Source: Psychroserpens sp.
GTDB lineage: Bacteria; Bacteroidota; Bacteroidia; Flavobacteriales; Flavobacteriaceae
Length of the DNA stretch: 64,000 nt
Direction: 5' to 3'
NCBI GenBank assembly: GCA_017643165.1
Contig: JAEPNY010000002.1
Coordinates: 624,979-688,978 of the forward strand
Positions 1 to 64,000 of the stretch are shown here, one piece after another. The translations under genes were made by a program, and so were the position numbers. The notes under the pieces were generated by a model. That model worked only from the letters and a program-made list of their open reading frames with translations, searched no databases and was not told the origin of the DNA. How positions within the stretch are numbered: the stretch's first letter is position 1; each line of letters starts with the position of its first letter.

Positions 1-702
1 ATTTTTACCAATCTTGTCGCCTTCGGCAACAACAACGATACTAGAAGACTTACCAGAATCTTTACTTCGTCTTAATGATTCTAATAAACGATCAAGTCCC
101 AAATCTTCTTCAGGAATAAGAATCTCCTCTGCTCCTGCACCTACTCCAACGTTCAATGCGATATGGCCTGCATCTCGTCCCATTACTTCAATAAAGAATA
201 ACCGGTTATGAGACGATGCTGTATCACGTATTTTATCAATGGCGTCTACCACAGTATTCAAAGCTGTATCATAACCTAAGGTATGTGTCGTTCCAAAAAT
301 GTCATTGTCTATTGTACCTGGAATTCCCATCACTGGCATTCCAAATTCTTGGCTGAAGATCATGGCACCAGTAAAGCTACCATCACCACCTATTACTACA
401 AAAGCATCAATTCCAGCTTTAACTAATTGTTCATGAGCTTTCTTTCGGCCTTCAGCAGTTCTGAATTCTTTAGAGCGCGCTGATTTTAAAATCGTTCCAC
501 CTTTATTAATGATACCTTTTACACTACGAGCGTCCATCGTTTTAAAATCGCCTTCGATCATTCCTTCATAACCTCTATAAATGGCAACACATTCGATATT
601 GTGAAAGGCACAAGCACGAACCACTGATCGAACGGCAGCATTCATTCCTGGAGAATCTCCTCCAGAGGTCATAACGCCAATTTTTTTAATAGTATGTACC
701 AT
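1..702 (-). CDS. pfkA: 6-phosphofructokinase, partial (C-terminal part beyond the window)
   Basis: ATP-dependent phosphofructokinase, which phosphorylates fructose 6-phosphate to fructose 1,6-bisphosphate in glycolysis. The reading frame runs off the left edge, so only the first 234 codons of a family of about 320-330 residues are present. The start MVHTIKKIGVMTSGGDSPG lies at the ATG complement 700-702. Visible signatures are the nucleotide-binding GGDSPGMNAAVR near residue 14, GGDGSFTGA near 105, the catalytic PGTIDND near 128, and MGRDAGHIA near 170. No convincing promoter was found in the 137 bases upstream. Identification is secure. Confidence 0.96.
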   Translation of the reverse strand, partial: MVHTIKKIGVMTSGGDSPGMNAAVRSVVRACAFHNIECVAIYRGYEGMIEGDFKTMDARSVKGIINKGGTILKSARSKEFRTAEGRKKAHEQLVKAGIDAFVVIGGDGSFTGAMIFSQEFGMPVMGIPGTIDNDIFGTTHTLGYDTALNTVVDAIDKIRDTASSHNRLFFIEVMGRDAGHIALNVGVGAGAEEILIPEEDLGLDRLLESLRRSKDSGKSSSIVVVAEGDKIGKN

Positions 703-839
703 GAATTTTTCTTTTATTTTAGTAAAACTAGTAAAGAAAAATCACAATATAGAGCCTCCTAAAGATTATTTAACATACCTCTAAAATTTCAAACGTTTTC
801 GTTAATAAAAAAAAATAAAAGCCCTAAAAAAATGAAGAT

Positions 840-3800
840 TTAATTGTTTTTCGTGCTCTTTTTTGACTTGATGTTAATGAAGTCTGGAGTCAAATCTTCT
901 TCGACTTCTTTTTCTGGTTCTTCAGACTTTTTCTGATTCTTCTCTTTGTTTTTCCCTTTAAAAAGAATCTCGAATAGTTCTTTGAAGTTATCAAATTCAA
1001 CGTTGTATGTTAGACCAGCTCCTTGCGTATAACCAATCTCTTCACCAAAATTTCGAATACTATTCTCTCGATTGAAGAATGAGGCCTTTAACGTTCCTTC
1101 CTCATTTAATAATATGTCGATACGCACATCACCAGCGATTACAGTTTGATCAACGCCTCCGATAGGCACACCAACCTTACCATTTATAAGTACGCGATCA
1201 CTAATCTTAGTACTTAAGGTTAATCCTAAACGATCATCAGTTTGATAATCTGTGGTTTGTTCTCCAATCTGATAATCAAATCCAACTTGCAGTTTCTCAT
1301 TATCACTCGCAATCAAACTATTAATTAGAGCATTTACTCTATCTGAAACTGTTCCGTATGCTTGTTGCCCCAATCCAATATCACTTTGGAAAGATCCTGT
1401 AACCAGTAAGAAGGTTCCTTGTGTAAAACGACTCTCCTTTGTTTCAAGTCGATAATCTAACTCCGATTTAATTGTTGAATTTACATTCGGAAAATTAAAG
1501 GTGAAATCAGATTCAGGTTGTTCAAGACGTCCTAACAGGTTAATTTCAACTTCAACTGGAATACTTCTATTAATAGGATTGTCTAACAATACCGATGGAT
1601 TAGCTTCGGTTCTATAGATGGCTTTTAGGTCAATATTAGCTTTGAGTGGATCTCCCTCCCATCGCATACTTCCGCCTGGCTCAACTTCTAATTTCTTTTG
1701 AACCAATCCACCATAAGCAAAATTATAAGTACCGCTTTCAATTTGGAAGTCACCAAACATCTTAAACTTCCCATTTGTATTGATATCAAAAAGTAAGTTT
1801 CCATTACCCTTTCCTTGAATAGTACTACCTTGTTTTTTATCGATTACAATCTCAATATCAGCATATGGATTGACAAAAAGATTGAACTCTAATTCTAATC
1901 CTTTTACCTCTGTATTTTCTACCACCTCACCTTTTAATCGTGCTTCCTTCTCTTCTGGCGTGACGAAGTGGATATATGAGTTTTCACCGTAGGTTTCAAA
2001 GTCATTCAATGGAATTTTAAAGATCGTTCCTTCGGCGGTACTTCCATTAAATTCAATTTTTAGCTCGTTGGTTGGACCAGAAATTTCAGATTTACCTGTA
2101 ACGAAGGCGGTTCCGTAGTATAATTCTTCTTCATCATACTCTGTGTCCAATACCAATAAACGTTCGGTATCTATCTCTAAGCCTAAACTCCAATTAGAAA
2201 AGTTTTGATGTCCTATGAACCCATTTAATGTTGCCTTGGAGAAATATTCAGAATCTGTGATTTCTACATTCTGAAATATAAATCGTTGCGATTCTAATTT
2301 TACTTGGGAATCAAAATCGAAACTGTAATCGACATTGAGGTATGGTATAGTCAAACCAGCATTATCCAGTAAGAGCATACCATCAAAATCAGGTTCATTT
2401 AGACTACCCGATACTTTAGCATTACCAGTAACTAAGCCTCTAATATTCGTTATGACGCCTTCTCCGAATGGATCTAGTGGATCTAATAAGAATTCATCAA
2501 AGACCACATCTAAATCGATACTGGAATTGGCATTACTCACATCAATTGTTCCTTGCGCCGAAAGCGTTTTAAGATTATCGTTTTCTAGAGATAGATCAAC
2601 AACATAATTTGTTAATGACTGGTCTCCTGTTACAATAGCATTTAAATTACCCAACTCAAAATCATTTGCTCTTAGATCACTAATAACTACAGTAGAATTT
2701 GGTAAGTATACGCCATTTGTTTGACGCAATTTCAATTCGCCATTCACTCGGCCTTCTAGCAGCAAACTATCAATTCGTGGTGTGATTTTGGTAAGATCAA
2801 CTTCTGTGAAATTTAAATTCAAGTCTTTATTTTGATCTTCGGTAATTTTTCCGGAGAACTCAATTTTCTCTTCAAAATGACTCATAATAATGTCGCTGAT
2901 ATCGAAATTTTTAAAGTTTCTAGTAAATGCGATTTTATTAAGGTCATTCTTTTCCTCGTTAATTGACCAGGTATTGTCTTTAAACGTTATATCAGATTTT
3001 TGAAAACCAACCACAGAATTATTTGATTCGTTAATGGTGTAGAACATGTTTAAATTAAACTCATCGGTATTTCCTTTGCCACCTTTAAAGTCTGATTTAA
3101 TGAATAAGGTATCCCGTTGTGTTACATTAATTAAGTTGAATTTGGAAATATTATAAAACTTGGTACTTAGCGTATCAATTTCGACATACGTATTGAAAAC
3201 TGGGTTACTATTATCTACTAGCACTGAAATATCATTAGCAAAATAATCCAATAGTTTAATCTGCGGTGAGCTAAAGGTCACATTGAATTGTTTCTCATCG
3301 GTTTCAATTCGACCTTTTATTTTTGTGTTAGGTGCTAACTTTAGATCGTGATAAAACACTTCAACGATCTTATTATAAATATTAAAATTGAACTCAACAT
3401 ATTGTTCTGTATCAATCTTGTTAGGCACGTAATTGGTGTATAGACTGCCGACGGAGTTTTCTACTAATTTCCCTATGTCTTTAAACTTAAAATCACCGCT
3501 CATACTTCCTTGAACAATATCTGGCGAATCAATAGTTAAGGTTCGTTTATTTTGCTCAAAGGTTGATTCTATCTTAAAGTCTTTAAAATAGTACTCGTCA
3601 TATTCGTTAACATAGGTGGTATTCTTGAAATTCAAAGTTCCAAAGGCGTCATCAACTGACGAACCACGCATTGAGGTTGTTACTTCACCTGTGAAAATTG
3701 CCAAACTATCTTTAACAACGAAATTGAGGGCTTTTAAATTAGCGTAAGATACGTTTGCATTAAAATCAAAAGCCTTCTCTTCTTTCGAGAGATCTGCTAA

Positions 3801-5264
3801 GCCTTCAAATCTGAATTTAAAGTTTTTGTCATTCGCTACTAAAAGTCCATTAAATATTTGATATTCTAGATTACCAACGACTTCAAGGTCTTCATAAACG
3901 TAATCATTATAGGTTAAGTTGAAAACCTGACCTCTTACTTGAGAGTTCAAATTCTCAAGTGTAAATCCTGAACCATCGACATCAAGATTAAACGACGTGG
4001 TTTGAATCATCGGATCATTTAACAATACGCCAAGGTCAAAATCTTCAAACACCAGATTCCCTAGATAATCTGCGTTATCAACCTCATTTACATGAGTCAT
4101 GCTCATGTCCGTCTCAACAACACCAATTTGTGTATCTATAGCAATATCTGTATCGATTGTGGAATCTGTAATACAAGCATTACCAGTAATCGTAAAGTTG
4201 CCCAACTTGGAAAACACTGAAGGTATTGAAGCACCAAGAACATTTGGCATTAGAGCTCTAAGATCATTATAGTTTGAGCTTAGATTTCTGAAATTTCCAT
4301 CCATAACAAAATCTCCATCAGCCTTACTAAATAGGTTTTGAAAATTTATATCGCCAAATATTCGTGTTCTATTACTCGCATTAACTACTAAATTCTTAGC
4401 ATATAAGTCATTAAGTGTTCCTGAAAGTTCTACATTGAGATGTGCCATTTGATTGCTACCAAATTCATTGTAAAACATATTTAGATCGTTCAACGCTATA
4501 TTCGAATCTGTGAACTTAGCCGTTACGTTGACTTTATCTTCAAAATCTTTAAAATCTTCGCGATTATAATCAAACCTCAAATTTCCGCGTAAAATTGATT
4601 TATTGGTTTTGATACTGAGATTATCAAAACGCATTGCACTTAAAGTGTAATCAAAATCAGTCATTAAATTCTCAACATGACCTCCTCGTTGATCCTTAAA
4701 AGACAAGGTATTGATACGTGCTCTAACATCTGATCCTGCAATAACAAAATCGGTTGCATTAATGTTAAGGTCATTGAAAACAAGAATATTAACCGATTCC
4801 CTATTTTCATCTGATAGCTTGAAATTACCATCATAAATGGAAACATCACTCGACGATAAAAGAAATTCACTCTCACCTACTCGCGGGTTATCCTCATCAA
4901 ACTTCGCAACGAAAATATCGAGATTGGTATCGCGCTCACCTTCGTAGGTGTGAATATTGAATACCAGTTCCATGATATCAATATCACCAAAATTGAGTTT
5001 TCCATTAATAACATTGCGAAAATTTAAGATGGATGTATTTAATTCTGCTATTGCAATGAGCGTATCTTGCTTATGATCTTCGATATAAATTTGTTTCAAC
5101 TCTACATCGCCATTAAATTGTAGTCCTACACGTTCGATATTAATGTTGGTACCAAAATCTTCATTCAAGCGTTTTGTGACGCGTTTCCCTAAGCTAGTTT
5201 GCACTGCGGGAATAGAGAGAATCAGCACCAAAATGATGAAGAGCAGTAGAATTACTGCTAACAC
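840..5264 (-). CDS. tamB: TamB-like translocation/assembly module protein (AsmA/DUF490)
   Basis: A 1474-residue protein with one N-terminal membrane helix (about residues 1-20) followed by a very long beta-rich region typical of TamB/YhdP-type proteins. These bridge the periplasm and are linked to outer-membrane protein insertion and phospholipid transport. The N-terminal 100 residues resemble an AsmA start. The last ~350 residues before the tail (about 1080-1430) look like the TamB C-terminal domain (DUF490), ending in amphipathic strands. A highly charged Lys/Glu tail (about 1440-1474) follows, which is unusual because TamB normally ends at the barrel-like domain. It is transcribed divergently from tsaD across a 91-base gap containing a palindromic promoter region. 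The family call is firm; a partner TamA/BamA is not in the window. Confidence 0.9.
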   Translation of the reverse strand: MLAVILLLFIILVLILSIPAVQTSLGKRVTKRLNEDFGTNINIERVGLQFNGDVELKQIYIEDHKQDTLIAIAELNTSILNFRNVINGKLNFGDIDIMELVFNIHTYEGERDTNLDIFVAKFDEDNPRVGESEFLLSSSDVSIYDGNFKLSDENRESVNILVFNDLNINATDFVIAGSDVRARINTLSFKDQRGGHVENLMTDFDYTLSAMRFDNLSIKTNKSILRGNLRFDYNREDFKDFEDKVNVTAKFTDSNIALNDLNMFYNEFGSNQMAHLNVELSGTLNDLYAKNLVVNASNRTRIFGDINFQNLFSKADGDFVMDGNFRNLSSNYNDLRALMPNVLGASIPSVFSKLGNFTITGNACITDSTIDTDIAIDTQIGVVETDMSMTHVNEVDNADYLGNLVFEDFDLGVLLNDPMIQTTSFNLDVDGSGFTLENLNSQVRGQVFNLTYNDYVYEDLEVVGNLEYQIFNGLLVANDKNFKFRFEGLADLSKEEKAFDFNANVSYANLKALNFVVKDSLAIFTGEVTTSMRGSSVDDAFGTLNFKNTTYVNEYDEYYFKDFKIESTFEQNKRTLTIDSPDIVQGSMSGDFKFKDIGKLVENSVGSLYTNYVPNKIDTEQYVEFNFNIYNKIVEVFYHDLKLAPNTKIKGRIETDEKQFNVTFSSPQIKLLDYFANDISVLVDNSNPVFNTYVEIDTLSTKFYNISKFNLINVTQRDTLFIKSDFKGGKGNTDEFNLNMFYTINESNNSVVGFQKSDITFKDNTWSINEEKNDLNKIAFTRNFKNFDISDIIMSHFEEKIEFSGKITEDQNKDLNLNFTEVDLTKITPRIDSLLLEGRVNGELKLRQTNGVYLPNSTVVISDLRANDFELGNLNAIVTGDQSLTNYVVDLSLENDNLKTLSAQGTIDVSNANSSIDLDVVFDEFLLDPLDPFGEGVITNIRGLVTGNAKVSGSLNEPDFDGMLLLDNAGLTIPYLNVDYSFDFDSQVKLESQRFIFQNVEITDSEYFSKATLNGFIGHQNFSNWSLGLEIDTERLLVLDTEYDEEELYYGTAFVTGKSEISGPTNELKIEFNGSTAEGTIFKIPLNDFETYGENSYIHFVTPEEKEARLKGEVVENTEVKGLELEFNLFVNPYADIEIVIDKKQGSTIQGKGNGNLLFDINTNGKFKMFGDFQIESGTYNFAYGGLVQKKLEVEPGGSMRWEGDPLKANIDLKAIYRTEANPSVLLDNPINRSIPVEVEINLLGRLEQPESDFTFNFPNVNSTIKSELDYRLETKESRFTQGTFLLVTGSFQSDIGLGQQAYGTVSDRVNALINSLIASDNEKLQVGFDYQIGEQTTDYQTDDRLGLTLSTKISDRVLINGKVGVPIGGVDQTVIAGDVRIDILLNEEGTLKASFFNRENSIRNFGEEIGYTQGAGLTYNVEFDNFKELFEILFKGKNKEKNQKKSEEPEKEVEEDLTPDFINIKSKKSTKNN

Positions 5265-5288
5265 CCGAGATACTATTTTTAAGAATTT

Positions 5289-5317
5289 TTTGATACGATT
5301 TGAAAGTTATAACTTTG
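5289..5317 (+). promoter_or_regulatory. Bacteroidota-type promoter for tsaD
   Basis: TTTG at 5289-5292 and TAACTTTG at 5310-5317 are separated by 17 bases. They match the Bacteroidota -33 (TTTG) and -7 (TAnnTTTG) elements. The predicted transcript would start near 5324, about 30 bases before the tsaD ATG at 5356. The -7 box sits in the 14-bp perfect palindrome AAAGTTATAACTTT (5303-5316), which also gives a 7-of-8 match to the -7 element on the opposite strand towards tamB. Confidence 0.6.
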
Positions 5318-5355
5318 ACCTCAAAATTAACAATTATCGTGCCTAAATCTCATTA

Positions 5356-6378
5356 ATGAGTTCACAAAATATATACATACTCGCAATTGAGTCTTCCTGT
5401 GATGACACTGCCGCTGCTGTAATGCATAACGGCAAAATTTTGAGCAACATTGTTGCTAGTCAAAAAATACACGAAGAATATGGTGGTGTTGTGCCTGAAT
5501 TAGCATCGCGCGCACATCAACAGAACATCGTTCCAGTAGTTGATCAAGCATTGAAAAAGGCAGGCATAACCAAAGCCGACTTATCGGCAATTGCGTTTAC
5601 ACGTGGACCAGGATTAATGGGTTCTTTATTAGTTGGTACCTCATTCGCTAAGTCCTTAGCTTTTGGACTAAATATTCCTTTGATTGATGTAAATCATATG
5701 CAAGCGCATATTTTGGCGCATTATATTGAAGAAGATGACTTTGTGAAACCACCATTCCCTTTCTTAGCAATGACAATTTCTGGAGGACATACACAAATTG
5801 TGAAGGTAAGCGACTATTTTAATATGGAAGTCATTGGTGAAACGATTGATGATGCTGTTGGTGAAGCCTACGATAAAAGTGGAAAGATTCTAGGTTTAGG
5901 CTATCCGGCTGGTCCAGAAATTGACCGTAGAGCGCAACTCGGAAATGCAAAGGCGTTTCCTTTTCCAAAACCAAAGGTAGACGGCTTAAATTTTAGTTTT
6001 TCAGGCCTTAAGACTGCTATTTTGTACTTTATTCAAAAGCAAACGAAAAACAATCCTAATTTCATTAACGAACATCTTGATGATATTTGTGCCTCTATTC
6101 AATATACAATTATTGGAATTCTAATCGACAAATTAAAATTAGCCTCTAAACAAACTGCTATCAAGCATATTGCTATAGGTGGTGGCGTTTCTGCAAATTC
6201 TGGTATTAGAGCAGCCTTAAAATCAGGTGAACAAAAATTTGGATGGACGACCTATATTCCAAAGTTTGAGTATACAACGGATAACGCAGCAATGATTGCC
6301 ATTGTGGGATATTTGAAATTCTTGGAAGGCAATTACGCCGATCAGAGTGTAATGGCATCAGCACGTTTAAAAATTTAA
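5356..6378 (+). CDS. tsaD: tRNA N6-adenosine threonylcarbamoyltransferase TsaD
   Basis: Transfers the threonylcarbamoyl group from threonylcarbamoyl-AMP to A37 of ANN-decoding tRNAs (t6A), working with TsaB and TsaE in bacteria. At 340 residues it has normal family length. The ASKHA-fold phosphate motif appears at ESSCDDTAA (12-20). The metal-binding His pair is in NHMQAHILAH (His114, His118). SGGHTQ follows near 150, and GGGVSANSGIR near 275-285. The start codon is followed immediately by a classic N-terminus (MSSQNIYILAIESSCDD). It seems to head a short plus-strand run with the TfoX-domain gene 4 bases downstream. The partner gene tsaE is at 34078. Confidence 0.97.
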   Translation: MSSQNIYILAIESSCDDTAAAVMHNGKILSNIVASQKIHEEYGGVVPELASRAHQQNIVPVVDQALKKAGITKADLSAIAFTRGPGLMGSLLVGTSFAKSLAFGLNIPLIDVNHMQAHILAHYIEEDDFVKPPFPFLAMTISGGHTQIVKVSDYFNMEVIGETIDDAVGEAYDKSGKILGLGYPAGPEIDRRAQLGNAKAFPFPKPKVDGLNFSFSGLKTAILYFIQKQTKNNPNFINEHLDDICASIQYTIIGILIDKLKLASKQTAIKHIAIGGGVSANSGIRAALKSGEQKFGWTTYIPKFEYTTDNAAMIAIVGYLKFLEGNYADQSVMASARLKI

Positions 6379-6382
6379 TTAG

Positions 6383-6712
6383 ATGGCTTACGATGAGTTT
6401 TTAGCGAACAGAGTTAGAGCACAATTAGAGTTTTACGAAGAGAACTTTGAGGAAAAACGAATGTTTGGTGGTTTGACATTCTTATTTGGTGGTAAAATGA
6501 CTGTAGGAATCGTCAAAGATAAGCTCGCCGTTCGTGTGATATCAGAAAAAATGGAAGGGGAATTAGCAAAAGATTGGACCAGTCCAATGGATTTCACAAA
6601 AAAACCTTTGAAAGAGTTTATATATGTAGCTCCAGAAGGCGTCAAATCAGAATCAGACCTTCTACATTACATTGAACTTGGGCTAGAACACGCTAAACGA
6701 AAGCTCAAATAA
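6383..6712 (+). CDS. TfoX N-terminal domain protein
   Basis: A 109-residue protein made of a single TfoX/Sxy N-terminal domain. The signature stretch is RMFGGLTFLFGGKM (about 26-39), followed by a beta-rich core and a Lys-rich C-terminal helix. In gammaproteobacteria full-length TfoX/Sxy activates competence genes. Stand-alone N-terminal domains like this one are widespread in Bacteroidota and have no established role. It starts 4 bases after the tsaD stop and ends 5 bases before the next gene, so it is probably co-transcribed with both. Family certain, function unknown. Confidence 0.85.
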   Translation: MAYDEFLANRVRAQLEFYEENFEEKRMFGGLTFLFGGKMTVGIVKDKLAVRVISEKMEGELAKDWTSPMDFTKKPLKEFIYVAPEGVKSESDLLHYIELGLEHAKRKLK

Positions 6713-6717
6713 TCTTT

Positions 6718-7302
6718 ATGTCACATTCTTTAATACGTAGTATTGATCTCATTCTCGAAGGCATTAACTTCGGATTTGGCATTAGTGCATTTTTCTTATT
6801 ACTATTTACTCGAATCGACAGCACTCGTTTGAAGGATATTAAAGATCGTTATTGGGAAAATGCTATAGGTGTCGTTCGTATTGCTGGTATTTTCTATACC
6901 TTATTCTTTCTGTTTTTAATTCTGAGAAACCCTGAGCGGTTATATAATAGTCTTACAGATTCAGAATATGCTGGTATTACAATCTTCATGATTGTAAGAT
7001 CATTATTAATCATTGTTCTAAGTCAATTACTTTGGTATAAAACCATATGGCAACATAAGCTTAAGAGATCATTGATTGCGCTAGGATTATTTATTCTAAG
7101 TCTATTCAGTAATTATATCATTGAACGAATGATTATCATTACAACCTCATTTCATCGCGATTATTGGCAAGCAGGTGAAGATTCAGAATTGATTGAAACC
7201 TTAGCCTATTTTATTCCATCATTCATCCTTGTACGACTCGTTTTATTTATTGTACTTGTTTTGGTCTACGGCGTGATTAGAAATGTAATAGGAAAGCGTT
7301 AA
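6718..7302 (+). CDS. Polytopic inner-membrane protein of unknown function
   Basis: A 194-residue protein with about five predicted membrane helices (roughly 10-30, 53-70, 83-107, 118-140, 163-188) and no soluble domain. I do not recognise a characterised family. It lacks obvious catalytic or transport motifs; charged residues are mostly in the loops and at the C-terminus (RNVIGKR). It is the third gene of the tsaD run, 5 bases downstream of the TfoX-domain gene, and ends 2 bases from the convergent TruA-like gene with no terminator hairpin between them. Confidence 0.7.
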   Translation: MSHSLIRSIDLILEGINFGFGISAFFLLLFTRIDSTRLKDIKDRYWENAIGVVRIAGIFYTLFFLFLILRNPERLYNSLTDSEYAGITIFMIVRSLLIIVLSQLLWYKTIWQHKLKRSLIALGLFILSLFSNYIIERMIIITTSFHRDYWQAGEDSELIETLAYFIPSFILVRLVLFIVLVLVYGVIRNVIGKR

Positions 7303-7304
7303 GC

Positions 7305-8090
7305 TCATTCGAATATAACTCGATTCAAAATCAATCCTGAAGCTGGAGCAATGTAATCCATGACTTCATTACTATCTGGTTGTAACGACATTTGAATATA
7401 GTCTAGATCTATATCTCCTTTACCTAATTTTATTAGTGCTCCCATCATTAATCGAATTTGATTACGACCAAACCCTTTACCTCTAACAATCAAGGTATAG
7501 GTATATTCTGGGAAATAATTTGCAGTAAACAATGTGTTTTCAATCAATTCACAATGATCAATTGTTCTTATGTATAAGCCGTTATCAGTTGCCTTATAAC
7601 AGTAAGGTTTGAAATTATGTGTGCCCTCAAAAAGTTTAGCACCCTTCTTCATAATTTCGATATTAAGGGTATCTAAAATTGTAGTCATTATTGGTGCACA
7701 AAAAGGATGGCATTTTTGACCGTGAGTAAACAAATACACATACTCCTTAATTTTTGAATGCTGAATGATATTAAATTTTGCATCAACTTGTTCAATGGCG
7801 AGCGCTCTAATATCCTGAGGTAGATTATAATTAAACAAATCTAAGAAGACTTCTAAGTCCTCTAATTCATGGTATAAGAACAGTTCAAATGCTGATTCAT
7901 TCGCTGACACCATAGCATCTGTTCTTCCAGAAACGAGCGTCTTAAATTCTTTACCTTCAAGAATATAATTTAGGGTGCGATCTACCATGAGATGCAGTGT
8001 TTTCAGTTTTGGCTGTTTTTGCCATCCGTGAAATCGATATCCTAAATATTGGAATTTTATTAAGTAATAATATCTCTGTTTTTGAAACAT
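7305..8090 (-). CDS. TruA-like tRNA pseudouridine synthase (divergent)
   Basis: A 261-residue member of the TruA pseudouridine synthase family, which isomerises uridines at positions 38-40 of tRNA anticodon arms. Support comes from the N-terminal YLGYRFHGWQKQP (15-27), the catalytic-loop SGRTDAMVSANESAFEL with the presumed catalytic Asp58, and the later GTHNFKPYC and RGKGFGRNQIRLMMG motifs. The residues after the catalytic Asp differ from canonical TruA (RTDAGVHA is replaced by RTDAMVSA), so this is probably the divergent Bacteroidota paralogue rather than the housekeeping TruA. Substrate uncertain. It is transcribed divergently from the LytTR gene. Confidence 0.85.
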   Translation of the reverse strand: MFQKQRYYYLIKFQYLGYRFHGWQKQPKLKTLHLMVDRTLNYILEGKEFKTLVSGRTDAMVSANESAFELFLYHELEDLEVFLDLFNYNLPQDIRALAIEQVDAKFNIIQHSKIKEYVYLFTHGQKCHPFCAPIMTTILDTLNIEIMKKGAKLFEGTHNFKPYCYKATDNGLYIRTIDHCELIENTLFTANYFPEYTYTLIVRGKGFGRNQIRLMMGALIKLGKGDIDLDYIQMSLQPDSNEVMDYIAPASGLILNRVIFE

Positions 8091-8192
8091 GGGAACAAGA
8101 ACGTTATTCTTTAAGATTCTACAAAATTTTTGGTCTTGATGTTATTGCGATTGTTCAGTTATAGTCTTATTTTTAAAGATCAAAATTGCACT

Positions 8193-8990
8193 GTGAATAT
8201 CAAGTATCCTTTTGACCCATTACTCAAACATCATGTCTTTATAGCCCTAGGTTTAGGTATTTGGATATTTTTATTCTTGTACGTGACAGAACCTATGGAC
8301 GTTAACGAGTTTGGTGATCAAGAAAAACTCATATACTTGCCCATATATGGTGTAATAGCTGCTGCTTGTTATCTTTTATTTATGCCATTACAGAATTTAT
8401 TATATCGTAAAAGTGGTTACGATTGGCGACTTAAGCATGAACTTATTTTCTTGATTTGCTTTGTCGTATTAACGATGACCTTTGCACGTCTCTATTACTT
8501 ATTTGTAATTGTTGCCGATCAACCTAATCCTTATTCGTTATGGTATCATATTAAAACTATTTTTTTACCAGCCTTAACTGTGACACTGCCAATCGTTATT
8601 ATTAATCGGTTTGCTTTCGGAAAGTATAAGGAGAAAAAACTGGAACAACAGAAGATTGAAATTGAAGGTGAAGGACAATACGAAAGTGTTAGACTTCTTC
8701 CTGATGATCTCATCTGCATACAGTCTGCTGACAATTATGTAGAAGTATTTTATCGCGATGGATCGGAATTGAAAAAAACATTGATTCGAAATAAACTATC
8801 GATCATATCAGATACGTTCCCAGAATTACTTCGTACGCATCGCAGTTTTATTATTAATCCATTCCATTTTAAGCAATGGAAAACTGATAATGGGAAACAT
8901 TTACTTCAGCTATCCCACAATATAGAAGTCCCAATTTCAAAAACATATCTCGATAAAACGAAAGCGCGCCTAAATTTCACCACAGTATAA
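8193..8990 (+). CDS. Membrane-anchored LytTR-family DNA-binding regulator
   Basis: About 265 residues. The N-terminal half has four membrane helices (HHVFIALGLGIWIFLFLYV and three more), followed by a short linker (KEKKLEQQKIEIEGEG) and a C-terminal LytTR DNA-binding domain of about 95 residues. That domain contains CIQSADNYVEVFY and LLRTHRSFIINP. There is no receiver domain, so it would sense through its membrane part. I chose the GTG at 8193, because the sequence from there (NIKYPFDPLLKHH) looks like a natural N-terminus of this family. An in-frame ATG at 8139 and TTG at 8130 would add 18-21 unlikely residues. The S41 gene 95 bases downstream, with an inverted repeat around its promoter, is a candidate target. 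Confidence 0.85.
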   Translation: MNIKYPFDPLLKHHVFIALGLGIWIFLFLYVTEPMDVNEFGDQEKLIYLPIYGVIAAACYLLFMPLQNLLYRKSGYDWRLKHELIFLICFVVLTMTFARLYYLFVIVADQPNPYSLWYHIKTIFLPALTVTLPIVIINRFAFGKYKEKKLEQQKIEIEGEGQYESVRLLPDDLICIQSADNYVEVFYRDGSELKKTLIRNKLSIISDTFPELLRTHRSFIINPFHFKQWKTDNGKHLLQLSHNIEVPISKTYLDKTKARLNFTTV

Positions 8991-9019
8991 GTGCATTTCA
9001 CCCCAAACGCCCATTATTA

Positions 9020-9060
9020 TTGATATCAGATCAATTTCTGAAATACATTTGTTTCAGAAA
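9020..9060 (+). promoter_or_regulatory. Promoter of the S41 gene with flanking inverted repeat
   Basis: TTG at 9020-9022 and TACATTTG at 9044-9051 (a perfect TAnnTTTG -7 box) are 21 bases apart. The predicted start of transcription is near 9058, about 28 bases before the ATG at 9086. The -7 box is exactly enclosed by the 9-bp perfect inverted repeat TTTCTGAAA (9035-9043) and TTTCAGAAA (9052-9060). That is the geometry expected of an operator controlling access to the -7 element. Confidence 0.6.
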
Positions 9061-9085
9061 GTTTAATCAATAAAAATGCGTAATT

Positions 9086-10327
9086 ATGAAAAGTTCAGTA
9101 CTATCATTCGTCCTATTTCTTTTAATTTCTTTGTCTTTAAATGCTCAAACGCTAACCTGTGATTGCAAAGCAGATTTAGATTTTTTAATTGAGAAGCTTA
9201 AGAAGATGCCGTCTTATAAAAAACAAATAAAAGGCGAGAAAAAAGATGATTTTAATGCAATCTACAAAAGGCTTTCTAAGCAGATGACCGAATCTATTTC
9301 AATTGAGACCTGCTTTGCCTTATTAAAAGAGCAAATGATGCTCATTAATGATAATCATGCAAAAATTTACTTTAATCATGAATACTTTGCTTTAGAAGAT
9401 TATGACAATGAAGACAAGCGCGATTCCTTTATTAATTCGGAACGATTTAAAACCCATCCAAAAGCTTCACAATCCGTGAATACACTTATTGAGAACTTAC
9501 AGCAAAAGCCTCAAGATGACATCGAAGGAATCTATAAATATGGTTCACAGATCACTGTAGGCATCTATTATACATCACCAACGGAGATTGAAGGTGTCAT
9601 TTTAACTAGTAAAGCTGCGATTTGGAGACCAGGACAGGTAAAATTTACTGCTAAGAAGAATGCATACGGTAAATTTGATATGCTGAGCTATGATGACAAA
9701 ACTAAAAAGCTAAGAATGATCAAAGGATTGACCTTTGCTAATGGGCGATTAAAGAGCTTCAAAAAAGTTGGAAACAATAACAACTATGAATTAGCTGACA
9801 AACATGATTCAAATTGGGTATTTAAGCAACTTCGTGATGATATTCAATATGTCTATTTCGGAGACTTTAGTTCGTTTAGCACTGCGAATCGCAAAGCGTT
9901 TAAATCATTTTACGAGGCACATAAGAATACGTTCAATGCAAAACATATTATAGTTGACCTAAGAAACAATGGTGGTGGCAATAGCAAGCTATCCGATCCT
10001 TTTATTAAATTATTCAAAAAAAGCAAGGCTAATATTTATGTTGTAACTAATTCTTTTACAGGAAGTAATAGCGAACAATTTACTGTAAAGCTTAAAAAGA
10101 TAAATGGAACCAAACACGTTGGACAATCTACTTTTGGAGTAGTTGCTTACGGATTAAACTACGGAACCACATATACGACACCATCTGGATATTTTGATGT
10201 ACTTCCAACGGATATGAATTTTCATAAGTACTATCCATATGAAGGCAAAGGCGTAACTCCCGATATTACTTTAGATTTCGATAGCGATTGGATCGAACAG
10301 ATTATTGAAATGATCGATACGAAATAA
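9086..10327 (+). CDS. Secreted S41-family peptidase-like protein, atypical active site
   Basis: A 413-residue exported protein with signal peptide MKSSVLSFVLFLLISLSLNA. A C-terminal S41 (tail-specific/tricorn-type) domain covers about residues 250-400. Recognisable features are the substrate-strand motif IIVDLRNNGGGNSKL, the nucleophile region FTGSNSEQF with Ser327 at the usual catalytic serine position, and STFG (348-351). The Lys expected 25 residues after the serine in CtpA-type enzymes is Val352, so the Ser-Lys dyad is incomplete. Either it uses tricorn-like Ser/His/Glu chemistry or it is not an active protease. No PDZ domain is evident. The upstream region has a strong -7 box. Family call good, activity uncertain. 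Confidence 0.82.
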   Translation: MKSSVLSFVLFLLISLSLNAQTLTCDCKADLDFLIEKLKKMPSYKKQIKGEKKDDFNAIYKRLSKQMTESISIETCFALLKEQMMLINDNHAKIYFNHEYFALEDYDNEDKRDSFINSERFKTHPKASQSVNTLIENLQQKPQDDIEGIYKYGSQITVGIYYTSPTEIEGVILTSKAAIWRPGQVKFTAKKNAYGKFDMLSYDDKTKKLRMIKGLTFANGRLKSFKKVGNNNNYELADKHDSNWVFKQLRDDIQYVYFGDFSSFSTANRKAFKSFYEAHKNTFNAKHIIVDLRNNGGGNSKLSDPFIKLFKKSKANIYVVTNSFTGSNSEQFTVKLKKINGTKHVGQSTFGVVAYGLNYGTTYTTPSGYFDVLPTDMNFHKYYPYEGKGVTPDITLDFDSDWIEQIIEMIDTK

Positions 10328-10389
10328 ATAATACAGAGAAGTTACGTGTTTCTAATGCGCGATTAAACTTTCTAAATTCTACATTAGAA

Positions 10390-10422
10390 AAACTGTCGTT
10401 AATAAAAAATTAACGGCAGTTT
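10390..10422. terminator. Bidirectional terminator between the S41 gene and hisIE
   Basis: Arms AAACTGTCGTTAAT (10390-10403) and ATTAACGGCAGTTT (10409-10422) around a five-A loop, with one non-Watson-Crick position. T-rich tracts follow on the plus side (TTATTTTT) and on the minus side (TTTTTC). It lies 63 bases after the S41 stop and overlaps the hisIE stop codon, so it probably ends both convergent transcripts. Confidence 0.75.
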
Positions 10423-11017
10423 ATTTTTCACGTTGCTTTAAGACATTGACGATATCATCTAAACGATAGCCTTTTGCTTGAAGTAATATCAAGTAATGAA
10501 AGAGTAAGTCTGCACTTTCATTCAAAAATAGATCGTCATTTGAATCTTTAGCTTCAATTACAGTTTCTACAGCCTCCTCTCCTACTTTTTGAGCAATTTT
10601 GTTTATGCCTTTAGCGAATAAGGATGCCACATACGATGTATCTTGACTAGCATTGTCTTTTCGGGATTGGATTATGGCTTCCAAATGACTTAAAAAGCCA
10701 TACTCCTGTGCATTTTGTTCATCCCAACAGGTATCCGTTCCTTTATGGCAAGTTGGTCCAGCTGGAACAACTTTAATTAATAATGCATCTTTATCACAAT
10801 CTAACTTAATGTCAATTAGTCGCAATACGTTACCACTTTCTTCTCCTTTAGTCCAGAGACGCTGTTTCGAACGACTATAAAAAGTGACCAGTTTTGAATC
10901 AACTGTTTTCTGATATGCCTCTTCATTCATATAACCCAGCATCAATACTTTATTTGTTATAGCATCTTGAATAATTGCAGGTACTAATCCGTTTTGTTTT
11001 GAAAAATCTATCTCCAT
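10421..11017 (-). CDS. hisIE: Bifunctional phosphoribosyl-AMP cyclohydrolase / phosphoribosyl-ATP pyrophosphatase
   Basis: Catalyses steps 2 and 3 of histidine synthesis: hydrolysis of PR-ATP to PR-AMP and ring opening to ProFAR. At 198 residues it has the normal length of the HisI-HisE fusion. The HisI part (about 1-105) carries the metal-binding stretch CDKDALLIKV and GPTCHKGTDTCW. The HisE part (about 110-198) has the helical MazG-like core KVGEEAVETVIEAK with acidic Mg-binding residues. It is the last gene of the his operon, 2 bases after hisF, and its stop lies in a terminator hairpin. Confidence 0.97.
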   Translation of the reverse strand: MEIDFSKQNGLVPAIIQDAITNKVLMLGYMNEEAYQKTVDSKLVTFYSRSKQRLWTKGEESGNVLRLIDIKLDCDKDALLIKVVPAGPTCHKGTDTCWDEQNAQEYGFLSHLEAIIQSRKDNASQDTSYVASLFAKGINKIAQKVGEEAVETVIEAKDSNDDLFLNESADLLFHYLILLQAKGYRLDDIVNVLKQREK

Positions 11018-11019
11018 AA

Positions 11020-11775
11020 CTATAATCGCACTTCGATATCTTGGTTTCGAAGCTCTTTTTTTAATTCAATAATATCAATTTCACCAAAATGAAATACGCT
11101 CGCAGCTAAGGCTGCATCAGCTTTTCCTTCTTTAAAGGTGTCCGCAAAATGTTGAACATTCCCAGCACCACCAGATGCAATAATTGGAATATTAACCAAA
11201 CTCGATAGTTGAGCTAATGCTTCGTTGGCAAATCCAGCTTTTGTCCCATCGTGATTCATGGATGTAAATAGTATTTCTCCAGCACCTCGTTGTTCGACTT
11301 CTTGAGCCCATTCAAATAATTTAATTTCTGTTGGAATGGTTCCTCCAGCTAAATGTACGAACCATTCTCCATCGATCTCCTTTGCATCTATGGCTACGAC
11401 CACACACTGACTGCCAAACTTTTGAGATAATTCGTTAATTAATTCTGGTCTTTTGACAGCACTTGAATTTATTGACACTTTATCCGCACCACAATGTAAT
11501 AGATCATCCACATCTTCAACAGATGAAATTCCGCCACCAACTGTGAACGGAATATTAACATGCTCTGCCACATTTAACACCATATCGTGCATTGTTTTTC
11601 GACGCTCTAAAGTCGCAGATATATCAAGAAACACCAATTCGTCTGCACCTAATCTAGCATATTGTTTACCAAGCTCGACCGGATCGCCAGCATCTCTTAG
11701 ATCCACAAAATTGACACCTTTTACGGTTCTTCCGTCTTTAATATCTAAACAAGGTATTATTCGTTTTGTTAGCAT
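11020..11775 (-). CDS. hisF: Imidazole glycerol phosphate synthase cyclase subunit HisF
   Basis: The cyclase half of the HisF-HisH complex. It uses ammonia delivered by HisH to convert PRFAR into imidazole glycerol phosphate and AICAR. It is a 251-residue TIM barrel. The two catalytic aspartates are visible in [14 protein letters not shown] near residue 11 and VVAIDAKEI near 130. The phosphate-binding GGGISS, ASGGAGN and late-barrel motifs are also present. The gene lies 3 bases downstream of hisA and 2 bases upstream of hisIE in the his operon. Confidence 0.98.
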
Positions 11776-11778
11776 AAT

Positions 11779-12492
11779 TTATAAATATGATTCTAAGGCT
11801 TTTAAGGTGATGCTACCTTCGTAAATAGCTTTTCCAATGATCGCTCCTTCGCAGCCAATATCAATCAATGCTTCGACATCATCAATAGTAGTCACACCAC
11901 CAGAAGCAATTAATTTGATTGATGATGATTCAAGAATACGTTTATACAAGTTGATCGAAGGACCTTCCATCATGCCATCTTTAGCAATATCCGTACATAT
12001 CACATAATCAACACCTTTAGTTCTATAATCATCAATAAAAGGTAATACCTCTTGTTCGCTTTCTTCTTGCCAACCGCTAACTGCAATTTTTTCGTTGTTA
12101 CAATCGGCACCAAGTATGATTTTCTCACTGCCATAAGTCTTCAGCCAACCTTCGAAGGTATTTGGATTTTTAACAGCAATACTGCCACCTGTAATCTGTT
12201 TAGCTCCTGAATTAAATGCAATATGAAGGTCTTCATCCGATTTCAATCCGCCACCAAAGTCAATATTCAAACTAGTCTGTGTCGTAATTTCTTCTAAGAC
12301 CTTATAATTCACGATGTGATTGGCTTTAGCACCATCTAAGTCGACTAAATGTAAATACTGGATTCCAGCACCTTCGAAAGCTTTAGCGACTTCGATTGGG
12401 TTTTCATTATATACTTTTTTAGTATTATAATCTCCTTTTGTCAGTCTCACACATTTCCCGTCAATGATATCTATAGCTGGTATGATTCTCAT
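11779..12492 (-). CDS. hisA: ProFAR isomerase HisA
   Basis: Catalyses the Amadori rearrangement of ProFAR to PRFAR in histidine synthesis. It is a 237-residue TIM barrel homologous to HisF. The first catalytic Asp is in [15 protein letters not shown] (Asp8) and the second in [15 protein letters not shown] near 130. Phosphate is bound by FGGGLKS and ASGGVTT. The start ATG overlaps the hisH stop by 4 bases, suggesting translational coupling. Confidence 0.98.
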
Positions 12493-13070
12493 AATTCAAT
12501 AAAATTCTTTAATAATTGCTCTCCTGCAGTACTACTCTTTTCTGGATGAAATTGAACACCATAAAAATTATCCTTTTGCAAAGCCGTTGCATACTCTAGC
12601 TTATAAAATGAATTAGCAATACTTTCTTCGCAGTGTTCAGCGTAATAACTATGTACTAAATACATGTAATCACCTTCATTAATATCTTTAAAAAGATCTG
12701 ACCGTAAATGCGTAATAGTATTCCAACCCATTTGCGGTACTTTCACTTCATTTGAGAATCGTTTGACATCAACATCAAATATCCCAAGGCCTTGAGTATC
12801 TCCCTCTTCGGAATAATTACACATTAGTTGCATTCCGAGACATATACCTAAAACCGGTTGTTTTAACTCAGGAATCACTTCATCCAGTCCACTTTTACGC
12901 AACATTGACATGGCTGAGCTTGCTTCGCCTACACCAGGAAAAATCACTTTATCTGCGGCCTTTATGACTTCTGGATCTTTCGAAAACTTCGCCTCATAAC
13001 CCAAGCGTTTAAAAGCAAACTGTATGCTTTTAATATTGCCTGCACCGTAATCAACAATAACAATATCCAT
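12489..13070 (-). CDS. hisH: Imidazole glycerol phosphate synthase amidotransferase subunit HisH
   Basis: The class I glutaminase that feeds ammonia to HisF. At 193 residues it has normal length. The nucleophile is Cys77 in [10 protein letters not shown], and the His-Glu pair is in VQFHPEKSS near 173-180. The oxyanion-strand region PQMGWN is present. The ATG overlaps the hisB stop by 1 base, and its own stop overlaps hisA by 4 bases, so hisB-hisH-hisA are translationally linked. Confidence 0.98.
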
Positions 13071-14203
13071 TACAGCATTCCTTTTGTAGATGGTAAAATC
13101 ATTTTTTCCACGTCACGTTTCACAGCCATCTTAATGGCTTTAGCAAAAGCTTTAAAGATTGCTTCGATCTTATGATGCTCATTCGTTCCTTCTGCTTTTA
13201 TGTTTAGATTACATTTAGCGCCATCAGTAAATGATTTAAAGAAGTGAAAGAACATTTCTGTAGGCATTTTACCAATCATTTCGCGTTTAAAATCTGCTTC
13301 CCATACCAACCAATTTCTTCCTCCAAAATCAATTGCGGCTTGAGCGAAACAATCATCCATTGGTAAGGCGAATCCGTAGCGTTCAATTCCCAACTTATTT
13401 CCTAATGTTGAAGCAAAAACTTCACCTAATGCGATTGCTGTATCTTCAATGGTATGGTGTTCATCAACCTCTAAATCACCATCCACTTTAATCGTTAGAT
13501 CCAATTGTCCGTGACGAGCAATCTGATCAAGCATATGATCGAAAAATGCAATTCCGGTGTCAATCGAACTTTGACCAGTTCCATCAAGATTAAGATTAAT
13601 CTTAATTTTGGTTTCATTGGTATTTCGCTCTATACTTCCTTTTCTAGCATCAGCTTTTAAAAAGGCATAAATTGCTTCCCAGTCATTACTTTCTAAAGCT
13701 ATATACGAATCTAGTGCTTGTCGATCAACTGTAATTTCATCAGTTCCGAGATAAGTATTATCATTAATATAAATCCCTTTCGCATCTAAATTTTTTGCTA
13801 ACTCAATATCGGTAAGTCGATCACCAATGACGAAAGAATTCTTTAGATCATAACCGTCTTCAAAATACTTGGTAAGTAAACCTGTATTAGGCTTACGTGT
13901 AGGTGCGTTATCTTTTGCGAAAGTGCGATCAATAAATTGTTCGTCAAAAACGACACCTTCTGCTTCAAAAGTTTGCAATACAAAATTATGTACTGGCCAA
14001 AACGTATTCTCTGGATATACCTCCGTTCCAAGACCATCTTGGTTCGTAATCATTACAATCTCAAAATCTAATTCTTTCGCAATTTTGCTTAAGTATTGAA
14101 ATACTTTAGGATAGAAAACTAGTTTATCAAATGAATCGATCTGTTCATCTGCTGGTTCTTTTATTAGTGTTCCATCTCTGTCTATGAATAAAACTCGTTT
14201 CAT
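13070..14203 (-). CDS. hisB: Bifunctional histidinol-phosphatase / imidazole glycerol-phosphate dehydratase
   Basis: A 377-residue fusion of two pathway enzymes. The N-terminal HAD phosphatase (about 1-165) has the nucleophile motif FIDRDGTLI (Asp8, Asp10), ITNQDG and [10 protein letters not shown]. The C-terminal dehydratase (about 180-377) has the duplicated metal sites [22 protein letters not shown] and NEHHKIEA. Because HisB supplies the phosphatase, no separate hisN is needed and the operon encodes the whole pathway. It starts 10 bases after hisC. Confidence 0.98.
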
Positions 14204-14213
14204 AGTTTTAGTT

Positions 14214-15257
14214 TTATAATTCTTTTAATGCTTTTATCAATAAGTTATTCTCTTCCGCATTCCCAACGGTAAATCGCAAACAATTCTCACACAGCGGTTG
14301 ATTGGTTCTATTTCGTACAACGATCCCTTTTAAGATTAATTCCTGGTAACGACGATTCGCATCATCTACTCGCGCTAAAATAAAGTTAGCATCTGATGGA
14401 TATACGTTCTCAATTATCGAAATATCATTCAGTGCTGAGGCTAGCTTTGTTCGTTCGTTTAAAATGTTTTCAATCTCCTTATTAACTGTGTCTTGCTGAG
14501 ACAAGCGTTCTAAAGCCTTGAGTTGGGTCAATTCATTTACATTATAAGGCGGTTTAATTCGGTCTAATATCGAAATGATTTCTTCTGAAGCATAGGACAC
14601 TCCGAGTCGAATTCCAGCCATCCCGTATGCTTTTGACAAAGTCTGCGTTACAATCAAATTTGGAAACTCACCTAATCTATTTATCCAACTCTCATCATGT
14701 GAAAAATCAATATAAGCTTCATCAATCACTACAATTCCGGAAAATTGGTTTAATAGCAATTCAATTTTTTCAGCCTTAAAGCTATTTGATGTCGGATTAT
14801 TAGGCGAGCATAAAAACAACAACTTCGTTCTCTCATTAGCCTCGTCTAAAATATCATTAACCTTTGGCTCGAATGAATTATCCAATGGAATTTTAATCAC
14901 ATCAATAGCATTCACATTAGCCAGTACCTCATACATACCATAGGTTGGCGGTAATGTGATTACAACATCTCTATTCGGTTCACAGAACGCTCTAAAAATG
15001 AGATCTAAGACTTCGTCACTACCGTTTCCTAATAAGATTTGATTTGAAGGCACACCTTTCAGTTTTGAAAGTTGGGCTTTTACCTTATTTTGTTTTGGAT
15101 CTGGATAGCGATTCACACCATTTTCAAACGGATTTTCATTAGCGTCAATAAATACCATATCGGTACTCACCTCTTTAAATTCATCTCGTGCTGAGGAATA
15201 AGGTTTCAACGTCTGAATATTGGATCTCACCAAGCGATTTAAATTAAATCCTGCCAT
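14214..15257 (-). CDS. hisC: Histidinol-phosphate aminotransferase HisC
   Basis: PLP-dependent transaminase converting imidazole acetol phosphate to histidinol phosphate. It has 347 residues. The PLP lysine is Lys209 in [12 protein letters not shown]. Cofactor contacts are visible in [19 protein letters not shown] and [10 protein letters not shown], and the substrate arginine region is near the C-terminus (LRFTVG). It overlaps the hisD stop by 1 base. Confidence 0.97.
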
Positions 15258-16540
15258 TACTTTAAATCTTTTAATCTTAATGTTACAGCATTCTTGTGCG
15301 CCTGTAAACCCTCGGCTTCAGCCATCAACTCGATGGTGTTACCAATATTCAATATTCCTTCCGCAGAAATCTTTTGAAACGTGATACTTTTATTAAAACT
15401 ATCTAAGTTTACTCCTGAGTATGCCTTACTGAATCCGTTTGTTGGTAGCGTGTGATTTGTACCAGAGGCATAATCTCCTGCACTTTCAGGTGTATAATTT
15501 CCGATGAATACCGAACCTGCATTCGCAATATTATTCACATAAAAATCATCGTCATTTGTACAAATTATAAAGTGTTCAGGTGCATATTCATTAATCATAT
15601 CGAGCGCAACTTCTTTAGATTCGACATAAATTAATTTCGAATTATCAATGGCATTTTGAGCCATTTCTCGTCGCGGTAATGCGAGGATCTGTTTTTGAAC
15701 TTCTTCCTTTACAGCTTCAACGAGCTGCTCTGACGTAGAGACCAGGATCACCTGACTATCTGACCCATGCTCGGCTTGACTTAACAAATCAGAAGCCACA
15801 TAACTCGGGTTCGCTGCATCATCTGCAACGACTAATAATTCACTCGGACCAGCAGGCATATCGATGGCTACACCAAATTTTGTAGCTAACTGTTTAGCCA
15901 CAGTTACGAATTGATTTCCGGGACCAAAAATCTTATAAACCTGTGGCATACTTTCTGTACCGAAAGTCAATCCAGCTATGGCCTGAATACCTCCTACTTT
16001 AAGTATTTTGGTCACACCACAAAGTTGCGCTGTATATAATATTTCATTGGCAATCTCACCTTTATTATTTGGAGGTGAACACAATACAATTTCCTTACAT
16101 CCTGAGATTTGTGCTGGAACTGCTAACATCAATACGGTTGAAAATAATGGTGCTGTTCCTCCAGGAATATATAGGCCTACCTTTTGGATTGGTCGTTTTT
16201 CCTGCCAACATTCAATGCCATTTGAAGTTTCAATCGAAATACGATCTGTTTTTTGCGCTTTGTGAAACCTTTCAATATTGGCCTTCGCTGTTTTGATCGC
16301 CGTTTTTAGTTCGTCTGACACGTTATTAGACGCTGATTCAATTTCTTCTTGACTCACGATCAAATCGCTCAATTGTGCGCCATCAAAGAGCTGTGTATAT
16401 TTCAGAATGGCTTGATCACCTTGACGCTTCACATCATTGAAGATCTCATTTACGGTATTTTCAATATTCTCTACAGTTTGTGTTGGACGCCTTAGCAAAA
16501 TCGTCCACTCTGATCGTTCTGGATTATATACTGTTTTCAT
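15257..16540 (-). CDS. hisD: Histidinol dehydrogenase HisD
   Basis: NAD-dependent zinc enzyme that oxidises histidinol to histidine in two steps. I use the ATG at 16538-16540, giving 427 residues starting MKTVYNPERSEW. It overlaps the hisG stop by one base (TAATG), the same coupling seen elsewhere in this operon. An in-frame ATG 27 bases further upstream would overlap hisG more and adds nine untypical residues. Key motifs are GLYIPGGTAPLFSTVLM, FGPGNQFVTVAKQ, DMPAGPSELLV, QAEHGSDSQ and the late APEHFI and GNYTPESAGDYASGTNH segments. Confidence 0.97.
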   Translation of the reverse strand: MKTVYNPERSEWTILLRRPTQTVENIENTVNEIFNDVKRQGDQAILKYTQLFDGAQLSDLIVSQEEIESASNNVSDELKTAIKTAKANIERFHKAQKTDRISIETSNGIECWQEKRPIQKVGLYIPGGTAPLFSTVLMLAVPAQISGCKEIVLCSPPNNKGEIANEILYTAQLCGVTKILKVGGIQAIAGLTFGTESMPQVYKIFGPGNQFVTVAKQLATKFGVAIDMPAGPSELLVVADDAANPSYVASDLLSQAEHGSDSQVILVSTSEQLVEAVKEEVQKQILALPRREMAQNAIDNSKLIYVESKEVALDMINEYAPEHFIICTNDDDFYVNNIANAGSVFIGNYTPESAGDYASGTNHTLPTNGFSKAYSGVNLDSFNKSITFQKISAEGILNIGNTIELMAEAEGLQAHKNAVTLRLKDLK

Positions 16541-17397
16541 TATATCACCATATTTTCGATTGGACATACTAATATTCCTTCGGCACCATTAGCTTTAAGC
16601 TCATCAATGATTTCCCAGAATTCATTTTTATTTATTACCGAGTGTAACGAACTCCAGCCATCTTTAGCCAAAGGCAAAATGGTTGGACTATTCATGCCTG
16701 GTAATATATTAATGATCGCTTCTAACTTTTCATTAGGTGCGTTAAGCAACACATATTTATTACGTCGGCCTTTGAGTACAGATTGTAATCGAAATTGTAA
16801 ACGGTCTAAAATGTCTTGATTATCACTAGAAATTAATGGTGATACCGCAAGTACGGCTTCTGATTTTAAAAGCACTTCTGCCTCTTTGAGCCCATTTTTA
16901 AATAATGTGCTTCCGCTGGATACAATATCTACAATCGCATCGGCTAATCCAATGTTAGGAGCTATTTCTACTGATCCATTAATGATATGCAAGTTGGCGT
17001 TTACATTGTGTTTTTCTAAAAACTGATTTACCGTATTTGGATACGACGTCGCAATACGCTTTCCTTCTAAATCCTGAATTGAGTTGTACTTGGAAGATTT
17101 TGGAACTGCCACAGAAACTTTACATGATGAAAAACCTAATTTTTCAAGTGTAGCGATGCCGTTTCCTTTTTCGATTAATACATTCTCACCGATTATGGCT
17201 GCGTCAACGACACCATCCTTAAGGTATTGAGGAATATCTCCATTTCTTAAATAAAACACCTCTAGGGGAAAGTTTCGTGCTGATGCTTTTAGTTGGTCTT
17301 TTCCGTTGTCAATCGAAATACCAACGTCTTTCAACAAACGCATCGAATCGTCGTGAAGACGACCTGATTTTTGAACTGCAATTTTTAATTTACTCAT
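16540..17397 (-). CDS. hisG: ATP phosphoribosyltransferase HisG (long form)
   Basis: Catalyses the committed step, joining PRPP and ATP to PR-ATP, and is the usual target of histidine feedback. At 285 residues it is the long form: a type II periplasmic-binding-like catalytic region (about 1-210), then a C-terminal regulatory ACT-like domain (about 215-285). It therefore needs no HisZ. Visible motifs are IAVQKSGRLHDDS at the start, GENVL, and DAIVDIVSSGSTLFKNGL, the PRPP-binding loop. It is the first structural gene, 99 bases downstream of the histidine-rich leader ORF and 37 bases downstream of the attenuator hairpin. Confidence 0.97.
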   Translation of the reverse strand: MSKLKIAVQKSGRLHDDSMRLLKDVGISIDNGKDQLKASARNFPLEVFYLRNGDIPQYLKDGVVDAAIIGENVLIEKGNGIATLEKLGFSSCKVSVAVPKSSKYNSIQDLEGKRIATSYPNTVNQFLEKHNVNANLHIINGSVEIAPNIGLADAIVDIVSSGSTLFKNGLKEAEVLLKSEAVLAVSPLISSDNQDILDRLQFRLQSVLKGRRNKYVLLNAPNEKLEAIINILPGMNSPTILPLAKDGWSSLHSVINKNEFWEIIDELKANGAEGILVCPIENMVI

Positions 17398-17434
17398 TGT
17401 TAATTTTAATATGCCTGAGCTAATTTTTGAATTA

Positions 17435-17466
17435 AAAAACCCGTTCGATTAGCTCAAACGGGTTTT
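17435..17466 (-). terminator. Attenuator terminator of the his operon
   Basis: On the minus strand a stem is formed by 17466-17454 with 17437-17449. It includes the G/C-rich block GTTTGAG opposite AACGGG-type bases, with one bulged base and one mismatch, and is followed by a run of six T (17440-17435). The hairpin sits between the leader ORF stop (17497) and the hisG ATG (17397), so it would stop transcription before hisG. Two competing pairings exist. The leader end CTCAAGCG (17510-17503) pairs with CGTTTGAG in the 5' arm (17461-17454). The loop GAGCTAAT (17456-17449) pairs with ATTAGCTC (17425-17418). Both would break the terminator. Confidence 0.75.
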
Positions 17467-17496
17467 AAATATGTGTTGATTTTATTCAATACATTT

Positions 17497-17553
17497 TCAG
17501 CTCGCTTGAGGGCAAGTATGAAAATGATGGTGATGTGTTTGAATAAAAGTCAT
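17497..17553 (-). CDS. hisL: Histidine operon leader peptide
   Basis: An 18-codon ORF on the minus strand reading MTFIQTHHHHFHTCPQAS followed by TGA. Five of six consecutive codons (His7-His10 and His12) are histidine, which fits a regulatory leader far better than chance. If charged tRNA-His is scarce, a ribosome would stall on the His run and leave the end of the ORF (CTCAAGCG) free to pair with the 5' arm of the downstream terminator. If histidine is plentiful, the ribosome reaches the stop codon, covers that segment and lets the terminator form. A stem is also possible between the His-codon region (TTATTCAA and CATTTTC) and 17497-17481 (GAAAATG and TTGAATAA). The ORF is too short for most gene finders. 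A 7-of-8 match to the -7 box (AAACTTTG, 17578-17571) lies just upstream. Confidence 0.82.
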   Translation of the reverse strand: MTFIQTHHHHFHTCPQAS

Positions 17554-17631
17554 GTTTCTTTTTCTTTGAACAAAGTTTGCGAATTATTATTCAGAAATCC
17601 TAATTTTCAATTATTAAATTTCTGTTAAGAC

Positions 17632-18447
17632 CTATTGATTACCTAAAATGATCGGCATTCCTGACTCTCCAGATCCAATTACGATCACTTTAGAATTATC
17701 TGATTCCGATAGTTTTATCGTTGCTTCTATCCCTTTATCCTGAAGAATTTTATCAGTAAGAGATGCACTTAAAATACGGTTTGCGTCTGCCTTACCTTGG
17801 GCTTCGATACGCTGACGTTCTGCCTCTTTTTCAGCAGTTACAAGTCTAAATTCGTATTCAAGAGACTCTTGTTCTTGTTTCAGTTTTCTCTCGATCGCAT
17901 CTTTAATTGTTGGTGGTAAGGTAACATCTCTAACCAGTATCTCATCCAATACAATATATTGTTCATCTACGATCTTTTTAGTCTCTTCGAAGATCTCTTG
18001 TTGAATTGCATCACGCTTACTTGAATAGAGTTGTTCTGGCGTATAACGCCCAACAACACTACGAGCAGCAGAACGAATAGTAGGTAAGATAATACGGTTA
18101 AGATAATTGTCACCGATCTCTTGGTGTAACTTACCAAGGTTTGCAACGTCTGGTTTATACCAAGCCGAAGCATCTAATTGAATATCTAATCCGTTAGATG
18201 ATAATACTTTCATTTTTTCGAAAATCTCTTGACGTCTTACTTCATAAACGTAGACTTTATTCCAAGGCGCTACGATATGAAACCCTTCACCTAATGGTGG
18301 CTCATCTGTAACAACTCCGCCTCCAAATGTTTTATAAAGCACACCTGCCTCACCAGATCCAATAGTTATAGCAGATTTTGATAATAATATTATAACAACA
18401 ATTACCGCGAAGATCACTGGTAATGCAATTTTAGGTAGTTTTTCCAT
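17632..18447 (-). CDS. Prohibitin-family SPFH/Band 7 membrane protein
   Basis: A 271-residue protein with one N-terminal membrane helix (about 7-26), then an SPFH/Band 7 domain (about 30-200). A charged helical stretch rich in Glu, Lys and Arg (RLVTAEKEAERQRIEAQGKADANRIL) follows, as in prohibitin-like proteins. Bacterial members form large ring assemblies at the membrane and often modulate proteases such as FtsH; no partner protease is encoded here. It is the last gene of the fabG operon, 11 bases after the VWA gene, and lies just upstream of the his leader. No strong terminator separates them. Confidence 0.88.
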   Translation of the reverse strand: MEKLPKIALPVIFAVIVVIILLSKSAITIGSGEAGVLYKTFGGGVVTDEPPLGEGFHIVAPWNKVYVYEVRRQEIFEKMKVLSSNGLDIQLDASAWYKPDVANLGKLHQEIGDNYLNRIILPTIRSAARSVVGRYTPEQLYSSKRDAIQQEIFEETKKIVDEQYIVLDEILVRDVTLPPTIKDAIERKLKQEQESLEYEFRLVTAEKEAERQRIEAQGKADANRILSASLTDKILQDKGIEATIKLSESDNSKVIVIGSGESGMPIILGNQ

Positions 18448-18458
18448 TGTTTAGTGTT

Positions 18459-20492
18459 TTAAATTAGACCGTTGTATTTTCTCATAAACCATTCAATTGC
18501 TAGCGACAATACAATGAGAACAAGAAGATATTTCCAGTCTATCAAAGGTACAACATTTTTAGTGCTTTTTTGCACGATAATATAACGTGAATCCGTTAAG
18601 AGTTCGTTAATAATTGTACTGGTATCAGAGATAAAATAAGCTTGACCACTGCTCTCATTTGCGAGATTCTGTAGTTTCGCAACATTTGCGTTTAAGAACT
18701 GCTGTTCTACATTATACTCCAAAATTTTCAATTCCCCTGACTTAGATATATTTTCATCTGAAACGTCCACTGTAAAACTGTAATCACCAGCAGTTACACC
18801 ACTAAGGTCTACTTCATAATTATTATTTCGAAGTATAAATGGATAGGTGTTTTGCGTGTTGGTGGTCTTCTCAGTAAGAGTTATCGATACATTAGCGTTT
18901 GAATTGAACTCGTAGTTCTTATTGAAAAACTGAGCAGTGATACGAACATTGTCATTTCCGTTATAAAAAGATTCATAATTCACATTTAATCGTGTACGTC
19001 TTTGATTGGTACTTAAATATTGAACTAGCTTACCAATAAAGTTATCAAATGAATTAAATGACTTTGTATCGATAAAAGACTGCGCACGCCAGCGCCAAAT
19101 GCCTTCACCTAGGATTAAGGCTTCACGCTTTGAATTAAATTCATAGGTTGCAATTAACGGTTCGTCTAGTTGTGTTCCATTTACAGTTTTGTAAAGTATA
19201 GATTGAAATGGAATTGTAAAATTGATTGCACCAAATTTTGATTCTAAAGGCGGAAAATCTTCAAAGTTAAGATCGTCAACAATGAAGGTACTATAGTTTT
19301 GATTTAGAGTGGCCTGATAATTTTCTGTTTGATTTGTAAGATCCTGAGTAAAATTAGACTGTAATTGATTTAATAATGAGAAATTTGTTTTAGGTCCAGC
19401 CACTATAATTTTATTCAATTTTTGATCTTCGATAGATTTGAGAACCCGTCGAAAATTATTAGATGGTTGATATAAAATTACCAACTGATAATCATCAGCA
19501 CTATTAATGAATTCTGAACTTGTTAAAATATTGGCCGTACGTTGTTCATTGCTTTCTATAGACTTCTTTAAAGCACCAAGATCTGGATGCAACATATCAG
19601 AAATAATTGCCACATTTGTTTTTTGGTTAATGACTTCAACAGCAAAATTTTTAAAATTATTTATTTGATTTTTTTCATTATCAAGCGGAGTGACTTCAAC
19701 GCGATATGGTATTACTCCTACTCTGTTAGCCGGTAAAGTCAATTCGACAATTTTGGAGTTTTCAGTGCTGCTTAAAGTAATTGGTTCAGAAAACAGTGTT
19801 GAATTCCCAGAAACGATCCTTATCTGTGAATCAACGCGTGTATTTCCATTATATGTAATGATAACTTCAACAGGGAATTTATTCTTTAGATACGCATACC
19901 TATTCACATTTAGCTGCTGAATTTTGATATCAGTATAGGTTACAGTATCACCAAGTATTATTGGATAAATAGGCTGTTTGAATATTCTATTACTGTAAGC
20001 ATAATCGTTTCCTAATGTTTGATTTCCATCTGAAATCAATAGTGTTGGTGCTGTAGAAGTACTGAATACCTCTGATAAGCGTTCAAAAACTGCAGCTAAA
20101 TTGGATTGCGTTTCATCAAATGATAAGACATCTGAATTATCTACTTCCTTTCCAAATTTGTAGAATTGGAGATCAAACTGATTATTAAGACGTTGATCAG
20201 ATTTAAGTAGATTCATGAGACCTTCTACATTACTCTTCTGATCTAGAAAATTAACAGACTCAGAATTATCAACAGCAATAACTAAATTTGGTTTTTCATT
20301 ATAATAGGTGAAACTCTCAAACTTCGGATTAATCAATAGTAAACCGATACAGAAATAGGTAATCCATCGAAGCCCTCCTAAAATTATTGCCCGCTTGCCT
20401 GAAATTTTTGATTTATATGCATACTGAAAAAGCGCTAAAAATAGCGCTATTATTCCAGTTAAGATGATATAAAATACAGTATCTCCCTGCAA
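18459..20492 (-). CDS. VWA-type membrane protein
   Basis: A 677-residue protein with two N-terminal membrane helices (about 5-25 and 36-58) and one near the C-terminus (about 652-668). Between them lies a von Willebrand A-like region starting near 75 (LVIAVDNSESV, matching the metal-binding DxSxS motif), with LLISDGNQTLGND near 155. Beta-rich domains follow. This architecture resembles BatA-neighbour and 'vWA domain' proteins of Bacteroidota, but the gene is not inside a bat operon. It sits 5 bases after the secreted-protein gene and 11 bases before the prohibitin gene. Role unknown; surface or periplasmic complex assembly is a guess. Confidence 0.75.
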   Translation of the reverse strand: MQGDTVFYIILTGIIALFLALFQYAYKSKISGKRAIILGGLRWITYFCIGLLLINPKFESFTYYNEKPNLVIAVDNSESVNFLDQKSNVEGLMNLLKSDQRLNNQFDLQFYKFGKEVDNSDVLSFDETQSNLAAVFERLSEVFSTSTAPTLLISDGNQTLGNDYAYSNRIFKQPIYPIILGDTVTYTDIKIQQLNVNRYAYLKNKFPVEVIITYNGNTRVDSQIRIVSGNSTLFSEPITLSSTENSKIVELTLPANRVGVIPYRVEVTPLDNEKNQINNFKNFAVEVINQKTNVAIISDMLHPDLGALKKSIESNEQRTANILTSSEFINSADDYQLVILYQPSNNFRRVLKSIEDQKLNKIIVAGPKTNFSLLNQLQSNFTQDLTNQTENYQATLNQNYSTFIVDDLNFEDFPPLESKFGAINFTIPFQSILYKTVNGTQLDEPLIATYEFNSKREALILGEGIWRWRAQSFIDTKSFNSFDNFIGKLVQYLSTNQRRTRLNVNYESFYNGNDNVRITAQFFNKNYEFNSNANVSITLTEKTTNTQNTYPFILRNNNYEVDLSGVTAGDYSFTVDVSDENISKSGELKILEYNVEQQFLNANVAKLQNLANESSGQAYFISDTSTIINELLTDSRYIIVQKSTKNVVPLIDWKYLLVLIVLSLAIEWFMRKYNGLI

Positions 20493-20497
20493 AAAAT

Positions 20498-21037
20498 CTA
20501 ATTTACTTTTATGAGTTCAAATGATTCTTGAAATCTTTTAATACTCTCATTATTATCCTTATCTGGTGTACAAATAACTTGAGTAATAAACATTGAATTA
20601 TTCACTAAATAGGTATTGATATATAACAATCCCATTGTGGTTTCTATTTTTATACTTCGTCCCGGAAATTTATTAAACGAAATGGTTTCATCGGACAATA
20701 ATTTTCCTTGAACATTTGTGACTGCACCATTTACGGCACCATCCAAAACACTTTTAATAAATTCTGGAGTTGGATTTTCAAACATTTCAGTTGGATAATC
20801 TGAACGTATCACACTGTAAAGCATATTATCGGAGTCAAGATCAGTCGCTGTTGCCATATACATGTTCATGTCTAATTCACCAACAGCACTTGGTACTTTT
20901 TGAACTTGAAACTGAGGTTCGTAAGGAAATAAAACCTTGAACTCATGATCGAGTGACTTAAAGGTTTCCCAAATCTGCGCCGACATTGATACTACAGAGC
21001 AGACTGCAATAAGTAGTGTTAAAACTGTTTTTTTCAT
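20498..21037 (-). CDS. Exported protein of unknown function
   Basis: A 179-residue protein with a clear signal peptide (MKKTVLTLLIAVCSVVSMSA, cleavage before Gln). The mature part has a mixed alpha/beta look: an N-terminal segment LDHEFKVLFPYEPQFQ, a central FPGRSIKIETTMGLLYI and a C-terminal helix ESIKRFQESFELI. It resembles the small 'PsbP-like' or lipoprotein-like folds common in Bacteroidota, but I cannot name a family. It lies 12 bases after fabG and 5 before the VWA gene, so it is a member of that operon. Confidence 0.7.
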   Translation of the reverse strand: MKKTVLTLLIAVCSVVSMSAQIWETFKSLDHEFKVLFPYEPQFQVQKVPSAVGELDMNMYMATATDLDSDNMLYSVIRSDYPTEMFENPTPEFIKSVLDGAVNGAVTNVQGKLLSDETISFNKFPGRSIKIETTMGLLYINTYLVNNSMFITQVICTPDKDNNESIKRFQESFELIKVN

Positions 21038-21049
21038 GTGTTTATTTAT

Positions 21050-21796
21050 TTAGGTTAGCATTCCGCCATCAACATTAAGTGTTTGTCCAGTGACATATGC
21101 ACTCATATCACTTGCTAGAAAAACACATGCGTTTGCAATATCTTCTGGAGAACCACCGCGTTTTAATGGGATTGCATTTCTCCATCCTTTTACGGTTTCT
21201 TCATCTAATTTTGCTGTCATTTCGGTTTCAATAAATCCAGGAGCAATAACATTACTTCTTATGTTTCTTGAACCTAATTCTAAAGCTACAGATTTAGAGA
21301 AGCCAATGATTCCTGCTTTTGACGCAGCGTAGTTGGTCTGACCAGCATTTCCTTTAACTCCAACCACCGAACTCATGTTGATAATAGATCCTTTGCGCTG
21401 TTTTAACATCGTTCGTTGTACAGCTTTCGTCATATTAAAAACCGACTTTAGATTAACTTCTATGACTTTATCAAAGTCTTCCTCTCCCATTCGCATAAGA
21501 AGATTATCTTTAGTAATACCTGCATTATTCACAAGAATATCTATACTACCAAACTCTGCTAATACGTCTTCAGCTAATTTTTGAGCTTCTTCAAAACTGG
21601 CTGCATTACTTTGATAACCCTTGGCTTTAATACCAAGATTATTTAATTCACTTTCTAATGCATTTGCTGCTTCTACAGAAGAACTGTATGTGAATGCCAC
21701 ATTCGCTCCATGAGCTGCAAATACTTCTGCAATACCTTTTCCGATTCCTCTACTCGCTCCAGTAACGATTGCTGTTTTTCCTTCTAAAAGTTTCAT
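21050..21796 (-). CDS. fabG: 3-oxoacyl-[ACP] reductase FabG
   Basis: NADPH-dependent short-chain dehydrogenase of fatty acid elongation that reduces 3-oxoacyl-ACP. It has 248 residues. The nucleotide motif TGASRGIGKG is at 12-21, and NNAGITKDNLLMRM follows near 90. The catalytic Ser143 (INMSSVVG), Tyr156 and Lys160 (YAASK) are all present. The C-terminus GQTLNVDGGM is typical of FabG. It has its own promoter (21822-21829) and heads an operon continuing into the exported protein, VWA and prohibitin genes. Confidence 0.96.
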   Translation of the reverse strand: MKLLEGKTAIVTGASRGIGKGIAEVFAAHGANVAFTYSSSVEAANALESELNNLGIKAKGYQSNAASFEEAQKLAEDVLAEFGSIDILVNNAGITKDNLLMRMGEEDFDKVIEVNLKSVFNMTKAVQRTMLKQRKGSIINMSSVVGVKGNAGQTNYAASKAGIIGFSKSVALELGSRNIRSNVIAPGFIETEMTAKLDEETVKGWRNAIPLKRGGSPEDIANACVFLASDMSAYVTGQTLNVDGGMLT

Positions 21797-21821
21797 TTAT
21801 AATTGTTAAATAGTTAGTAGT

Positions 21822-21829
21822 CAAATATA
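21822..21829 (-). promoter_or_regulatory. -7 promoter element for fabG
   Basis: On the minus strand this reads TATATTTG, a perfect TAnnTTTG box, 26 bases before the fabG ATG, with T-rich sequence upstream but no clean TTTG at -33. It lies just beyond the terminator of the M16 gene, so the fabG operon probably begins its own transcript here. Confidence 0.5.
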
Positions 21830-21853
21830 GCAATTACAAGTTGCAAGAAATAA

Positions 21854-21883
21854 AAAAACCTCACAAATTCTTGTGAGGTTTTT
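21854..21883 (-). terminator. Terminator of the M16 peptidase gene
   Basis: A perfect 13-bp inverted repeat, AAAAACCTCACAA (21854-21866) and TTGTGAGGTTTTT (21871-21883), with a four-base loop. On the minus strand it is followed by a T run. It lies 56 bases past the stop of the peptidase gene and ahead of the fabG promoter. Confidence 0.88.
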
Positions 21884-21938
21884 AACAGAGACTTGTATGC
21901 TCTCTATAACATATTTTAGAACGTATTTACGTGAAACA

Positions 21939-24908
21939 CTACATTTTTAAAGCTTCAGGTTTTTCATAATTGAACAGATAATCAATATCCATTTCCTGTA
22001 TTTCTCCTAATTTTCCTAAAGAGTCAAAATCAATATCAGACTTATTTCCGATAACCATCACATTATAGTTCTCACCTTTGATATTGGTATTAAAGAAATT
22101 ACGAAGGTCATCCATTGTCATATTCTGAATCGTGTTGTAAATCTCTTCACGATTATCATTATCAATTCCTAATTTCTTTAAACGCTCATAAGACCAAAAT
22201 ACATTTGATTTCGTAATACGTTGTGCAGCTAATTTCTTCAATGTTGAAACTTTAGCAGCTTCAAATTGTTCTTCAGCTTCAGGCATATTAGTCATTAAGT
22301 CCATCATCGCATCAACAGCCTGAGGCATTTTATTAGCCTGAGTTCCAATATAGGCCATGACATAGTTTGCATCATCTTTCTTGCCAGCCATACTGTAGCT
22401 TGAAAATGCTGAATATGCTAAGGACTTAGATTCACGAATTTCTTGGAACACAATAGATGACAATCCACTTCCAAAGTACGTATTAAACAAGGTTGCTGCG
22501 GCCATATTTTCTGGCTTAAACGGCTCTCCTTTAGCTAAGAATAACATTTCTGACTGTACCATATCAAAATCCACATAGTATACATTACCACCCGTTTCTT
22601 TCTCTAAATAGGCCATTGCTTCTGGATAGGTATTTAATTCGTCTGCTACCATATGGTTAGCATTCAATGCCGTAACTGCGGCTTCGACGTCTTTACCGTA
22701 ATAAAAAACGCGTTGCTCATAGTTTTTCATATCCTTAACGATTTCCACCAATTCTGCAGGATCCATTTCCTGAAGTTCAGTGATTTGATAAATATTTCTT
22801 AATCTAGAATTTTCGCCATACTTACCATAATTCATTAAGCCATTCCAAAGAATACTTCCTTTTTGTGTTTTATTATCTTTTCTGCCTTTAGCTATAGATT
22901 CAACATATTTGTCATAGGCTTCTTGATCTGGAACAGCATTATTCCAAAGGTGTTCCAATAATTCTAAACCTTTTGGAAGATTTTCTTTAAGACCGCTTAA
23001 TCCAACATAAGTTGTTTCTGCTCCTGCGCTTACATAATAGTTAACACCTAATTTGTAGAATTCTTTTTTAAGCTCTTCAGCAGTGTATTTGTCAGTTCCT
23101 AAGTATGACATATATCCTGCAGCTAGACCGAGTTTCTTATCATTGTCACTACCCATATCAAAAATGATATTCATATTGAATAAATCATTAAGTTCATTTT
23201 CAATATAAGATACCTGAATACCAGATTCGGTGCTAGTTTCTTTTATGGCCTCTTTATAGTCAATAAATTTAGGTTGTAAAGTTTCAGACTCCATTTCTCC
23301 GAATGCCGTTAAGAAGTCAGAACTCTTATCTCTATTTAAGTTTACTGGCGTAATACCCGGATTTTCAACTTTTACAATTGACGGATCCTCTCCTTGACGC
23401 TTATAGGTCACAACATAATTGTCTTTATAAAACGTATTGGCGAAATCGGTTAACTCTTGTTTTGTGATCTTTTTTAAGTCATCTAAGAACTGAACACGAT
23501 CTTTCCAGTTTTCATCCTTTATGAAGGCCTCAACATACATATTGGCCAAGGCAGAATTGTTTTCATATTGTTGCGTTTCACTAAGCTTAAGATCATTAAC
23601 CACAGCGTCCATCATCCACTCATCGAACTCGCCTTTCTTTAATTTTTCAATCTGTGCTAAGAGTAACAGTTTTACTTCATCTAGTGTCTGCCCCTCTTTA
23701 GGCGTTCCATTAAACGTATGGTAACCATATTCCTTTAAAAACGTTGGACTACAGCCTGCATTCTGAACCAGTTGTTTCTGATTTAAATTAAGATCTATCA
23801 AACCTGCTGTTCCGTTTGCAAGAATCATATCGCACATAGTTACTAGCTTTTCTTGCTCGCTGCCGGTCGCATCTGTTCTGAAGGCTATAGTAATAGTCTC
23901 TGCTGTTGGTCCGAAAACTTCATTTACAATTGGTTCTGTAATCGGATCTTCTTTTGGAAGTTCAGGGTGTGTTAGTTCTTTGCGTTCAAACTTTCCAAAT
24001 GCATTATCGATTTCTTTAATGGTTTTATCAAAATCTAAATCACCTACAAGTACAAGCGCCATATTATTAGGGACATAATACTTATCAAAGTAATTATGAA
24101 TATCAACCATTGACGGATTTTTCAGGTGCTCGCCAATACCGATTGTAGTCTGTTGCCCATATGGATGATTAGGGAATAATCCATCTAACATGGCAGCATA
24201 ACGTTTTCTAAAGTCATTATCTTGTCCGCGATTAAACTCTTCAAAAACAGCCTCTAATTCTGTATGAAACAATCGCAATACCAACTGGCTAAAACGCTCA
24301 CTTTCTAAGTGGAGCCATTTCTTCAACTCGTTAGCTGGTATTTTATTAGTATAAACAGTTTGTTCAAACCATGTGTAAGCGTTTGTACCAGTAGCTCCTA
24401 AAGAAGCCATCATTTTATCATATTCATTAGCAATACTATAATTAGAAGCCTCTAATGATACTTCATCAATTTGCTTATAGATCGCCTTTTTCTTTTCAGG
24501 GTCTGTTTCAGCTCTATGCTGTTCATAAAGTTCAGAGATCTGATCTAAATATTCCTTTTCTTTTTCCCAATCAGCGGTTCCAATTTCATCAGTCCCCTTA
24601 AATACCATATGTTCTAGGTAATGTGCTAAACCAGTTGATTCTTTCGGATCGTAATTTGAACCAGCTCTAACAGCAATGTAAGTTTGGATTTTTGGTTCAT
24701 CAATATTCTTACTCAAATAGACTTTAAGTCCATTATCAAGTGTATACAATCTTAATCCTGTCGGGTCATTGGATACAGATTCGTAGGCATAACCATTAGC
24801 ATCAGTATTTGATTCTAAGGCATAAGCAAGCTGATCATTTTTATCCGTTTTACAACTAATAGCGGTAGCCATTACGAACAAAATGATCCATAATTTTGAT
24901 AGTCTCAT
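21939..24908 (-). CDS. M16-family zinc metallopeptidase, predicted lipoprotein
   Basis: A 989-residue pitrilysin/insulinase-type protease with both M16 halves. The signal sequence ends in a lipobox (ATAISC, Cys19), so the protein is probably anchored in the periplasmic or outer leaflet. The inverted zinc motif HYLEH is at 96-100, and AVFEEFNRGQDND supplies the downstream glutamates. The second half (about 560-970) has the characteristic FQEIRESKSLAYSAFS region with the Arg-Tyr pair. Substrates are unknown; such proteins degrade peptides in the periplasm. It is flanked by terminators on both sides, so it is likely monocistronic. Confidence 0.92.
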   Translation of the reverse strand: MRLSKLWIILFVMATAISCKTDKNDQLAYALESNTDANGYAYESVSNDPTGLRLYTLDNGLKVYLSKNIDEPKIQTYIAVRAGSNYDPKESTGLAHYLEHMVFKGTDEIGTADWEKEKEYLDQISELYEQHRAETDPEKKKAIYKQIDEVSLEASNYSIANEYDKMMASLGATGTNAYTWFEQTVYTNKIPANELKKWLHLESERFSQLVLRLFHTELEAVFEEFNRGQDNDFRKRYAAMLDGLFPNHPYGQQTTIGIGEHLKNPSMVDIHNYFDKYYVPNNMALVLVGDLDFDKTIKEIDNAFGKFERKELTHPELPKEDPITEPIVNEVFGPTAETITIAFRTDATGSEQEKLVTMCDMILANGTAGLIDLNLNQKQLVQNAGCSPTFLKEYGYHTFNGTPKEGQTLDEVKLLLLAQIEKLKKGEFDEWMMDAVVNDLKLSETQQYENNSALANMYVEAFIKDENWKDRVQFLDDLKKITKQELTDFANTFYKDNYVVTYKRQGEDPSIVKVENPGITPVNLNRDKSSDFLTAFGEMESETLQPKFIDYKEAIKETSTESGIQVSYIENELNDLFNMNIIFDMGSDNDKKLGLAAGYMSYLGTDKYTAEELKKEFYKLGVNYYVSAGAETTYVGLSGLKENLPKGLELLEHLWNNAVPDQEAYDKYVESIAKGRKDNKTQKGSILWNGLMNYGKYGENSRLRNIYQITELQEMDPAELVEIVKDMKNYEQRVFYYGKDVEAAVTALNANHMVADELNTYPEAMAYLEKETGGNVYYVDFDMVQSEMLFLAKGEPFKPENMAAATLFNTYFGSGLSSIVFQEIRESKSLAYSAFSSYSMAGKKDDANYVMAYIGTQANKMPQAVDAMMDLMTNMPEAEEQFEAAKVSTLKKLAAQRITKSNVFWSYERLKKLGIDNDNREEIYNTIQNMTMDDLRNFFNTNIKGENYNVMVIGNKSDIDFDSLGKLGEIQEMDIDYLFNYEKPEALKM

Positions 24909-24927
24909 AGTGTGAAAATTAGTGTTT

Positions 24928-24965
24928 AAAAAAAATTCCGTTGACTAATTTAAAGCCAACGGAAT
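24928..24965 (-). terminator. Terminator downstream of sucD
   Basis: ATTCCGTTG (24935-24943) and CAACGGAAT (24957-24965) form a perfect 9-bp stem with a 13-base loop. On the minus strand the stem is followed by eight T (24935-24928). It lies 43 bases past the sucD stop and just upstream of the M16 gene. Confidence 0.85.
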
Positions 24966-25008
24966 AATAACGCCTAAATATTATAAATATTTTAACAGGA
25001 ATATTCTG

Positions 25009-25881
25009 TTATCCAAGTACTTCAGCTACTTTTTTGCCAATTTCAGCAGGTGAATCAACAACGTGAATACCACATTCTCTCATGATCGCTTTTTTAGCTT
25101 GAGCAGTGTCATCACTTCCACCAACTATCGCACCAGCATGTCCCATTGTTCTACCAGCAGGTGCAGTCTCACCAGCGATAAATCCAACTACTGGTTTTTT
25201 GCTTCCGCTATTCTGGTACCATTTCGCAGCGTCGGCTTCTAGTTGACCTCCAATTTCACCGATCATAACTACACATTCTGTTTCATCATCATTAATCAAT
25301 AACTCTACAGCTTCCTTAGTCGTAGTCCCAATGATTGGATCTCCACCAATTCCGATCGCAGTAGTAATTCCTAATCCTTCTTTCACAACTTGATCTGCAG
25401 CCTCATACGTTAAGGTTCCGGATTTTGAAACAATCCCTACATTACCTTTTTTAAATACAAATCCTGGCATGATTCCAACTTTCGCTTCCTCAGGTGTTAT
25501 AACTCCTGGACAATTAGGACCAACTAAACGACAATTTCTATCTTTAATGTAATCATACGCTTTAATCATATCGCCAACAGGGATTCCTTCAGTAATTGTA
25601 ATAATCACTTTAATACCTGCGTCGGCAGCTTCCATAATTGCATCAGCGGCAAATGCTGGTGGCACGAAGATGATAGTCGTATCAGCACCCACTTTTTCTA
25701 CAGCTTCTTGTACTGTATTAAAAACTGGTTTATCAAGATGTGTTTGCCCACCTTTTCCAGGTGTAACACCACCTACCACATTGGTACCGTATTCAATCAT
25801 TTGTCCAGCGTGGAATGTACCTTCACTTCCTGTAAACCCTTGAACAATTATTTTAGAATCTTTATTAACTAAAACGCTCAT
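25009..25881 (-). CDS. sucD: Succinyl-CoA ligase (ADP-forming) subunit alpha
   Basis: TCA-cycle enzyme subunit that carries the phosphohistidine intermediate when succinyl-CoA is converted to succinate with nucleotide phosphorylation. It has 290 residues. The CoA-binding N-terminal part has [12 protein letters not shown] and GGVTPGKGG. The active-site histidine is in GHAGAIVGG near residue 247. [10 protein letters not shown] is also present. The beta subunit gene (sucC) is not adjacent, a common arrangement in Flavobacteriia. It has its own promoter and terminator. Confidence 0.97.
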
Positions 25882-25941
25882 TTGTGTTTCTTTTTATTTA
25901 TTTATGTTTTTTGTTGAATTTTTTGACCTGAAATTCGATTG

Positions 25942-25949
25942 CAAAAATA
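25942..25949 (-). promoter_or_regulatory. -7 promoter element for sucD
   Basis: Minus-strand TATTTTTG matches the TAnnTTTG box, 61 bases before the sucD ATG and in the gap after the NTF2-like gene. No clean TTTG lies at the expected distance upstream, so support is moderate. The same 11-mer CCTATTTTTGC also occurs immediately in front of lpxD. Confidence 0.45.
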
Positions 25950-25978
25950 GGTCTTTGTCTACGATTAGAGAAACGAAA

Positions 25979-26386
25979 TTATAATTTTATTTCGCCATAG
26001 GAATCTAAACTTTCTGAACTATCGTCTGCTAGCTGACTAATTTCGTAACAACGATATAATTTGTTATCCTTTACCTCCCAAATCGAAATAAAATGCGCCA
26101 ATGGTACCTGTTCTAATTCTGGACTTTCAATAGGTGTTACATAAATAGTGTAACGTGCAGTTACCATATTTCCATCTTCAAGCAAATGACTTAAACGATA
26201 GTTAAATGATAAATAGGCTTTTTTAAGTCCATTTAGCATGGATTTTATACCATTATAATCAAGTGTTGTAAACCCTTTGCTGCTATTCCAATTAAGATGA
26301 CAATCCTTATGTACAAGATCCATGGCATGGTCATCTTTTGCCAAGTCTGAATTATAAAATGCGCTTACGACGTCCTTTGGGCTCAT
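25979..26386 (-). CDS. NTF2-like / SnoaL-like small protein
   Basis: A 135-residue protein with the cone-shaped NTF2-like fold pattern: N-terminal helices (SPKDVVSAFYNSD), a central DCHLNWNSSKGF turn, and C-terminal strands (MVTARYTIYVT, HFISIWEVKDNKLYRCYEIS). Such proteins include steroid isomerases, cyclases and orphan ligand-binding proteins; no catalytic residues can be assigned here. Its ATG overlaps the stop of the second lpxD-like gene by 1 base, so it is translated with the lipid A operon. The association is conserved in flavobacteria as far as I recall, but the role is unknown. Confidence 0.75.
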   Translation of the reverse strand: MSPKDVVSAFYNSDLAKDDHAMDLVHKDCHLNWNSSKGFTTLDYNGIKSMLNGLKKAYLSFNYRLSHLLEDGNMVTARYTIYVTPIESPELEQVPLAHFISIWEVKDNKLYRCYEISQLADDSSESLDSYGEIKL

Positions 26387-27321
26387 TATTGTTGTTTTAA
26401 TTTTTTTATGAGATTTGGAATTTGTTTGATATATGCCAGCTCTTTAAATTTTTCTCTAGCTTCACCTGCTGGAGATCCAAAATAAGCTGTATTCGGATCT
26501 GTAGAATGGCCAAGTCCAGATTGCGCATACAGCACAGTGCCTTTAGCCAGAGTAATGCCACTTTTGACACCCACTTGACCCCAAAGTGTAACTTCATCTT
26601 CAATGACTACACAACCAGCAATACCAGTTTGAGAGGCTATTAAACACTTTTTACCAATAATCGTATCATGACCAACTTGAATTTGATTATCCAATTTCGA
26701 TCCTTCTCCAATAGTTGTATCACCAGTAACGCCTCTATCTATGGTACATAAGGCTCCAATATCTACATTATCTTTTATGATCACACGACCTCCTGACAGC
26801 AATTGATCATAGCCTTCTGGGCGATTTTTGTAATAAAATGCCGAAGCTCCTAAAACCGTTCCTGAATGAATCGTAACGTTGTCGCCAATTACCGTATCAT
26901 CGTATATGCTAACATTTGCATGAATGACACAATTGCTTCCAATCACAACATTATTTCCTATAAAACAGTTGGGCTGAATAATCGTGTTTTCGCCAATTTG
27001 AGCAGATTCTGAAATCGATTGATTAGAACGCTGAAATGGCTTGAAATGAAACGTCAATTTGTTGAAATCTCTGAACGGATCATCACTAATCAATAGTGCT
27101 TTCCCTTCTGGACACTCCACTTCTTTATTAATTAAGATAATAGTGGCGGCAGAATTTAATGCCTTATCGTAATATTTAGGATGATCAACAAAGACAATAT
27201 CTCCTGGCTCTACAACATGGATCTCATTCATTCCCAAAATCGGGAAGGTCTCATCACCTACAAACTGGGAGTCAATTAACTCCGCTATTTCCTTAAGTGT
27301 ATGCTGTCTCGGAAATTTCAT
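26386..27321 (-). CDS. Second LpxD-like N-acyltransferase
   Basis: A 311-residue left-handed beta-helix acyltransferase with the LpxD layout: an N-terminal uridine-binding-like domain (about 1-100), then hexapeptide repeats (about 105-280). It keeps the histidine at the catalytic position (LDNQIQVGHDTIIG) and the following SQTGIAG. It is shorter than the canonical LpxD at 30091 and differs in the N-terminal domain, so substrate or acyl-chain preference may differ. It begins directly after the efp stop and overlaps the NTF2-like gene by 1 base. Whether it acylates the lipid A precursor or a related sugar cannot be decided from sequence. Confidence 0.82.
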   Translation of the reverse strand: MKFPRQHTLKEIAELIDSQFVGDETFPILGMNEIHVVEPGDIVFVDHPKYYDKALNSAATIILINKEVECPEGKALLISDDPFRDFNKLTFHFKPFQRSNQSISESAQIGENTIIQPNCFIGNNVVIGSNCVIHANVSIYDDTVIGDNVTIHSGTVLGASAFYYKNRPEGYDQLLSGGRVIIKDNVDIGALCTIDRGVTGDTTIGEGSKLDNQIQVGHDTIIGKKCLIASQTGIAGCVVIEDEVTLWGQVGVKSGITLAKGTVLYAQSGLGHSTDPNTAYFGSPAGEAREKFKELAYIKQIPNLIKKLKQQ

Positions 27322-27888
27322 TTATTCCTTAATACGTTCCTTGTAGGTTCCTTTTTCTGTCTCGATTTTAATCTTATCACCTTCATTAATAAATAAAGGG
27401 ACATTTACGGTTGCTCCTGTTTCAACAGTTGCTGGTTTAGTCGCGTTAGTAGCAGTATTACCCTTAACACCAGGTTCAGTATGTGTTACCTCTAGGATCA
27501 CACTCGCTGGCATATCTACTGATAATGGCATATCATCTTCGGTATTGATGAGCACAGTAACGATCTCGCCTTCTTTCATAAGATCTGGACGATCTAGAGC
27601 TGCCTCCATTAATCGAATCTGTGAATAATCAGCTTCGTTCATAAAGTGATAAAACTCACCGTCGTTATACAAATATTGAAACTTATGTGTCTCAACGCGA
27701 ACGTCGTCTATCTTGTGCCCTGCAGAAAAGGTATTATCTATAACTTTTCCTGTAGTTACGCTTTTTAATTTGGTTCTCACGAATGCTGGACCTTTACCAG
27801 GTTTTACATGTAAAAACTCTATAATTTTATAGATATCATGATTATAGCGTATGCACAATCCGTTTCTTATATCTGAAGTATTTGCCAT
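27322..27888 (-). CDS. efp: Elongation factor P
   Basis: Binds stalled ribosomes between P and E sites and rescues polyproline synthesis. At 188 residues it has the standard three-domain EF-P length. The loop that reaches the peptidyl-transferase centre reads HVKPGKGPAF, with Lys32 at the tip. The C-terminal signature GDKIKIETEKGTYKERI is present. I see no EpmA or YmfI-type modification gene nearby. It sits inside the lipid A operon between lpxA and the second lpxD-like gene, which is a known flavobacterial arrangement. Confidence 0.97.
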   Translation of the reverse strand: MANTSDIRNGLCIRYNHDIYKIIEFLHVKPGKGPAFVRTKLKSVTTGKVIDNTFSAGHKIDDVRVETHKFQYLYNDGEFYHFMNEADYSQIRLMEAALDRPDLMKEGEIVTVLINTEDDMPLSVDMPASVILEVTHTEPGVKGNTATNATKPATVETGATVNVPLFINEGDKIKIETEKGTYKERIKE

Positions 27889-27910
27889 TTTATTTTATTT
27901 AGTCTTTCTG

Positions 27911-28696
27911 TTAGTTTGATTTAAAATAACCTTTCATAATTCCACGATGCGAATTCTTAATAAACTGTAAGATCTCGTCACGCTCAGGTGTAGCTTGCAT
28001 TTCGGCCTCAATAATTTCAGCAGCCTGCGAGTTATTGTAATTCTTTTGGTAAAGGATACGATATATATCTTGAATCTCACGAATCTTTTCTGTTGAGAAT
28101 CCGCGTCGTCGCAGACCAACAGAATTTATACCTACATATGATAATGGTTCACGTGCCGCTTTCACAAATGGCGGAACGTCTTTACGAACTAGTGATCCAC
28201 CCGTTACAAAGGCGTGATTTCCTATGGAACAGAATTGATGCACAGCGGTCATTCCAGCTAATACGACATAGTCGCCAACAGTAATATGACCTGCTAGTGT
28301 ACTATTATTAGAGAATATGCAGTTATCTCCAACAATACAATCGTGAGCAACGTGACAATAAGCCATAATTAAACAGTTATTACCAATCACAGTTTTCATA
28401 CGATCTGTAGTACCCCTATTAATGGTTACACATTCTCTAATCGTTACATTATCACCAATAATCGTAAGTGTGTCTTCATCATTGTATTTAAGGTCCTGAG
28501 GAACGGCAGAAATGACTGAACCAGGAAAAATATTACAATTCTTACCAATTCGTGCACCTTCCATTATCGTTACATTACTTCCAATCCAAGTTCCTTCACC
28601 AATGGTTACATTATTATAAATTGTTGTAAACGGTTCAATAACGACATTCTTGGCAATTTTGGCTCCTGGATGTACGTATGCTAATGGTTGATTCAT
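27911..28696 (-). CDS. lpxA: UDP-N-acetylglucosamine acyltransferase LpxA
   Basis: First enzyme of lipid A synthesis; it transfers a 3-hydroxyacyl chain from ACP to the 3-OH of UDP-GlcNAc. It has 261 residues. The hexapeptide left-handed helix covers about 1-190, with the catalytic histidine in CHVAHDCIVGDNC near 124. The C-terminal alpha domain (about 195-261) carries GLRRRGFSTEKI. The start is 1 base after the lpxC-fabZ stop. Confidence 0.97.
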   Translation of the reverse strand: MNQPLAYVHPGAKIAKNVVIEPFTTIYNNVTIGEGTWIGSNVTIMEGARIGKNCNIFPGSVISAVPQDLKYNDEDTLTIIGDNVTIRECVTINRGTTDRMKTVIGNNCLIMAYCHVAHDCIVGDNCIFSNNSTLAGHITVGDYVVLAGMTAVHQFCSIGNHAFVTGGSLVRKDVPPFVKAAREPLSYVGINSVGLRRRGFSTEKIREIQDIYRILYQKNYNNSQAAEIIEAEMQATPERDEILQFIKNSHRGIMKGYFKSN

Positions 28697-28697
28697 G

Positions 28698-30104
28698 TTA
28701 TTTTACTTTTGAAATTTGTGCCATTAACTCAGCTTCTGCGCATAATTTTCCATTTGAATACGCATAACCTTGCATATGGCAAATACCTCTTCGAATAGGT
28801 GTAATTAAGTCACACTTAAAAATTAAGGTATCTCCCGGAACTACTTTTTGTTTGAATTTTACCTTATCTATTTTCATAAAGAACGTCAGGTAATTTTCTG
28901 GGTCAGGTACAGTACTCAATACTAGAATCCCTCCAGTCTGTGCCATTGCTTCAACGATCAAAACTCCAGGCATCACGGGAGCTCCTGGAAAATGACCCCT
29001 AAAGTATTCTTCGTTCATAGTCACATTCTTCATTCCGATTACATGTGAATCTGTGAGCTCATATATCTTATCAATCAACAAGAATGGCTGACGATGTGGT
29101 AACATATCCATGATCTGATTCACGTCCATTAAAGGCGGTTGATTCAAATCAATTTGTGGTACATTATTACGACGTTCATTCTTAATAATTTTTGCAATCT
29201 TTTTAGCAAACTGCGTATTTATGAAGTGACCAGGTTTATTGGCAATGACTTTTCCTTTGATGCGCGTGCCGATTAGTGCAAGATCACCAACAACGTCTAA
29301 TAATTTATGACGTGCTGCTTCATTTGGATAATGCAACGTCAAATTATCTAGTATTCCATTTGGTTTGACAGCGATAGAGTCTTTTTTGAAAGCAACTCGC
29401 AATTTATCCATTGTTTCTGGTGAAAGTTCCTTATCAACATAAACAATTGCATTATTGAGATCACCTCCTTTAATAAGTCCGTGTTCTAATAACATTTCTA
29501 ATTCATGCAAGAAGCTAAACGTTCGAGAATCTGAAATTTCATCTTTAAAATCCGAAATATGCGATAAAGTTGCATTTTGTGTTCCTAGCACTTTCGTACC
29601 AAAGTCTACCATTGCGGTAATCTGGTATTCCTTAGCTGGCATGACGATGAGCTCGCTTCCTGAGTCTTCATCAGCATATGAAATTACATCTGTAATGACA
29701 TACTCTTCTCTAAAATCATCTTGTTCTGTGATTCCTGCTTTTTCTAGAGCTTCAACAAAAAACTTAGAAGACCCATCCATGATAGGCGGTTCTGAAGCAT
29801 CGAGTTCTATTATTGCATTATCGATATCGAGGCCTACAAGTGCTGCAAGTACATGCTCTGATGTCTGAATTGTTACACCATTTTTTTCTAGGCAAGTTCC
29901 GCGTTGCGTATTGGTTACATAATTCGCATCGGCCTCTATTACTGGAGAACCCTCCAGGTCAATTCTTTTAAATGAGTATCCATTATTTGGAGGCGCTGGA
30001 CAAAAGGTTAACGTCACATCTTTACCTGTGTGCAAACCGACACCTGTAAGCGATACTTGCTTTTCAATTGTCCTTTGTTTGACGTCAGTCTTAATTATTC
30101 CCAT
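28698..30104 (-). CDS. lpxC-fabZ: Bifunctional LpxC deacetylase / FabZ dehydratase
   Basis: A 468-residue fusion typical of Bacteroidota. The LpxC half (about 1-310) is the zinc deacetylase committing UDP-acyl-GlcNAc to lipid A. It shows [25 protein letters not shown] with the zinc histidine, and [12 protein letters not shown]. The FabZ half (about 325-468) is the 3-hydroxyacyl-ACP dehydratase, with [11 protein letters not shown] and the catalytic [21 protein letters not shown] region. Linking the two may balance hydroxyacyl-ACP use between lipid A and fatty acids. It overlaps the end of lpxD by 14 bases. Confidence 0.97.
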
Positions 30105-31119
30105 CTAATTTTTTTTCTAGTTCATTAACAGTCTTCACAAGTTTTGGAAGATTCTTGAAATGTACATATGACTTATTATAATCTCCATAATTTAATGCTG
30201 GAGATCCTTGAAGAACTTCATTATCTTTTACATTTCGTCCGATACCAGATTGTGCTTGTATCTTAACGTTATTCCCTATTGTAATATGTCCTACTATTCC
30301 AACCTGACCACCAATCTGACAATTTTCACCAATCTTAGTAGAACCTGCTATTCCTGTTTGTGCAGCAATAACCGTATTTTTCCCTATTTCAACATTATGA
30401 GCAATTTGGATCTGATTATCCAGCTTAACACCGCGTCTAATCACTGTAGATCCTAATGTCGCTCTATCAATAGTAGTACCAGCTCCAACGTCCACAAAAT
30501 CCTCAATAATTACATTACCAGTTTGTGGAACTTTTGAGTATTCGCCTTTTTCATTTGGAGCAAAACCAAATCCATCAGCACCAATAATAGCTCCTGAATT
30601 TATAACACAGTTGTTGCCTATGGTACTCTCTGAATAAATTTTAGCTCCAGAAAAAATAATCGTATTATCACCTATGGTAACGTTATCACCTATATAACTA
30701 TTAGGAAATATTTTCACATTATTTCCTATCACCACGTTGTTGCCAATATAACTGAAGGCACCAACATAAAGATCCTCACCTAACGCTGCGGATTCAGAAA
30801 TAAAAGATGGTTGTTCAATACCATGTTTATTTAACTTAACCTGATTGTAATATTCTAAAAGTTTAGAGAAAGATTTGTAAGCATCTTCCACCTTTATTAA
30901 GGTTGTACTTAACTCATTTTCAGGTTCAAATGTTTTGTTTACTATAGTAATTGAAGCTTCTGTAGAATAGATAAAAGGTTTGTACTTTGGGTTTGCCAAA
31001 AAGGTCAAACTCCCTTTAGTTCCTTCTTCGATTTTTGAAAGTTTAGAGACTTCAACCATTGGATCTCCAACGATCTCACCTTCTAAAATTCCAGCTATTT
31101 GTTCTGCCGTAAAATTCAT
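30091..31119 (-). CDS. lpxD: UDP-3-O-acylglucosamine N-acyltransferase LpxD
   Basis: Third acylation step of lipid A synthesis. It has 342 residues. The N-terminal uridine-binding domain starts [19 protein letters not shown], and hexapeptide repeats run from about 105 to 310. The catalytic His lies in [15 protein letters not shown]-terminal helices follow ([17 protein letters not shown]). It is the first of the lpx genes. A perfect TAnnTTTG box ends only 5 bases before its ATG, and the HD gene lies 31 bases upstream, so it may be read from both. Confidence 0.97.
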
Positions 31120-31124
31120 TCTCG

Positions 31125-31132
31125 CAAAAATA
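31125..31132 (-). promoter_or_regulatory. -7-like box abutting the lpxD start codon
   Basis: Minus-strand TATTTTTG matches TAnnTTTG, ends 5 bases before the lpxD ATG (31117-31119) and would place a transcript start at or next to the start codon. No -33 element is evident. It may give a near-leaderless lpxD message or be a chance match; the surrounding 11-mer is identical to the one at the sucD promoter. Confidence 0.3.
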
Positions 31133-31150
31133 GGAAAAATGTGTTAATTT

Positions 31151-32371
31151 TTATTTAGGATAACAGATATAATATTTGGTTACAGGTTTCGATAAGGCTT
31201 TAATACTGAATTGATCAGAAGCCTTTGCCAAATCTACTACCTTTCCTGACTTCTGCAATATTTTTATATTCTGTTTTTTAGATTGATACGCCTGATTTGA
31301 AATTTTATCAATGAATACGAAATACTCAGCCTCATTTTCGGAAATATCATATTTTTCCATCAGTGCCTTATAGTGCTTATCTAAAGTTGCAGGTTTAATA
31401 GGCTTATTCTTTAATTTGATTTTAAGAAGATCACGATTAATAATCATATCACACAGATTGCTCAAAATAAAATCATCATGATATTGCCACTCTTTCATAG
31501 CAGCCATGATATCAGTATCATCAAGACGTGCAAAAATCTCCAATGTATGGTCATCAAAGTTTTTATCTGAAATTTCATTATTCAGAAAATAGGATAATGA
31601 TTCACTAGCGTTTAAGATTACACCGTCGTTAGCTAATTCTTTTGCGCGTTTTAAAACACGTGTTAGTAATTGTTCTGCAACAAGACCTGTTTTATGCAAA
31701 TACACTTGCCAATACATAAATCGACGAGCGACTAAAAACTTCTCAACACTGTAGATACCTTTTTCTTCAACCACCAGTTTATCATCTACGACATTAAGCA
31801 TCGTGATCAAGCGTTCACTATTTATATTTCCTTCGGCCACTCCTGTATAAAAACTATCACGCTTTAAATAGTCTGCGCGATCCATATCGAACTGACTTGA
31901 AATAAGTTCACATAAAAACGGACGATGGTATTTTCCTTCGAAAATTTGAATGGCAAGCGTTAAACTTCCGTTAAATTCTTCATTTAACTTAGTCATAAAT
32001 CGAAGCGAAATATCTTCATGAGATATACCACTTACGATACTGTGTTCCATAGCATGTGAAAACGGACCATGTCCAATATCATGCAAAAGAATAGCAACAT
32101 AAAGTGCGCGTTCCTCTTCCTCTGAAATGCTAACCTCCTTAAAACGAAGAACATTCACGGCTTTTTGCATTAAATGCATACAACCAATCGCATGGTGAAA
32201 ACGTGTGTGATGCGCGCCAGGATATACCAAGTAGGAAAGTCCCATTTGAGAAATACGACGTAGTCGCTGAAAATATTTATGTTCAATAAGATCAAAAATT
32301 AGCGAGTTCGGAATCGTAATAAATCCGTAAATTGGATCGTTAAAGATCTTAAGTTTGTTGTTGGTCTTCAA
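31151..32371 (-). CDS. HD-domain phosphohydrolase (dNTPase-like)
   Basis: A 406-residue HD-superfamily protein. The metal-binding residues are in HTRFHHAIG (near 55-62) and the HD motif ILLHDIGHGPFSHAMEH (near 93-110), with DRADYLKRDSFYTG near 172-185. This matches the SAMHD1/dGTPase-like group, which hydrolyses deoxynucleoside triphosphates. Bacterial members of this subfamily are often annotated only as HD proteins, and its substrate is not shown by sequence. It lies upstream of lpxD in the same direction and diverges from porX with a 35-base gap. Confidence 0.88.
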   Translation of the reverse strand: MKTNNKLKIFNDPIYGFITIPNSLIFDLIEHKYFQRLRRISQMGLSYLVYPGAHHTRFHHAIGCMHLMQKAVNVLRFKEVSISEEEERALYVAILLHDIGHGPFSHAMEHSIVSGISHEDISLRFMTKLNEEFNGSLTLAIQIFEGKYHRPFLCELISSQFDMDRADYLKRDSFYTGVAEGNINSERLITMLNVVDDKLVVEEKGIYSVEKFLVARRFMYWQVYLHKTGLVAEQLLTRVLKRAKELANDGVILNASESLSYFLNNEISDKNFDDHTLEIFARLDDTDIMAAMKEWQYHDDFILSNLCDMIINRDLLKIKLKNKPIKPATLDKHYKALMEKYDISENEAEYFVFIDKISNQAYQSKKQNIKILQKSGKVVDLAKASDQFSIKALSKPVTKYYICYPK

Positions 32372-32383
32372 ACCTTAACTTTT
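32354..32383 (+). promoter_or_regulatory. Probable porX promoter
   Basis: TTTG at 32354-32357 and TAACTTTT at 32376-32383 (seven of eight bases of TAnnTTTG) are 18 bases apart. They are followed 24 bases later by the porX ATG. The -33 part lies inside the first codons of the divergent HD gene. Confidence 0.45.
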
Positions 32384-32406
32384 ACATTAATATTAAACAA
32401 ATATAC

Positions 32407-33960
32407 ATGAACACTATAAATATTCTTTGGGTTGATGATGAAATCGATCTATTAAAACCTCATATTCTCTTTTTAGAACAAAAACAATATAAGGTTACAA
32501 CTTGTCAAAGTGGTACAGAAGCAATAGATATTATTGACGATACAAACTTTGATATTGTGTTTTTAGACGAAAACATGCCAGGACTTACAGGATTGGAAAC
32601 GTTGAATGAAATTAAAGAAAAGCGTGCCAATCTTCCGGTAGTTATGATCACTAAGAGTGAAGAAGAATATATTATGGAAGAAGCGATTGGAAACAAGATC
32701 GCAGATTACCTCATTAAACCTGTTAATCCAAATCAAATCTTATTAAGCCTAAAGAAGAATTTAGATCATTCGCGATTGGTTTCGGAGAAAACGACATCTA
32801 ACTATCAGCAAGAATTTAGAAAGATAGCTATGGACATGTCTATGGTTAATAATTATGAAGAATGGTGCGAACTGTATCAACGTTTAATCTATTGGGAATT
32901 ACAACTTGAAGATATTGAAGATGTTGGAATGACTGAAATATTAGAGTCTCAAAAGACAGAAGCAAATGTGCAATTTGGAAAGTTCATTGATAAAAACTAT
33001 CCAGATTGGTTTGATCAAGGTGCAGATGCACCTACTCTGTCTCATACGTTGTTTAATGATAAGGTCGTTCCTGAATTGAGTAAGGATCAACCAACCTTAT
33101 TGATTGTTATTGACAATCTTCGATATGATCAGTGGAAGGCTTTTGAGCCTATCGTGAACAATTATTACAAAAAAGATTCTGAAACACCGTTTTACAGCAT
33201 TTTACCTACTGCGACGCAATACGCTCGTAATGCTATATTCTCGGGATTAATGCCATTAGATATGGAAAAGCAGCATCCTAATCTATGGAAGAATGACATA
33301 GATGAAGGTGGAAAGAATTTACATGAAGCTGATTTTCTACAAGCTCAAATGAAACGATTGGGTTTAAATCATTTCAAAACAGAATATCATAAGATAACGA
33401 ATTTAAGATCGGGTAAAAAACTCGTGGATAACTTTAAGACCCTTAAAGACAATGATCTATCAGTGATTGTCTATAATTTCGTTGATATGCTGTCGCATTC
33501 TAAAACAGAAATGGAAGTGGTCAAAGAATTGGCTTCTAATGACAAGGCTTACAGATCTCTTACGGTTAGTTGGTTTAAAAATTCTCCGTTGCTGGAAATG
33601 ATTCAACAAGCACAACATCTCGGTTTCAAGCTTATCTTAACCACAGACCACGGCACAATTAACGTAAAGAACCCTTCTAAAGTTATCGGTGATCGCGATA
33701 CAAGTTTAAACTTACGCTATAAAACTGGACGTAGCTTAACTTATGAAGATCGGGATGTATTGGTAGCTAAAGATCCTAAGGCCATTAAGCTTCCGGCCAT
33801 TACAATGAGTAGCTCTTTTATCTTTGCTAAGAGTGACTATTTCTTGGCCTACCCTAACAATTATAATCACTATGTAAGTTATTATAGAAATACCTATCAG
33901 CATGGTGGAGTTTCCCTAGAAGAAATGATCATTCCGTTTGTGGTTATGAACCCGAAATAA
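32407..33960 (+). CDS. porX: PorX, response regulator with alkaline-phosphatase-superfamily output domain
   Basis: Regulator of the type IX secretion and gliding system in Bacteroidota, paired with the kinase PorY, which is not in the window. It has 517 residues. The receiver domain (about 1-120) has the acidic pocket VDDEID (Asp10, Asp11), the phospho-acceptor Asp54 in VFLDENMPG, and Lys in LIKPVN. The C-terminal part (about 205-510) is a PglZ-type alkaline-phosphatase domain: VIDNLRYDQWK, the nucleophile-threonine region PTATQYARNAIFSG, TDHGT, and a final QHGGVSLEEMIIP. Characterised PorX proteins have phosphodiesterase activity in this domain. A secreted T9SS cargo is encoded at 38185-42519. 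Confidence 0.95.
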   Translation: MNTINILWVDDEIDLLKPHILFLEQKQYKVTTCQSGTEAIDIIDDTNFDIVFLDENMPGLTGLETLNEIKEKRANLPVVMITKSEEEYIMEEAIGNKIADYLIKPVNPNQILLSLKKNLDHSRLVSEKTTSNYQQEFRKIAMDMSMVNNYEEWCELYQRLIYWELQLEDIEDVGMTEILESQKTEANVQFGKFIDKNYPDWFDQGADAPTLSHTLFNDKVVPELSKDQPTLLIVIDNLRYDQWKAFEPIVNNYYKKDSETPFYSILPTATQYARNAIFSGLMPLDMEKQHPNLWKNDIDEGGKNLHEADFLQAQMKRLGLNHFKTEYHKITNLRSGKKLVDNFKTLKDNDLSVIVYNFVDMLSHSKTEMEVVKELASNDKAYRSLTVSWFKNSPLLEMIQQAQHLGFKLILTTDHGTINVKNPSKVIGDRDTSLNLRYKTGRSLTYEDRDVLVAKDPKAIKLPAITMSSSFIFAKSDYFLAYPNNYNHYVSYYRNTYQHGGVSLEEMIIPFVVMNPK

Positions 33961-34077
33961 CTCCGTGTAATGCAAAAAAATCCGATGAAATACACTTTTT
34001 TCTAGTTTTTTTGATAAATAATATGTATAATTGTGCTGTAAATCATGTCGCGATCCATTAATTGGCGCGCCTTTGTG

Positions 34078-34542
34078 ATGAAAACGACACTTGAAAAGAC
34101 ATATCAGATCGATGATATCGATGCTATCGCTAAAGATCTAGTTAGCGGTTTTTCTTCTAGAACTATATTATTCTATGGTGATATGGGCGTTGGAAAAACG
34201 ACACTAATTAAAGCTTTAGTAAGCTCATTAGGAAGTCAGGATGAAGTTAATAGCCCTACCTTCTCTATTGTGAATGAATATATCTCAGAAGATAGGTCTA
34301 TTTATCACTTTGATTTATATCGTATTGAAGATGAAGAAGAGGCATTAAACTTCGGTTTTGAAGACTATTTATACACCTCTAATTGGGTGTTTATTGAATG
34401 GCCAGACAATGCAAAATCTTTATTGCCAGAAGACTATAATCGTATTGATATTACGATGATCGATAAGACCTCAAGATCCCTCAAATTGAGCCAAAACGAA
34501 ACATTAACCTATAAAAACGCTATGGAGCAGTACAAAATTTAG
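34078..34542 (+). CDS. tsaE: tRNA t6A synthesis ATPase TsaE
   Basis: P-loop ATPase that works with TsaB-TsaD in making t6A at tRNA position 37. I chose the ATG at 34078 (MKTTLEKTYQIDDIDAIAKDL, 154 residues); an in-frame ATG 33 bases upstream adds an untypical Arg/Trp-rich stretch. The Walker A motif is GDMGVGKTTL near residue 32-41. The conserved FSIVNEY, YHFDLYR and VFIEWPD segments complete the family pattern. It is downstream of porX by 117 bases, as in many flavobacteria. Confidence 0.94.
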   Translation: MKTTLEKTYQIDDIDAIAKDLVSGFSSRTILFYGDMGVGKTTLIKALVSSLGSQDEVNSPTFSIVNEYISEDRSIYHFDLYRIEDEEEALNFGFEDYLYTSNWVFIEWPDNAKSLLPEDYNRIDITMIDKTSRSLKLSQNETLTYKNAMEQYKI

Positions 34543-34583
34543 AAAATAAATTAGCAACCTCACACCGCATTATTGCTAGTATC

Positions 34584-34598
34584 TACGGAAAAACCGTA
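34584..34598. promoter_or_regulatory. Inverted repeat TACGG-N5-CCGTA, candidate operator
   Basis: Perfect 5-bp arms TACGG (34584-34588) and CCGTA (34594-34598) around AAAAA, in the 159-base gap between tsaE and the small secreted-protein gene. It lies about 67 bases upstream of the predicted -7 box. The spacing of one helical turn between arm centres fits a dimeric HTH regulator; no T run follows, so it is not a terminator. Confidence 0.4.
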
Positions 34599-34664
34599 AG
34601 CCTAAGGTGATTAATCAGATAGTTTTTAACACTACTCTTAACGGTTTAAAGTATAAGGCCATCT

Positions 34665-34672
34665 TATCTTTG
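34665..34672 (+). promoter_or_regulatory. -7 promoter element for the small secreted-protein gene
   Basis: TATCTTTG is a perfect TAnnTTTG box and lies 29 bases before the ATG at 34702. Sequence between it and the ATG contains the simple repeat AATTAATTAATTAAT. The -33 region has only TTTA. Confidence 0.5.
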
Positions 34673-34701
34673 AATCAATTAATTAATTAATCCCTTATAT
34701 T

Positions 34702-34845
34702 ATGAAAACTAAAAAGTATGTACTAGCCCTCGCAATCTTCGGTGGTATGTTGTTTACAGCTCACGCTACGGACATAATCAACTTAGATGGACAAGTTAAA
34801 ACAGAAATCGACAGAAAAAAATTCAAGGTTCCTAACAACGGATAA
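34702..34845 (+). CDS. Small exported protein, 47 residues
   Basis: A short ORF with a typical signal peptide (MKTKKYVLALAIFGGMLFTA, cleavage after HA) and a mature tail of only about 25 residues (TDIINLDGQVKTEIDRKKFK, then VPNNG). It has a good -7 box 29 bases upstream and a plausible operator further up. Tiny secreted proteins with this kind of start sit beside porX/tsaE in several flavobacteria as I remember, without known function. Its last 59 bases overlap the next gene in another frame, so the two may be translationally coupled. Too short for many gene finders but well supported by promoter and signal sequence. Confidence 0.65.
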   Translation: MKTKKYVLALAIFGGMLFTAHATDIINLDGQVKTEIDRKKFKVPNNG

Positions 34846-35338
34846 AAACGTTAGTAGGAAAAACTTACTCGTAGGGAGTATAATTGGCACTTATGTAGCA
34901 ATAACTCCTTTCTTGTTTTACCTTTACGAAAATGTCCCTCAAACTCAGGTTTGGGAGACATTTTTGTTTACATATGATAGTAAAGGTTGGGGAGACGCCA
35001 ATTTATCTATGTGGATTTTAACAGGAAAGTTAATTCCATGTATTTTACTTCTAATTTGGTTCTCAACCTGCAGACACTGGTGGTATCACGCATTAATAGT
35101 TCCAGTAGTTATGTATATATATCAAATCATTAACCTGTTGTACAGTGATAGCAAGTTAGACGAATTAGAATGGATTTATATGGTTCCAATAATGGCTATA
35201 ATCGTTCCTTCGATTTATTTAATTAGGGCAAGGATGTTCAACAAAATTAATGATGCCGACAAGTCCATGAAAGAACTGGAAGAAGAATTTATGATGAAGC
35301 CTAAAGGACTTTGGGGTACAATTAAACAGTATTTTTAG
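34787..35338 (+). CDS. Four-helix membrane protein with CRHWW motif, paralogue of 35335-36060
   Basis: A 183-residue protein with about four membrane helices (near 28-50, 76-98, 103-122, 139-157) and a cytoplasmic C-terminal helix (KSMKELEEEFMMKPKGLWG). Distinctive stretches are TPFLFYLYENVP and FSTCRHWWYHALIVP. The adjacent convergent gene carries matching blocks (TPFLFYFYLFFP and VTCKHWWRVCLLIP), so the two are paralogues. The start overlaps the small exported gene by 59 bases; no later in-frame ATG precedes the first helix. The stop overlaps the convergent gene by 3-4 bases. Function unknown. Confidence 0.72.
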   Translation: MDKLKQKSTEKNSRFLTTDKNVSRKNLLVGSIIGTYVAITPFLFYLYENVPQTQVWETFLFTYDSKGWGDANLSMWILTGKLIPCILLLIWFSTCRHWWYHALIVPVVMYIYQIINLLYSDSKLDELEWIYMVPIMAIIVPSIYLIRARMFNKINDADKSMKELEEEFMMKPKGLWGTIKQYF

Positions 35339-36060
35339 TTTATCATATCTCGAATACTAATAAGCCCTTTCAAATATTCCTCTCTTGTCATAGTGGATTT
35401 TTTATCCCTTAAATTTTTAATATCAAGTTTTATTTTTTGAATATTAGTCTTTTCTATTTTTACTGCGTGTTCAAATAATTGACTAATTTCCATGTCTAAT
35501 TCTTCAGCAAGACTTTTGGATTCAGAATAATATTTAAGTTTTTTAGATAGAATTATTAAGACCGTAATAACAGGAATCGATATTATTAAACTTACGCCTA
35601 ATTCGTATTGATCTACATAATGCAATTCATCGTTTATTACAACTATTAATTGATTAACATAAAAAATAATTGGGATTAGTAGGCACACTCTCCACCAATG
35701 TTTGCATGTAACATACCATATACTGAACATTAATATAAACGAAAACTTTATTGAAAATGTCCATACGAATGCCTGCACATCTTCATAATATGTTGTACTA
35801 ACCGTAAAGAATTTCGTCTCAAAAGTACTTGTTTCTGGAAAGAATAGATAGAAATAAAACAAGAAGGGCGTTATCAAAATGAAAATTATTATAATAATAT
35901 CTTTTAGAAATTCTTTTCGATTATAAAGTCTAGATATTCCCATTTGGTATAGAATTGATTTAACTGATCTTGAGTTACCAACAACTGAATTTAGTAAATT
36001 TTCTACACAATTAAATATTTTAATTAAAAAAAATATACATTTGTATGTAACAAATTTCAT
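35335..36060 (-). CDS. Four-helix membrane protein with CKHWW motif (paralogue)
   Basis: A 241-residue protein with helices near 51-72, 92-115, 122-142 and 150-172, and a long charged C-terminal region (about 180-241, coiled-coil-like) missing in its neighbour. Shared blocks with the convergent gene are the TPFLFY...FPET loop and WYVTCKHWWRVCLL. An in-frame ATG at 35943 (MGISRLYNRKEF) would give 202 residues. It may be the real start, since the longer version covers the predicted promoter of the HTH gene. The stop overlaps the convergent paralogue. Function unknown. Confidence 0.65.
   Translation of the reverse strand: MKFVTYKCIFFLIKIFNCVENLLNSVVGNSRSVKSILYQMGISRLYNRKEFLKDIIIIIFILITPFLFYFYLFFPETSTFETKFFTVSTTYYEDVQAFVWTFSIKFSFILMFSIWYVTCKHWWRVCLLIPIIFYVNQLIVVINDELHYVDQYELGVSLIISIPVITVLIILSKKLKYYSESKSLAEELDMEISQLFEHAVKIEKTNIQKIKLDIKNLRDKKSTMTREEYLKGLISIRDMIN
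36035..36046 (+). promoter_or_regulatory. -7 box of the HTH gene inside a palindrome
   Basis: TACATTTG (36036-36043) is a perfect -7 element, 42 bases before the HTH gene ATG. It lies inside ATACATTTGTAT (36035-36046), whose arms ATACA and TGTAT are perfect inverted repeats around TT. A small HTH protein encoded just downstream could bind here and repress its own gene. Confidence 0.5.
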
Positions 36061-36085
36061 AAACTCCCTTATATCCTAATTAATA

Positions 36086-36445
36086 ATGAGCAAAACTGTA
36101 CATCGCATTATGCAGCTCATATCAGCCTTAAACATGAGTGCAAGACAATTTGATATTTCCATAGGCACTGCCAACGGATACATCCTGAGAATGCGAAAAA
36201 ATAACGCATCTGTTGGAAGCGACGTCATCGAAAGAATTGTAAAAGAATATCCCCAGGTAAATCTTGTATGGTTAATTACAGGTAAAGGTGAAATGTTCTT
36301 AGAAGATCAGCCAGCAATAACGTCTAGAAGTTCCCAAGAAATCGAAGCTTATATAGATGACCGCTTAAAATCCCAATGGTCTGACGAAAAGAAAGCACTC
36401 TTAAATGAGATTCTTCAAGAAATTAAAGACATTGAAAATAAATAA
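36086..36445 (+). CDS. Small helix-turn-helix (CI/XRE-like) DNA-binding protein
   Basis: A 119-residue protein whose first ~65 residues form a helix-turn-helix: RIMQLISALNMSARQFDISIGTANGYI, then DVIERIVKEYPQVNLVWLITGKGEMFL. The last phrase is typical of phage-CI-like repressors of Bacteroidota. The C-terminal half is a charged helix (QEIEAYIDDRLKSQWSDEKKALLNEIL) probably for dimerisation; there is no peptidase domain. It diverges from the paralogous membrane-protein gene, with its promoter in the 5' part of that gene. No prophage genes surround it. Confidence 0.82.
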   Translation: MSKTVHRIMQLISALNMSARQFDISIGTANGYILRMRKNNASVGSDVIERIVKEYPQVNLVWLITGKGEMFLEDQPAITSRSSQEIEAYIDDRLKSQWSDEKKALLNEILQEIKDIENK

Positions 36446-36513
36446 CGTTAGTTATTCTCAAATTACCATTAGTCATTTTTTATTTGTAATTTGAATTACC
36501 AATTAAAACATCA

Positions 36514-37713
36514 ATGAGTAAATCGCTTTCGCCTTTTACTAAGGCTCAACTATTACCTCAAGAAGAAACTTTAGAAGTTTATAAGAAAAAAGGTGATCTC
36601 TTTATTGGAATTCCCAAAGAAACCCATTTTCAAGAAAAACGTGTTTGCCTTACTCCAGACGCGGTTTCAGCCTTAGTCAGTAACGGCCATCGCGTGATGA
36701 TCGAATCTGGCGCTGGTGAAGGTGCTAACTTCTTAGATAAAACCTATAGTGATGCAGGTGCTGAAGTTACTAGTGACACCAAAAAAGTGTTCTCCTGCCC
36801 TATTATCCTAAAAGTTGAACCGCCATCTCATGATGAAATTGAATTGATGAATCCGCAGACTTTACTCATCTCTGCACTTCAAATAAAAACTCAGACTAAA
36901 AAATATTTTGAACTTTTAGCGTCAAAACGCATTACAGCATTAGGATTCGAATTTATTAAAGACGAGGATGGTGCTTATCCCGCCGTACGATCGCTTAGTG
37001 AAATTGCCGGAACGGCTTCAATCCTAATCGCATCAGAATTACTTTCAAATGTGAATGGTGGAAACGGACTCATGTTTGGTAACCTCAGTGGTGTGCCTCC
37101 TACAGAAATTGTCATTCTTGGCGCAGGAACTGTTGGTGAATTTGCAGCACGTTCTGCTATTGGACTAGGTGCTAATGTTAAAGTCTTCGATAATTCTATT
37201 ACTAGATTGCGTTGTATACAATCCAACTTAGGAAGAACGCTCTACACCTCAACGATGCAGCCTAAAAACTTGGTAAAAGCACTTAAACGTTGTGATGTGG
37301 CAATAGGTGCTATTAGAGGAAAGAACCGCTCTCCTATCGTTGTTACCGAAGCCATGGTGAATACTATGAAACAAGGCGCTGTGATTATTGATGTGAGTAT
37401 TGATATGGGTGGTTGTTTTGAAACGAGTGAAGTCACTAATCATGATAATCCAACTTTTGAACACAATGGTGTGATTCATTACTGTGTTCCAAATATTCCT
37501 GCACGTTACTCCAGATCTGCTTCGGTTTCAATTAGTAATATCTTTACACCTTATCTCTTAAAAATTGCTGAAGATGGTGGTATAGAAAATGCGATTCGTT
37601 TTGATCGTGGTTTAAAAAATGGGTTGTATTTTTACCACGGAATTTTAACAAACAAATCGGTTGCAGACTGGTTTGACCTTGACTGTAGTGACGTCAACTT
37701 GTTGATTTTCTAA
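36514..37713 (+). CDS. ald: Alanine dehydrogenase
   Basis: NAD-dependent oxidative deamination of L-alanine to pyruvate, belonging to the AlaDH/PNT family. It has 399 residues, longer at the N-terminus than the ~370 of classical Ald (about 30 extra residues before IGIPKETHFQEKRVCLTP). It carries the nucleotide-binding loop VILGAGTVGEFAARSAIGLGA near 205-225 and the VIIDVSIDMGGCFETS and VPNIPARYSRSASVSIS regions. The extended form is the one usually found in Bacteroidota. A pair of AATTACCA-type repeats and an 8-bp inverted repeat lie in the 68 bases upstream. Confidence 0.92.
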   Translation: MSKSLSPFTKAQLLPQEETLEVYKKKGDLFIGIPKETHFQEKRVCLTPDAVSALVSNGHRVMIESGAGEGANFLDKTYSDAGAEVTSDTKKVFSCPIILKVEPPSHDEIELMNPQTLLISALQIKTQTKKYFELLASKRITALGFEFIKDEDGAYPAVRSLSEIAGTASILIASELLSNVNGGNGLMFGNLSGVPPTEIVILGAGTVGEFAARSAIGLGANVKVFDNSITRLRCIQSNLGRTLYTSTMQPKNLVKALKRCDVAIGAIRGKNRSPIVVTEAMVNTMKQGAVIIDVSIDMGGCFETSEVTNHDNPTFEHNGVIHYCVPNIPARYSRSASVSISNIFTPYLLKIAEDGGIENAIRFDRGLKNGLYFYHGILTNKSVADWFDLDCSDVNLLIF

Positions 37714-37735
37714 TTAACAACTTTCAATTTTACAA

Positions 37736-38107
37736 ATGAAATTAATTCATCGTATAGGCTACTATCTTGGTGGCTTTTCAATCGGACTCGTCATTCTATT
37801 CTTTTTCCTAGGTGGAAAAAAAGTTTCCTGTGATTATGGTCCAAACGCCAGAACCGTTAAGAATATTGGCATAAAAAAGCGTATCTATAATGATGATGTA
37901 AGAGCCACAATGCTTAACCATGGCCTTGATACTTTAGCAATTAGCGACTTAATAAGGACAGGAACCATAAATTTTTCTGAGAGTGATGCGCGCGCTGAAG
38001 GTTGTAAAACTTATATTCTCGAAAATGATTGGGATGAGAAAGACGTTAGAATGCAAATTCAGAATTGTGATTCTACAGCAACCATTCAAACATTATCTAT
38101 AAAATAA
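37736..38107 (+). CDS. DUF4258-domain protein with N-terminal membrane anchor
   Basis: A 123-residue protein with one N-terminal membrane helix (about 8-26) and a small soluble domain matching my recollection of DUF4258 (YNDDVRATMLNHGLDTLAISDLI ... CKTYILENDWDEKDVRMQIQNCDST). Two cysteines after the helix, at CDYGPN and EGCK, could pair outside the cytoplasm. It follows ald by 22 bases and is likely co-transcribed; its stop codon overlaps a 12-bp inverted repeat. Function unknown. Confidence 0.72.
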   Translation: MKLIHRIGYYLGGFSIGLVILFFFLGGKKVSCDYGPNARTVKNIGIKKRIYNDDVRATMLNHGLDTLAISDLIRTGTINFSESDARAEGCKTYILENDWDEKDVRMQIQNCDSTATIQTLSIK

Positions 38108-38147
38108 TAACCATTGTCAGATTCATAGTTTTCTAACAATGGTTATT
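38106..38147. terminator. Hairpin between convergent genes
   Basis: A perfect 12-bp inverted repeat AATAACCATTGT (38106-38117) and ACAATGGTTATT (38136-38147) with an 18-base loop, between the DUF4258 gene and the pectate-lyase-like gene. There is no T run on either side, so termination may be weak or may need a factor; it could also protect the 3' ends. Confidence 0.5.
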
Positions 38148-38184
38148 ACCAACTAACTAATTCAAATTAAGAATACGAGAAGTA

Positions 38185-41100
38185 CTATCTAATCGGAATC
38201 TTTTTAATAACACTTGTATCGTTATAGTCTAATCGCACTACATATATGCCTCTTGCATAAGGTGTTGTGTTAATTTCTTTTAGCATTTCTGATTCATTTT
38301 CAAGCTCTGCTTGTCTGAAGGTTTCATTATGTAAAACCTTACCAGAAATATCATAAATGGTAATACCTTTCGCATTTACGCTTTGAAGACCATTAATTTT
38401 TACTTTAAGTATATCCTGAGTCGTATCCTGGAACACCAAGAAATCGAAACTATCATTTTCTGGCGGTAATTGAGCTGCACTACATTCTTCAACGAACACA
38501 GTAACGAACGCTTCATCACTACTCAAAGCGTTGTATACAAGAACTGAATACTCGGTATCAGATTCTGGAGATACTTCGATAGTTGGTGTGGTTTCACCTG
38601 TATTCCATAAGTACTCATCACCACCCGTAGCGGTCAGTGTCACGGTTTCTTCTAAACAAATTGTAACATCCTCTCCTGCATCTGCAATCACACTTTCAAA
38701 TACATTAACAACAACAGCTTTTGTATCTTCACAGTTGTTAATGAACCCTGTAACTTCATAAGTTGTAGTTACCGCTGGACTTACCGCGATATTAGGTTGG
38801 GTTGCCCCATTATTCCATAAATAACTATTAGCACCAGAAGCAGATAATGTGATGAATTCACCTTCTAAGATATCAACTTGATCGCCATTTGCAATAACAA
38901 CAATCGGGTTAGGATTTACAGAAACTGTTACATCGGCATCGTCTTGATATTCGCCTAAAAATACAGTTACTGTGTAGGTTTGCGTATTTGATGGATTTAC
39001 AGTAATACTTTGAGTGGTATCACCTGTACTCCATAAATAACTATCACCTTCTGAAGCTGTTAATGTTGTTTCATAACCTTGACAAATCACTTGATCTCCA
39101 CCAGCCGAAGCCGTGAATTCAAATGGTTCTACAATTACGGTAACCTCATCTGTAGATTCACAACCGTTGTTAAATCCGGTTACACTATATGTCGTTGTAA
39201 TTTGTGGATTAACTTGAATTGTAGCTGTTGTTTCACCTGTATTCCATAAATAAGAATCTGCACCAGTAGCCGAAAGCGTTGTACTTTCTCCTTCTATTAT
39301 GGTAACATCTGAACCCGCAGATGTGTTAGGTAATGCATTCACATTAACTGTTACATCGTCAGAATCAGAAGCCGTTTGATTGGTATTAAATGCCGTAACT
39401 GAATAAGTTATTGTGCTATTTGGAGTTACAGTAATACTTGCTGTTGTTTCTCCATTACTCCACAAATATGTGGTTCCACCAGATGCTGTTAATGTTGCGC
39501 TTTCTCCAGTACAAATTGTTACATCTTCACCAGCGTCAGCTGAAACCGTCTCTATATTTACAGTTACAGTAACATCATCAGTCGCCTCACAACCATTTAA
39601 GAATCCAGTTACCGTAAACGTTGTTGTACTATTAGGTGATACTGAAATACTTGTTGTTGTTTCTCCTGTGCTCCACAGGTATGAATCAGCGCCAGAGGCT
39701 GTTAATGTCGTAGATTCGTTTTCTATTATGGTGACATCATTACCACCATTAACTTCTGGTAGGTCATTAACAGTTACTACAACATCATCTGTATCAGAAA
39801 CTGTTTGCGACGCATTAGACGCTGTAACTGTATATGTAGTCGTTGTTGTAGGCGAAACTTGAATACTTTGAGTCGTTTCACCTGTACTCCATAAATATAA
39901 GGTTCCACCAGTCGCTGTAAGCGTCGTAGTTTCACCAACACAAATGGCAACATCATTTCCTGCATTTGCAGTTATCGTTTCGGCATTTACTGTTACAGTA
40001 ACCGAATCAGTCGCTTCACAACCATTTGAAAAGCCAGTAACATTGTATGTAATAGTAGTATTAGGAGACACAGTGATACTAGCAGTTGTAGCTCCTGTAC
40101 TCCATAAATAGGTATCTGCACCAGTTGCTGTGAGCGTTACATCTTCGCCACTATTTATGGTAACATCAGCACCAGCATCTACTGTTGGAATTTCATTTAC
40201 CGTCACTACTACGCTATCTGTATCTGTATTATTTCCAGATGGACTAAATACGGTTACCGTATATGTTGTCGTTGTATTTGGTGACACAGAAATACTAGCA
40301 GTAGTAGCTCCTGTATCCCATAAATATGTTGTACCACCAGATGCCGTTAATGTAATAGACTCACCATCACATATCTCCGCGTCATCGCCGGCATTGGCAC
40401 TAACGCTGTCATCTAGCAAAAAAACTGTAACCGTATCTGTGCTCTCACAATTTCCTATAGTACCGGTTACAGAATATGACGTATCTAAAACTGGATTTAC
40501 AGTAATACTTTGAGTTGTCTCACCTGTACTCCAAAGGTACGAATCTGCACCTGTAGCTGTCAATACTGCGGATTCTCCCATAAAAATTGTTTGGTCAGAT
40601 CCTGCATCAACCGTTGGTTGTTCATTTACAGTGACAACTACTGAATCTGTACTTGTACAACCGTTTTGTGTGACTTGTACACTGTATGTCGTAGTCGTAT
40701 TCGGATTTACAACAATGGATTGTGACGTAGATCCGGTATTCCACTGATATGATGTTCCTCCGGTTGCTGAAAGCGTTACCGCAGTTCCTTCACAAGTTTC
40801 TACATCTGCACCTGCATCGGCATTTGGTAATGTATTAACTGTAATCGTTATTGAATCCTCACTTGTACTATTATCTGAATGTGTACCAGTAACAGTATAA
40901 GTCGCAGTTGACGCCGGAGAAACTGTAATACTAGCAGTTGTAGCACCAGTATTCCATAAGTAAGCGTCTGCTCCAGATGCGGTAAGGGTTACATCTTCAC
41001 CTTCGCAGATAGCATCGTTAGTAGCGTTCGAACTAACACTAACCTGGCTTCCTGCTGTTGATGCATTATCCACTTCATTAATAAAATCTTCGATATCCAT

Positions 41101-42519
41101 ATAACCATTGTTATCAGTATCTGAAAGACCGTTGTTATTTAAGTTTCCGTAGTTATTGATTTCCCATTGATCGGCCATTCCGTCATTATCTGTATCGTAA
41201 TCTGATGGTCTAGTATTAATTGGTGTAGTTGTAACACTATTTAAAAAGTTCTCGTAGTGCTGTTTCCCAGCCATTGTTAATCCAGAGCTCACAGTTAAAT
41301 AAGTACCGTTATTGACGTGATTAACATAAAAGTCATCAACTGAATCCCAACTGATTGTCGCATCACCAGCTGCGTTCAATGATTTGTTAGCACCAACATC
41401 TGTTTTAGCATGCTCTAATGCTTCTAAGGCTGTTAAAATATTCCAATTTTCTCCAATAATCGGATGCTGTACAGAAGTAAAAAAGTCGTCTGGTGCAGGA
41501 TCATCATCATAATAAGCTTGTCCATTATAGTTAAATGCATAGGCACCATTGGATGTTCCGAAAGCCGTCCAGGTATTGTTGTTATTAGGTAGATTAGGAT
41601 CTGTTACTGAATTAGGAATGTGTAGATTACCTTTTGTATAAATCTGAGGTACCACGCCTTCCCAATCAATTTTATTCATTTCACCGAAAGGTCTACCAGT
41701 ATCTGTAATGTAATAGTTATTGATTTCGTTAAGTCTCGGACGTCCATTAGCTGGTCTGTTGGTTCTGTAACGGTATCCCCAAATGACATTATTCACAACA
41801 TCAACTCGTCCGTTTGTTGGTGTATTTGGATGTCTACGAGATATCTGAAAAAACAAGTTTCCAACCATACTTAAATTTTGAGCATTGGATGGCGTACTTG
41901 GATTACCCATAATTGATCCGGTTTTTGATTCGGCGATTATGGTATTTTGAACTGAAATATTAGATGTATTACCACCAAAGGAAAGACATTCGTCACCTCC
42001 CCATGAAACAGAGCAGTGATCTACAACTACATTTGTGCAGTTATATCCTTGAAATGCATCAGCATTACTTCCGCCATAATAATACTCTGGTCGTACTCTT
42101 ATATAACGAAAGATCATATTATCCCTTCCAGAAATTTCAAAAATTGGACTGTTTCCTAGATTTCCTGTAAATGTAATTCCACCTTCAGGAGCAGTTTGAC
42201 CTGCGATTGTGACATCATCATAAGCGGTAGACAATGAACTATATACATTGATTGTACCTGACACATCAAATACAATAATTCTAGGTCCTGGTGTCGTGAA
42301 TGCTTCACGAAAACTACCTGGACCACTGTTATTTAGATTGGTAACATGTATAACGGCACCACCACGACCACCTGTTGCATAAGCACCAGCTCCTACTGCG
42401 CTCGGAAACGCGAGTTGTGCATTTAAATTAAAGCTTGTAAAAAGAATTATTAAAATAAGTAAAGTTCTTTCATAAGATGTCATGATGCCATTGGCATACT
42501 GAAAATTTGGGGATTTCAT
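38185..42519 (-). CDS. Secreted pectate-lyase-like protein with Ig-like repeats and T9SS sorting domain
   Basis: A 1444-residue exported protein. Signal peptide: MTSYERTLLILIILFTSFNLNA, so the true start is probably the internal ATG at 42483 (residue 13). Residues ~35-440 form a right-handed beta-helix of the pectate lyase type (GGRGGAVIHVTNLNNSGPGSFREA, DHCSVSWGGDECLSF, FFQISRRHPNTP). Two calcium-loop-like segments follow (YDTDNDGMADQWE and DTDNNGYMDIEDF, near 440-480). Then come twelve ~70-residue Ig-like repeats (about 497-1345). The last ~75 residues are a type A T9SS sorting domain (IYDISGKVLHNE, YARGIYVVRLDY, KKIPIR). It is expected on the cell surface or secreted. Substrate could be pectin-like uronate polymers, but that is inference. 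Confidence 0.9.
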   Translation of the reverse strand: MKSPNFQYANGIMTSYERTLLILIILFTSFNLNAQLAFPSAVGAGAYATGGRGGAVIHVTNLNNSGPGSFREAFTTPGPRIIVFDVSGTINVYSSLSTAYDDVTIAGQTAPEGGITFTGNLGNSPIFEISGRDNMIFRYIRVRPEYYYGGSNADAFQGYNCTNVVVDHCSVSWGGDECLSFGGNTSNISVQNTIIAESKTGSIMGNPSTPSNAQNLSMVGNLFFQISRRHPNTPTNGRVDVVNNVIWGYRYRTNRPANGRPRLNEINNYYITDTGRPFGEMNKIDWEGVVPQIYTKGNLHIPNSVTDPNLPNNNNTWTAFGTSNGAYAFNYNGQAYYDDDPAPDDFFTSVQHPIIGENWNILTALEALEHAKTDVGANKSLNAAGDATISWDSVDDFYVNHVNNGTYLTVSSGLTMAGKQHYENFLNSVTTTPINTRPSDYDTDNDGMADQWEINNYGNLNNNGLSDTDNNGYMDIEDFINEVDNASTAGSQVSVSSNATNDAICEGEDVTLTASGADAYLWNTGATTASITVSPASTATYTVTGTHSDNSTSEDSITITVNTLPNADAGADVETCEGTAVTLSATGGTSYQWNTGSTSQSIVVNPNTTTTYSVQVTQNGCTSTDSVVVTVNEQPTVDAGSDQTIFMGESAVLTATGADSYLWSTGETTQSITVNPVLDTSYSVTGTIGNCESTDTVTVFLLDDSVSANAGDDAEICDGESITLTASGGTTYLWDTGATTASISVSPNTTTTYTVTVFSPSGNNTDTDSVVVTVNEIPTVDAGADVTINSGEDVTLTATGADTYLWSTGATTASITVSPNTTITYNVTGFSNGCEATDSVTVTVNAETITANAGNDVAICVGETTTLTATGGTLYLWSTGETTQSIQVSPTTTTTYTVTASNASQTVSDTDDVVVTVNDLPEVNGGNDVTIIENESTTLTASGADSYLWSTGETTTSISVSPNSTTTFTVTGFLNGCEATDDVTVTVNIETVSADAGEDVTICTGESATLTASGGTTYLWSNGETTASITVTPNSTITYSVTAFNTNQTASDSDDVTVNVNALPNTSAGSDVTIIEGESTTLSATGADSYLWNTGETTATIQVNPQITTTYSVTGFNNGCESTDEVTVIVEPFEFTASAGGDQVICQGYETTLTASEGDSYLWSTGDTTQSITVNPSNTQTYTVTVFLGEYQDDADVTVSVNPNPIVVIANGDQVDILEGEFITLSASGANSYLWNNGATQPNIAVSPAVTTTYEVTGFINNCEDTKAVVVNVFESVIADAGEDVTICLEETVTLTATGGDEYLWNTGETTPTIEVSPESDTEYSVLVYNALSSDEAFVTVFVEECSAAQLPPENDSFDFLVFQDTTQDILKVKINGLQSVNAKGITIYDISGKVLHNETFRQAELENESEMLKEINTTPYARGIYVVRLDYNDTSVIKKIPIR
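38485..41032 (-). repeat. Twelve tandem ~212-bp coding repeats (Ig-like modules)
   Basis: Twelve in-frame modules of about 70 residues, each with a core LTASGADSYLWSTGETT-like block followed by SITVSPNTTTTYTVTG and VTVTVN. From module 3 to 12 two kinds alternate strictly. One has a cysteine near its start (for example TICTGES) and none later. The other has none at the start but one near its end (for example GFSNGCEATD). Module 2 has both cysteines and module 1 only the first. The effective period is therefore about 425 bp. This is protein-coding repetition, not a CRISPR array. Confidence 0.9.
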
Positions 42520-43055
42520 TTTCTATTAAATTTGGGGCACTAATTAATTATGTGGGCAATCTATAAATTAAATATCGAAAAAGTCGTTTAACGTATAATA
42601 TATTCGATTAAGTGTATTTTATTATATAACTTTTCCTACTTTTTATAAGAATTTACCGATAATTGCAAGAAATCAACAAACAAAAAACACAAAATAATTA
42701 CGTTAAAAGACACGTTTTAGATGTTGAACGGTAAGACTATTTTGAAAGTTTAACATTTAATTCCATAATTCCTACAAATTACATTTGAAGTCGTAGGTAT
42801 TCACATACAAAAGCATCAAGATTCCGAAAATTTCAACATATCATTTCGGTAATACTGGATATATTTAATCATTGGGTTAGCGTTTTATAACTATTTTATC
42901 CTTTAAATGAAAATGCTAAATGCACAATCCTAGGTAACTTTCAATGATTTCAACACTTCATAGTCGATATAAGTTCTTCCGTCGATTATTAATGACCCAT
43001 TTGATGTTATTATGTATAGTTTTACTAGTTTAGCCTCTCAACATTAGCTAAATAC
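42520..43055. other. Long intergenic region ahead of the polysaccharide locus
   Basis: 536 bases, strongly AT-rich, between the divergent pectate-lyase-like gene and the first gene of the polysaccharide locus. I find no ORF longer than about ten codons, no tRNA and no clear terminator. TACATTTG at 42780-42787 matches the -7 element but lacks a -33 partner. If used, it would give a leader of roughly 265 bases before 43056, which is the sort of leader on which capsule-specific antiterminators act. Otherwise nothing recognisable. Confidence 0.5.
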
Positions 43056-43814
43056 ATGAAAATTAAACGGGAGCTTTGGATTTTACTAATACTACCAATT
43101 ACCTACACTCTGATTTACAATTTGAAATTAGATTTCGTTGGTCCTTATTTGGTTGAAGACGGTTTAGTTGAGAGTATTGGAGCGGTAGCTTTTCTAGTTG
43201 CATCTGTAGTATTTATCTATTTATTTTTTAAGTACACCGATAAAGAATTCGCTTTTTTTGGTAGATCAACTAAGCGGAATATTTACTTCTTACTCCTCGG
43301 AATCCTCTTTTTCCTAGCGTTTGGTGAGGAAATAAGTTGGGGGCAACGAATTTTTGGCTGGAGCACTCCTGATAGTTTTGGTGATATTAATGCCCAAAAA
43401 GAAACCAACATTCATAATTTATGGATCTTTCAAGGCTACAAAAAAGACGGAACCCAAAAAACGTTCTTCGAAAACATGCTGAATTTTAATAGATTATTCA
43501 ACATATTTTGGTTCTTATTTTGTGTGATAACCCCTATTCTCACTTATGCTTCAAACAAGTTTAAAAGATTGATTCGTTTTATTGGAATTCCAATTGTGCC
43601 ATTATGGATAGGTAGTTTTTTTATGCTTAACTACATTGTTTTTTTAATTGGTATAAATATGGATGATGTGAATGATTATGTTACAGGTCATAATTACACC
43701 AATGGATTCGATGAATTGAAAGAAACATTTTACGCTATCGGATTCGCAATTTTGAGTTTATTTTTTTTCAAACAAAGAAAATTACAAAAACTAAAAACTC
43801 CTGATCCTGTTTAA
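43056..43814 (+). CDS. Six-helix membrane protein with GEEISWGQR motif
   Basis: A 252-residue protein with about six membrane helices (near 5-23, 39-58, 74-92, 146-163, 172-198, 228-242). The most striking part is FGEEISWGQRIFGWSTPDSF (near 90-110) at the end of helix 3, followed by NIHNLWIFQG. A pair of acidic residues plus WGQR at a membrane edge, with a downstream His, recalls the layout of membrane-embedded hydrolases, but I cannot name the family. It is the first gene of the plus-strand polysaccharide locus, 58 bases before the polymerase gene. Role unknown. Confidence 0.72.
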   Translation: MKIKRELWILLILPITYTLIYNLKLDFVGPYLVEDGLVESIGAVAFLVASVVFIYLFFKYTDKEFAFFGRSTKRNIYFLLLGILFFLAFGEEISWGQRIFGWSTPDSFGDINAQKETNIHNLWIFQGYKKDGTQKTFFENMLNFNRLFNIFWFLFCVITPILTYASNKFKRLIRFIGIPIVPLWIGSFFMLNYIVFLIGINMDDVNDYVTGHNYTNGFDELKETFYAIGFAILSLFFFKQRKLQKLKTPDPV

Positions 43815-43872
43815 AACATAAATACAGAATTTGTATTAACGTCCTAATACCTATAATTAATACTTTATTTCG

Positions 43873-45057
43873 TTGAACAGTACTAACAAATTAATCACAT
43901 CTTTATTCTTTTTGGGTCTCGGCCTAAACCTGATATTTGTGTATTTTGAACAAGGTAGACTGTTTAATAGTGTTACCTATGGTGATTTAACTTTAGGTTC
44001 TGAGCGTTACATTCGCGCAGCGTCAGTTATTTTAATCAGTGTAACGGTTATTTTAAATTTTTTTGCGGCTAAGTATAAATACCTTCCTAAGATATTTCTA
44101 GCCTATTTTTTAATCCTAGGCTTTATCACAATTAACTATCTACTTACAGGTCCTGGAATAGATGACCTGACTGGTTTGATGGACTCAAAAGGGATTGGTC
44201 CTTGGATCGCATTTGGTCTTATATTTGTTTGCTATGATGACCATCGCTATGAATTATTTAAAAAGTTCTCAATAATAGCTGTAATCGTTATTTCAATTTA
44301 TGTTATTTACAGTCTAATAGTAGATGGTGTAGGGATTTACAGAGGACAGTCGCTTGCTAAATATCGTATTTATGCGACAAATTTAATGTGGATTACTCCT
44401 TTTGTTTTTTTTATGTCAAAGCACGATAAAAAACTTCGATTTATCCGTGTATTTGCGATTTTTATGGGTATCATAACAGCACTCATCTGTGTCACGAGAT
44501 CGTTCTTATTAATCTATTTTTTAGTCTTACTATTTGACTTTTTTCATACGAAGAAAAAGACAATTTATTTTGTAGGCTTTGGAGCACTAGGATTATTATT
44601 CGTCTACATGTTACTGAATACAGCATCATTTAGTAGCTCCTTCGATTTACTAGTAAAACGTGGAATTGAAGATTCTAGAACGAATCAACTAATGGGATTC
44701 TTAAGTCAGCTGAATTTTGTTGATTTAATTGTTGGTCAAGGGTTTGACCCTGTATACTACGCAGATGGTCGACAATCTAATATGATCGATAATCAATGGC
44801 TTAAACTAATTTGGTGGGCTGGGTTAATACCTGCGCTCATGTATTTTTATCTCACAGCGTTTATACCTTTTAAAATGTTCATGAAGAAAGGTCAAGATTA
44901 TGAAACTAAAGTCGAATCGTTTATCCTTCTCATTTGGACACTGGCATGTGCTGGTTTAGCGATCTATTCAACGATGTCAGTCGATTTTTTCTTTTTTATC
45001 GTTTGTATAATCCAAGGACGACTTCTATATAAATACAGCTTGAGACGTGAAGTTTGA
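43873..45057 (+). CDS. O-antigen ligase / Wzy-like polymerase
   Basis: A 394-residue protein with about ten membrane helices and a larger loop near 265-300 (KRGIEDSRTNQLMGFLSQL ... VGQGFDPVYY), the pattern of Wzy polymerases and WaaL ligases. It would join repeat units on the periplasmic side. The only sensible start is TTG at 43873 (MNSTNKLITSLFFLGLGLNL); the first internal ATG lies beyond the first helices. Its end overlaps the flippase gene by 11 bases. Polymerase versus ligase cannot be separated by sequence, but the neighbouring flippase favours polymerase. Confidence 0.82.
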   Translation: MNSTNKLITSLFFLGLGLNLIFVYFEQGRLFNSVTYGDLTLGSERYIRAASVILISVTVILNFFAAKYKYLPKIFLAYFLILGFITINYLLTGPGIDDLTGLMDSKGIGPWIAFGLIFVCYDDHRYELFKKFSIIAVIVISIYVIYSLIVDGVGIYRGQSLAKYRIYATNLMWITPFVFFMSKHDKKLRFIRVFAIFMGIITALICVTRSFLLIYFLVLLFDFFHTKKKTIYFVGFGALGLLFVYMLLNTASFSSSFDLLVKRGIEDSRTNQLMGFLSQLNFVDLIVGQGFDPVYYADGRQSNMIDNQWLKLIWWAGLIPALMYFYLTAFIPFKMFMKKGQDYETKVESFILLIWTLACAGLAIYSTMSVDFFFFIVCIIQGRLLYKYSLRREV

Positions 45058-46279
45058 TAGAGATACCATATCAAAAGTTTTATCCTTATATAGCTCATCG
45101 TTCATTGGGATCGCATTGGGATTTGCTATAAGCGTCTTCAATACGCGTGTATTAGGAAAGGAAGCTTTCGGTGATTACAAATTTATCGAAACTGTTTTTC
45201 GATTTTTAGCAAGCATCGTTTCAGTAGGCGTTTTCATTTCAATAACAAGAATGTTAGCAATTTCAGGTGATAAAAACTACAAGAAGAAATTGTTAGGCTT
45301 CTTTGTACTTGCTCTAATCGTCGCTGGCACTATTGGCGTTATTCTAATACTAATATTTTCATATTTAGAACCAATTTGGTTTTCGAATAATTTAGGACCT
45401 ACATTCAAAACCTATGCGTTTTTAATATTTGCCGTACTAGGTAATATTGCGTTACGTGAAATTCTAAAAGGATTAAACCAAATCCATACATTATCCGTAT
45501 TAAATGCTGTGCCTGCTTTGGCCTATCTAATCATCGCTTACACGCTACATCTGGAGAATCCGCTTTTCCTAGAAGATATCTTATTGCTGTTCTATGGTAT
45601 TCAGTTAATATTCTTAATTGTGATCATCTTCAAATTGAAACCGAAGTTTAAAATTAATAATGCTTTAGTCAAGGATGTAATACATGAAAACAATACTAAT
45701 GGCAAACCTATATACTTCGGAAGTCTTGCAGGTGTTGCTACAGCACATATCGTAGGTTTTTCGATTTCATACTTCATCGATAACACGCAAGTCGGTTTTT
45801 TCACTTTAGCAATGACGGTATGTAGTCCACTAATACTCATACCATCTGTACTGGGCACAACATTTTTTAAGAAATTTGCTAGTCTTAATGTAATACCTAA
45901 AAAGGTAGTATGGTTTTCGATCGCTGCAACACTATTTGCATTGGCCATTTTTTACATCTTTATAGAACGCGTATTTCTATGGTTTTACACAGATGATTTC
46001 GCTCCAACAATAGCTATAGCTAAATTACTTATCATAGGTTTTCTGCTTCATGGATTTGGCGATCTGATCAATAGATTCTTAGGCGCTAAAGGTCAAGGAA
46101 AATTACTAAGAAATGCCGCATTTGCAGTAGGACTCGTGAATATTTTAGGATATAGCTTATTAGTTTACTACTTTGGTCTTATGGGAGCTATTACCACAAA
46201 GATTATTGCAAGTGGTGTATATTTACTCATGATGTATTATTACTATACAAAATTTACTAAATCAATCAACCATGTTTAA
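45047..46279 (+). CDS. Wzx-like polysaccharide flippase
   Basis: A 410-residue membrane protein of the MOP/oligosaccharide flippase superfamily, with about twelve helices and the early signature LGFAISVFNTRVLGKEAFGDYKF. It would move undecaprenyl-linked repeat units across the inner membrane. The start is GTG at 45047, overlapping the polymerase by 11 bases, and the 3' end overlaps the next gene by 8 bases, so three genes are translationally linked. Confidence 0.88.
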   Translation: MKFDRDTISKVLSLYSSSFIGIALGFAISVFNTRVLGKEAFGDYKFIETVFRFLASIVSVGVFISITRMLAISGDKNYKKKLLGFFVLALIVAGTIGVILILIFSYLEPIWFSNNLGPTFKTYAFLIFAVLGNIALREILKGLNQIHTLSVLNAVPALAYLIIAYTLHLENPLFLEDILLLFYGIQLIFLIVIIFKLKPKFKINNALVKDVIHENNTNGKPIYFGSLAGVATAHIVGFSISYFIDNTQVGFFTLAMTVCSPLILIPSVLGTTFFKKFASLNVIPKKVVWFSIAATLFALAIFYIFIERVFLWFYTDDFAPTIAIAKLLIIGFLLHGFGDLINRFLGAKGQGKLLRNAAFAVGLVNILGYSLLVYYFGLMGAITTKIIASGVYLLMMYYYYTKFTKSINHV

Positions 46280-47285
46280 GGGAAAAACACTTTTAATAAC
46301 AGGAGGTACAGGATCGTTTGGAAACGCTGTACTTAATCGTTTCTTAGACACCGATATCAAAGAAATACGAATCTTTAGTCGAGATGAAAAGAAGCAAGAT
46401 GATATGCGTAATCGTCTTCAAAATGAGAAAGTAAAATTCTATATCGGCGATGTTAGAGATTTTGATAGTATTGATCGCGCTATGAAGAACGTAGATTACG
46501 TATTTCATGCTGCAGCACTAAAACAAGTTCCTTCTTGTGAATTCTTCCCCATTGAAGCAGCCAAAACTAATGTGTTTGGTACTCAGAATACCATTGACGC
46601 GGCTGTTAAGAATAATGTAGGTAAGATTATATGTTTAAGCACTGACAAAGCGGCTTACCCAATAAATGCTATGGGAATCAGTAAAGCACTTATGGAAAAA
46701 GTTGCAATAGCAGCTTCTCGTAACATACCTAATGATTCTACAACAGTTTGTCTAACGCGCTACGGAAATGTGATGGCCTCTAGAGGTTCAGTAATACCTT
46801 TATTCGTAAAACAGATAAAAGAAAAACAACCAATTACGGTTACCGACCCAATGATGACACGTTTTCTAATGTCATTGGAAGATGCGGTCAATCTTGTACT
46901 ATTTGCTTTTACCAATGGAAATCAAGGCGATCTTTTTGTAAACAAAGCTCCGGCGAGTACAATTGGTGATTTAGCTGCATCATTAAAGGATATTTTTAAC
47001 GTCGATAACGAAATTAAAATCATAGGGACGCGACATGGTGAAAAACTGTTCGAAACCTTATGCACAAGAGAAGAAATGCTCAAGGCTGAGGACATGGGCG
47101 ACTTCTACAGAATTCCGGCCGATAATAGAGACCTGAATTACAAGAAATATTACGTTGAAGGTGTGACAGATATCAGTGCAATTGAGGATTATCATTCGCA
47201 CAATACGATACAACTTACAAAAGACAGCTTAAAGAATACATTGTTGGATCTTAACTTCATTAAAGACAGTTTGAATGAATCCTAG
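46272..47285 (+). CDS. UDP-GlcNAc 4,6-dehydratase/5-epimerase (CapE/FnlA/WbjB type)
   Basis: First enzyme of UDP-N-acetyl-L-fucosamine synthesis. It has 337 residues of the extended short-chain dehydrogenase fold, with TGGTGSFGNAVLNRF at 10-24 for NAD binding, CLSTDKAAYPINAMGISKALME near 125-146 in the active site, and VCLTRYGNVMASRGSVIP. Unlike the PglF-like gene at 59854 it has no membrane domain, as in CapE/FnlA. The next genes supply the reductase and 2-epimerase, so the pathway is complete. Overlaps the next gene by 11 bases. Confidence 0.9.
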   Translation: MFKGKTLLITGGTGSFGNAVLNRFLDTDIKEIRIFSRDEKKQDDMRNRLQNEKVKFYIGDVRDFDSIDRAMKNVDYVFHAAALKQVPSCEFFPIEAAKTNVFGTQNTIDAAVKNNVGKIICLSTDKAAYPINAMGISKALMEKVAIAASRNIPNDSTTVCLTRYGNVMASRGSVIPLFVKQIKEKQPITVTDPMMTRFLMSLEDAVNLVLFAFTNGNQGDLFVNKAPASTIGDLAASLKDIFNVDNEIKIIGTRHGEKLFETLCTREEMLKAEDMGDFYRIPADNRDLNYKKYYVEGVTDISAIEDYHSHNTIQLTKDSLKNTLLDLNFIKDSLNES

Positions 47286-47706
47286 TCATCAATTAATCAA
47301 AGGTGAGATTTTTAAAGATAATAGAGGTCTATTGTCGAGTATTAATGATTTCGATCTCTCGCCTATTGTACGTTTTTATGAGATCGCTCCTAAAGATTCC
47401 ACAATTGTTCGTGCATGGCAAGCACACAAAAAAGAAAGCAAGTGGTTTTATTGCTCAAAAGGTGCATTTCAAATCAAATTAATTAGAATTGATGATTTTG
47501 ATGCACCATCAGATGAATTGAAAATTGAAACGATTTATTTAAATGAAGGAGATCCGCATATTCTTCATGTCCCAGGCGGATATGCTAATGGCTTTAAATC
47601 TGAAGCAAAAGATTCAAAACTAGTTGTGTTTTCAGATTATGGATTGGAAGCATCAAAAGATGATGATTATCGATATGATCATAATCAATGGATAACAAAA
47701 TGGTAA
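47275..47706 (+). CDS. Cupin-fold sugar isomerase-like protein (WxcM/FdtA-like)
   Basis: A 143-residue cupin with the RmlC-like pattern KGEIFKDNRGLLSSIND, IVRAWQAHKKESKWFYCSKGAFQIKLIRI and HILHVPGGYANGFKSEAKDSKLVVFSDY. Such proteins include 3,5-epimerases and ketoisomerases acting on nucleotide 4-keto sugars, and a small cupin gene often lies between the capE- and capF-type genes. Here it may assist epimerisation in the fucosamine pathway. Catalytic identity not provable from sequence. It overlaps the 3' end of the dehydratase gene. Confidence 0.78.
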   Translation: MNPSHQLIKGEIFKDNRGLLSSINDFDLSPIVRFYEIAPKDSTIVRAWQAHKKESKWFYCSKGAFQIKLIRIDDFDAPSDELKIETIYLNEGDPHILHVPGGYANGFKSEAKDSKLVVFSDYGLEASKDDDYRYDHNQWITKW

Positions 47707-47710
47707 TAAT

Positions 47711-48844
47711 ATGATTAAGGTTGGAATAACAGGACAAGCAGGATTCATAGGTAATCATCTTTACACAACGTTAAGTCTAGATGATACCATTGAACTTATT
47801 CCTTTTGAAAGACATTATTTCGATGATGATTCATTATTACAGGCTTTCGTTTCTAAATGTGACTGCATAGTTCATTTAGCAGCAATGAATCGTCATGTAG
47901 ATCCAGAGGTTATTTATCATACCAATGTTCAGTTGGCAAAAAAACTCGCAAATGCCTGTATGGCAACGCAATCGAAAGCGCATATTGTCTACTCCTCTTC
48001 TATTCAAGAATTAAATGACAATTTATACGGCAAGTCAAAAAAAGAGGGAAAAGAAATATTATCGCACTGTGCTATTGAAACAGGCGGAAAATTAACCTCT
48101 TTGTCGATACCCAACGTCTTTGGTCCTTTCGGCAAACCCAACTACAACTCTTTTATCGCTACATTTTGCCATAAATTAACCCATAATGAAACTCCTGAAA
48201 TCCATACCGATGCACAGGTGAAACTCATTTATATTAATGAGCTAGTTGCTATTTTCATTTCAGCTATAAAAGAAACGCTGAAATCTGAACAATTCGCTAG
48301 TTCAAGTTATGAATATGTAGTTCCGCATACAAGTGCTCATAAGGTTTCAGAAATATTAGAACTCCTGATTTCGTTCAAGGACAAATACCTTCAAAATGGT
48401 GTTTTCCCTTCATTAGATGATCCATTTGAAAAAGCACTATTCAATACGTTTAGATGCTACATACCAACCGATCATTATCCTGTTAGCATTGAAAAGCATA
48501 CCGATCCGAGAGGTGCATTTGTAGAAATTGCAAAAGCAAATTCTGGTGGTCAGTTTTCTTTTTCGACTACGGTACCAGGAATCACTAGAGGTAATCACTT
48601 TCATACCAGAAAAGCTGAACGATTTGCAGTTATTAGCGGGAAAGCATTAATACAATTACGTCGTATAGGAACCAATGAAGTCATAGACTACTATCTGGAT
48701 GGTGAAAATCCAGCATATGTAGACATGCCGATCTGGTATACACATAATATTAAAAACATAGGAGATACCGAACTTGTCACCTTATTTTGGATCAATGAAC
48801 CTTATAATCCTGAGGATGCAGATACGTATTTTGAAAATGTATAA
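47711..48844 (+). CDS. Bifunctional reductase/cupin of UDP-FucNAc synthesis (CapF/FnlB/WbjC type)
   Basis: A 377-residue two-domain protein. The N-terminal short-chain dehydrogenase part (about 1-245) has ITGQAGFIGNHL and YSSSIQELNDNLYGKSKKEGK. The C-terminal cupin (about 255-377) has TDPRGAFVEIAK, TRGNHFHTRKAERFAVISG with metal-binding histidines, and MPIWYTHNIKNIG. In CapF the cupin epimerises C3 and the reductase then reduces C4. The neighbours match the CapE-CapF-CapG order. Confidence 0.9.
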   Translation: MIKVGITGQAGFIGNHLYTTLSLDDTIELIPFERHYFDDDSLLQAFVSKCDCIVHLAAMNRHVDPEVIYHTNVQLAKKLANACMATQSKAHIVYSSSIQELNDNLYGKSKKEGKEILSHCAIETGGKLTSLSIPNVFGPFGKPNYNSFIATFCHKLTHNETPEIHTDAQVKLIYINELVAIFISAIKETLKSEQFASSSYEYVVPHTSAHKVSEILELLISFKDKYLQNGVFPSLDDPFEKALFNTFRCYIPTDHYPVSIEKHTDPRGAFVEIAKANSGGQFSFSTTVPGITRGNHFHTRKAERFAVISGKALIQLRRIGTNEVIDYYLDGENPAYVDMPIWYTHNIKNIGDTELVTLFWINEPYNPEDADTYFENV

Positions 48845-48847
48845 GTC

Positions 48848-49984
48848 ATGAAAAAATTAAAAATAGCTACCGTTGTTGGTACAAGACCGGAAATCATTAG
48901 GTTATCTTGTGTGATTTTAGCATTGGATAGCAATCCAGCTATAGATCACGTACTCATTCATACGGGTCAAAATTATGATTATGAACTAAATGAGATCTTC
49001 TTTGAAGATTTAGGTTTGAAAAAACCAGATCATTTTTTGAATGCAGCTAAAGGTTCGGCTGTTGAAACCATAGGTCAAATTATAATGAATGTTGATCCAA
49101 TACTTGAAGCTGAAAATCCAGATGCATTCCTAGTATTGGGTGATACCAATAGCTGTTTGGCTGCAATTGCCGCTAAAAAGCGAAAAATACCTGTATTTCA
49201 CATGGAAGCAGGAAATCGTTGTTTTGATCAGCGTGTACCAGAAGAAACCAACAGACGCCTCGTAGATCATTTAGCTGATATCAATCTTACCTACAGTGAT
49301 ATCGCGCGAGAATATTTGTTGAGAGAAGGATTACCTGCCGATAGAGTGATTAAAACCGGTAGCCCAATGTATGAAGTCCTTCATAAATACCTTGACAAAA
49401 TTGAACGTTCAGATGTCATCAATCGTCTGAACTTAGAAAAACATAAGTATTTCGTTATCTCGGCTCATAGAGAAGAAAACATCAGTAGTGAGGCAAACTT
49501 TAATAATTTGATTGCAAGTTTGAATCACATTGCAGACACCTATAAACACCCAATTATCGTGTCAACACATCCAAGGACACGAAAGATGATTGACTCAAAA
49601 AACATTACAATCAGCGATCATATAAAACTAATGAAACCATTGAGTTTTAGTGATTACAATGCGCTACAGCGCAACGCTTTAGCAGTACTATCAGATAGCG
49701 GTACAATTTCAGAAGAATCATCCATTTTAAATTTCCCTGCGTTAAATATTAGAGAGGCACATGAACGCCCTGAAGCGATGGAAGAAGCGTCGGTAATGAT
49801 GGTTGGATTGCGATCAGAACGCATTATGCAAGGACTGTCTGCACTTACTGTACAAAAACGAAATCCTGAACGAAATTTCAGATTGGTTACCGATTATTCC
49901 ATGCCGAATGTTAGTGAAAAGGTTGTTCGCATCATCATCTCCTACATTGACTATGTTAATCGTGTTGTTTGGTCTAAACATTAA
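48848..49984 (+). CDS. Non-hydrolysing UDP-N-acetylglucosamine 2-epimerase family (CapG/FnlC/WbjD type)
   Basis: A 378-residue GT-B-fold epimerase. Motifs include VVGTRPEIIRLS at the start, HTGQNYDYELNEIFFEDL near 39, HMEAGNRCFDQRVPEETNRRLVDH near 118-140, and SDSGTISEESSILNFPALNIREAHERPEAM near 285-315. The close position after capE- and capF-type genes points to the last step of UDP-N-acetyl-L-fucosamine synthesis rather than UDP-ManNAc formation. Four bases follow the previous stop. Confidence 0.9.
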   Translation: MKKLKIATVVGTRPEIIRLSCVILALDSNPAIDHVLIHTGQNYDYELNEIFFEDLGLKKPDHFLNAAKGSAVETIGQIIMNVDPILEAENPDAFLVLGDTNSCLAAIAAKKRKIPVFHMEAGNRCFDQRVPEETNRRLVDHLADINLTYSDIAREYLLREGLPADRVIKTGSPMYEVLHKYLDKIERSDVINRLNLEKHKYFVISAHREENISSEANFNNLIASLNHIADTYKHPIIVSTHPRTRKMIDSKNITISDHIKLMKPLSFSDYNALQRNALAVLSDSGTISEESSILNFPALNIREAHERPEAMEEASVMMVGLRSERIMQGLSALTVQKRNPERNFRLVTDYSMPNVSEKVVRIIISYIDYVNRVVWSKH

Positions 49985-49987
49985 CCT

Positions 49988-51193
49988 TTGAAAAAAGCTG
50001 TTTTTATATATAGTAATTTCGATTTCTCGGTAAAGAATGCTGGAGTCACACGAATGATGTACTATGCACAAGCCATAGCAGATCAAGATACGTCTGTCTA
50101 TCTAGCAACGTGCTGCACTTCATCCATTACAAAACACGATTTCGAGGAGTTGTTTCCAAATGTATTTGTTCTGAAAACTAAAAAGACCACTCAAAGTTTT
50201 TTCGGAACAATAGCTTATATCAAGAACTACTACAGGTTTTCTAAAACAGTATCAGACAACAGCGCTTACCTATTCTATCCTTCACCATTGGTTTATTTGG
50301 AAATCATTGCGTTGTTCTATTTGAAGTTTCTTAAAAAGTGTTCTGTCTTTTATGAATTGAATGAAGTTAGAAAACATACCGCAACGTTTCATCAAGCAGT
50401 ATCTTTTAGACGTCCACTATATTCTATTAAAAAGATGGTTTATAAGACTGTATTCAATGTATTAGAATTAGCATTGAAATCCTATGATGGTCTTATATGC
50501 ATCTCTACAGCAATTGAGAAATACGGTCAAAAGTTTAATAAGCGGACAGTTAGAGTTCCAATTTTAACTAATCCATATTTTGAGAAATCGGTATCATCAA
50601 ATACTTATGCCAAAGACAAGTCATTCAATATTGGATTTTCAGGAAGCATCCATCCATCCAAAGAAAATTTAAATGCGTTCTTTGAAGTCCTTGGCCGACT
50701 AAAAGAAAATGAAATAGAATTTACTTTGAATCTTTGTGGTCCGATTAAAGACACACATAAAGTGCTGCTTTTAGATAATCACGCCAGCGCCTTAGGAATA
50801 AAAGAAAATATCAATTTCTATGGTAAATTGAATGCTCAGGAATTATCGACGTTCTTAGATCAACAGGAATTGCTTGTGATACCGCGAGGTTATACACTTC
50901 AGAACAATTTTGGTTTTTCAACGAAATTATCAGATTATTTAGATCATGCAAAACCAATCTTAGTAACCGATGTTAGCGATAACAAATTGTTTATCGAAGA
51001 TGGTATCAATGGATTTATTGTTCCACCGAATAATAATGACTTGATGTATGAGAAGTTGATATATATCATTACTAATTATAAAGAGTTAAACGAAAGTATT
51101 AAAGTAAATGCCAGAGAAACCTCATTAAAGAGCTTTTACTATAAAAACTATCATAAGCCTTTAAATCAATTTTTATTTAAAACTGCGTCATAA
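49988..51193 (+). CDS. Glycosyltransferase, GT4-like
   Basis: A 401-residue putative glycosyltransferase of the GT-B fold. The N-terminal part starts MKKAVFIYSNFDFSVKNAGV with a TTG codon; the C-terminal donor-binding part has NIGFSGSIHPSKENLNAF, NINFYGKLNAQELSTFLDQQ and FSTKLSDYLDHAKPILVTDVSDN. The usual GT4 EX7E motif is degenerate. It probably adds a sugar to the undecaprenyl-linked repeat unit on the cytoplasmic side. Sugar specificity unknown. The start is 3 bases after the epimerase stop. Confidence 0.78.
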   Translation: MKKAVFIYSNFDFSVKNAGVTRMMYYAQAIADQDTSVYLATCCTSSITKHDFEELFPNVFVLKTKKTTQSFFGTIAYIKNYYRFSKTVSDNSAYLFYPSPLVYLEIIALFYLKFLKKCSVFYELNEVRKHTATFHQAVSFRRPLYSIKKMVYKTVFNVLELALKSYDGLICISTAIEKYGQKFNKRTVRVPILTNPYFEKSVSSNTYAKDKSFNIGFSGSIHPSKENLNAFFEVLGRLKENEIEFTLNLCGPIKDTHKVLLLDNHASALGIKENINFYGKLNAQELSTFLDQQELLVIPRGYTLQNNFGFSTKLSDYLDHAKPILVTDVSDNKLFIEDGINGFIVPPNNNDLMYEKLIYIITNYKELNESIKVNARETSLKSFYYKNYHKPLNQFLFKTAS

Positions 51194-51229
51194 ATTGGAT
51201 GCTTTAAACAGAGTCAGATAGCCCTAAAA

Positions 51230-52387
51230 ATGAAGAGAAAAACAATATGCATCTTAACAATTAGCCTTAATATGGGAGGCGCTGAGCGCGTGATAAGCCT
51301 ATTATTGAAACATCTAGTACATGACTATGACGTTACGCTGGTACTATTATCAGATGATATTGAATTTGAAATTCCCGAACAAGTAAAAGTTCATGTATTG
51401 GGCAAATCTAATATTCTGAAAAACAAACCTCCTCATAGCAAATTGAGAAGTACTGTGATGTTCATTCGCAAGTATTATAAGATCGTTAAGCGTGAAAAAT
51501 TTGATATTGCTTTATCATTTTTAGCATTACCAAATATCATTAACAGTATTATCGCAAATCACGTAAGTCATAAGGACACGCACACTGTTATTAGTGAACG
51601 CTGTTACCCTTCAGAGATGTATCGTAAAGGAAGTTTTGCATATAGAATGGCTAAAATCTTCTATCCTATTTTCTATAATAAGAACGATCGATTATTTTCA
51701 AATTCTGTTCATATTAATGAAGATCTTAAATCAAATTTTGGAATAAAGATCCCGATGAATGTAATTTATAATCCGATTGAGATTGTGCATCCAAAACAAT
51801 TTAAAGACACGTACGATGGCCAACGCTCATTTAAACTCATAAATGTAGGAAGTCACTCTTATGCAAAAAATCAAGAATTATTACTTAGTGCCTTGAGAAA
51901 TCTTGATAATCGTGTTTCTCTAACGATATTGGGTACAGGAAATTTAAAAGGACATCTTAAAGATTATATACAAGTCCATGAGATTCAAAATGACATTGAT
52001 ATGCCAGGTAAGGTTAAAAATGTAGAAGAATATCTTTTGAATAGTGATGTCTTTGTATTATCATCAATTACAGAAGGATTCCCTAATGTATTATTGGAGG
52101 CTATGGCGGTTGGAATGCCAGTTATTTCAACGAATTGTATGTCTGGTCCTTTAGAAATTTTAAACGATAATGAAAGTGTCGACATTCCTCAAGGTGAGTT
52201 TTATCAGGCTAAATATGGTATATTGATCAATGTAAATGATACAGAGGCCTTAGTGAAGGCAATCACTTATTTTAGAGAGAACAACGACGTGCGCAAAAAA
52301 TATAGTGAACTAGGATTCACTAAAGCCAAAAAGTATGATCTTCCTGAGATCTATAAAGAGCTGAAGCTATTAATCGACAATGAATAA
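51230..52387 (+). CDS. Glycosyltransferase family 4
   Basis: A 385-residue GT4 retaining glycosyltransferase. The acceptor-side start is ICILTISLNMGGAERVISLLLKHL. The donor-binding half has LINVGSHSYAKNQELLLSALRNL, LTILGTGNLKGHLKDYI and the motif VLSSITEGFPNVLLEAMAVGMPVISTNCMSGPLEIL, matching the EX7E pattern. It is likely cytoplasmic or peripherally membrane bound and adds one residue of the repeat unit. An ATG start is clear; it lies 36 bases after the preceding gene. Confidence 0.9.
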   Translation: MKRKTICILTISLNMGGAERVISLLLKHLVHDYDVTLVLLSDDIEFEIPEQVKVHVLGKSNILKNKPPHSKLRSTVMFIRKYYKIVKREKFDIALSFLALPNIINSIIANHVSHKDTHTVISERCYPSEMYRKGSFAYRMAKIFYPIFYNKNDRLFSNSVHINEDLKSNFGIKIPMNVIYNPIEIVHPKQFKDTYDGQRSFKLINVGSHSYAKNQELLLSALRNLDNRVSLTILGTGNLKGHLKDYIQVHEIQNDIDMPGKVKNVEEYLLNSDVFVLSSITEGFPNVLLEAMAVGMPVISTNCMSGPLEILNDNESVDIPQGEFYQAKYGILINVNDTEALVKAITYFRENNDVRKKYSELGFTKAKKYDLPEIYKELKLLIDNE

Positions 52388-52393
52388 CGTATT

Positions 52394-54304
52394 ATGTGTG
52401 GCATAAACGGGATTGTATATAAAAGTGTTCAAAGCACTGAACGGGTCAATCAGAAACTGCTTGAGATGAATGATCTAATTATTCATCGTGGTCCAGATGA
52501 TCAAGGCGATTATGCGAATCATACGCAAAACTATTCTATTGGTATGGGAATGCGACGGTTATCTATTATAGACCTTAGTACTGGACATCAGCCAATGTAT
52601 TCTGACGATCAAAACATCTGTATCGTATTCAATGGTGAGATTTATAACTATCGTTCTCTAAAAACAGACTTACAATCAAAAGGTATCAGTTTTAAGACTA
52701 CTAGTGATACAGAAGTTATTTTAAAGCTTTATGAAACCTATGGCGCAGAATGCTTTAAGATGCTTGACGGTATGTTCGGTATTAGCATCCATGATCAAAA
52801 AAATAACAAACTATTTATCGCCAGAGATTATTTTGGTGAAAAGCCTTTATACTATGTAAATACAGGTGACCGATTTGTTTGGGCATCAGAATTAAAATCG
52901 GTTATAAGCGCTATATCCTACCGACCTCAGATCAATAAGAAAGGACTCAATCTCTATTTTAGACTCACTTATATACCTGCGCCATTTACTATTTATGAAG
53001 ATGTACATAAACTCGAACCAAATCGATACGTCATATATGATTTGGATACATTTGATTTTAATGTGCATCAAATTCATAACGATGTTAAGCCTCAAAAGAC
53101 AGATCTTTCCTTCGATCAAGCAAAAAAAGAAGTCAAAGATCGTGTATTCAAGAGCGTAGAATCACGCTCTGTATCTGATGTACCCTTAGGCACCTTCCTT
53201 TCTGGAGGTGTTGATTCTTCTGTGGTCTCTTATTGTTTAGCTGAATTAAGCAATGCGAAAATTGATACTTTTTCTATCGGTTTCGAAAAAGCTGCATATG
53301 ATGAGACCGACAAATCAAGAGTCGTTGCTGATATGATCAAAAGTAACCATCATGAGTTTATAATTAAGGAGTCTGATCTTTCAGAGAATATAAATGACAT
53401 TCTACTGAATTTCGACGAACCTTTTGCTGATTCCTCTTCCCTTCCAACCTATTTGGTTTCTAATAAAACGAAATCATTCGTAAAGGTAGCTTTAACAGGA
53501 GATGGTGGTGACGAAGTATTTGGAGGTTATAATAAATATTACATCGGAAAACTAAACAGTCGTTACACCAAATACGTACCAAAGTTTGCGCATAACACCG
53601 TGAAGTCAATCCTTTCAGGATCATTGAAGCGTAAAGATGATAGTCGTGGCTTCAAGTATAAGCTCAATAAACTGATCAACGCCATCGACTATGATGACAG
53701 CTACTATTGGGATATTATATCTTTAGGTTTTAATGTGGATGATATTAATTCATTTTTAAATAGTGATTATCGCGAATCTGATCTGTTTGAATATTATAAG
53801 ACTATATCAGGTATATCAAATCCAAAGTCGCTAAACGATTTCAGAACCATTGACAGGCATTTAAGTCTTGAAGGTGATATGTTGGTTAAAGTAGATAGAA
53901 CAAGTATGCTTAATTCTCTTGAATGTAGAGCGCCTTTCTTAAATCGAGATCTCTTTAATTTTACTAGTAGTTTGCCAGAAGACTATCTATTGAAAAAATG
54001 GAGCAAAAAACATATTCTTAAAGAAGCATTTAAATCTGAATTTCCTGAAGGCTTTCTAGAAAAATCAAAACAAGGATTTGGAGTTCCTGTTGGCGATTGG
54101 CTCAGAGATGGCTTGAAGAACGAGCTATTAAGTTATATCGATGATGCTTTATTAGAACAACAAGGAATTTTTGACATGAAGAACATTAAAATTCTAGTTA
54201 TGAATCACTTGAATGGCAAAGAAGATAACACATTCAAAGTTTGGTCTTTCTTCTGCTTTCAAAAATGGTACACCAAAACATATTTGAAGTCTAATAATTA
54301 TTAA
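52394..54304 (+). CDS. asnB: Asparagine synthase (glutamine-hydrolysing)
   Basis: A 636-residue two-domain amidotransferase. The N-terminal glutaminase begins directly with the nucleophile (MCGINGIV, Cys2) and has HRGPDDQGDY and FNGEIYNYR. The synthetase domain has the PP-loop FLSGGVDSSVVSY near 267-280, LTGDGGDEVFGGYNKY near 370 and LECRAPFLNRDL near 513. Such AsnB paralogues are common in surface polysaccharide loci of flavobacteria and may amidate a uronic acid or amino-sugar carboxyl rather than aspartate. Here the location suggests a polysaccharide role, but housekeeping use is possible. Confidence 0.92.
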   Translation: MCGINGIVYKSVQSTERVNQKLLEMNDLIIHRGPDDQGDYANHTQNYSIGMGMRRLSIIDLSTGHQPMYSDDQNICIVFNGEIYNYRSLKTDLQSKGISFKTTSDTEVILKLYETYGAECFKMLDGMFGISIHDQKNNKLFIARDYFGEKPLYYVNTGDRFVWASELKSVISAISYRPQINKKGLNLYFRLTYIPAPFTIYEDVHKLEPNRYVIYDLDTFDFNVHQIHNDVKPQKTDLSFDQAKKEVKDRVFKSVESRSVSDVPLGTFLSGGVDSSVVSYCLAELSNAKIDTFSIGFEKAAYDETDKSRVVADMIKSNHHEFIIKESDLSENINDILLNFDEPFADSSSLPTYLVSNKTKSFVKVALTGDGGDEVFGGYNKYYIGKLNSRYTKYVPKFAHNTVKSILSGSLKRKDDSRGFKYKLNKLINAIDYDDSYYWDIISLGFNVDDINSFLNSDYRESDLFEYYKTISGISNPKSLNDFRTIDRHLSLEGDMLVKVDRTSMLNSLECRAPFLNRDLFNFTSSLPEDYLLKKWSKKHILKEAFKSEFPEGFLEKSKQGFGVPVGDWLRDGLKNELLSYIDDALLEQQGIFDMKNIKILVMNHLNGKEDNTFKVWSFFCFQKWYTKTYLKSNNY

Positions 54305-54319
54305 TGAATCCTCAATAGT

Positions 54320-55465
54320 TTGAAAAAGCTCATACGTATAACAACTGTGCCTTCTTCCTTAAGAACACTTCTTAAAGGACAGTCACGTTTTATGAGTCAA
54401 TATTATGAAGTTATTGGTATTTCTGGTGATGGTGATGCATTGGCTGAAGTTAGAGCTAATGAAGGAATTAAGACACATGTTGTCGAAATGACCAGAACCA
54501 TAACACCCATTAAAGATTTAAAAGCTACCTATCAACTTTACAAAATTTTTAAAGCCGAACGTCCAGAAATCGTTCATACACATACACCTAAAGCAGGCAC
54601 TTTAGGAATGTTAGCAGCAAAATTAGCTGGTGTACCGTATCGTTTGCACACAATCGCAGGTCTGCCTTTGCTCGAAGTATCAGGTAAAAAACGAATGTTA
54701 CTAGATGCCGTTGAAAAATTTACCTATCGCTGCGCCACGCACATATTGCCTAACTCTCTCGGACTGGAGAATATTATATTAGAGAATAACTATACTAATG
54801 CCAAAAAGCTTACTGTAATTGGTAACGGAAGTTCAAATGGTATTAATACAAAGCATTACGATGCTTCAACTGTTACTGAAGCTCAAAAATCAGCATTACG
54901 AAAGGATCTTGGCATATCTGAAAACGACCTCGTATTCATCTTTATTGGTCGAATCGTTAAGGATAAAGGTATTAATGAATTGGTTCATGCTTTTGATAAT
55001 CTCTCAACAAAAAATACGAATTGCAAACTACTTTTAGTAGGACCAAGAGAAACACATCTAGATCCTTTACTTCCAGAAACTGAAGCAATAATTGCTAAGA
55101 ATAATGCTATCTTAGCTGTTGGCGTTCAGAAAGATATACGTCCTTATGTCACCATTTCTCACGTGCTTACATTTCCAAGTTATCGAGAAGGATTTCCAAA
55201 TGTAGTCTTGCAATGTAGCTGTATGGAATTACCTTGTATTGTTTCAAATATTAATGGATGTAATGAGGTCATAGAACATCAACTGAATGGTTTAATTATA
55301 CCTGTTAAGGACCAAAATACTTTAGAGGATGCCATGCAATTTATGATAGATCATCCTGTAGAACGCAAAGCCATGATTCCACATACACGATCAAGAATAC
55401 TAGAACGTTATGAGCAGGAATACGTATGGAATGAACTTTTAAATTTTTACCAAAACCTAGACTAA
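54320..55465 (+). CDS. Glycosyltransferase family 4
   Basis: A 381-residue GT4 enzyme starting with TTG (MKKLIRITTVPSSLRTLLKGQ). Family features include HTHTPKAGTLGMLAAKLAGVP near 90-110, HTIAGLPLLEVSGKKRMLL, LVFIFIGRIVKDKGINELVHAF near 208-229, and FPSYREGFPNVVLQCSCMELPCIVSNINGCNEVI near 290-323. It resembles the transferases that act next to a PglC-type initiating enzyme, whose gene follows immediately with no gap. It may add the second sugar. Specificity unknown. Confidence 0.88.
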   Translation: MKKLIRITTVPSSLRTLLKGQSRFMSQYYEVIGISGDGDALAEVRANEGIKTHVVEMTRTITPIKDLKATYQLYKIFKAERPEIVHTHTPKAGTLGMLAAKLAGVPYRLHTIAGLPLLEVSGKKRMLLDAVEKFTYRCATHILPNSLGLENIILENNYTNAKKLTVIGNGSSNGINTKHYDASTVTEAQKSALRKDLGISENDLVFIFIGRIVKDKGINELVHAFDNLSTKNTNCKLLLVGPRETHLDPLLPETEAIIAKNNAILAVGVQKDIRPYVTISHVLTFPSYREGFPNVVLQCSCMELPCIVSNINGCNEVIEHQLNGLIIPVKDQNTLEDAMQFMIDHPVERKAMIPHTRSRILERYEQEYVWNELLNFYQNLD

Positions 55466-56101
55466 TTGATCTATAAAACTGTCATAAAGCCCTTTTTTGA
55501 TATCATTATAGCGAGTATTGGTTTTATTTTGCTATTTCCACTGTTTCTATCAACTTGGATCGTATTACTTTTTAAAAACAACGGAAAGGCCTTCTTTTAT
55601 CAAGAACGCCCTGGAAAAGACGAGCGTATTTTTAAAATCATTAAGTTCAAAACAATGAACGACAAAACTGATAGCAATGGCGCATTACTTCCACCTTCTG
55701 AACGGCTCACTAAAGCTGGTATTTTTGTTCGTAAATATTCCTTGGATGAGATCCCTCAACTCCTGAATGTAATAAAAGGAGATATGAGTTTAATAGGTCC
55801 TCGCCCATTGCTCATAAGATACCTACCTAGATACAATGACTTTCAAAAGCAGCGACATAATATTAAACCAGGAATCACAGGCTGGGCGCAAGTTAACGGC
55901 CGAAATGCTATTTCTTGGGAACAAAAATTTGAATATGATGTATGGTATGTACATCACATGTCATTACTTTTAGATATTAAGATACTATTCAGAACCATTT
56001 ATAAAGTATTTAAGAAAGATGGAATTTATAGTGTAGATAACGATATTGTACCGGATTTTATGGGCACCGAAACTAAAGAATCAAATCAAAATGGCAATTA
56101 A
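55466..56101 (+). CDS. Initiating sugar-phosphate transferase (PglC/WcaJ type)
   Basis: A 211-residue monotopic phosphoglycosyltransferase with one N-terminal membrane segment (about 10-33). The family core is present: FYQERPGKDERIFKIIKFKTMND, SLDEIPQLLNVIKGDMSLIGPRPLL and KPGITGWAQVNGRNAISWEQKFEYDVWYVHH. It transfers a sugar phosphate from a UDP-sugar to undecaprenyl phosphate to start each repeat unit. The short form without extra helices is PglC-like, which fits the PglE- and PglF-like genes downstream. The start TTG follows the previous stop directly (TAATTG). Confidence 0.93.
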   Translation: MIYKTVIKPFFDIIIASIGFILLFPLFLSTWIVLLFKNNGKAFFYQERPGKDERIFKIIKFKTMNDKTDSNGALLPPSERLTKAGIFVRKYSLDEIPQLLNVIKGDMSLIGPRPLLIRYLPRYNDFQKQRHNIKPGITGWAQVNGRNAISWEQKFEYDVWYVHHMSLLLDIKILFRTIYKVFKKDGIYSVDNDIVPDFMGTETKESNQNGN

Positions 56102-57113
56102 TATTCTATTTACCTGCGCTGGACGGCGTAATTACCTGATCAATTATTTTAAAGATGCCTTAAAAGGCAACGGACAAATAATTGCTGCAGATATGAGTCT
56201 TACCGCACCTGCAATGGTAGATGCCGATCTTGCAATTGTAGTTCCAGGGATTTATGAAAACCATTATATCGACGAATTAAAAACCATAATTGTAGAACAT
56301 AATATCAATGCCGTCATTTCGCTGAATGATCTTGAATTACCAGTTTTATCGGCTCATAAGGACGAACTCGAACAACTTGGCGCAACGGTCGTTATTTCTG
56401 ACCCTGAGATAATATCCATAGCATTTGATAAAGTAAAAACATTTAATTTCCTTAAGTCCATTGGTCTAAATACTCCATTAACCTACACCAATATAGATAC
56501 CGCATTATTGGCATTAAAATCAGGTGAATTGAGCTTTCCTCTTGTCGTAAAACCGCGTTGGGGAAGCGCTTCCATTGGAATTGACTTTCCTGAATCTGTT
56601 GAAGAGTTAGAACTCGCCTTCCGTTTGCAACATTTAAAACTTAAAAAGTCAATATTGAACCAAGCTAGTCAGGTAGATATTGACAATGCTATATTAATCC
56701 AAGAAAAGCTCAACGGTGTTGAATATGGAATGGATGTGTTAAATGATTTTAATGGCGCTTACGTTGGTAGCTTTGTGAGAAAAAAATTGAATATGCGTTC
56801 TGGTGAAACTGATAAGGCCGTTTCGGTTATTGATGAACAATTTGAAAAAATCGGAAGAACCATTGGTACACAACTTAAACATATTGGCAACCTAGACTGC
56901 GATGTATTTATGGCAAAAAATCAACTTTATGTGTTAGAGTTAAACCCCAGATTTGGTGGAGGTTATCCATTTTCACATGAAGCAGGAATTGATACTGCTG
57001 CAATCTATATCGAATGGCTAAAAGGCCAAACAGATATCGCAAAATATAATAACTACAAATCAGGTGTTGCGTTTGCGAAGTGTGACAGAATGCTTAGAAT
57101 AAAAGACGCTTAA
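56091..57113 (+). CDS. ATP-grasp protein (carbamoyl-phosphate-synthase-large-chain-like)
   Basis: About 340 residues from the ATG at 56091 (MAINILFTCAGRRNYLINYF); it overlaps the sugar transferase by 11 bases. A Rossmann-like pre-ATP-grasp part (about 1-100) is followed by the ATP-grasp fold, with FPLVVKPRWGSASIGI near 155-170, LIQEKLNGVEYGMDVL near 206-222 and LYVLELNPRFGGGYPFSHEAG near 282-302, the magnesium ligands. ATP-grasp enzymes join a carboxylate to an amine or thiol, so it may attach an amino acid or organic acid to an amino sugar of the polymer. The substrate is not readable from sequence. Confidence 0.85.
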   Translation: MAINILFTCAGRRNYLINYFKDALKGNGQIIAADMSLTAPAMVDADLAIVVPGIYENHYIDELKTIIVEHNINAVISLNDLELPVLSAHKDELEQLGATVVISDPEIISIAFDKVKTFNFLKSIGLNTPLTYTNIDTALLALKSGELSFPLVVKPRWGSASIGIDFPESVEELELAFRLQHLKLKKSILNQASQVDIDNAILIQEKLNGVEYGMDVLNDFNGAYVGSFVRKKLNMRSGETDKAVSVIDEQFEKIGRTIGTQLKHIGNLDCDVFMAKNQLYVLELNPRFGGGYPFSHEAGIDTAAIYIEWLKGQTDIAKYNNYKSGVAFAKCDRMLRIKDA

Positions 57114-58354
57114 TTTAACATTATACGTTGTGCTTTTTCTGAGCCACAAATAACAAACGATTTCTTATTCAACTCTTGATAGACCTTAATGTTAGATTCA
57201 GGTTCTGGATTCGCAAATAAAAACGTATAAACATACTGAAGTAAAAACCTATACTGAGGATCGTTGTGCTCTATTTCTGTACTGTTCTGATCCGCATGAT
57301 AATCTGTAAGTTTTTCAAAACTAACCTTAGTAGGCGTATTTTTTGTAATGGATTTTGAGCCAGAAGACATGAATTTTAGCTTGCGATATAGTTCGTTTAC
57401 ATTCTTAGTCCTTAAATATAACTTCAGTTTAAAGTACCTAGAAACCAAATTCGCAACAAGTCTTGAACGAATAGACTTCGAATCATAAAGAATATGATAA
57501 TTGAAGTCATAGGTTAGGTTACTCCATTTATGCTTGTATTCAAAATCTCCTTTAGAAAAATCAGAAACGCGATAGTTATTTTCAAAACACCACTCCAATA
57601 ATTTTATGATCGATGTTTTACCAATACTAAACTTATAATAATCAGGATCGAAAACTGTAATCGTTTCAAAAAGAACAGATTCGGAATGAAAATTTAAAGT
57701 AATTCCGATTGGCTGTTCATTTTTATAAACTACTAAAAGCGACGCTTTTTGCTCCTTCAGCATCTCAAATACCAATTCTGAATAGAAGGCCCACTTATGC
57801 TGACTTAAATGGTGATAATTAACTTTTTTATCTTGAAAACGCTCCGTCAATAATTGATAAAACTGATTAAATAGCAATTCAAATTTAGACTCTGAAATCG
57901 CTTCATGTATGAATTCATAACGTACATCAAAACAAGTTTCTAAACGCCTCTGGTTTGAACGAAATTCTCGTCTATTTTTTGAACTGAATTGATCTTTAAT
58001 ATAAGATTCGTGATCGGTATAACTCGTAATATCCATTAGAAATCCATGATACTGGAATATAGATTTCAGCTTTAATGCTGATTCAGACTGAACAACAAAG
58101 GGTTTAATATTAAAATAACTCGGAACATCATAGATTAAAAATGTTTTTCCTTTAAAGTCACTATGATTGGTATTTAAATCATAGCTAATACCCTTTGTTA
58201 AGTTCTTTCCAACATTGACGTACAGACCTGGTAGTGTTTTCTTTACAAACTTTACACCTTCTATAAAATCGAAAGCATAAATTGGCATTCCTTGGTTGAA
58301 GTGTTTCGACCATATGGTTCCAAAACGGGAAGAAGTAAATGGGTTCTGATGCAC
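57110..58354 (-). CDS. GNAT/FemAB-like acyltransferase, opposite strand
   Basis: A 414-residue protein with a GNAT-fold core of the FemAB/BioF2-like type: SSKNRREFRSNQRRLETCF near 130-148, LLVVYKNEQPIGITLNFH near 205, and SIIKLLEWCFENNYRVSDFSKGDFEYKHKWSN near 250-280. This last stretch is characteristic of Acetyltransf_6 domains in polysaccharide loci. The final ~80 residues are unlike the family core. It is the only minus-strand gene inside the locus and overlaps the ATP-grasp gene tail to tail by 4 bases. It may acylate an amino sugar; PglD-type acetyltransferase is otherwise missing. Confidence 0.78.
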   Translation of the reverse strand: MHQNPFTSSRFGTIWSKHFNQGMPIYAFDFIEGVKFVKKTLPGLYVNVGKNLTKGISYDLNTNHSDFKGKTFLIYDVPSYFNIKPFVVQSESALKLKSIFQYHGFLMDITSYTDHESYIKDQFSSKNRREFRSNQRRLETCFDVRYEFIHEAISESKFELLFNQFYQLLTERFQDKKVNYHHLSQHKWAFYSELVFEMLKEQKASLLVVYKNEQPIGITLNFHSESVLFETITVFDPDYYKFSIGKTSIIKLLEWCFENNYRVSDFSKGDFEYKHKWSNLTYDFNYHILYDSKSIRSRLVANLVSRYFKLKLYLRTKNVNELYRKLKFMSSGSKSITKNTPTKVSFEKLTDYHADQNSTEIEHNDPQYRFLLQYVYTFLFANPEPESNIKVYQELNKKSFVICGSEKAQRIMLN

Positions 58355-58732
58355 GCAGATAAGATTAAGCTAATTTCAATCATTAGCAAATTTAATATTT
58401 TGAATGGCAATAGCATTTGAATTTTAAAAAAAATCTTATCCCATGTATAATTCTATATTCGAACGAAATACACAGCACAAAACAATGGTTTCAAAGGACT
58501 TATGGACGCTAAAAAATGACTTTATTCAAGGTAATTTGATTAATGCGATCGATTGAGTATAACGTAAAAACCTGCTATTTATCGTAATAATTTGAATGGT
58601 TTGGTATTAATCTTAATATTTACCCTTACGACGCTATGCGGTTTTTATACTAAAGTATAATAAGTGTGTAGGTTCCAAATCAGTCGGAGACATAAACGTC
58701 GAAGATTAATAAACTTACGAAACAAGCTAATT
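58355..58732. other. Intergenic region between divergent genes
   Basis: 378 bases between the FemAB-like gene (minus) and the PglE-like gene (plus). It holds the predicted minus-strand -7 box at 58387-58394 and a near-perfect palindrome TATACT-AA-AGTATA at 58646-58659, 74 bases before the PglE-like ATG. No plus-strand TAnnTTTG box, ORF or RNA gene was found, so the promoter of the downstream half of the locus is not identified. Confidence 0.5.
58387..58394 (-). promoter_or_regulatory. -7 promoter element for the FemAB-like gene
   Basis: Minus-strand TAAATTTG is a perfect TAnnTTTG box, 32 bases before the ATG at 58354. The nearest TTG upstream is only 13 bases away, so the -33 assignment is weak. 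Confidence 0.42.
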
Positions 58733-59857
58733 ATGGAATCAAAAATATGGTTGTCATCTCCGCATATGAGCGGAAAAGAACAATCCTATATAAACAATGC
58801 TTTCGAAACTAACTGGATCGCTCCTTTGGGTCCACACGTTAGTGGTTTTGAAAGTGATATCCAAAATTACCTTCAGGAGTATAGACAGGTCGCAGCATTA
58901 AGTTCTGGGACTGCAGCTATTCATTTAAGTTTAATACTCCTTGGCGTTACTAATGGCGACGAAGTGATTTGTCAAAGTAAAACATTTTCTGCTTCGGCAA
59001 ATCCTATAGTTTATCTGGGAGCCACACCAGTTTTTGTAGATAGTGAAGCTTCGACTTGGAATATGTGTCCTGAACAACTTGAGAACGCCATCAAGGACCG
59101 TTTAGAAAAAGGAAAAAAGCCTAAAGCAATCATTGCTGTTCATCTTTATGGCATGCCTTATCAAGTTGATGAGATACACCGTATAGCGGAACGTTATGAT
59201 ATCCCAGTGATTGAAGACAGCGCTGAAGCCTTCGGCAGTCATTATAACAATAGAAAGTGCGGAACTTTCGGAGAATTCGCAATTCTATCATTTAATGGTA
59301 ACAAAATTATTACGACCTCTGGTGGAGGTGCTTTGGTAACTAACAGCCTCAAGATGAAAGAACGTGCTATTTTTTTAGCAACACAGGCGCGCGAAAAGGC
59401 AGTTGAATATTTACACGAAGCCATAGGTTATAATTACAGACTATCTAATGTATTAGCAGGCATTGGCAGAGGACAAATACAAGTTTTAGATGACCGTGTT
59501 AAAGCACGCCGTAGGAATTTTGAGACCTATGCATCTGAACTAAGAGATATAGAAGAACTAACATTTAATACGGAACCTGATGGGTTTTACTCGAATCGCT
59601 GGCTAACAGCAGTATTAACGCCGTCAGAAGATGTTCGAGAAGGAATTCGCAATGCACTTGATCAACAAAATATTGAGTCTCGTCCATTATGGAAACCGAT
59701 GCATCAACAGCCTGTATTTAAAGATGCGCCGAACTATTTAAATGGCGTATCAGACGAATTATTTCACCGCGGACTTTGTTTACCAAGCGGCTCTAATTTA
59801 TCTGAAAATGAACTAGATAGAGTCATTTCAGCAATAAAAATGTATTTTAGAGTATGA
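58733..59857 (+). CDS. DegT/DnrJ/EryC1/StrS aminotransferase (PglE-like)
   Basis: A 374-residue PLP-dependent sugar aminotransferase from the ATG at 58733 (MESKIWLSSPHMSGKEQSYI); a longer in-frame ATG at 58664 adds 23 Arg-rich untypical residues. The PLP lysine is Lys191 in ILSFNGNKIITTSGGG. EDSAEAFGSHY near 161-171 and SGTAAIHLSLILLG near 58-71 also match. It would aminate a UDP-4-keto-6-deoxy sugar made by the dehydratase whose gene overlaps its stop by 4 bases, as in bacillosamine synthesis. Confidence 0.92.
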   Translation: MESKIWLSSPHMSGKEQSYINNAFETNWIAPLGPHVSGFESDIQNYLQEYRQVAALSSGTAAIHLSLILLGVTNGDEVICQSKTFSASANPIVYLGATPVFVDSEASTWNMCPEQLENAIKDRLEKGKKPKAIIAVHLYGMPYQVDEIHRIAERYDIPVIEDSAEAFGSHYNNRKCGTFGEFAILSFNGNKIITTSGGGALVTNSLKMKERAIFLATQAREKAVEYLHEAIGYNYRLSNVLAGIGRGQIQVLDDRVKARRRNFETYASELRDIEELTFNTEPDGFYSNRWLTAVLTPSEDVREGIRNALDQQNIESRPLWKPMHQQPVFKDAPNYLNGVSDELFHRGLCLPSGSNLSENELDRVISAIKMYFRV

Positions 59858-61746
59858 TAAGACAGATACTTCAAAATATTTCGCATAAATATGCTTCCAA
59901 GTGGTTGGTAATGCTTTTCGATCTTAGTATTGTGGCATTTACCTTCATTGCTGCGTATGTGATTCGATACAATTTTATTTTGGACTTCGATTTTATCACG
60001 ATGTTCAAGCAAATCCCATTTGTGTTTCTTGCAGCTTTATTAAGCTTTATGATGGTAGGCTCTTACAAGGGTGTTGTGCGGTTTACAGGGTTTAAGGATG
60101 TGATCAATATTATTATTGGTGTAAATATCTTAGCCACCATATTAATCATTTCTACATTCTTTAGTAGACGTTACCATTTCGATAGTATATTCAATATATC
60201 TGGATCGATCATATACATTCACCTTTTACTTAACATTCTATTCTTAGTTGGATTTAAGCTATTCATTAAATCTATTTATAATAAACTGATGCAGGATTTT
60301 AAGACCCAAACACGTATTCTCGTATTTGGGGCTGGAAGCTCAGGGATGATTACTTATGATGCGATTACTAATGATCCTAGAAATAGCCATATTGTTGTTG
60401 GATTTATTGATGATAATGAAAGTAAAATTGGTAAGAAGATCAATACACTTAGTGTGTATTCACTTGAAAAAATCACACCTGCCTTTGTAGAGAAGCAAGG
60501 CATTGAAGAAGTTATTATTTCGATACAGAATATTGAATCCACACGATTACTTCAAGTTTCAGGCTTATTATTTGAGCTCGGACTTAAAGTGAAGATTGTA
60601 CCTCCTGTCCAGCATTGGATTGATGGCGATTTAAGTATTGGTCAGATTAAGGATGTCAATATTGAAGACCTATTAGGTAGAGATCCTATTTCAATTACGA
60701 ACCCAGCATGTGTAGTAGAGTATGAAAATCAGATCATATTAATTACAGGTGCTGCAGGATCAATTGGTAGCGAGATTGCTCGTAAAGCATCTAACTATGC
60801 CTATAAAAAATTAATTCTTTTAGATAGCGCAGAATCACCTCTATATGAATTACAGCAGGAGTTTGTACAAAAAGGTATTAAGAACTTTATTGCAGTTGTT
60901 GCAGATGTGAGAGACTTTAGACGAATGGAGCGACTTTTCCATAAGCATAAACCTAAAATAGTATTTCACGCTGCAGCCTATAAGCATGTCCCACTAATGG
61001 AAAACAATCCATACGAAGCTGTAAGCGTAAATATTGCTGGTACGCGTCATGTAGCTAGTCTTTCTGTAAAGCATGGTGTAAATAAATTTGTACTAATTTC
61101 TACAGATAAAGCAGTTAATCCCACAAATGTGATGGGTGCCACAAAACGCATAGCTGAACTCTATGTGAATTGCTTACAAGGCAAAGGAAAAACTAAGTTT
61201 ATTACCACTCGTTTTGGAAATGTACTTGGCTCAAATGGTTCTGTAATTCCATTATTTAAAAAACAAATTGATGCAGGTGGCCCATTAACGGTTACGCATA
61301 AAGAAATTACCAGATTTTTTATGACCATTTCAGAGGCGTGTCAGTTAGTGCTTGAAGCCGCTACTATGGGTAATGGTGGTGAAATTTTCGTTTTTGATAT
61401 GGGTAAATCGGTTAAGATATTTGACCTGGCAAAAAATATGATCATACTTTCAGGCTTGAGATATCCAGAAGACATTGATATCAAGATTACTGGACTACGT
61501 CCTGGTGAGAAAATCTATGAAGAACTATTAGCAGATGGTGAGAATACACGTCCAACCTATCACGATAAAATAATGATCGCTAAAACTAAAGATATAGACG
61601 TACTAACAGTGAGTGATAAAATTTCGAATTTATGTACTGTGAATTCTAAATCGCAAACACTTGAAATTGTTTCACTCATAAAAGATCTCGTTCCTGAATA
61701 TATTTCAAACAATTCCAAATATGAAGTTTTGGATTCAAATGACTAA
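59854..61746 (+). CDS. Membrane-bound nucleotide-sugar 4,6-dehydratase (PglF/CapD/FlaA1 family)
   Basis: A 630-residue protein. Four N-terminal membrane helices (about 15-140) are followed by a Rossmann-like regulatory domain (about 145-265, ILVFGAGSSGMITY). The catalytic NAD-binding short-chain dehydrogenase domain starts near 290 (ITGAAGSIGSEIARKA) and has FHAAAYKHVPLMENNPYEAV and LISTDKAVNPTNVMGATKRIAELY. It converts UDP-GlcNAc to the 4-keto-6-deoxy sugar. It overlaps the aminotransferase gene and precedes wza by 20 bases. Confidence 0.93.
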   Translation: MIRQILQNISHKYASKWLVMLFDLSIVAFTFIAAYVIRYNFILDFDFITMFKQIPFVFLAALLSFMMVGSYKGVVRFTGFKDVINIIIGVNILATILIISTFFSRRYHFDSIFNISGSIIYIHLLLNILFLVGFKLFIKSIYNKLMQDFKTQTRILVFGAGSSGMITYDAITNDPRNSHIVVGFIDDNESKIGKKINTLSVYSLEKITPAFVEKQGIEEVIISIQNIESTRLLQVSGLLFELGLKVKIVPPVQHWIDGDLSIGQIKDVNIEDLLGRDPISITNPACVVEYENQIILITGAAGSIGSEIARKASNYAYKKLILLDSAESPLYELQQEFVQKGIKNFIAVVADVRDFRRMERLFHKHKPKIVFHAAAYKHVPLMENNPYEAVSVNIAGTRHVASLSVKHGVNKFVLISTDKAVNPTNVMGATKRIAELYVNCLQGKGKTKFITTRFGNVLGSNGSVIPLFKKQIDAGGPLTVTHKEITRFFMTISEACQLVLEAATMGNGGEIFVFDMGKSVKIFDLAKNMIILSGLRYPEDIDIKITGLRPGEKIYEELLADGENTRPTYHDKIMIAKTKDIDVLTVSDKISNLCTVNSKSQTLEIVSLIKDLVPEYISNNSKYEVLDSND

Positions 61747-61766
61747 AGCTCCTAACATTTAAAGAT

Positions 61767-62582
61767 ATGACTAGATTAATCGACCTAAACAAAATTATCA
61801 AATGTACTGCCATCATTGCCGTTGTAATGATGAGTTCATGTGCTTCTTCAAAGGATCTTGCCTATTTTCAAGACGAACCTTTAACTGAAGCTAGCAATTT
61901 TGATAATTCATTCGAACTAAAATATAAACCGAATGACATTTTAACAATTGATGTTTCTGCTTTAGATCCAGATGCAGTAAGACCTTTCAATTTGGCTGCT
62001 GTCATGTATTCCAATAATAATGCAAATCCTGGAACGACGAATTTAAGCGGAAATGGTCAGGTGATTCGCCAAACCTATTTAGTAGATCCTAATGGGAATA
62101 TTGAGTTTCCAGTTTTAGGTACGTTAAATATAGCTGGGCAATCTCGCGCAGAAGTGACAGAAATGCTAAAAGAAAGACTTAAAGATTATGTAAAAGATCC
62201 AATTGTAAATATAAGATTGATCAATTTTACAGTGACCGTTTTAGGAGAAGTCAACCGTCCTGGAACTTTTACCATTCAAGATGAACGTATTTCATTATCT
62301 GAAGCACTAGGTCTTGCAGGTGATCTTACTATTTATGGGAAACGAAACAACGTATTCTTAATTCGTGAAGAAGATGGTAAAAAGAAATATGCAACCTATG
62401 ACTTGACGTCAATTAATGTTGTGAATTCACCTGTTTATTATTTGTCACAAAATGATGTGGTATATGTAGAACCCAATGGCTCTCGAGTGCGTCAATCGGC
62501 GTATAACCAAACAACACCAGTAATAATTTCTGCAGTGGCTACTTTAGCAACTATTACTGCGATCTTAATAAATAACAATTAG
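61767..62582 (+). CDS. wza: Polysaccharide export lipoprotein (Wza/OPX family)
   Basis: A 271-residue outer-membrane export protein. A signal peptide with lipobox MSSC (Cys25) is followed by CASSKDLAYFQDE. The Poly_export domain (about 50-160) has YKPNDILTIDVSALDPD and LVDPNGNIEFPVLGTLNIAG. A SLBB-like segment follows (VTVLGEVNRPGTFTIQDERISLSEALGLAG). The C-terminus ends in a hydrophobic stretch (ISAVATLATITAILINNN). It would form the outer part of the capsule export channel with the Wzc-like protein encoded next. Confidence 0.94.
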   Translation: MTRLIDLNKIIKCTAIIAVVMMSSCASSKDLAYFQDEPLTEASNFDNSFELKYKPNDILTIDVSALDPDAVRPFNLAAVMYSNNNANPGTTNLSGNGQVIRQTYLVDPNGNIEFPVLGTLNIAGQSRAEVTEMLKERLKDYVKDPIVNIRLINFTVTVLGEVNRPGTFTIQDERISLSEALGLAGDLTIYGKRNNVFLIREEDGKKKYATYDLTSINVVNSPVYYLSQNDVVYVEPNGSRVRQSAYNQTTPVIISAVATLATITAILINNN

Positions 62583-62591
62583 AAAACACAT

Positions 62592-64000
62592 ATGAATACC
62601 AATAAAGCACACGGTTTTCAAAACGAGCTGCGAGATACAGTAGATTTATTTATTTCTAAGTGGAAATTTATAGTTCTGGCATTGCTACTTGCCATAGGTG
62701 TTGCATATGTTTATTTGAGATATGCCAATTATGAATATGAAGCTACAGCTACCATTAAAATAAAGAGTGAAAATCAACAACAGCAACAGCTTGCGGAATT
62801 ATCCGCACTACAGGATTACGGTTTATTTTCGTCTAATTACTCTAATATTTCAGATGAAATAGAAATCATTAAGTCCCGAACTTTAGTTCAGAAAGTAGTA
62901 GAAGACTTAAAACTCAACATTCAATATTACGTCAAAGGAAATATTAAAGACCAGGAAGTGTACGAAAACCCTCCGGTGAATCTAAACTTTTTTGAAAGTG
63001 ATTCAATCATAAGTCGCGTTGATACAACCTTATATTTAAAAGTAAAATCACCTAACAAATTCAGCCTATCGAATGAAGAAGGCAGTGAGATTTTTAATTA
63101 TGAAGCTTCTAATGCTAAAGAATATGCGTTTGGAGAGCGCATCAATTCTGGTTTTGGAGATTTTATCATTACGCCAAATACAGAAAACTTGGCAATAAAA
63201 CCAGGTACGAGTCTGAAGATCGAATTATCCAATATTGAACGTGTCGTTGAGAGTTATCAAAAGAAAATACTAACGCTAAATGAGACAGGATCAAACATTA
63301 TAAAGATCAGTCTAAAGGAGAATATAAAGCATAAAGCGGCTTTAATTCTCGATAAAATCATTCAGAAGTACAACGATGATGTCATCGAAGACAAAGAGAA
63401 AGTTGTTAAAGCAACCTCTGACTTTATCAATAATCGATTGAACGTTGTTTCCAATGAATTAGAACAAGTTGACTTTACAGCTGAAACGCTTCAGAAGAAT
63501 AACAGACTTACGGCATTAAACTCGCAAGCTGATATTTTTCTTCAGAGTGAAAAAGCAAATGATGCGAAGATTATAAATACTACCAATCAAATTCAGTTGG
63601 TCGATTACATGAAAGATCGATTAAACAGCGACGAAGTCGAAAATGATCTTCTTCCTGCCGATATTGGTATCGCAGATAATTCTGTACTCCAGATTACTAA
63701 AAGTCATAATGACCTTGTACTTCAGCGTGATCGTATCTTAAAGAACTCGACTGAAAAGAACCCAACGGTAATAAACTTAAATGAGCAAATTGCTGCTTTA
63801 AAACTTAATTTAAATCAGAGTCTTGATAATATTAGATCAGCGAACTCAATTACCTTAAATGCCTTAAATCGAGAAGACGCAAGGATTAGTTCACAGCTAT
63901 ATACTGCTCCTACCAAGGCTCGACAGTTTAGAGATGTAAAACGTCAGCAAGACATCAAAGAATCGCTTTACTTATATCTTCTTCAAAAACGTGAAGAAAC
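62592..64000 (+). CDS. wzc: Wzc-like polysaccharide co-polymerase / tyrosine autokinase, partial
   Basis: The reading frame starts at ATG 62592 (MNTNKAHGFQNELRDTVDLF), 9 bases after the wza stop, and is still open at the right edge (about 469 residues seen). The first membrane helix lies near 24-45 (WKFIVLALLLAIGVAYVYLRY). A Wzz-type chain-length domain follows with YEATATIKIKSE and DEIEIIKSRTLVQKVV. Long coiled-coil stretches come after (about 270-460). The C-terminal kinase with Walker motifs is expected beyond the window. It controls polymer length and export with Wza. Confidence 0.9.
   Translation, partial: MNTNKAHGFQNELRDTVDLFISKWKFIVLALLLAIGVAYVYLRYANYEYEATATIKIKSENQQQQQLAELSALQDYGLFSSNYSNISDEIEIIKSRTLVQKVVEDLKLNIQYYVKGNIKDQEVYENPPVNLNFFESDSIISRVDTTLYLKVKSPNKFSLSNEEGSEIFNYEASNAKEYAFGERINSGFGDFIITPNTENLAIKPGTSLKIELSNIERVVESYQKKILTLNETGSNIIKISLKENIKHKAALILDKIIQKYNDDVIEDKEKVVKATSDFINNRLNVVSNELEQVDFTAETLQKNNRLTALNSQADIFLQSEKANDAKIINTTNQIQLVDYMKDRLNSDEVENDLLPADIGIADNSVLQITKSHNDLVLQRDRILKNSTEKNPTVINLNEQIAALKLNLNQSLDNIRSANSITLNALNREDARISSQLYTAPTKARQFRDVKRQQDIKESLYLYLLQKREE

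What the first reader, a model, noticed from the sequence alone, without database searches (positions are those of the whole stretch)
17418..17553. Histidine operon attenuator with a His-run leader peptide in a Bacteroidota genome
Seen: an 18-codon minus-strand ORF, MTFIQTHHHHFHTCPQAS, with five His codons in six, followed by a terminator hairpin with a T run ahead of hisG. Competing pairings are present. The end of the leader ORF (CTCAAGCG, 17510-17503) matches the terminator 5' arm (CGTTTGAG, 17461-17454) with one G-U pair. The terminator loop (17456-17449) matches 17425-17418 over eight bases. A stem also spans the His codons (TTATTCAA with TTGAATAA). Known: ribosome-mediated attenuation of his operons is established in enteric bacteria. 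Inference: this operon uses the same logic although Bacteroidota initiate translation without strong Shine-Dalgarno contacts, so coupling between polymerase and ribosome would matter here.
Basis: partly seen in the sequence, partly recalled or inferred. Interest (0 to 1): 0.75.

Follow-up and report, generated by a model that had tools for sequence, protein, structure and literature searches.

The report
Histidine-sensing RNA switch before hisG
A short histidine-rich leader before the histidine operon of a marine flavobacterium looks like a classic RNA brake on transcription, and it carries an extra conserved RNA helix next to the first gene's start codon that may also control how well that gene is translated.

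Summary
The finding is real. An 18-codon leader ORF (17553-17497, minus strand) precedes an intrinsic terminator and the his operon. A His-run leader precedes hisG in 80 of 80 named relatives and in 134 of 137 genomes sampled one per genus in the family, against 0 of 56 trpE/pheA upstream regions. The leader's end can pair with the terminator's 5' arm in standard antiterminator geometry. This core is a known kind: leader-peptide attenuation and a conserved 5' element before hisG were already reported for Flavobacteriaceae (PMC9723704).

The new part is segment 5. It ends 15 nt before the hisG start and pairs with the terminator's 5' arm plus loop. This 3:5 helix covaries, sits about 16 nt from the start codon and was not detected in 29 testable trpE/pheA tails. 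It is transcribed after the terminator, so it cannot affect that termination decision. Where hisG begins ATG-AGY, segment 5 can also pair with the start codon; that evidence is suggestive and mixed. Best reading: a transcription attenuator with a second, translational switch on hisG. The helix is well supported; its function is inferred.

The parts
17571..17578 (-). Promoter-like -7 box AAACTTTG (consensus TAnnTTTG, first base off), ending 17 nt before the leader ATG; predicted transcript start near 17566, so a 5' UTR of about 13 nt
   Evidence: [N]ANNTTTG within 45 nt of the ATG in 111 of 133 genomes and TANNTTTG in 50 of 133, TTTG to ATG 17 nt median (no shuffle control run for this box); box at -12 to -5 per PMC9723704. 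Transcript start is inferred, not measured; no -33 box was scored
17497..17553 (-). Leader ORF, 18 codons, MTFIQTHHHHFHTCPQAS
   Evidence: His-run leader in 80 of 80 and 134 of 137
17539..17548 (-). Segment 1 (UUUUAUUCAA), pairs with 1'
   Evidence: weakly supported over the family (15 of 133 p<=0.02, 53 of 133 p<=0.05, mononucleotide shuffles)
17480..17489 (-). Segment 1' (UUGAAUAAAA); the 1:1' stem encloses segment 2
17503..17510 (-). Segment 2 (CUCAAGCG), last codons of the leader; antiterminator strand
   Evidence: helix with score >=14 in 130 of 133 genomes, 24 nt (median) after the first His codon and 12 nt before the stop; p<=0.05 in 101 of 133, p<=0.01 in 30 of 133
17448..17460 (-). 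Segment 3: terminator 5' arm plus loop (CGUUUGAGCUAAU); shared by 2:3, 3:4 and 3:5
17434..17466 (-). Intrinsic terminator 3:4 with T run
   Evidence: called within 130 nt of hisG in 136 of 138 genomes
17413..17424 (-). Segment 5 (AUUAGCUCAGGC), pairs with segment 3 (17459-17448); 15 nt before the hisG ATG
   Evidence: 12 bp; p<=0.02 in 80 of 127 testable genomes; covariation
17387..17396 (-). Segment 6: hisG start region (UGAGUAAAUU), alternative partner of segment 5 (17425-17416)
   Evidence: window MFE fold pairs U and G of the start codon this way
16540..17397 (-). hisG, first gene of the operon
   Evidence: TIGR00070 and TIGR03455
10421..16567 (-). hisD, hisC, hisB, hisH, hisA, hisF, hisIE, same strand, contiguous

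Best explanation
This is a histidine-leader attenuator with two outputs. Step 1 (classical): a ribosome that stalls at the His codons leaves the end of the leader (segment 2) free. Segment 2 pairs with the terminator's 5' arm (segment 3), the terminator 3:4 cannot form, and polymerase reads into hisG. A ribosome that reaches the stop covers segment 2; with no ribosome, stem 1:1' encloses it; in both cases 3:4 forms and transcription stops. Step 2 (new): after read-through, segment 5 emerges just upstream of the hisG start. With 3 free of 4, segment 5 pairs with the arm and exposed loop of 3 and is kept away from the hisG start. If 3 is locked in the terminator hairpin, segment 5 can fold onto the start codon (5:6) in genomes whose hisG begins ATG-AGY, including this window, so leaky read-through transcripts would be poorly translated. 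Shown by comparison: the leader, the 2:3 geometry, the terminator and the covarying 3:5 helix anchored to the start codon. Inferred: ribosome stalling, that 3:5 acts on translation, and its direction (3:5 = ON). My step-wise confidence: core attenuator 0.93, 3:5 is a real RNA helix 0.95, it acts on hisG translation 0.6, direction 0.5.
For: Leader in 80 of 80 and 134 of 137, with 0 of 56 and 0 of 137 (strict rule) in controls. Geometry: 24 nt from first His codon, 12 nt before stop. 3:5 against dinucleotide shuffles: 80 of 127 genomes at p<=0.02, 5-to-ATG distance median 16, IQR 15-17. With segment 5 placed by the six arm pairs (and nearness to 16 nt before the ATG), without looking at the loop, loop pairs 8 and 9 are paired in 79 and 81 of 100 against about 45 expected, above every one of 1000 permutations; pairs 10, 11 and 13 also exceed every permutation. 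Parsimony on a tree gives 6 and 5 changes of Watson-Crick state at pairs 8 and 9 among 71 sequences. trpE and pheA attenuators of the same family: 0 of 29 testable tails with p<0.05. In the window the MFE of the read-through stretch holds the terminator plus a 5:6 hairpin over the start codon. In silico the start region is more open with 3:5 than with 3:4 in 72 of 80 genomes. In 59 ATG-AGY genomes the native AUG is less accessible than with synonymous hisG codons (0.25 vs 0.49, p 7e-8), and masking segment 5 raises it to 0.51. Agreement of segment 3 loop, segment 5 and hisG codon 3 in most of 34 genomes of genus g111.
Against: 3:4 is more stable than 3:5 by 3.1 kcal/mol on average (4.6 in the window), so 3:5 needs segment 3 to be withheld from 4; 3:5 and 2:3 are about equal. 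42 of 127 tested genomes show no 3:5 at p<=0.05, and 9 more have tails too short to test. In the 81-sequence cross-pairing test the own helix beats foreign tails on average (25.4 vs 17.3), but only 24 of 81 exceed 95% of foreign tails, and some loop classes do no better with their own tail. Loop pairs 7 and 12 do not exceed permutation. In the 21 non-AGY genomes with 3:5, segment 5 on average does not mask the start. hisG +6 and +7 show no excess agreement with 3 or 5. Several changes in hisG codon 2 or 3 are not followed in 3 and 5 (for example L048, L080, L182, L238, L243, L246, L274, L363). The p values for codon choice ignore shared ancestry. Part of the 3:5-opens-the-start result follows from removing any pairing partner (shuffled tails also gain). 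trpE/pheA tails are often shorter than his tails, so that control has less power. No expression data exist here.
Confidence: 0.6

Rival explanations
1. Plain transcription attenuator; 3:5 is a neutral by-product or a lock that only keeps the terminator hairpin from re-forming in read-through mRNA, with no effect on translation.
For: trpE and pheA attenuators in the same family show no segment 5 in 29 testable tails; 42 of 127 tested his leaders lack a detectable 3:5; segment 5 is transcribed too late to affect termination.
Against: Repeated two-sided changes argue against neutrality, and the narrow distance to the start codon, kept also in genomes without an AGY start (median 15), is not explained by a lock.
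Confidence: 0.25
2. 3:5 is a translational OFF structure: a hairpin ending about 16 nt before the start hinders 30S loading, and unpaired segment 5 is the ON state.
For: The anchored distance lies inside the -20 to +20 region that PMC6847099 reports as less paired in F. johnsoniae (passage); segment 5 keeps the distance where the start is not AGY.
Against: 3:5 can usually beat 3:4 only when 3 is withheld from 4, that is during starvation, when hisG is needed (energies); in ATG-AGY genomes both fates of segment 5 would then be OFF; 3:5 opens the start region in silico.
Confidence: 0.12
3. The terminated leader RNA is released as a small RNA whose terminator arm and loop pair in trans with segment 5 of hisG mRNA.
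For: The complementarity is the same in cis and in trans; attenuator RNAs acting in trans are known (rnTrpL of rhizobia, recalled).
Against: The loop is mostly 3-5 nt and the stem must open; the cis partner is always closer. Nothing here separates cis from trans.
Confidence: 0.04
4. The inverted repeat is a DNA operator for a regulator protein, not an RNA element.
For: Two copies of a conserved motif in inverted orientation lie before hisG.
Against: Terminator-to-segment-5 spacing varies from 3 to 37 nt, G-U pairs are common on one side, and the two halves change in step rather than keeping one motif.
Confidence: 0.02

Closest known systems
his operon attenuator of enteric bacteria (Rfam His_leader RF00514, number recalled)
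   Same: His-run leader ORF, mutually exclusive antiterminator and terminator, upstream of the his operon; described in passages of PMC3896937 and PMC9413887
   Different: No Rfam match at gathering score, none to that family among the 17 sub-threshold matches; Bacteroidota-type promoter box and short predicted 5' UTR; extra segment 5
Leader-peptide attenuation and conserved 5' element upstream of hisG in Flavobacterium psychrophilum and other Flavobacteriaceae (PMC9723704)
   Same: Attenuation proposed before amino-acid operons; [quoted passage not shown] stated to have no Rfam hit (section 19 read in full)
   Different: Section 19 and the passages I saw give no structure, no segment 5 and no start-codon pairing; its Table S7 and SI Appendix could not be read here
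Trp attenuators of the same family (and Bacteroid-trp motif RF01692 listed in PMC2864571)
   Same: Leader peptide with cognate codons and a terminator (30 of 30 trpE loci have a Trp-run leader)
   Different: No 3:5 helix at p<0.05 in 19 testable trpE tails; the terminator often lies closer to the gene
Dual transcription/translation control such as the trpE SD-blocking hairpin of Bacillus subtilis (recalled) and attenuators that sequester the RBS instead of terminating (stated in PMC9413887)
   Same: A conformation of the RNA can mask the first gene's start
   Different: Here the proposed masking strand pairs with the start codon itself, its release strand is the terminator arm and loop, and the organism group lacks Shine-Dalgarno sequences (PMC6847099)

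Membership tests
Ribosome-mediated transcription attenuators of amino-acid operons | Short leader ORF rich in codons of the operon's product | tested here: met
   controls
Ribosome-mediated transcription attenuators of amino-acid operons | Intrinsic terminator between leader ORF and first gene | tested here: met
Ribosome-mediated transcription attenuators of amino-acid operons | Antiterminator that shares a strand with the terminator and lies where the ribosome's position decides | tested here: met
   130 of 133 with helix score >=14; 101 of 133 at p<=0.05, 30 of 133 at p<=0.01; position 24 nt after first His codon, 12 nt before stop
Ribosome-mediated transcription attenuators of amino-acid operons | Downstream genes make the sensed amino acid | tested here: met
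   hisG, D, C, B, H, A, F, IE
Ribosome-mediated transcription attenuators of amino-acid operons | Histidine-dependent termination in the cell | not testable with these tools
   no expression data
Rfam RNA families (any, incl. enteric his leader) | Match at the curated gathering score | tested here: not met
   0 matches in 64 kb; only sub-threshold matches, e.g. Trp_leader 20.3 bits of 41
Dual attenuators with translational output | A second, mutually exclusive RNA helix conserved in the read-through transcript | tested here: met
Dual attenuators with translational output | Start codon or ribosome site masked in one of the states | tested here: inconclusive
   supported for ATG-AGY genomes, on average not in the other 21; several non-compensated changes
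Dual attenuators with translational output | Change in translation of the first gene | not testable with these tools
   no data

The most novel reading that the evidence does not exclude
A single stalled leader ribosome sets two decisions: the antiterminator lets polymerase through, and the terminator's own arm and loop, built as a decoy of the hisG start (GAGTAAA occurs in segment 3 of 17 of 68 genomes with an AGY start and 0 of 68 others), then captures an anti-start strand and so switches on translation in bacteria that have no Shine-Dalgarno sequence to mask.
Probability: 0.35. Interest if true: 0.75.

Novelty: new variant of a known kind. Interest (0 to 1): 0.55.

Why it matters
Bacteroidota lack Shine-Dalgarno sequences and use an unusual promoter, and how closely polymerase and ribosome are coupled in them is, as far as I know, open. 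A leader attenuator in nearly every sampled genus of the family that has hisG, and in further families of the class, is indirect evidence that leader translation steers transcription there, and it is a ready test system. The start-anchored 3:5 helix, covarying across genera and not detected in the testable trp and phe leaders, would be a start-codon switch that does not rely on Shine-Dalgarno masking.

Tried and rejected
Operator-DNA reading of the inverted repeat: rejected for variable spacing and G-U-rich covariation. A generic artefact of the helix finder: rejected by shuffles and by the trpE/pheA leaders. A role of segment 5 in the termination decision: rejected because it is transcribed after the terminator. 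5:6 as a universal feature: rejected; on average it is absent in the non-AGY genomes, and codon changes outside genus g111 are often not followed. The 1:1' stem as a strongly conserved element: only weak support over the family. Other copies of the element in this genome: model R1 finds one strong match, the next at E 0.57. Rfam gave nothing usable. Literature searches on his attenuation in Bacteroidota; two of them returned no paper. Weak points of my own runs: one search misplaced segment 5 in L224, L335 and L348 and did not include L237; I set their triads by hand from the printout (also those of L071 and L078). One search's placement of segment 5 favoured sites near 16 nt before the ATG, so its distance histogram is not evidence; the distances I cite are. 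The shuffles were mononucleotide. One search gives helix scores without shuffles.

Full report
Observation. The minus strand at 17553-17497 encodes MTFIQTHHHHFHTCPQAS, followed by an intrinsic terminator (17466-17434) and hisG at 17397. NCBIfam names the genes that follow on the same strand as hisG, hisD, hisC, hisB, hisH, hisA, hisF and hisIE. The 201-nt region folds 4.7 sd below dinucleotide shuffles, 0 of 200 as good.

Conservation of the leader. All 80 have an ATG leader of 16-18 codons with a His run; in L073 it lies inside a longer in-frame reading. In a draw of one genome per genus of the family (two from the window's own genus), hisG was found in 138 of 159 genomes including the window's own. 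I fetched the 137 others (30 loci, 107 regions); 134 meet the leader rule, and in the printouts of the other three a leader-like ORF with fewer His codons is visible. A stricter rule (ATG, at most 30 codons) gives 132 of 137, with 0 of 56 trpE/pheA upstream regions and 0 of 137 shuffled hisG upstream regions; the looser rule also gives 0 of 56. The strict rule fires in 16 of 16 fetched loci of other families of the order (family f15, 0.6 Mb genomes, set apart: 0 of 6) and in 22 of 28 class-level loci. A covariance model of 25 leaders finds one strong copy in the window's genome and hits in 18 of 148 genomes of the phylum at E <= 0.01, all but one within the order (stricter filters); the model is narrow and misses most class-level leaders.

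Antiterminator. In 133 genomes with leader and terminator calls, the best helix between the leader end and the terminator's 5' arm plus loop scores at least 14 in 130. It starts 24 nt (median; 5-95%: 21-27) after the first His codon and 12 nt before the stop codon. Against mononucleotide shuffles it reaches p <= 0.05 in 101 of 133 and p <= 0.01 in 30 of 133, so each single case is modest. With a ribosome footprint of roughly 14 nt ahead of the A site (recalled), stalling at the first His codons leaves segment 2 free and termination at the stop covers it. A [N]ANNTTTG box lies within 45 nt of the leader ATG in 111 of 133, a median 17 nt before it (no control run), which with the box position in PMC9723704 predicts a 5' UTR of about 13 nt.

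Segment 5. Printing the relatives showed a stretch shortly before hisG complementary to the terminator's 5' arm plus loop, for example GUUUGAGUAAAUC with GAUUUACUCAAAC. In the 81 sequences the helix beats mononucleotide shuffles at z > 2 in 72 and z > 4 in 61. Own tails score 25.4 on average against 17.3 for foreign tails, but only 24 of 81 exceed 95% of the foreign tails, and two loop classes (GAGAAATCA, GAGAACTTCA) do no better with their own. Of the 138 one-per-genus genomes, 136 have a terminator call within 130 nt (not L172, L187); 9 tails are shorter than 18 nt and were dropped. Of the 127 left, 76 reach p <= 0.01, 80 p <= 0.02 and 85 p <= 0.05 against dinucleotide-shuffled tails; 42 do not reach 0.05. 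In the 80, the distance from segment 5 to the start codon has median 16 and IQR 15-17 (63 of 80 within 13-18), while terminator to segment 5 has IQR 15-22; the standard deviations are similar (7.5 and 6.4) because of a few long tails. The distance is alike in ATG-AGY genomes (59, median 16) and others (21, median 15). In genus g111 many species have longer distances of 22-36.

Covariation without selecting for loop pairing: I placed segment 5 by the six arm pairs and nearness to 16 nt, possible in 100 of 127. Loop pair 8 is then paired in 79 of 100 (T-A 30, A-T 28, C-G 11, T-G 10; permutation mean 45.2, maximum of 1000: 59) and pair 9 in 81 of 100 (mean 45.5, maximum 62). Pairs 10, 11 and 13 also exceed every permutation; 7 and 12 do not. 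Parsimony on a hisG tree of the 81 set (71 with a placed segment 5) gives 6 changes of Watson-Crick state at pair 8 and 5 at pair 9. Among genomes chosen for a significant helix, arm pair 3 shows U-A to C-G exchange in 10 of 79. By helix score the element is also present in other families of the order (f4: L241, L242, L243, L246; f14: L222, L234, L239; f6: L235) and in one class-level locus (L274); L219 has a different 11-bp candidate; L220, L221, L231 and L240 show none of note; f8 and f15 loci and the other class-level loci were not put through this test. In trpE and pheA leaders of 31 family genomes (30 and 29 loci), 29 tails were testable (19 trpE, 10 pheA) and none reached p < 0.05, the lowest being 0.07; their tails are often short, so power is lower.

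What segment 5 may do. It lies after the terminator, so it can act only on read-through RNA. State energies for the 80 genomes: 3:4 beats 3:5 by 3.1 (sd 4.1) kcal/mol, and 3:5 equals 2:3 (+0.2, sd 3.1). In the window 3:5 is 4.6 worse than 3:4 and 1.8 better than 2:3. So 3:5 should form mainly when 3 has been withheld from 4, the starvation state. With 3:5 the hisG start region (-14 to +15) is more open than with 3:4 in 72 of 80 and less open in 2; the AUG itself in 64 and 9. Masking segment 5 opens the AUG by 0.19 against 0.10 in shuffled tails, the effect lying mainly in the ATG-AGY class. In 59 AGY genomes the native AUG is less accessible than under synonymous recoding (0.25 vs 0.49); the 21 others show no such effect (0.60 vs 0.54). 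Of 69 MS- starts, 63 use AGT, 5 AGC and 1 TCA, while Ser codons 3-40 are 43 AGY of 501; no second-codon control from other genes was run. Shared ancestry inflates these figures. The window's own read-through stretch folds with segment 5 on the start codon.

Three-way agreement. In 34 genomes of genus g111: 28 have hisG codon 3 AC(A/T/G), and 26 of these have the loop GTACA (not L342, L363); of 3 with ATT, 2 have GTATA (L237, L335; not L238); of 3 with AAA, 2 have GTAAAA-type loops (L343, L358) and L339 has GCAA. Segment 5 follows the loop in nearly all. Outside the genus, L071 and L078 (sister sequences, codon 2 AAC) have matching 3 and 5, but L048, L080, L179, L182, L185, L243 and L246 do not follow the hisG base at +8. 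Over 169 AGY sequences, hisG +8 agrees with segment 5 in 139 against 98 expected (0 of 2000 permutations); over 64 unique combinations in 38 against 29.4 (11 of 2000); +6 and +7, which barely vary, show no excess. The tree shows roughly three matched joint changes and at least four unmatched (my reading). I count this as suggestive, not proof.

Known or new. PMC9723704 (passages and the whole of section 19) already reports strong clues for leader-peptide attenuation before amino-acid operons in F. [quoted passage not shown] PMC7366714 (passages) notes leader-peptide-like small ORFs in Bacteroides 5' UTRs. A 2004 survey (Vitreschak et al.) covered attenuators mainly in proteobacteria and, as I recall its abstract, some in Bacteroidetes/Chlorobi; I saw only its entry in a reference list. 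In the passages seen of PMC4833913, PMC7366714, PMC6429828, PMC2864571, PMC6847099, PMC9413887, PMC3896937 and PMC8305728 I found no description of a segment 5. That, and searches, is the whole basis for calling it undescribed; supplements were not readable.

Verdict. The core is an ordinary, already reported type of attenuator, here shown in nearly every sampled genus of the family that has hisG. The added, covarying, start-anchored helix makes it a new variant; its translational role is the best guess and is directly testable.

Noticed in passing
L284 (pheA) and L319 (trpE) of the window's own genome: Leader ORFs MKTRNNTYYNWFYFFFN before pheA and MNTVLNHTWWWSYRISNVVS before trpE, each followed by a terminator-like hairpin: likely Phe and Trp attenuators; similar leaders were found at 23 of 29 pheA and 30 of 30 trpE loci.
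   Followed up: partly
L223, L225, L226, L227, L230, L232 (family f15, 0.6 Mb genomes): hisG is preceded by a hairpin with T run (AAGCTTAC...GTAAGCTTTT) but no His-run leader in 6 of 6: possibly a relic of the attenuator in reduced genomes.
   Followed up: no
L248-L275 (class-level loci): His-run leaders before hisG in 22 of 28 loci (strict rule), many with a different terminator sequence (GGCUUACC...GGUAAGCC type); segment 5 was tested only in L274, where it is present.
   Followed up: partly
L008, L016, L019, L055, L066, L068, L076, just upstream of the hisG ATG: A small GC-rich hairpin insert of the type GATACCCGCTTTCTCGGG lies between segment 5 and the start codon; segment 5 is then 33-48 nt from it.
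   Followed up: no
window 17632-18447, minus strand: The gene upstream of the leader reads like an SPFH/prohibitin-type membrane protein (recalled from its sequence; no NCBIfam match at 1e-10).
   Followed up: no
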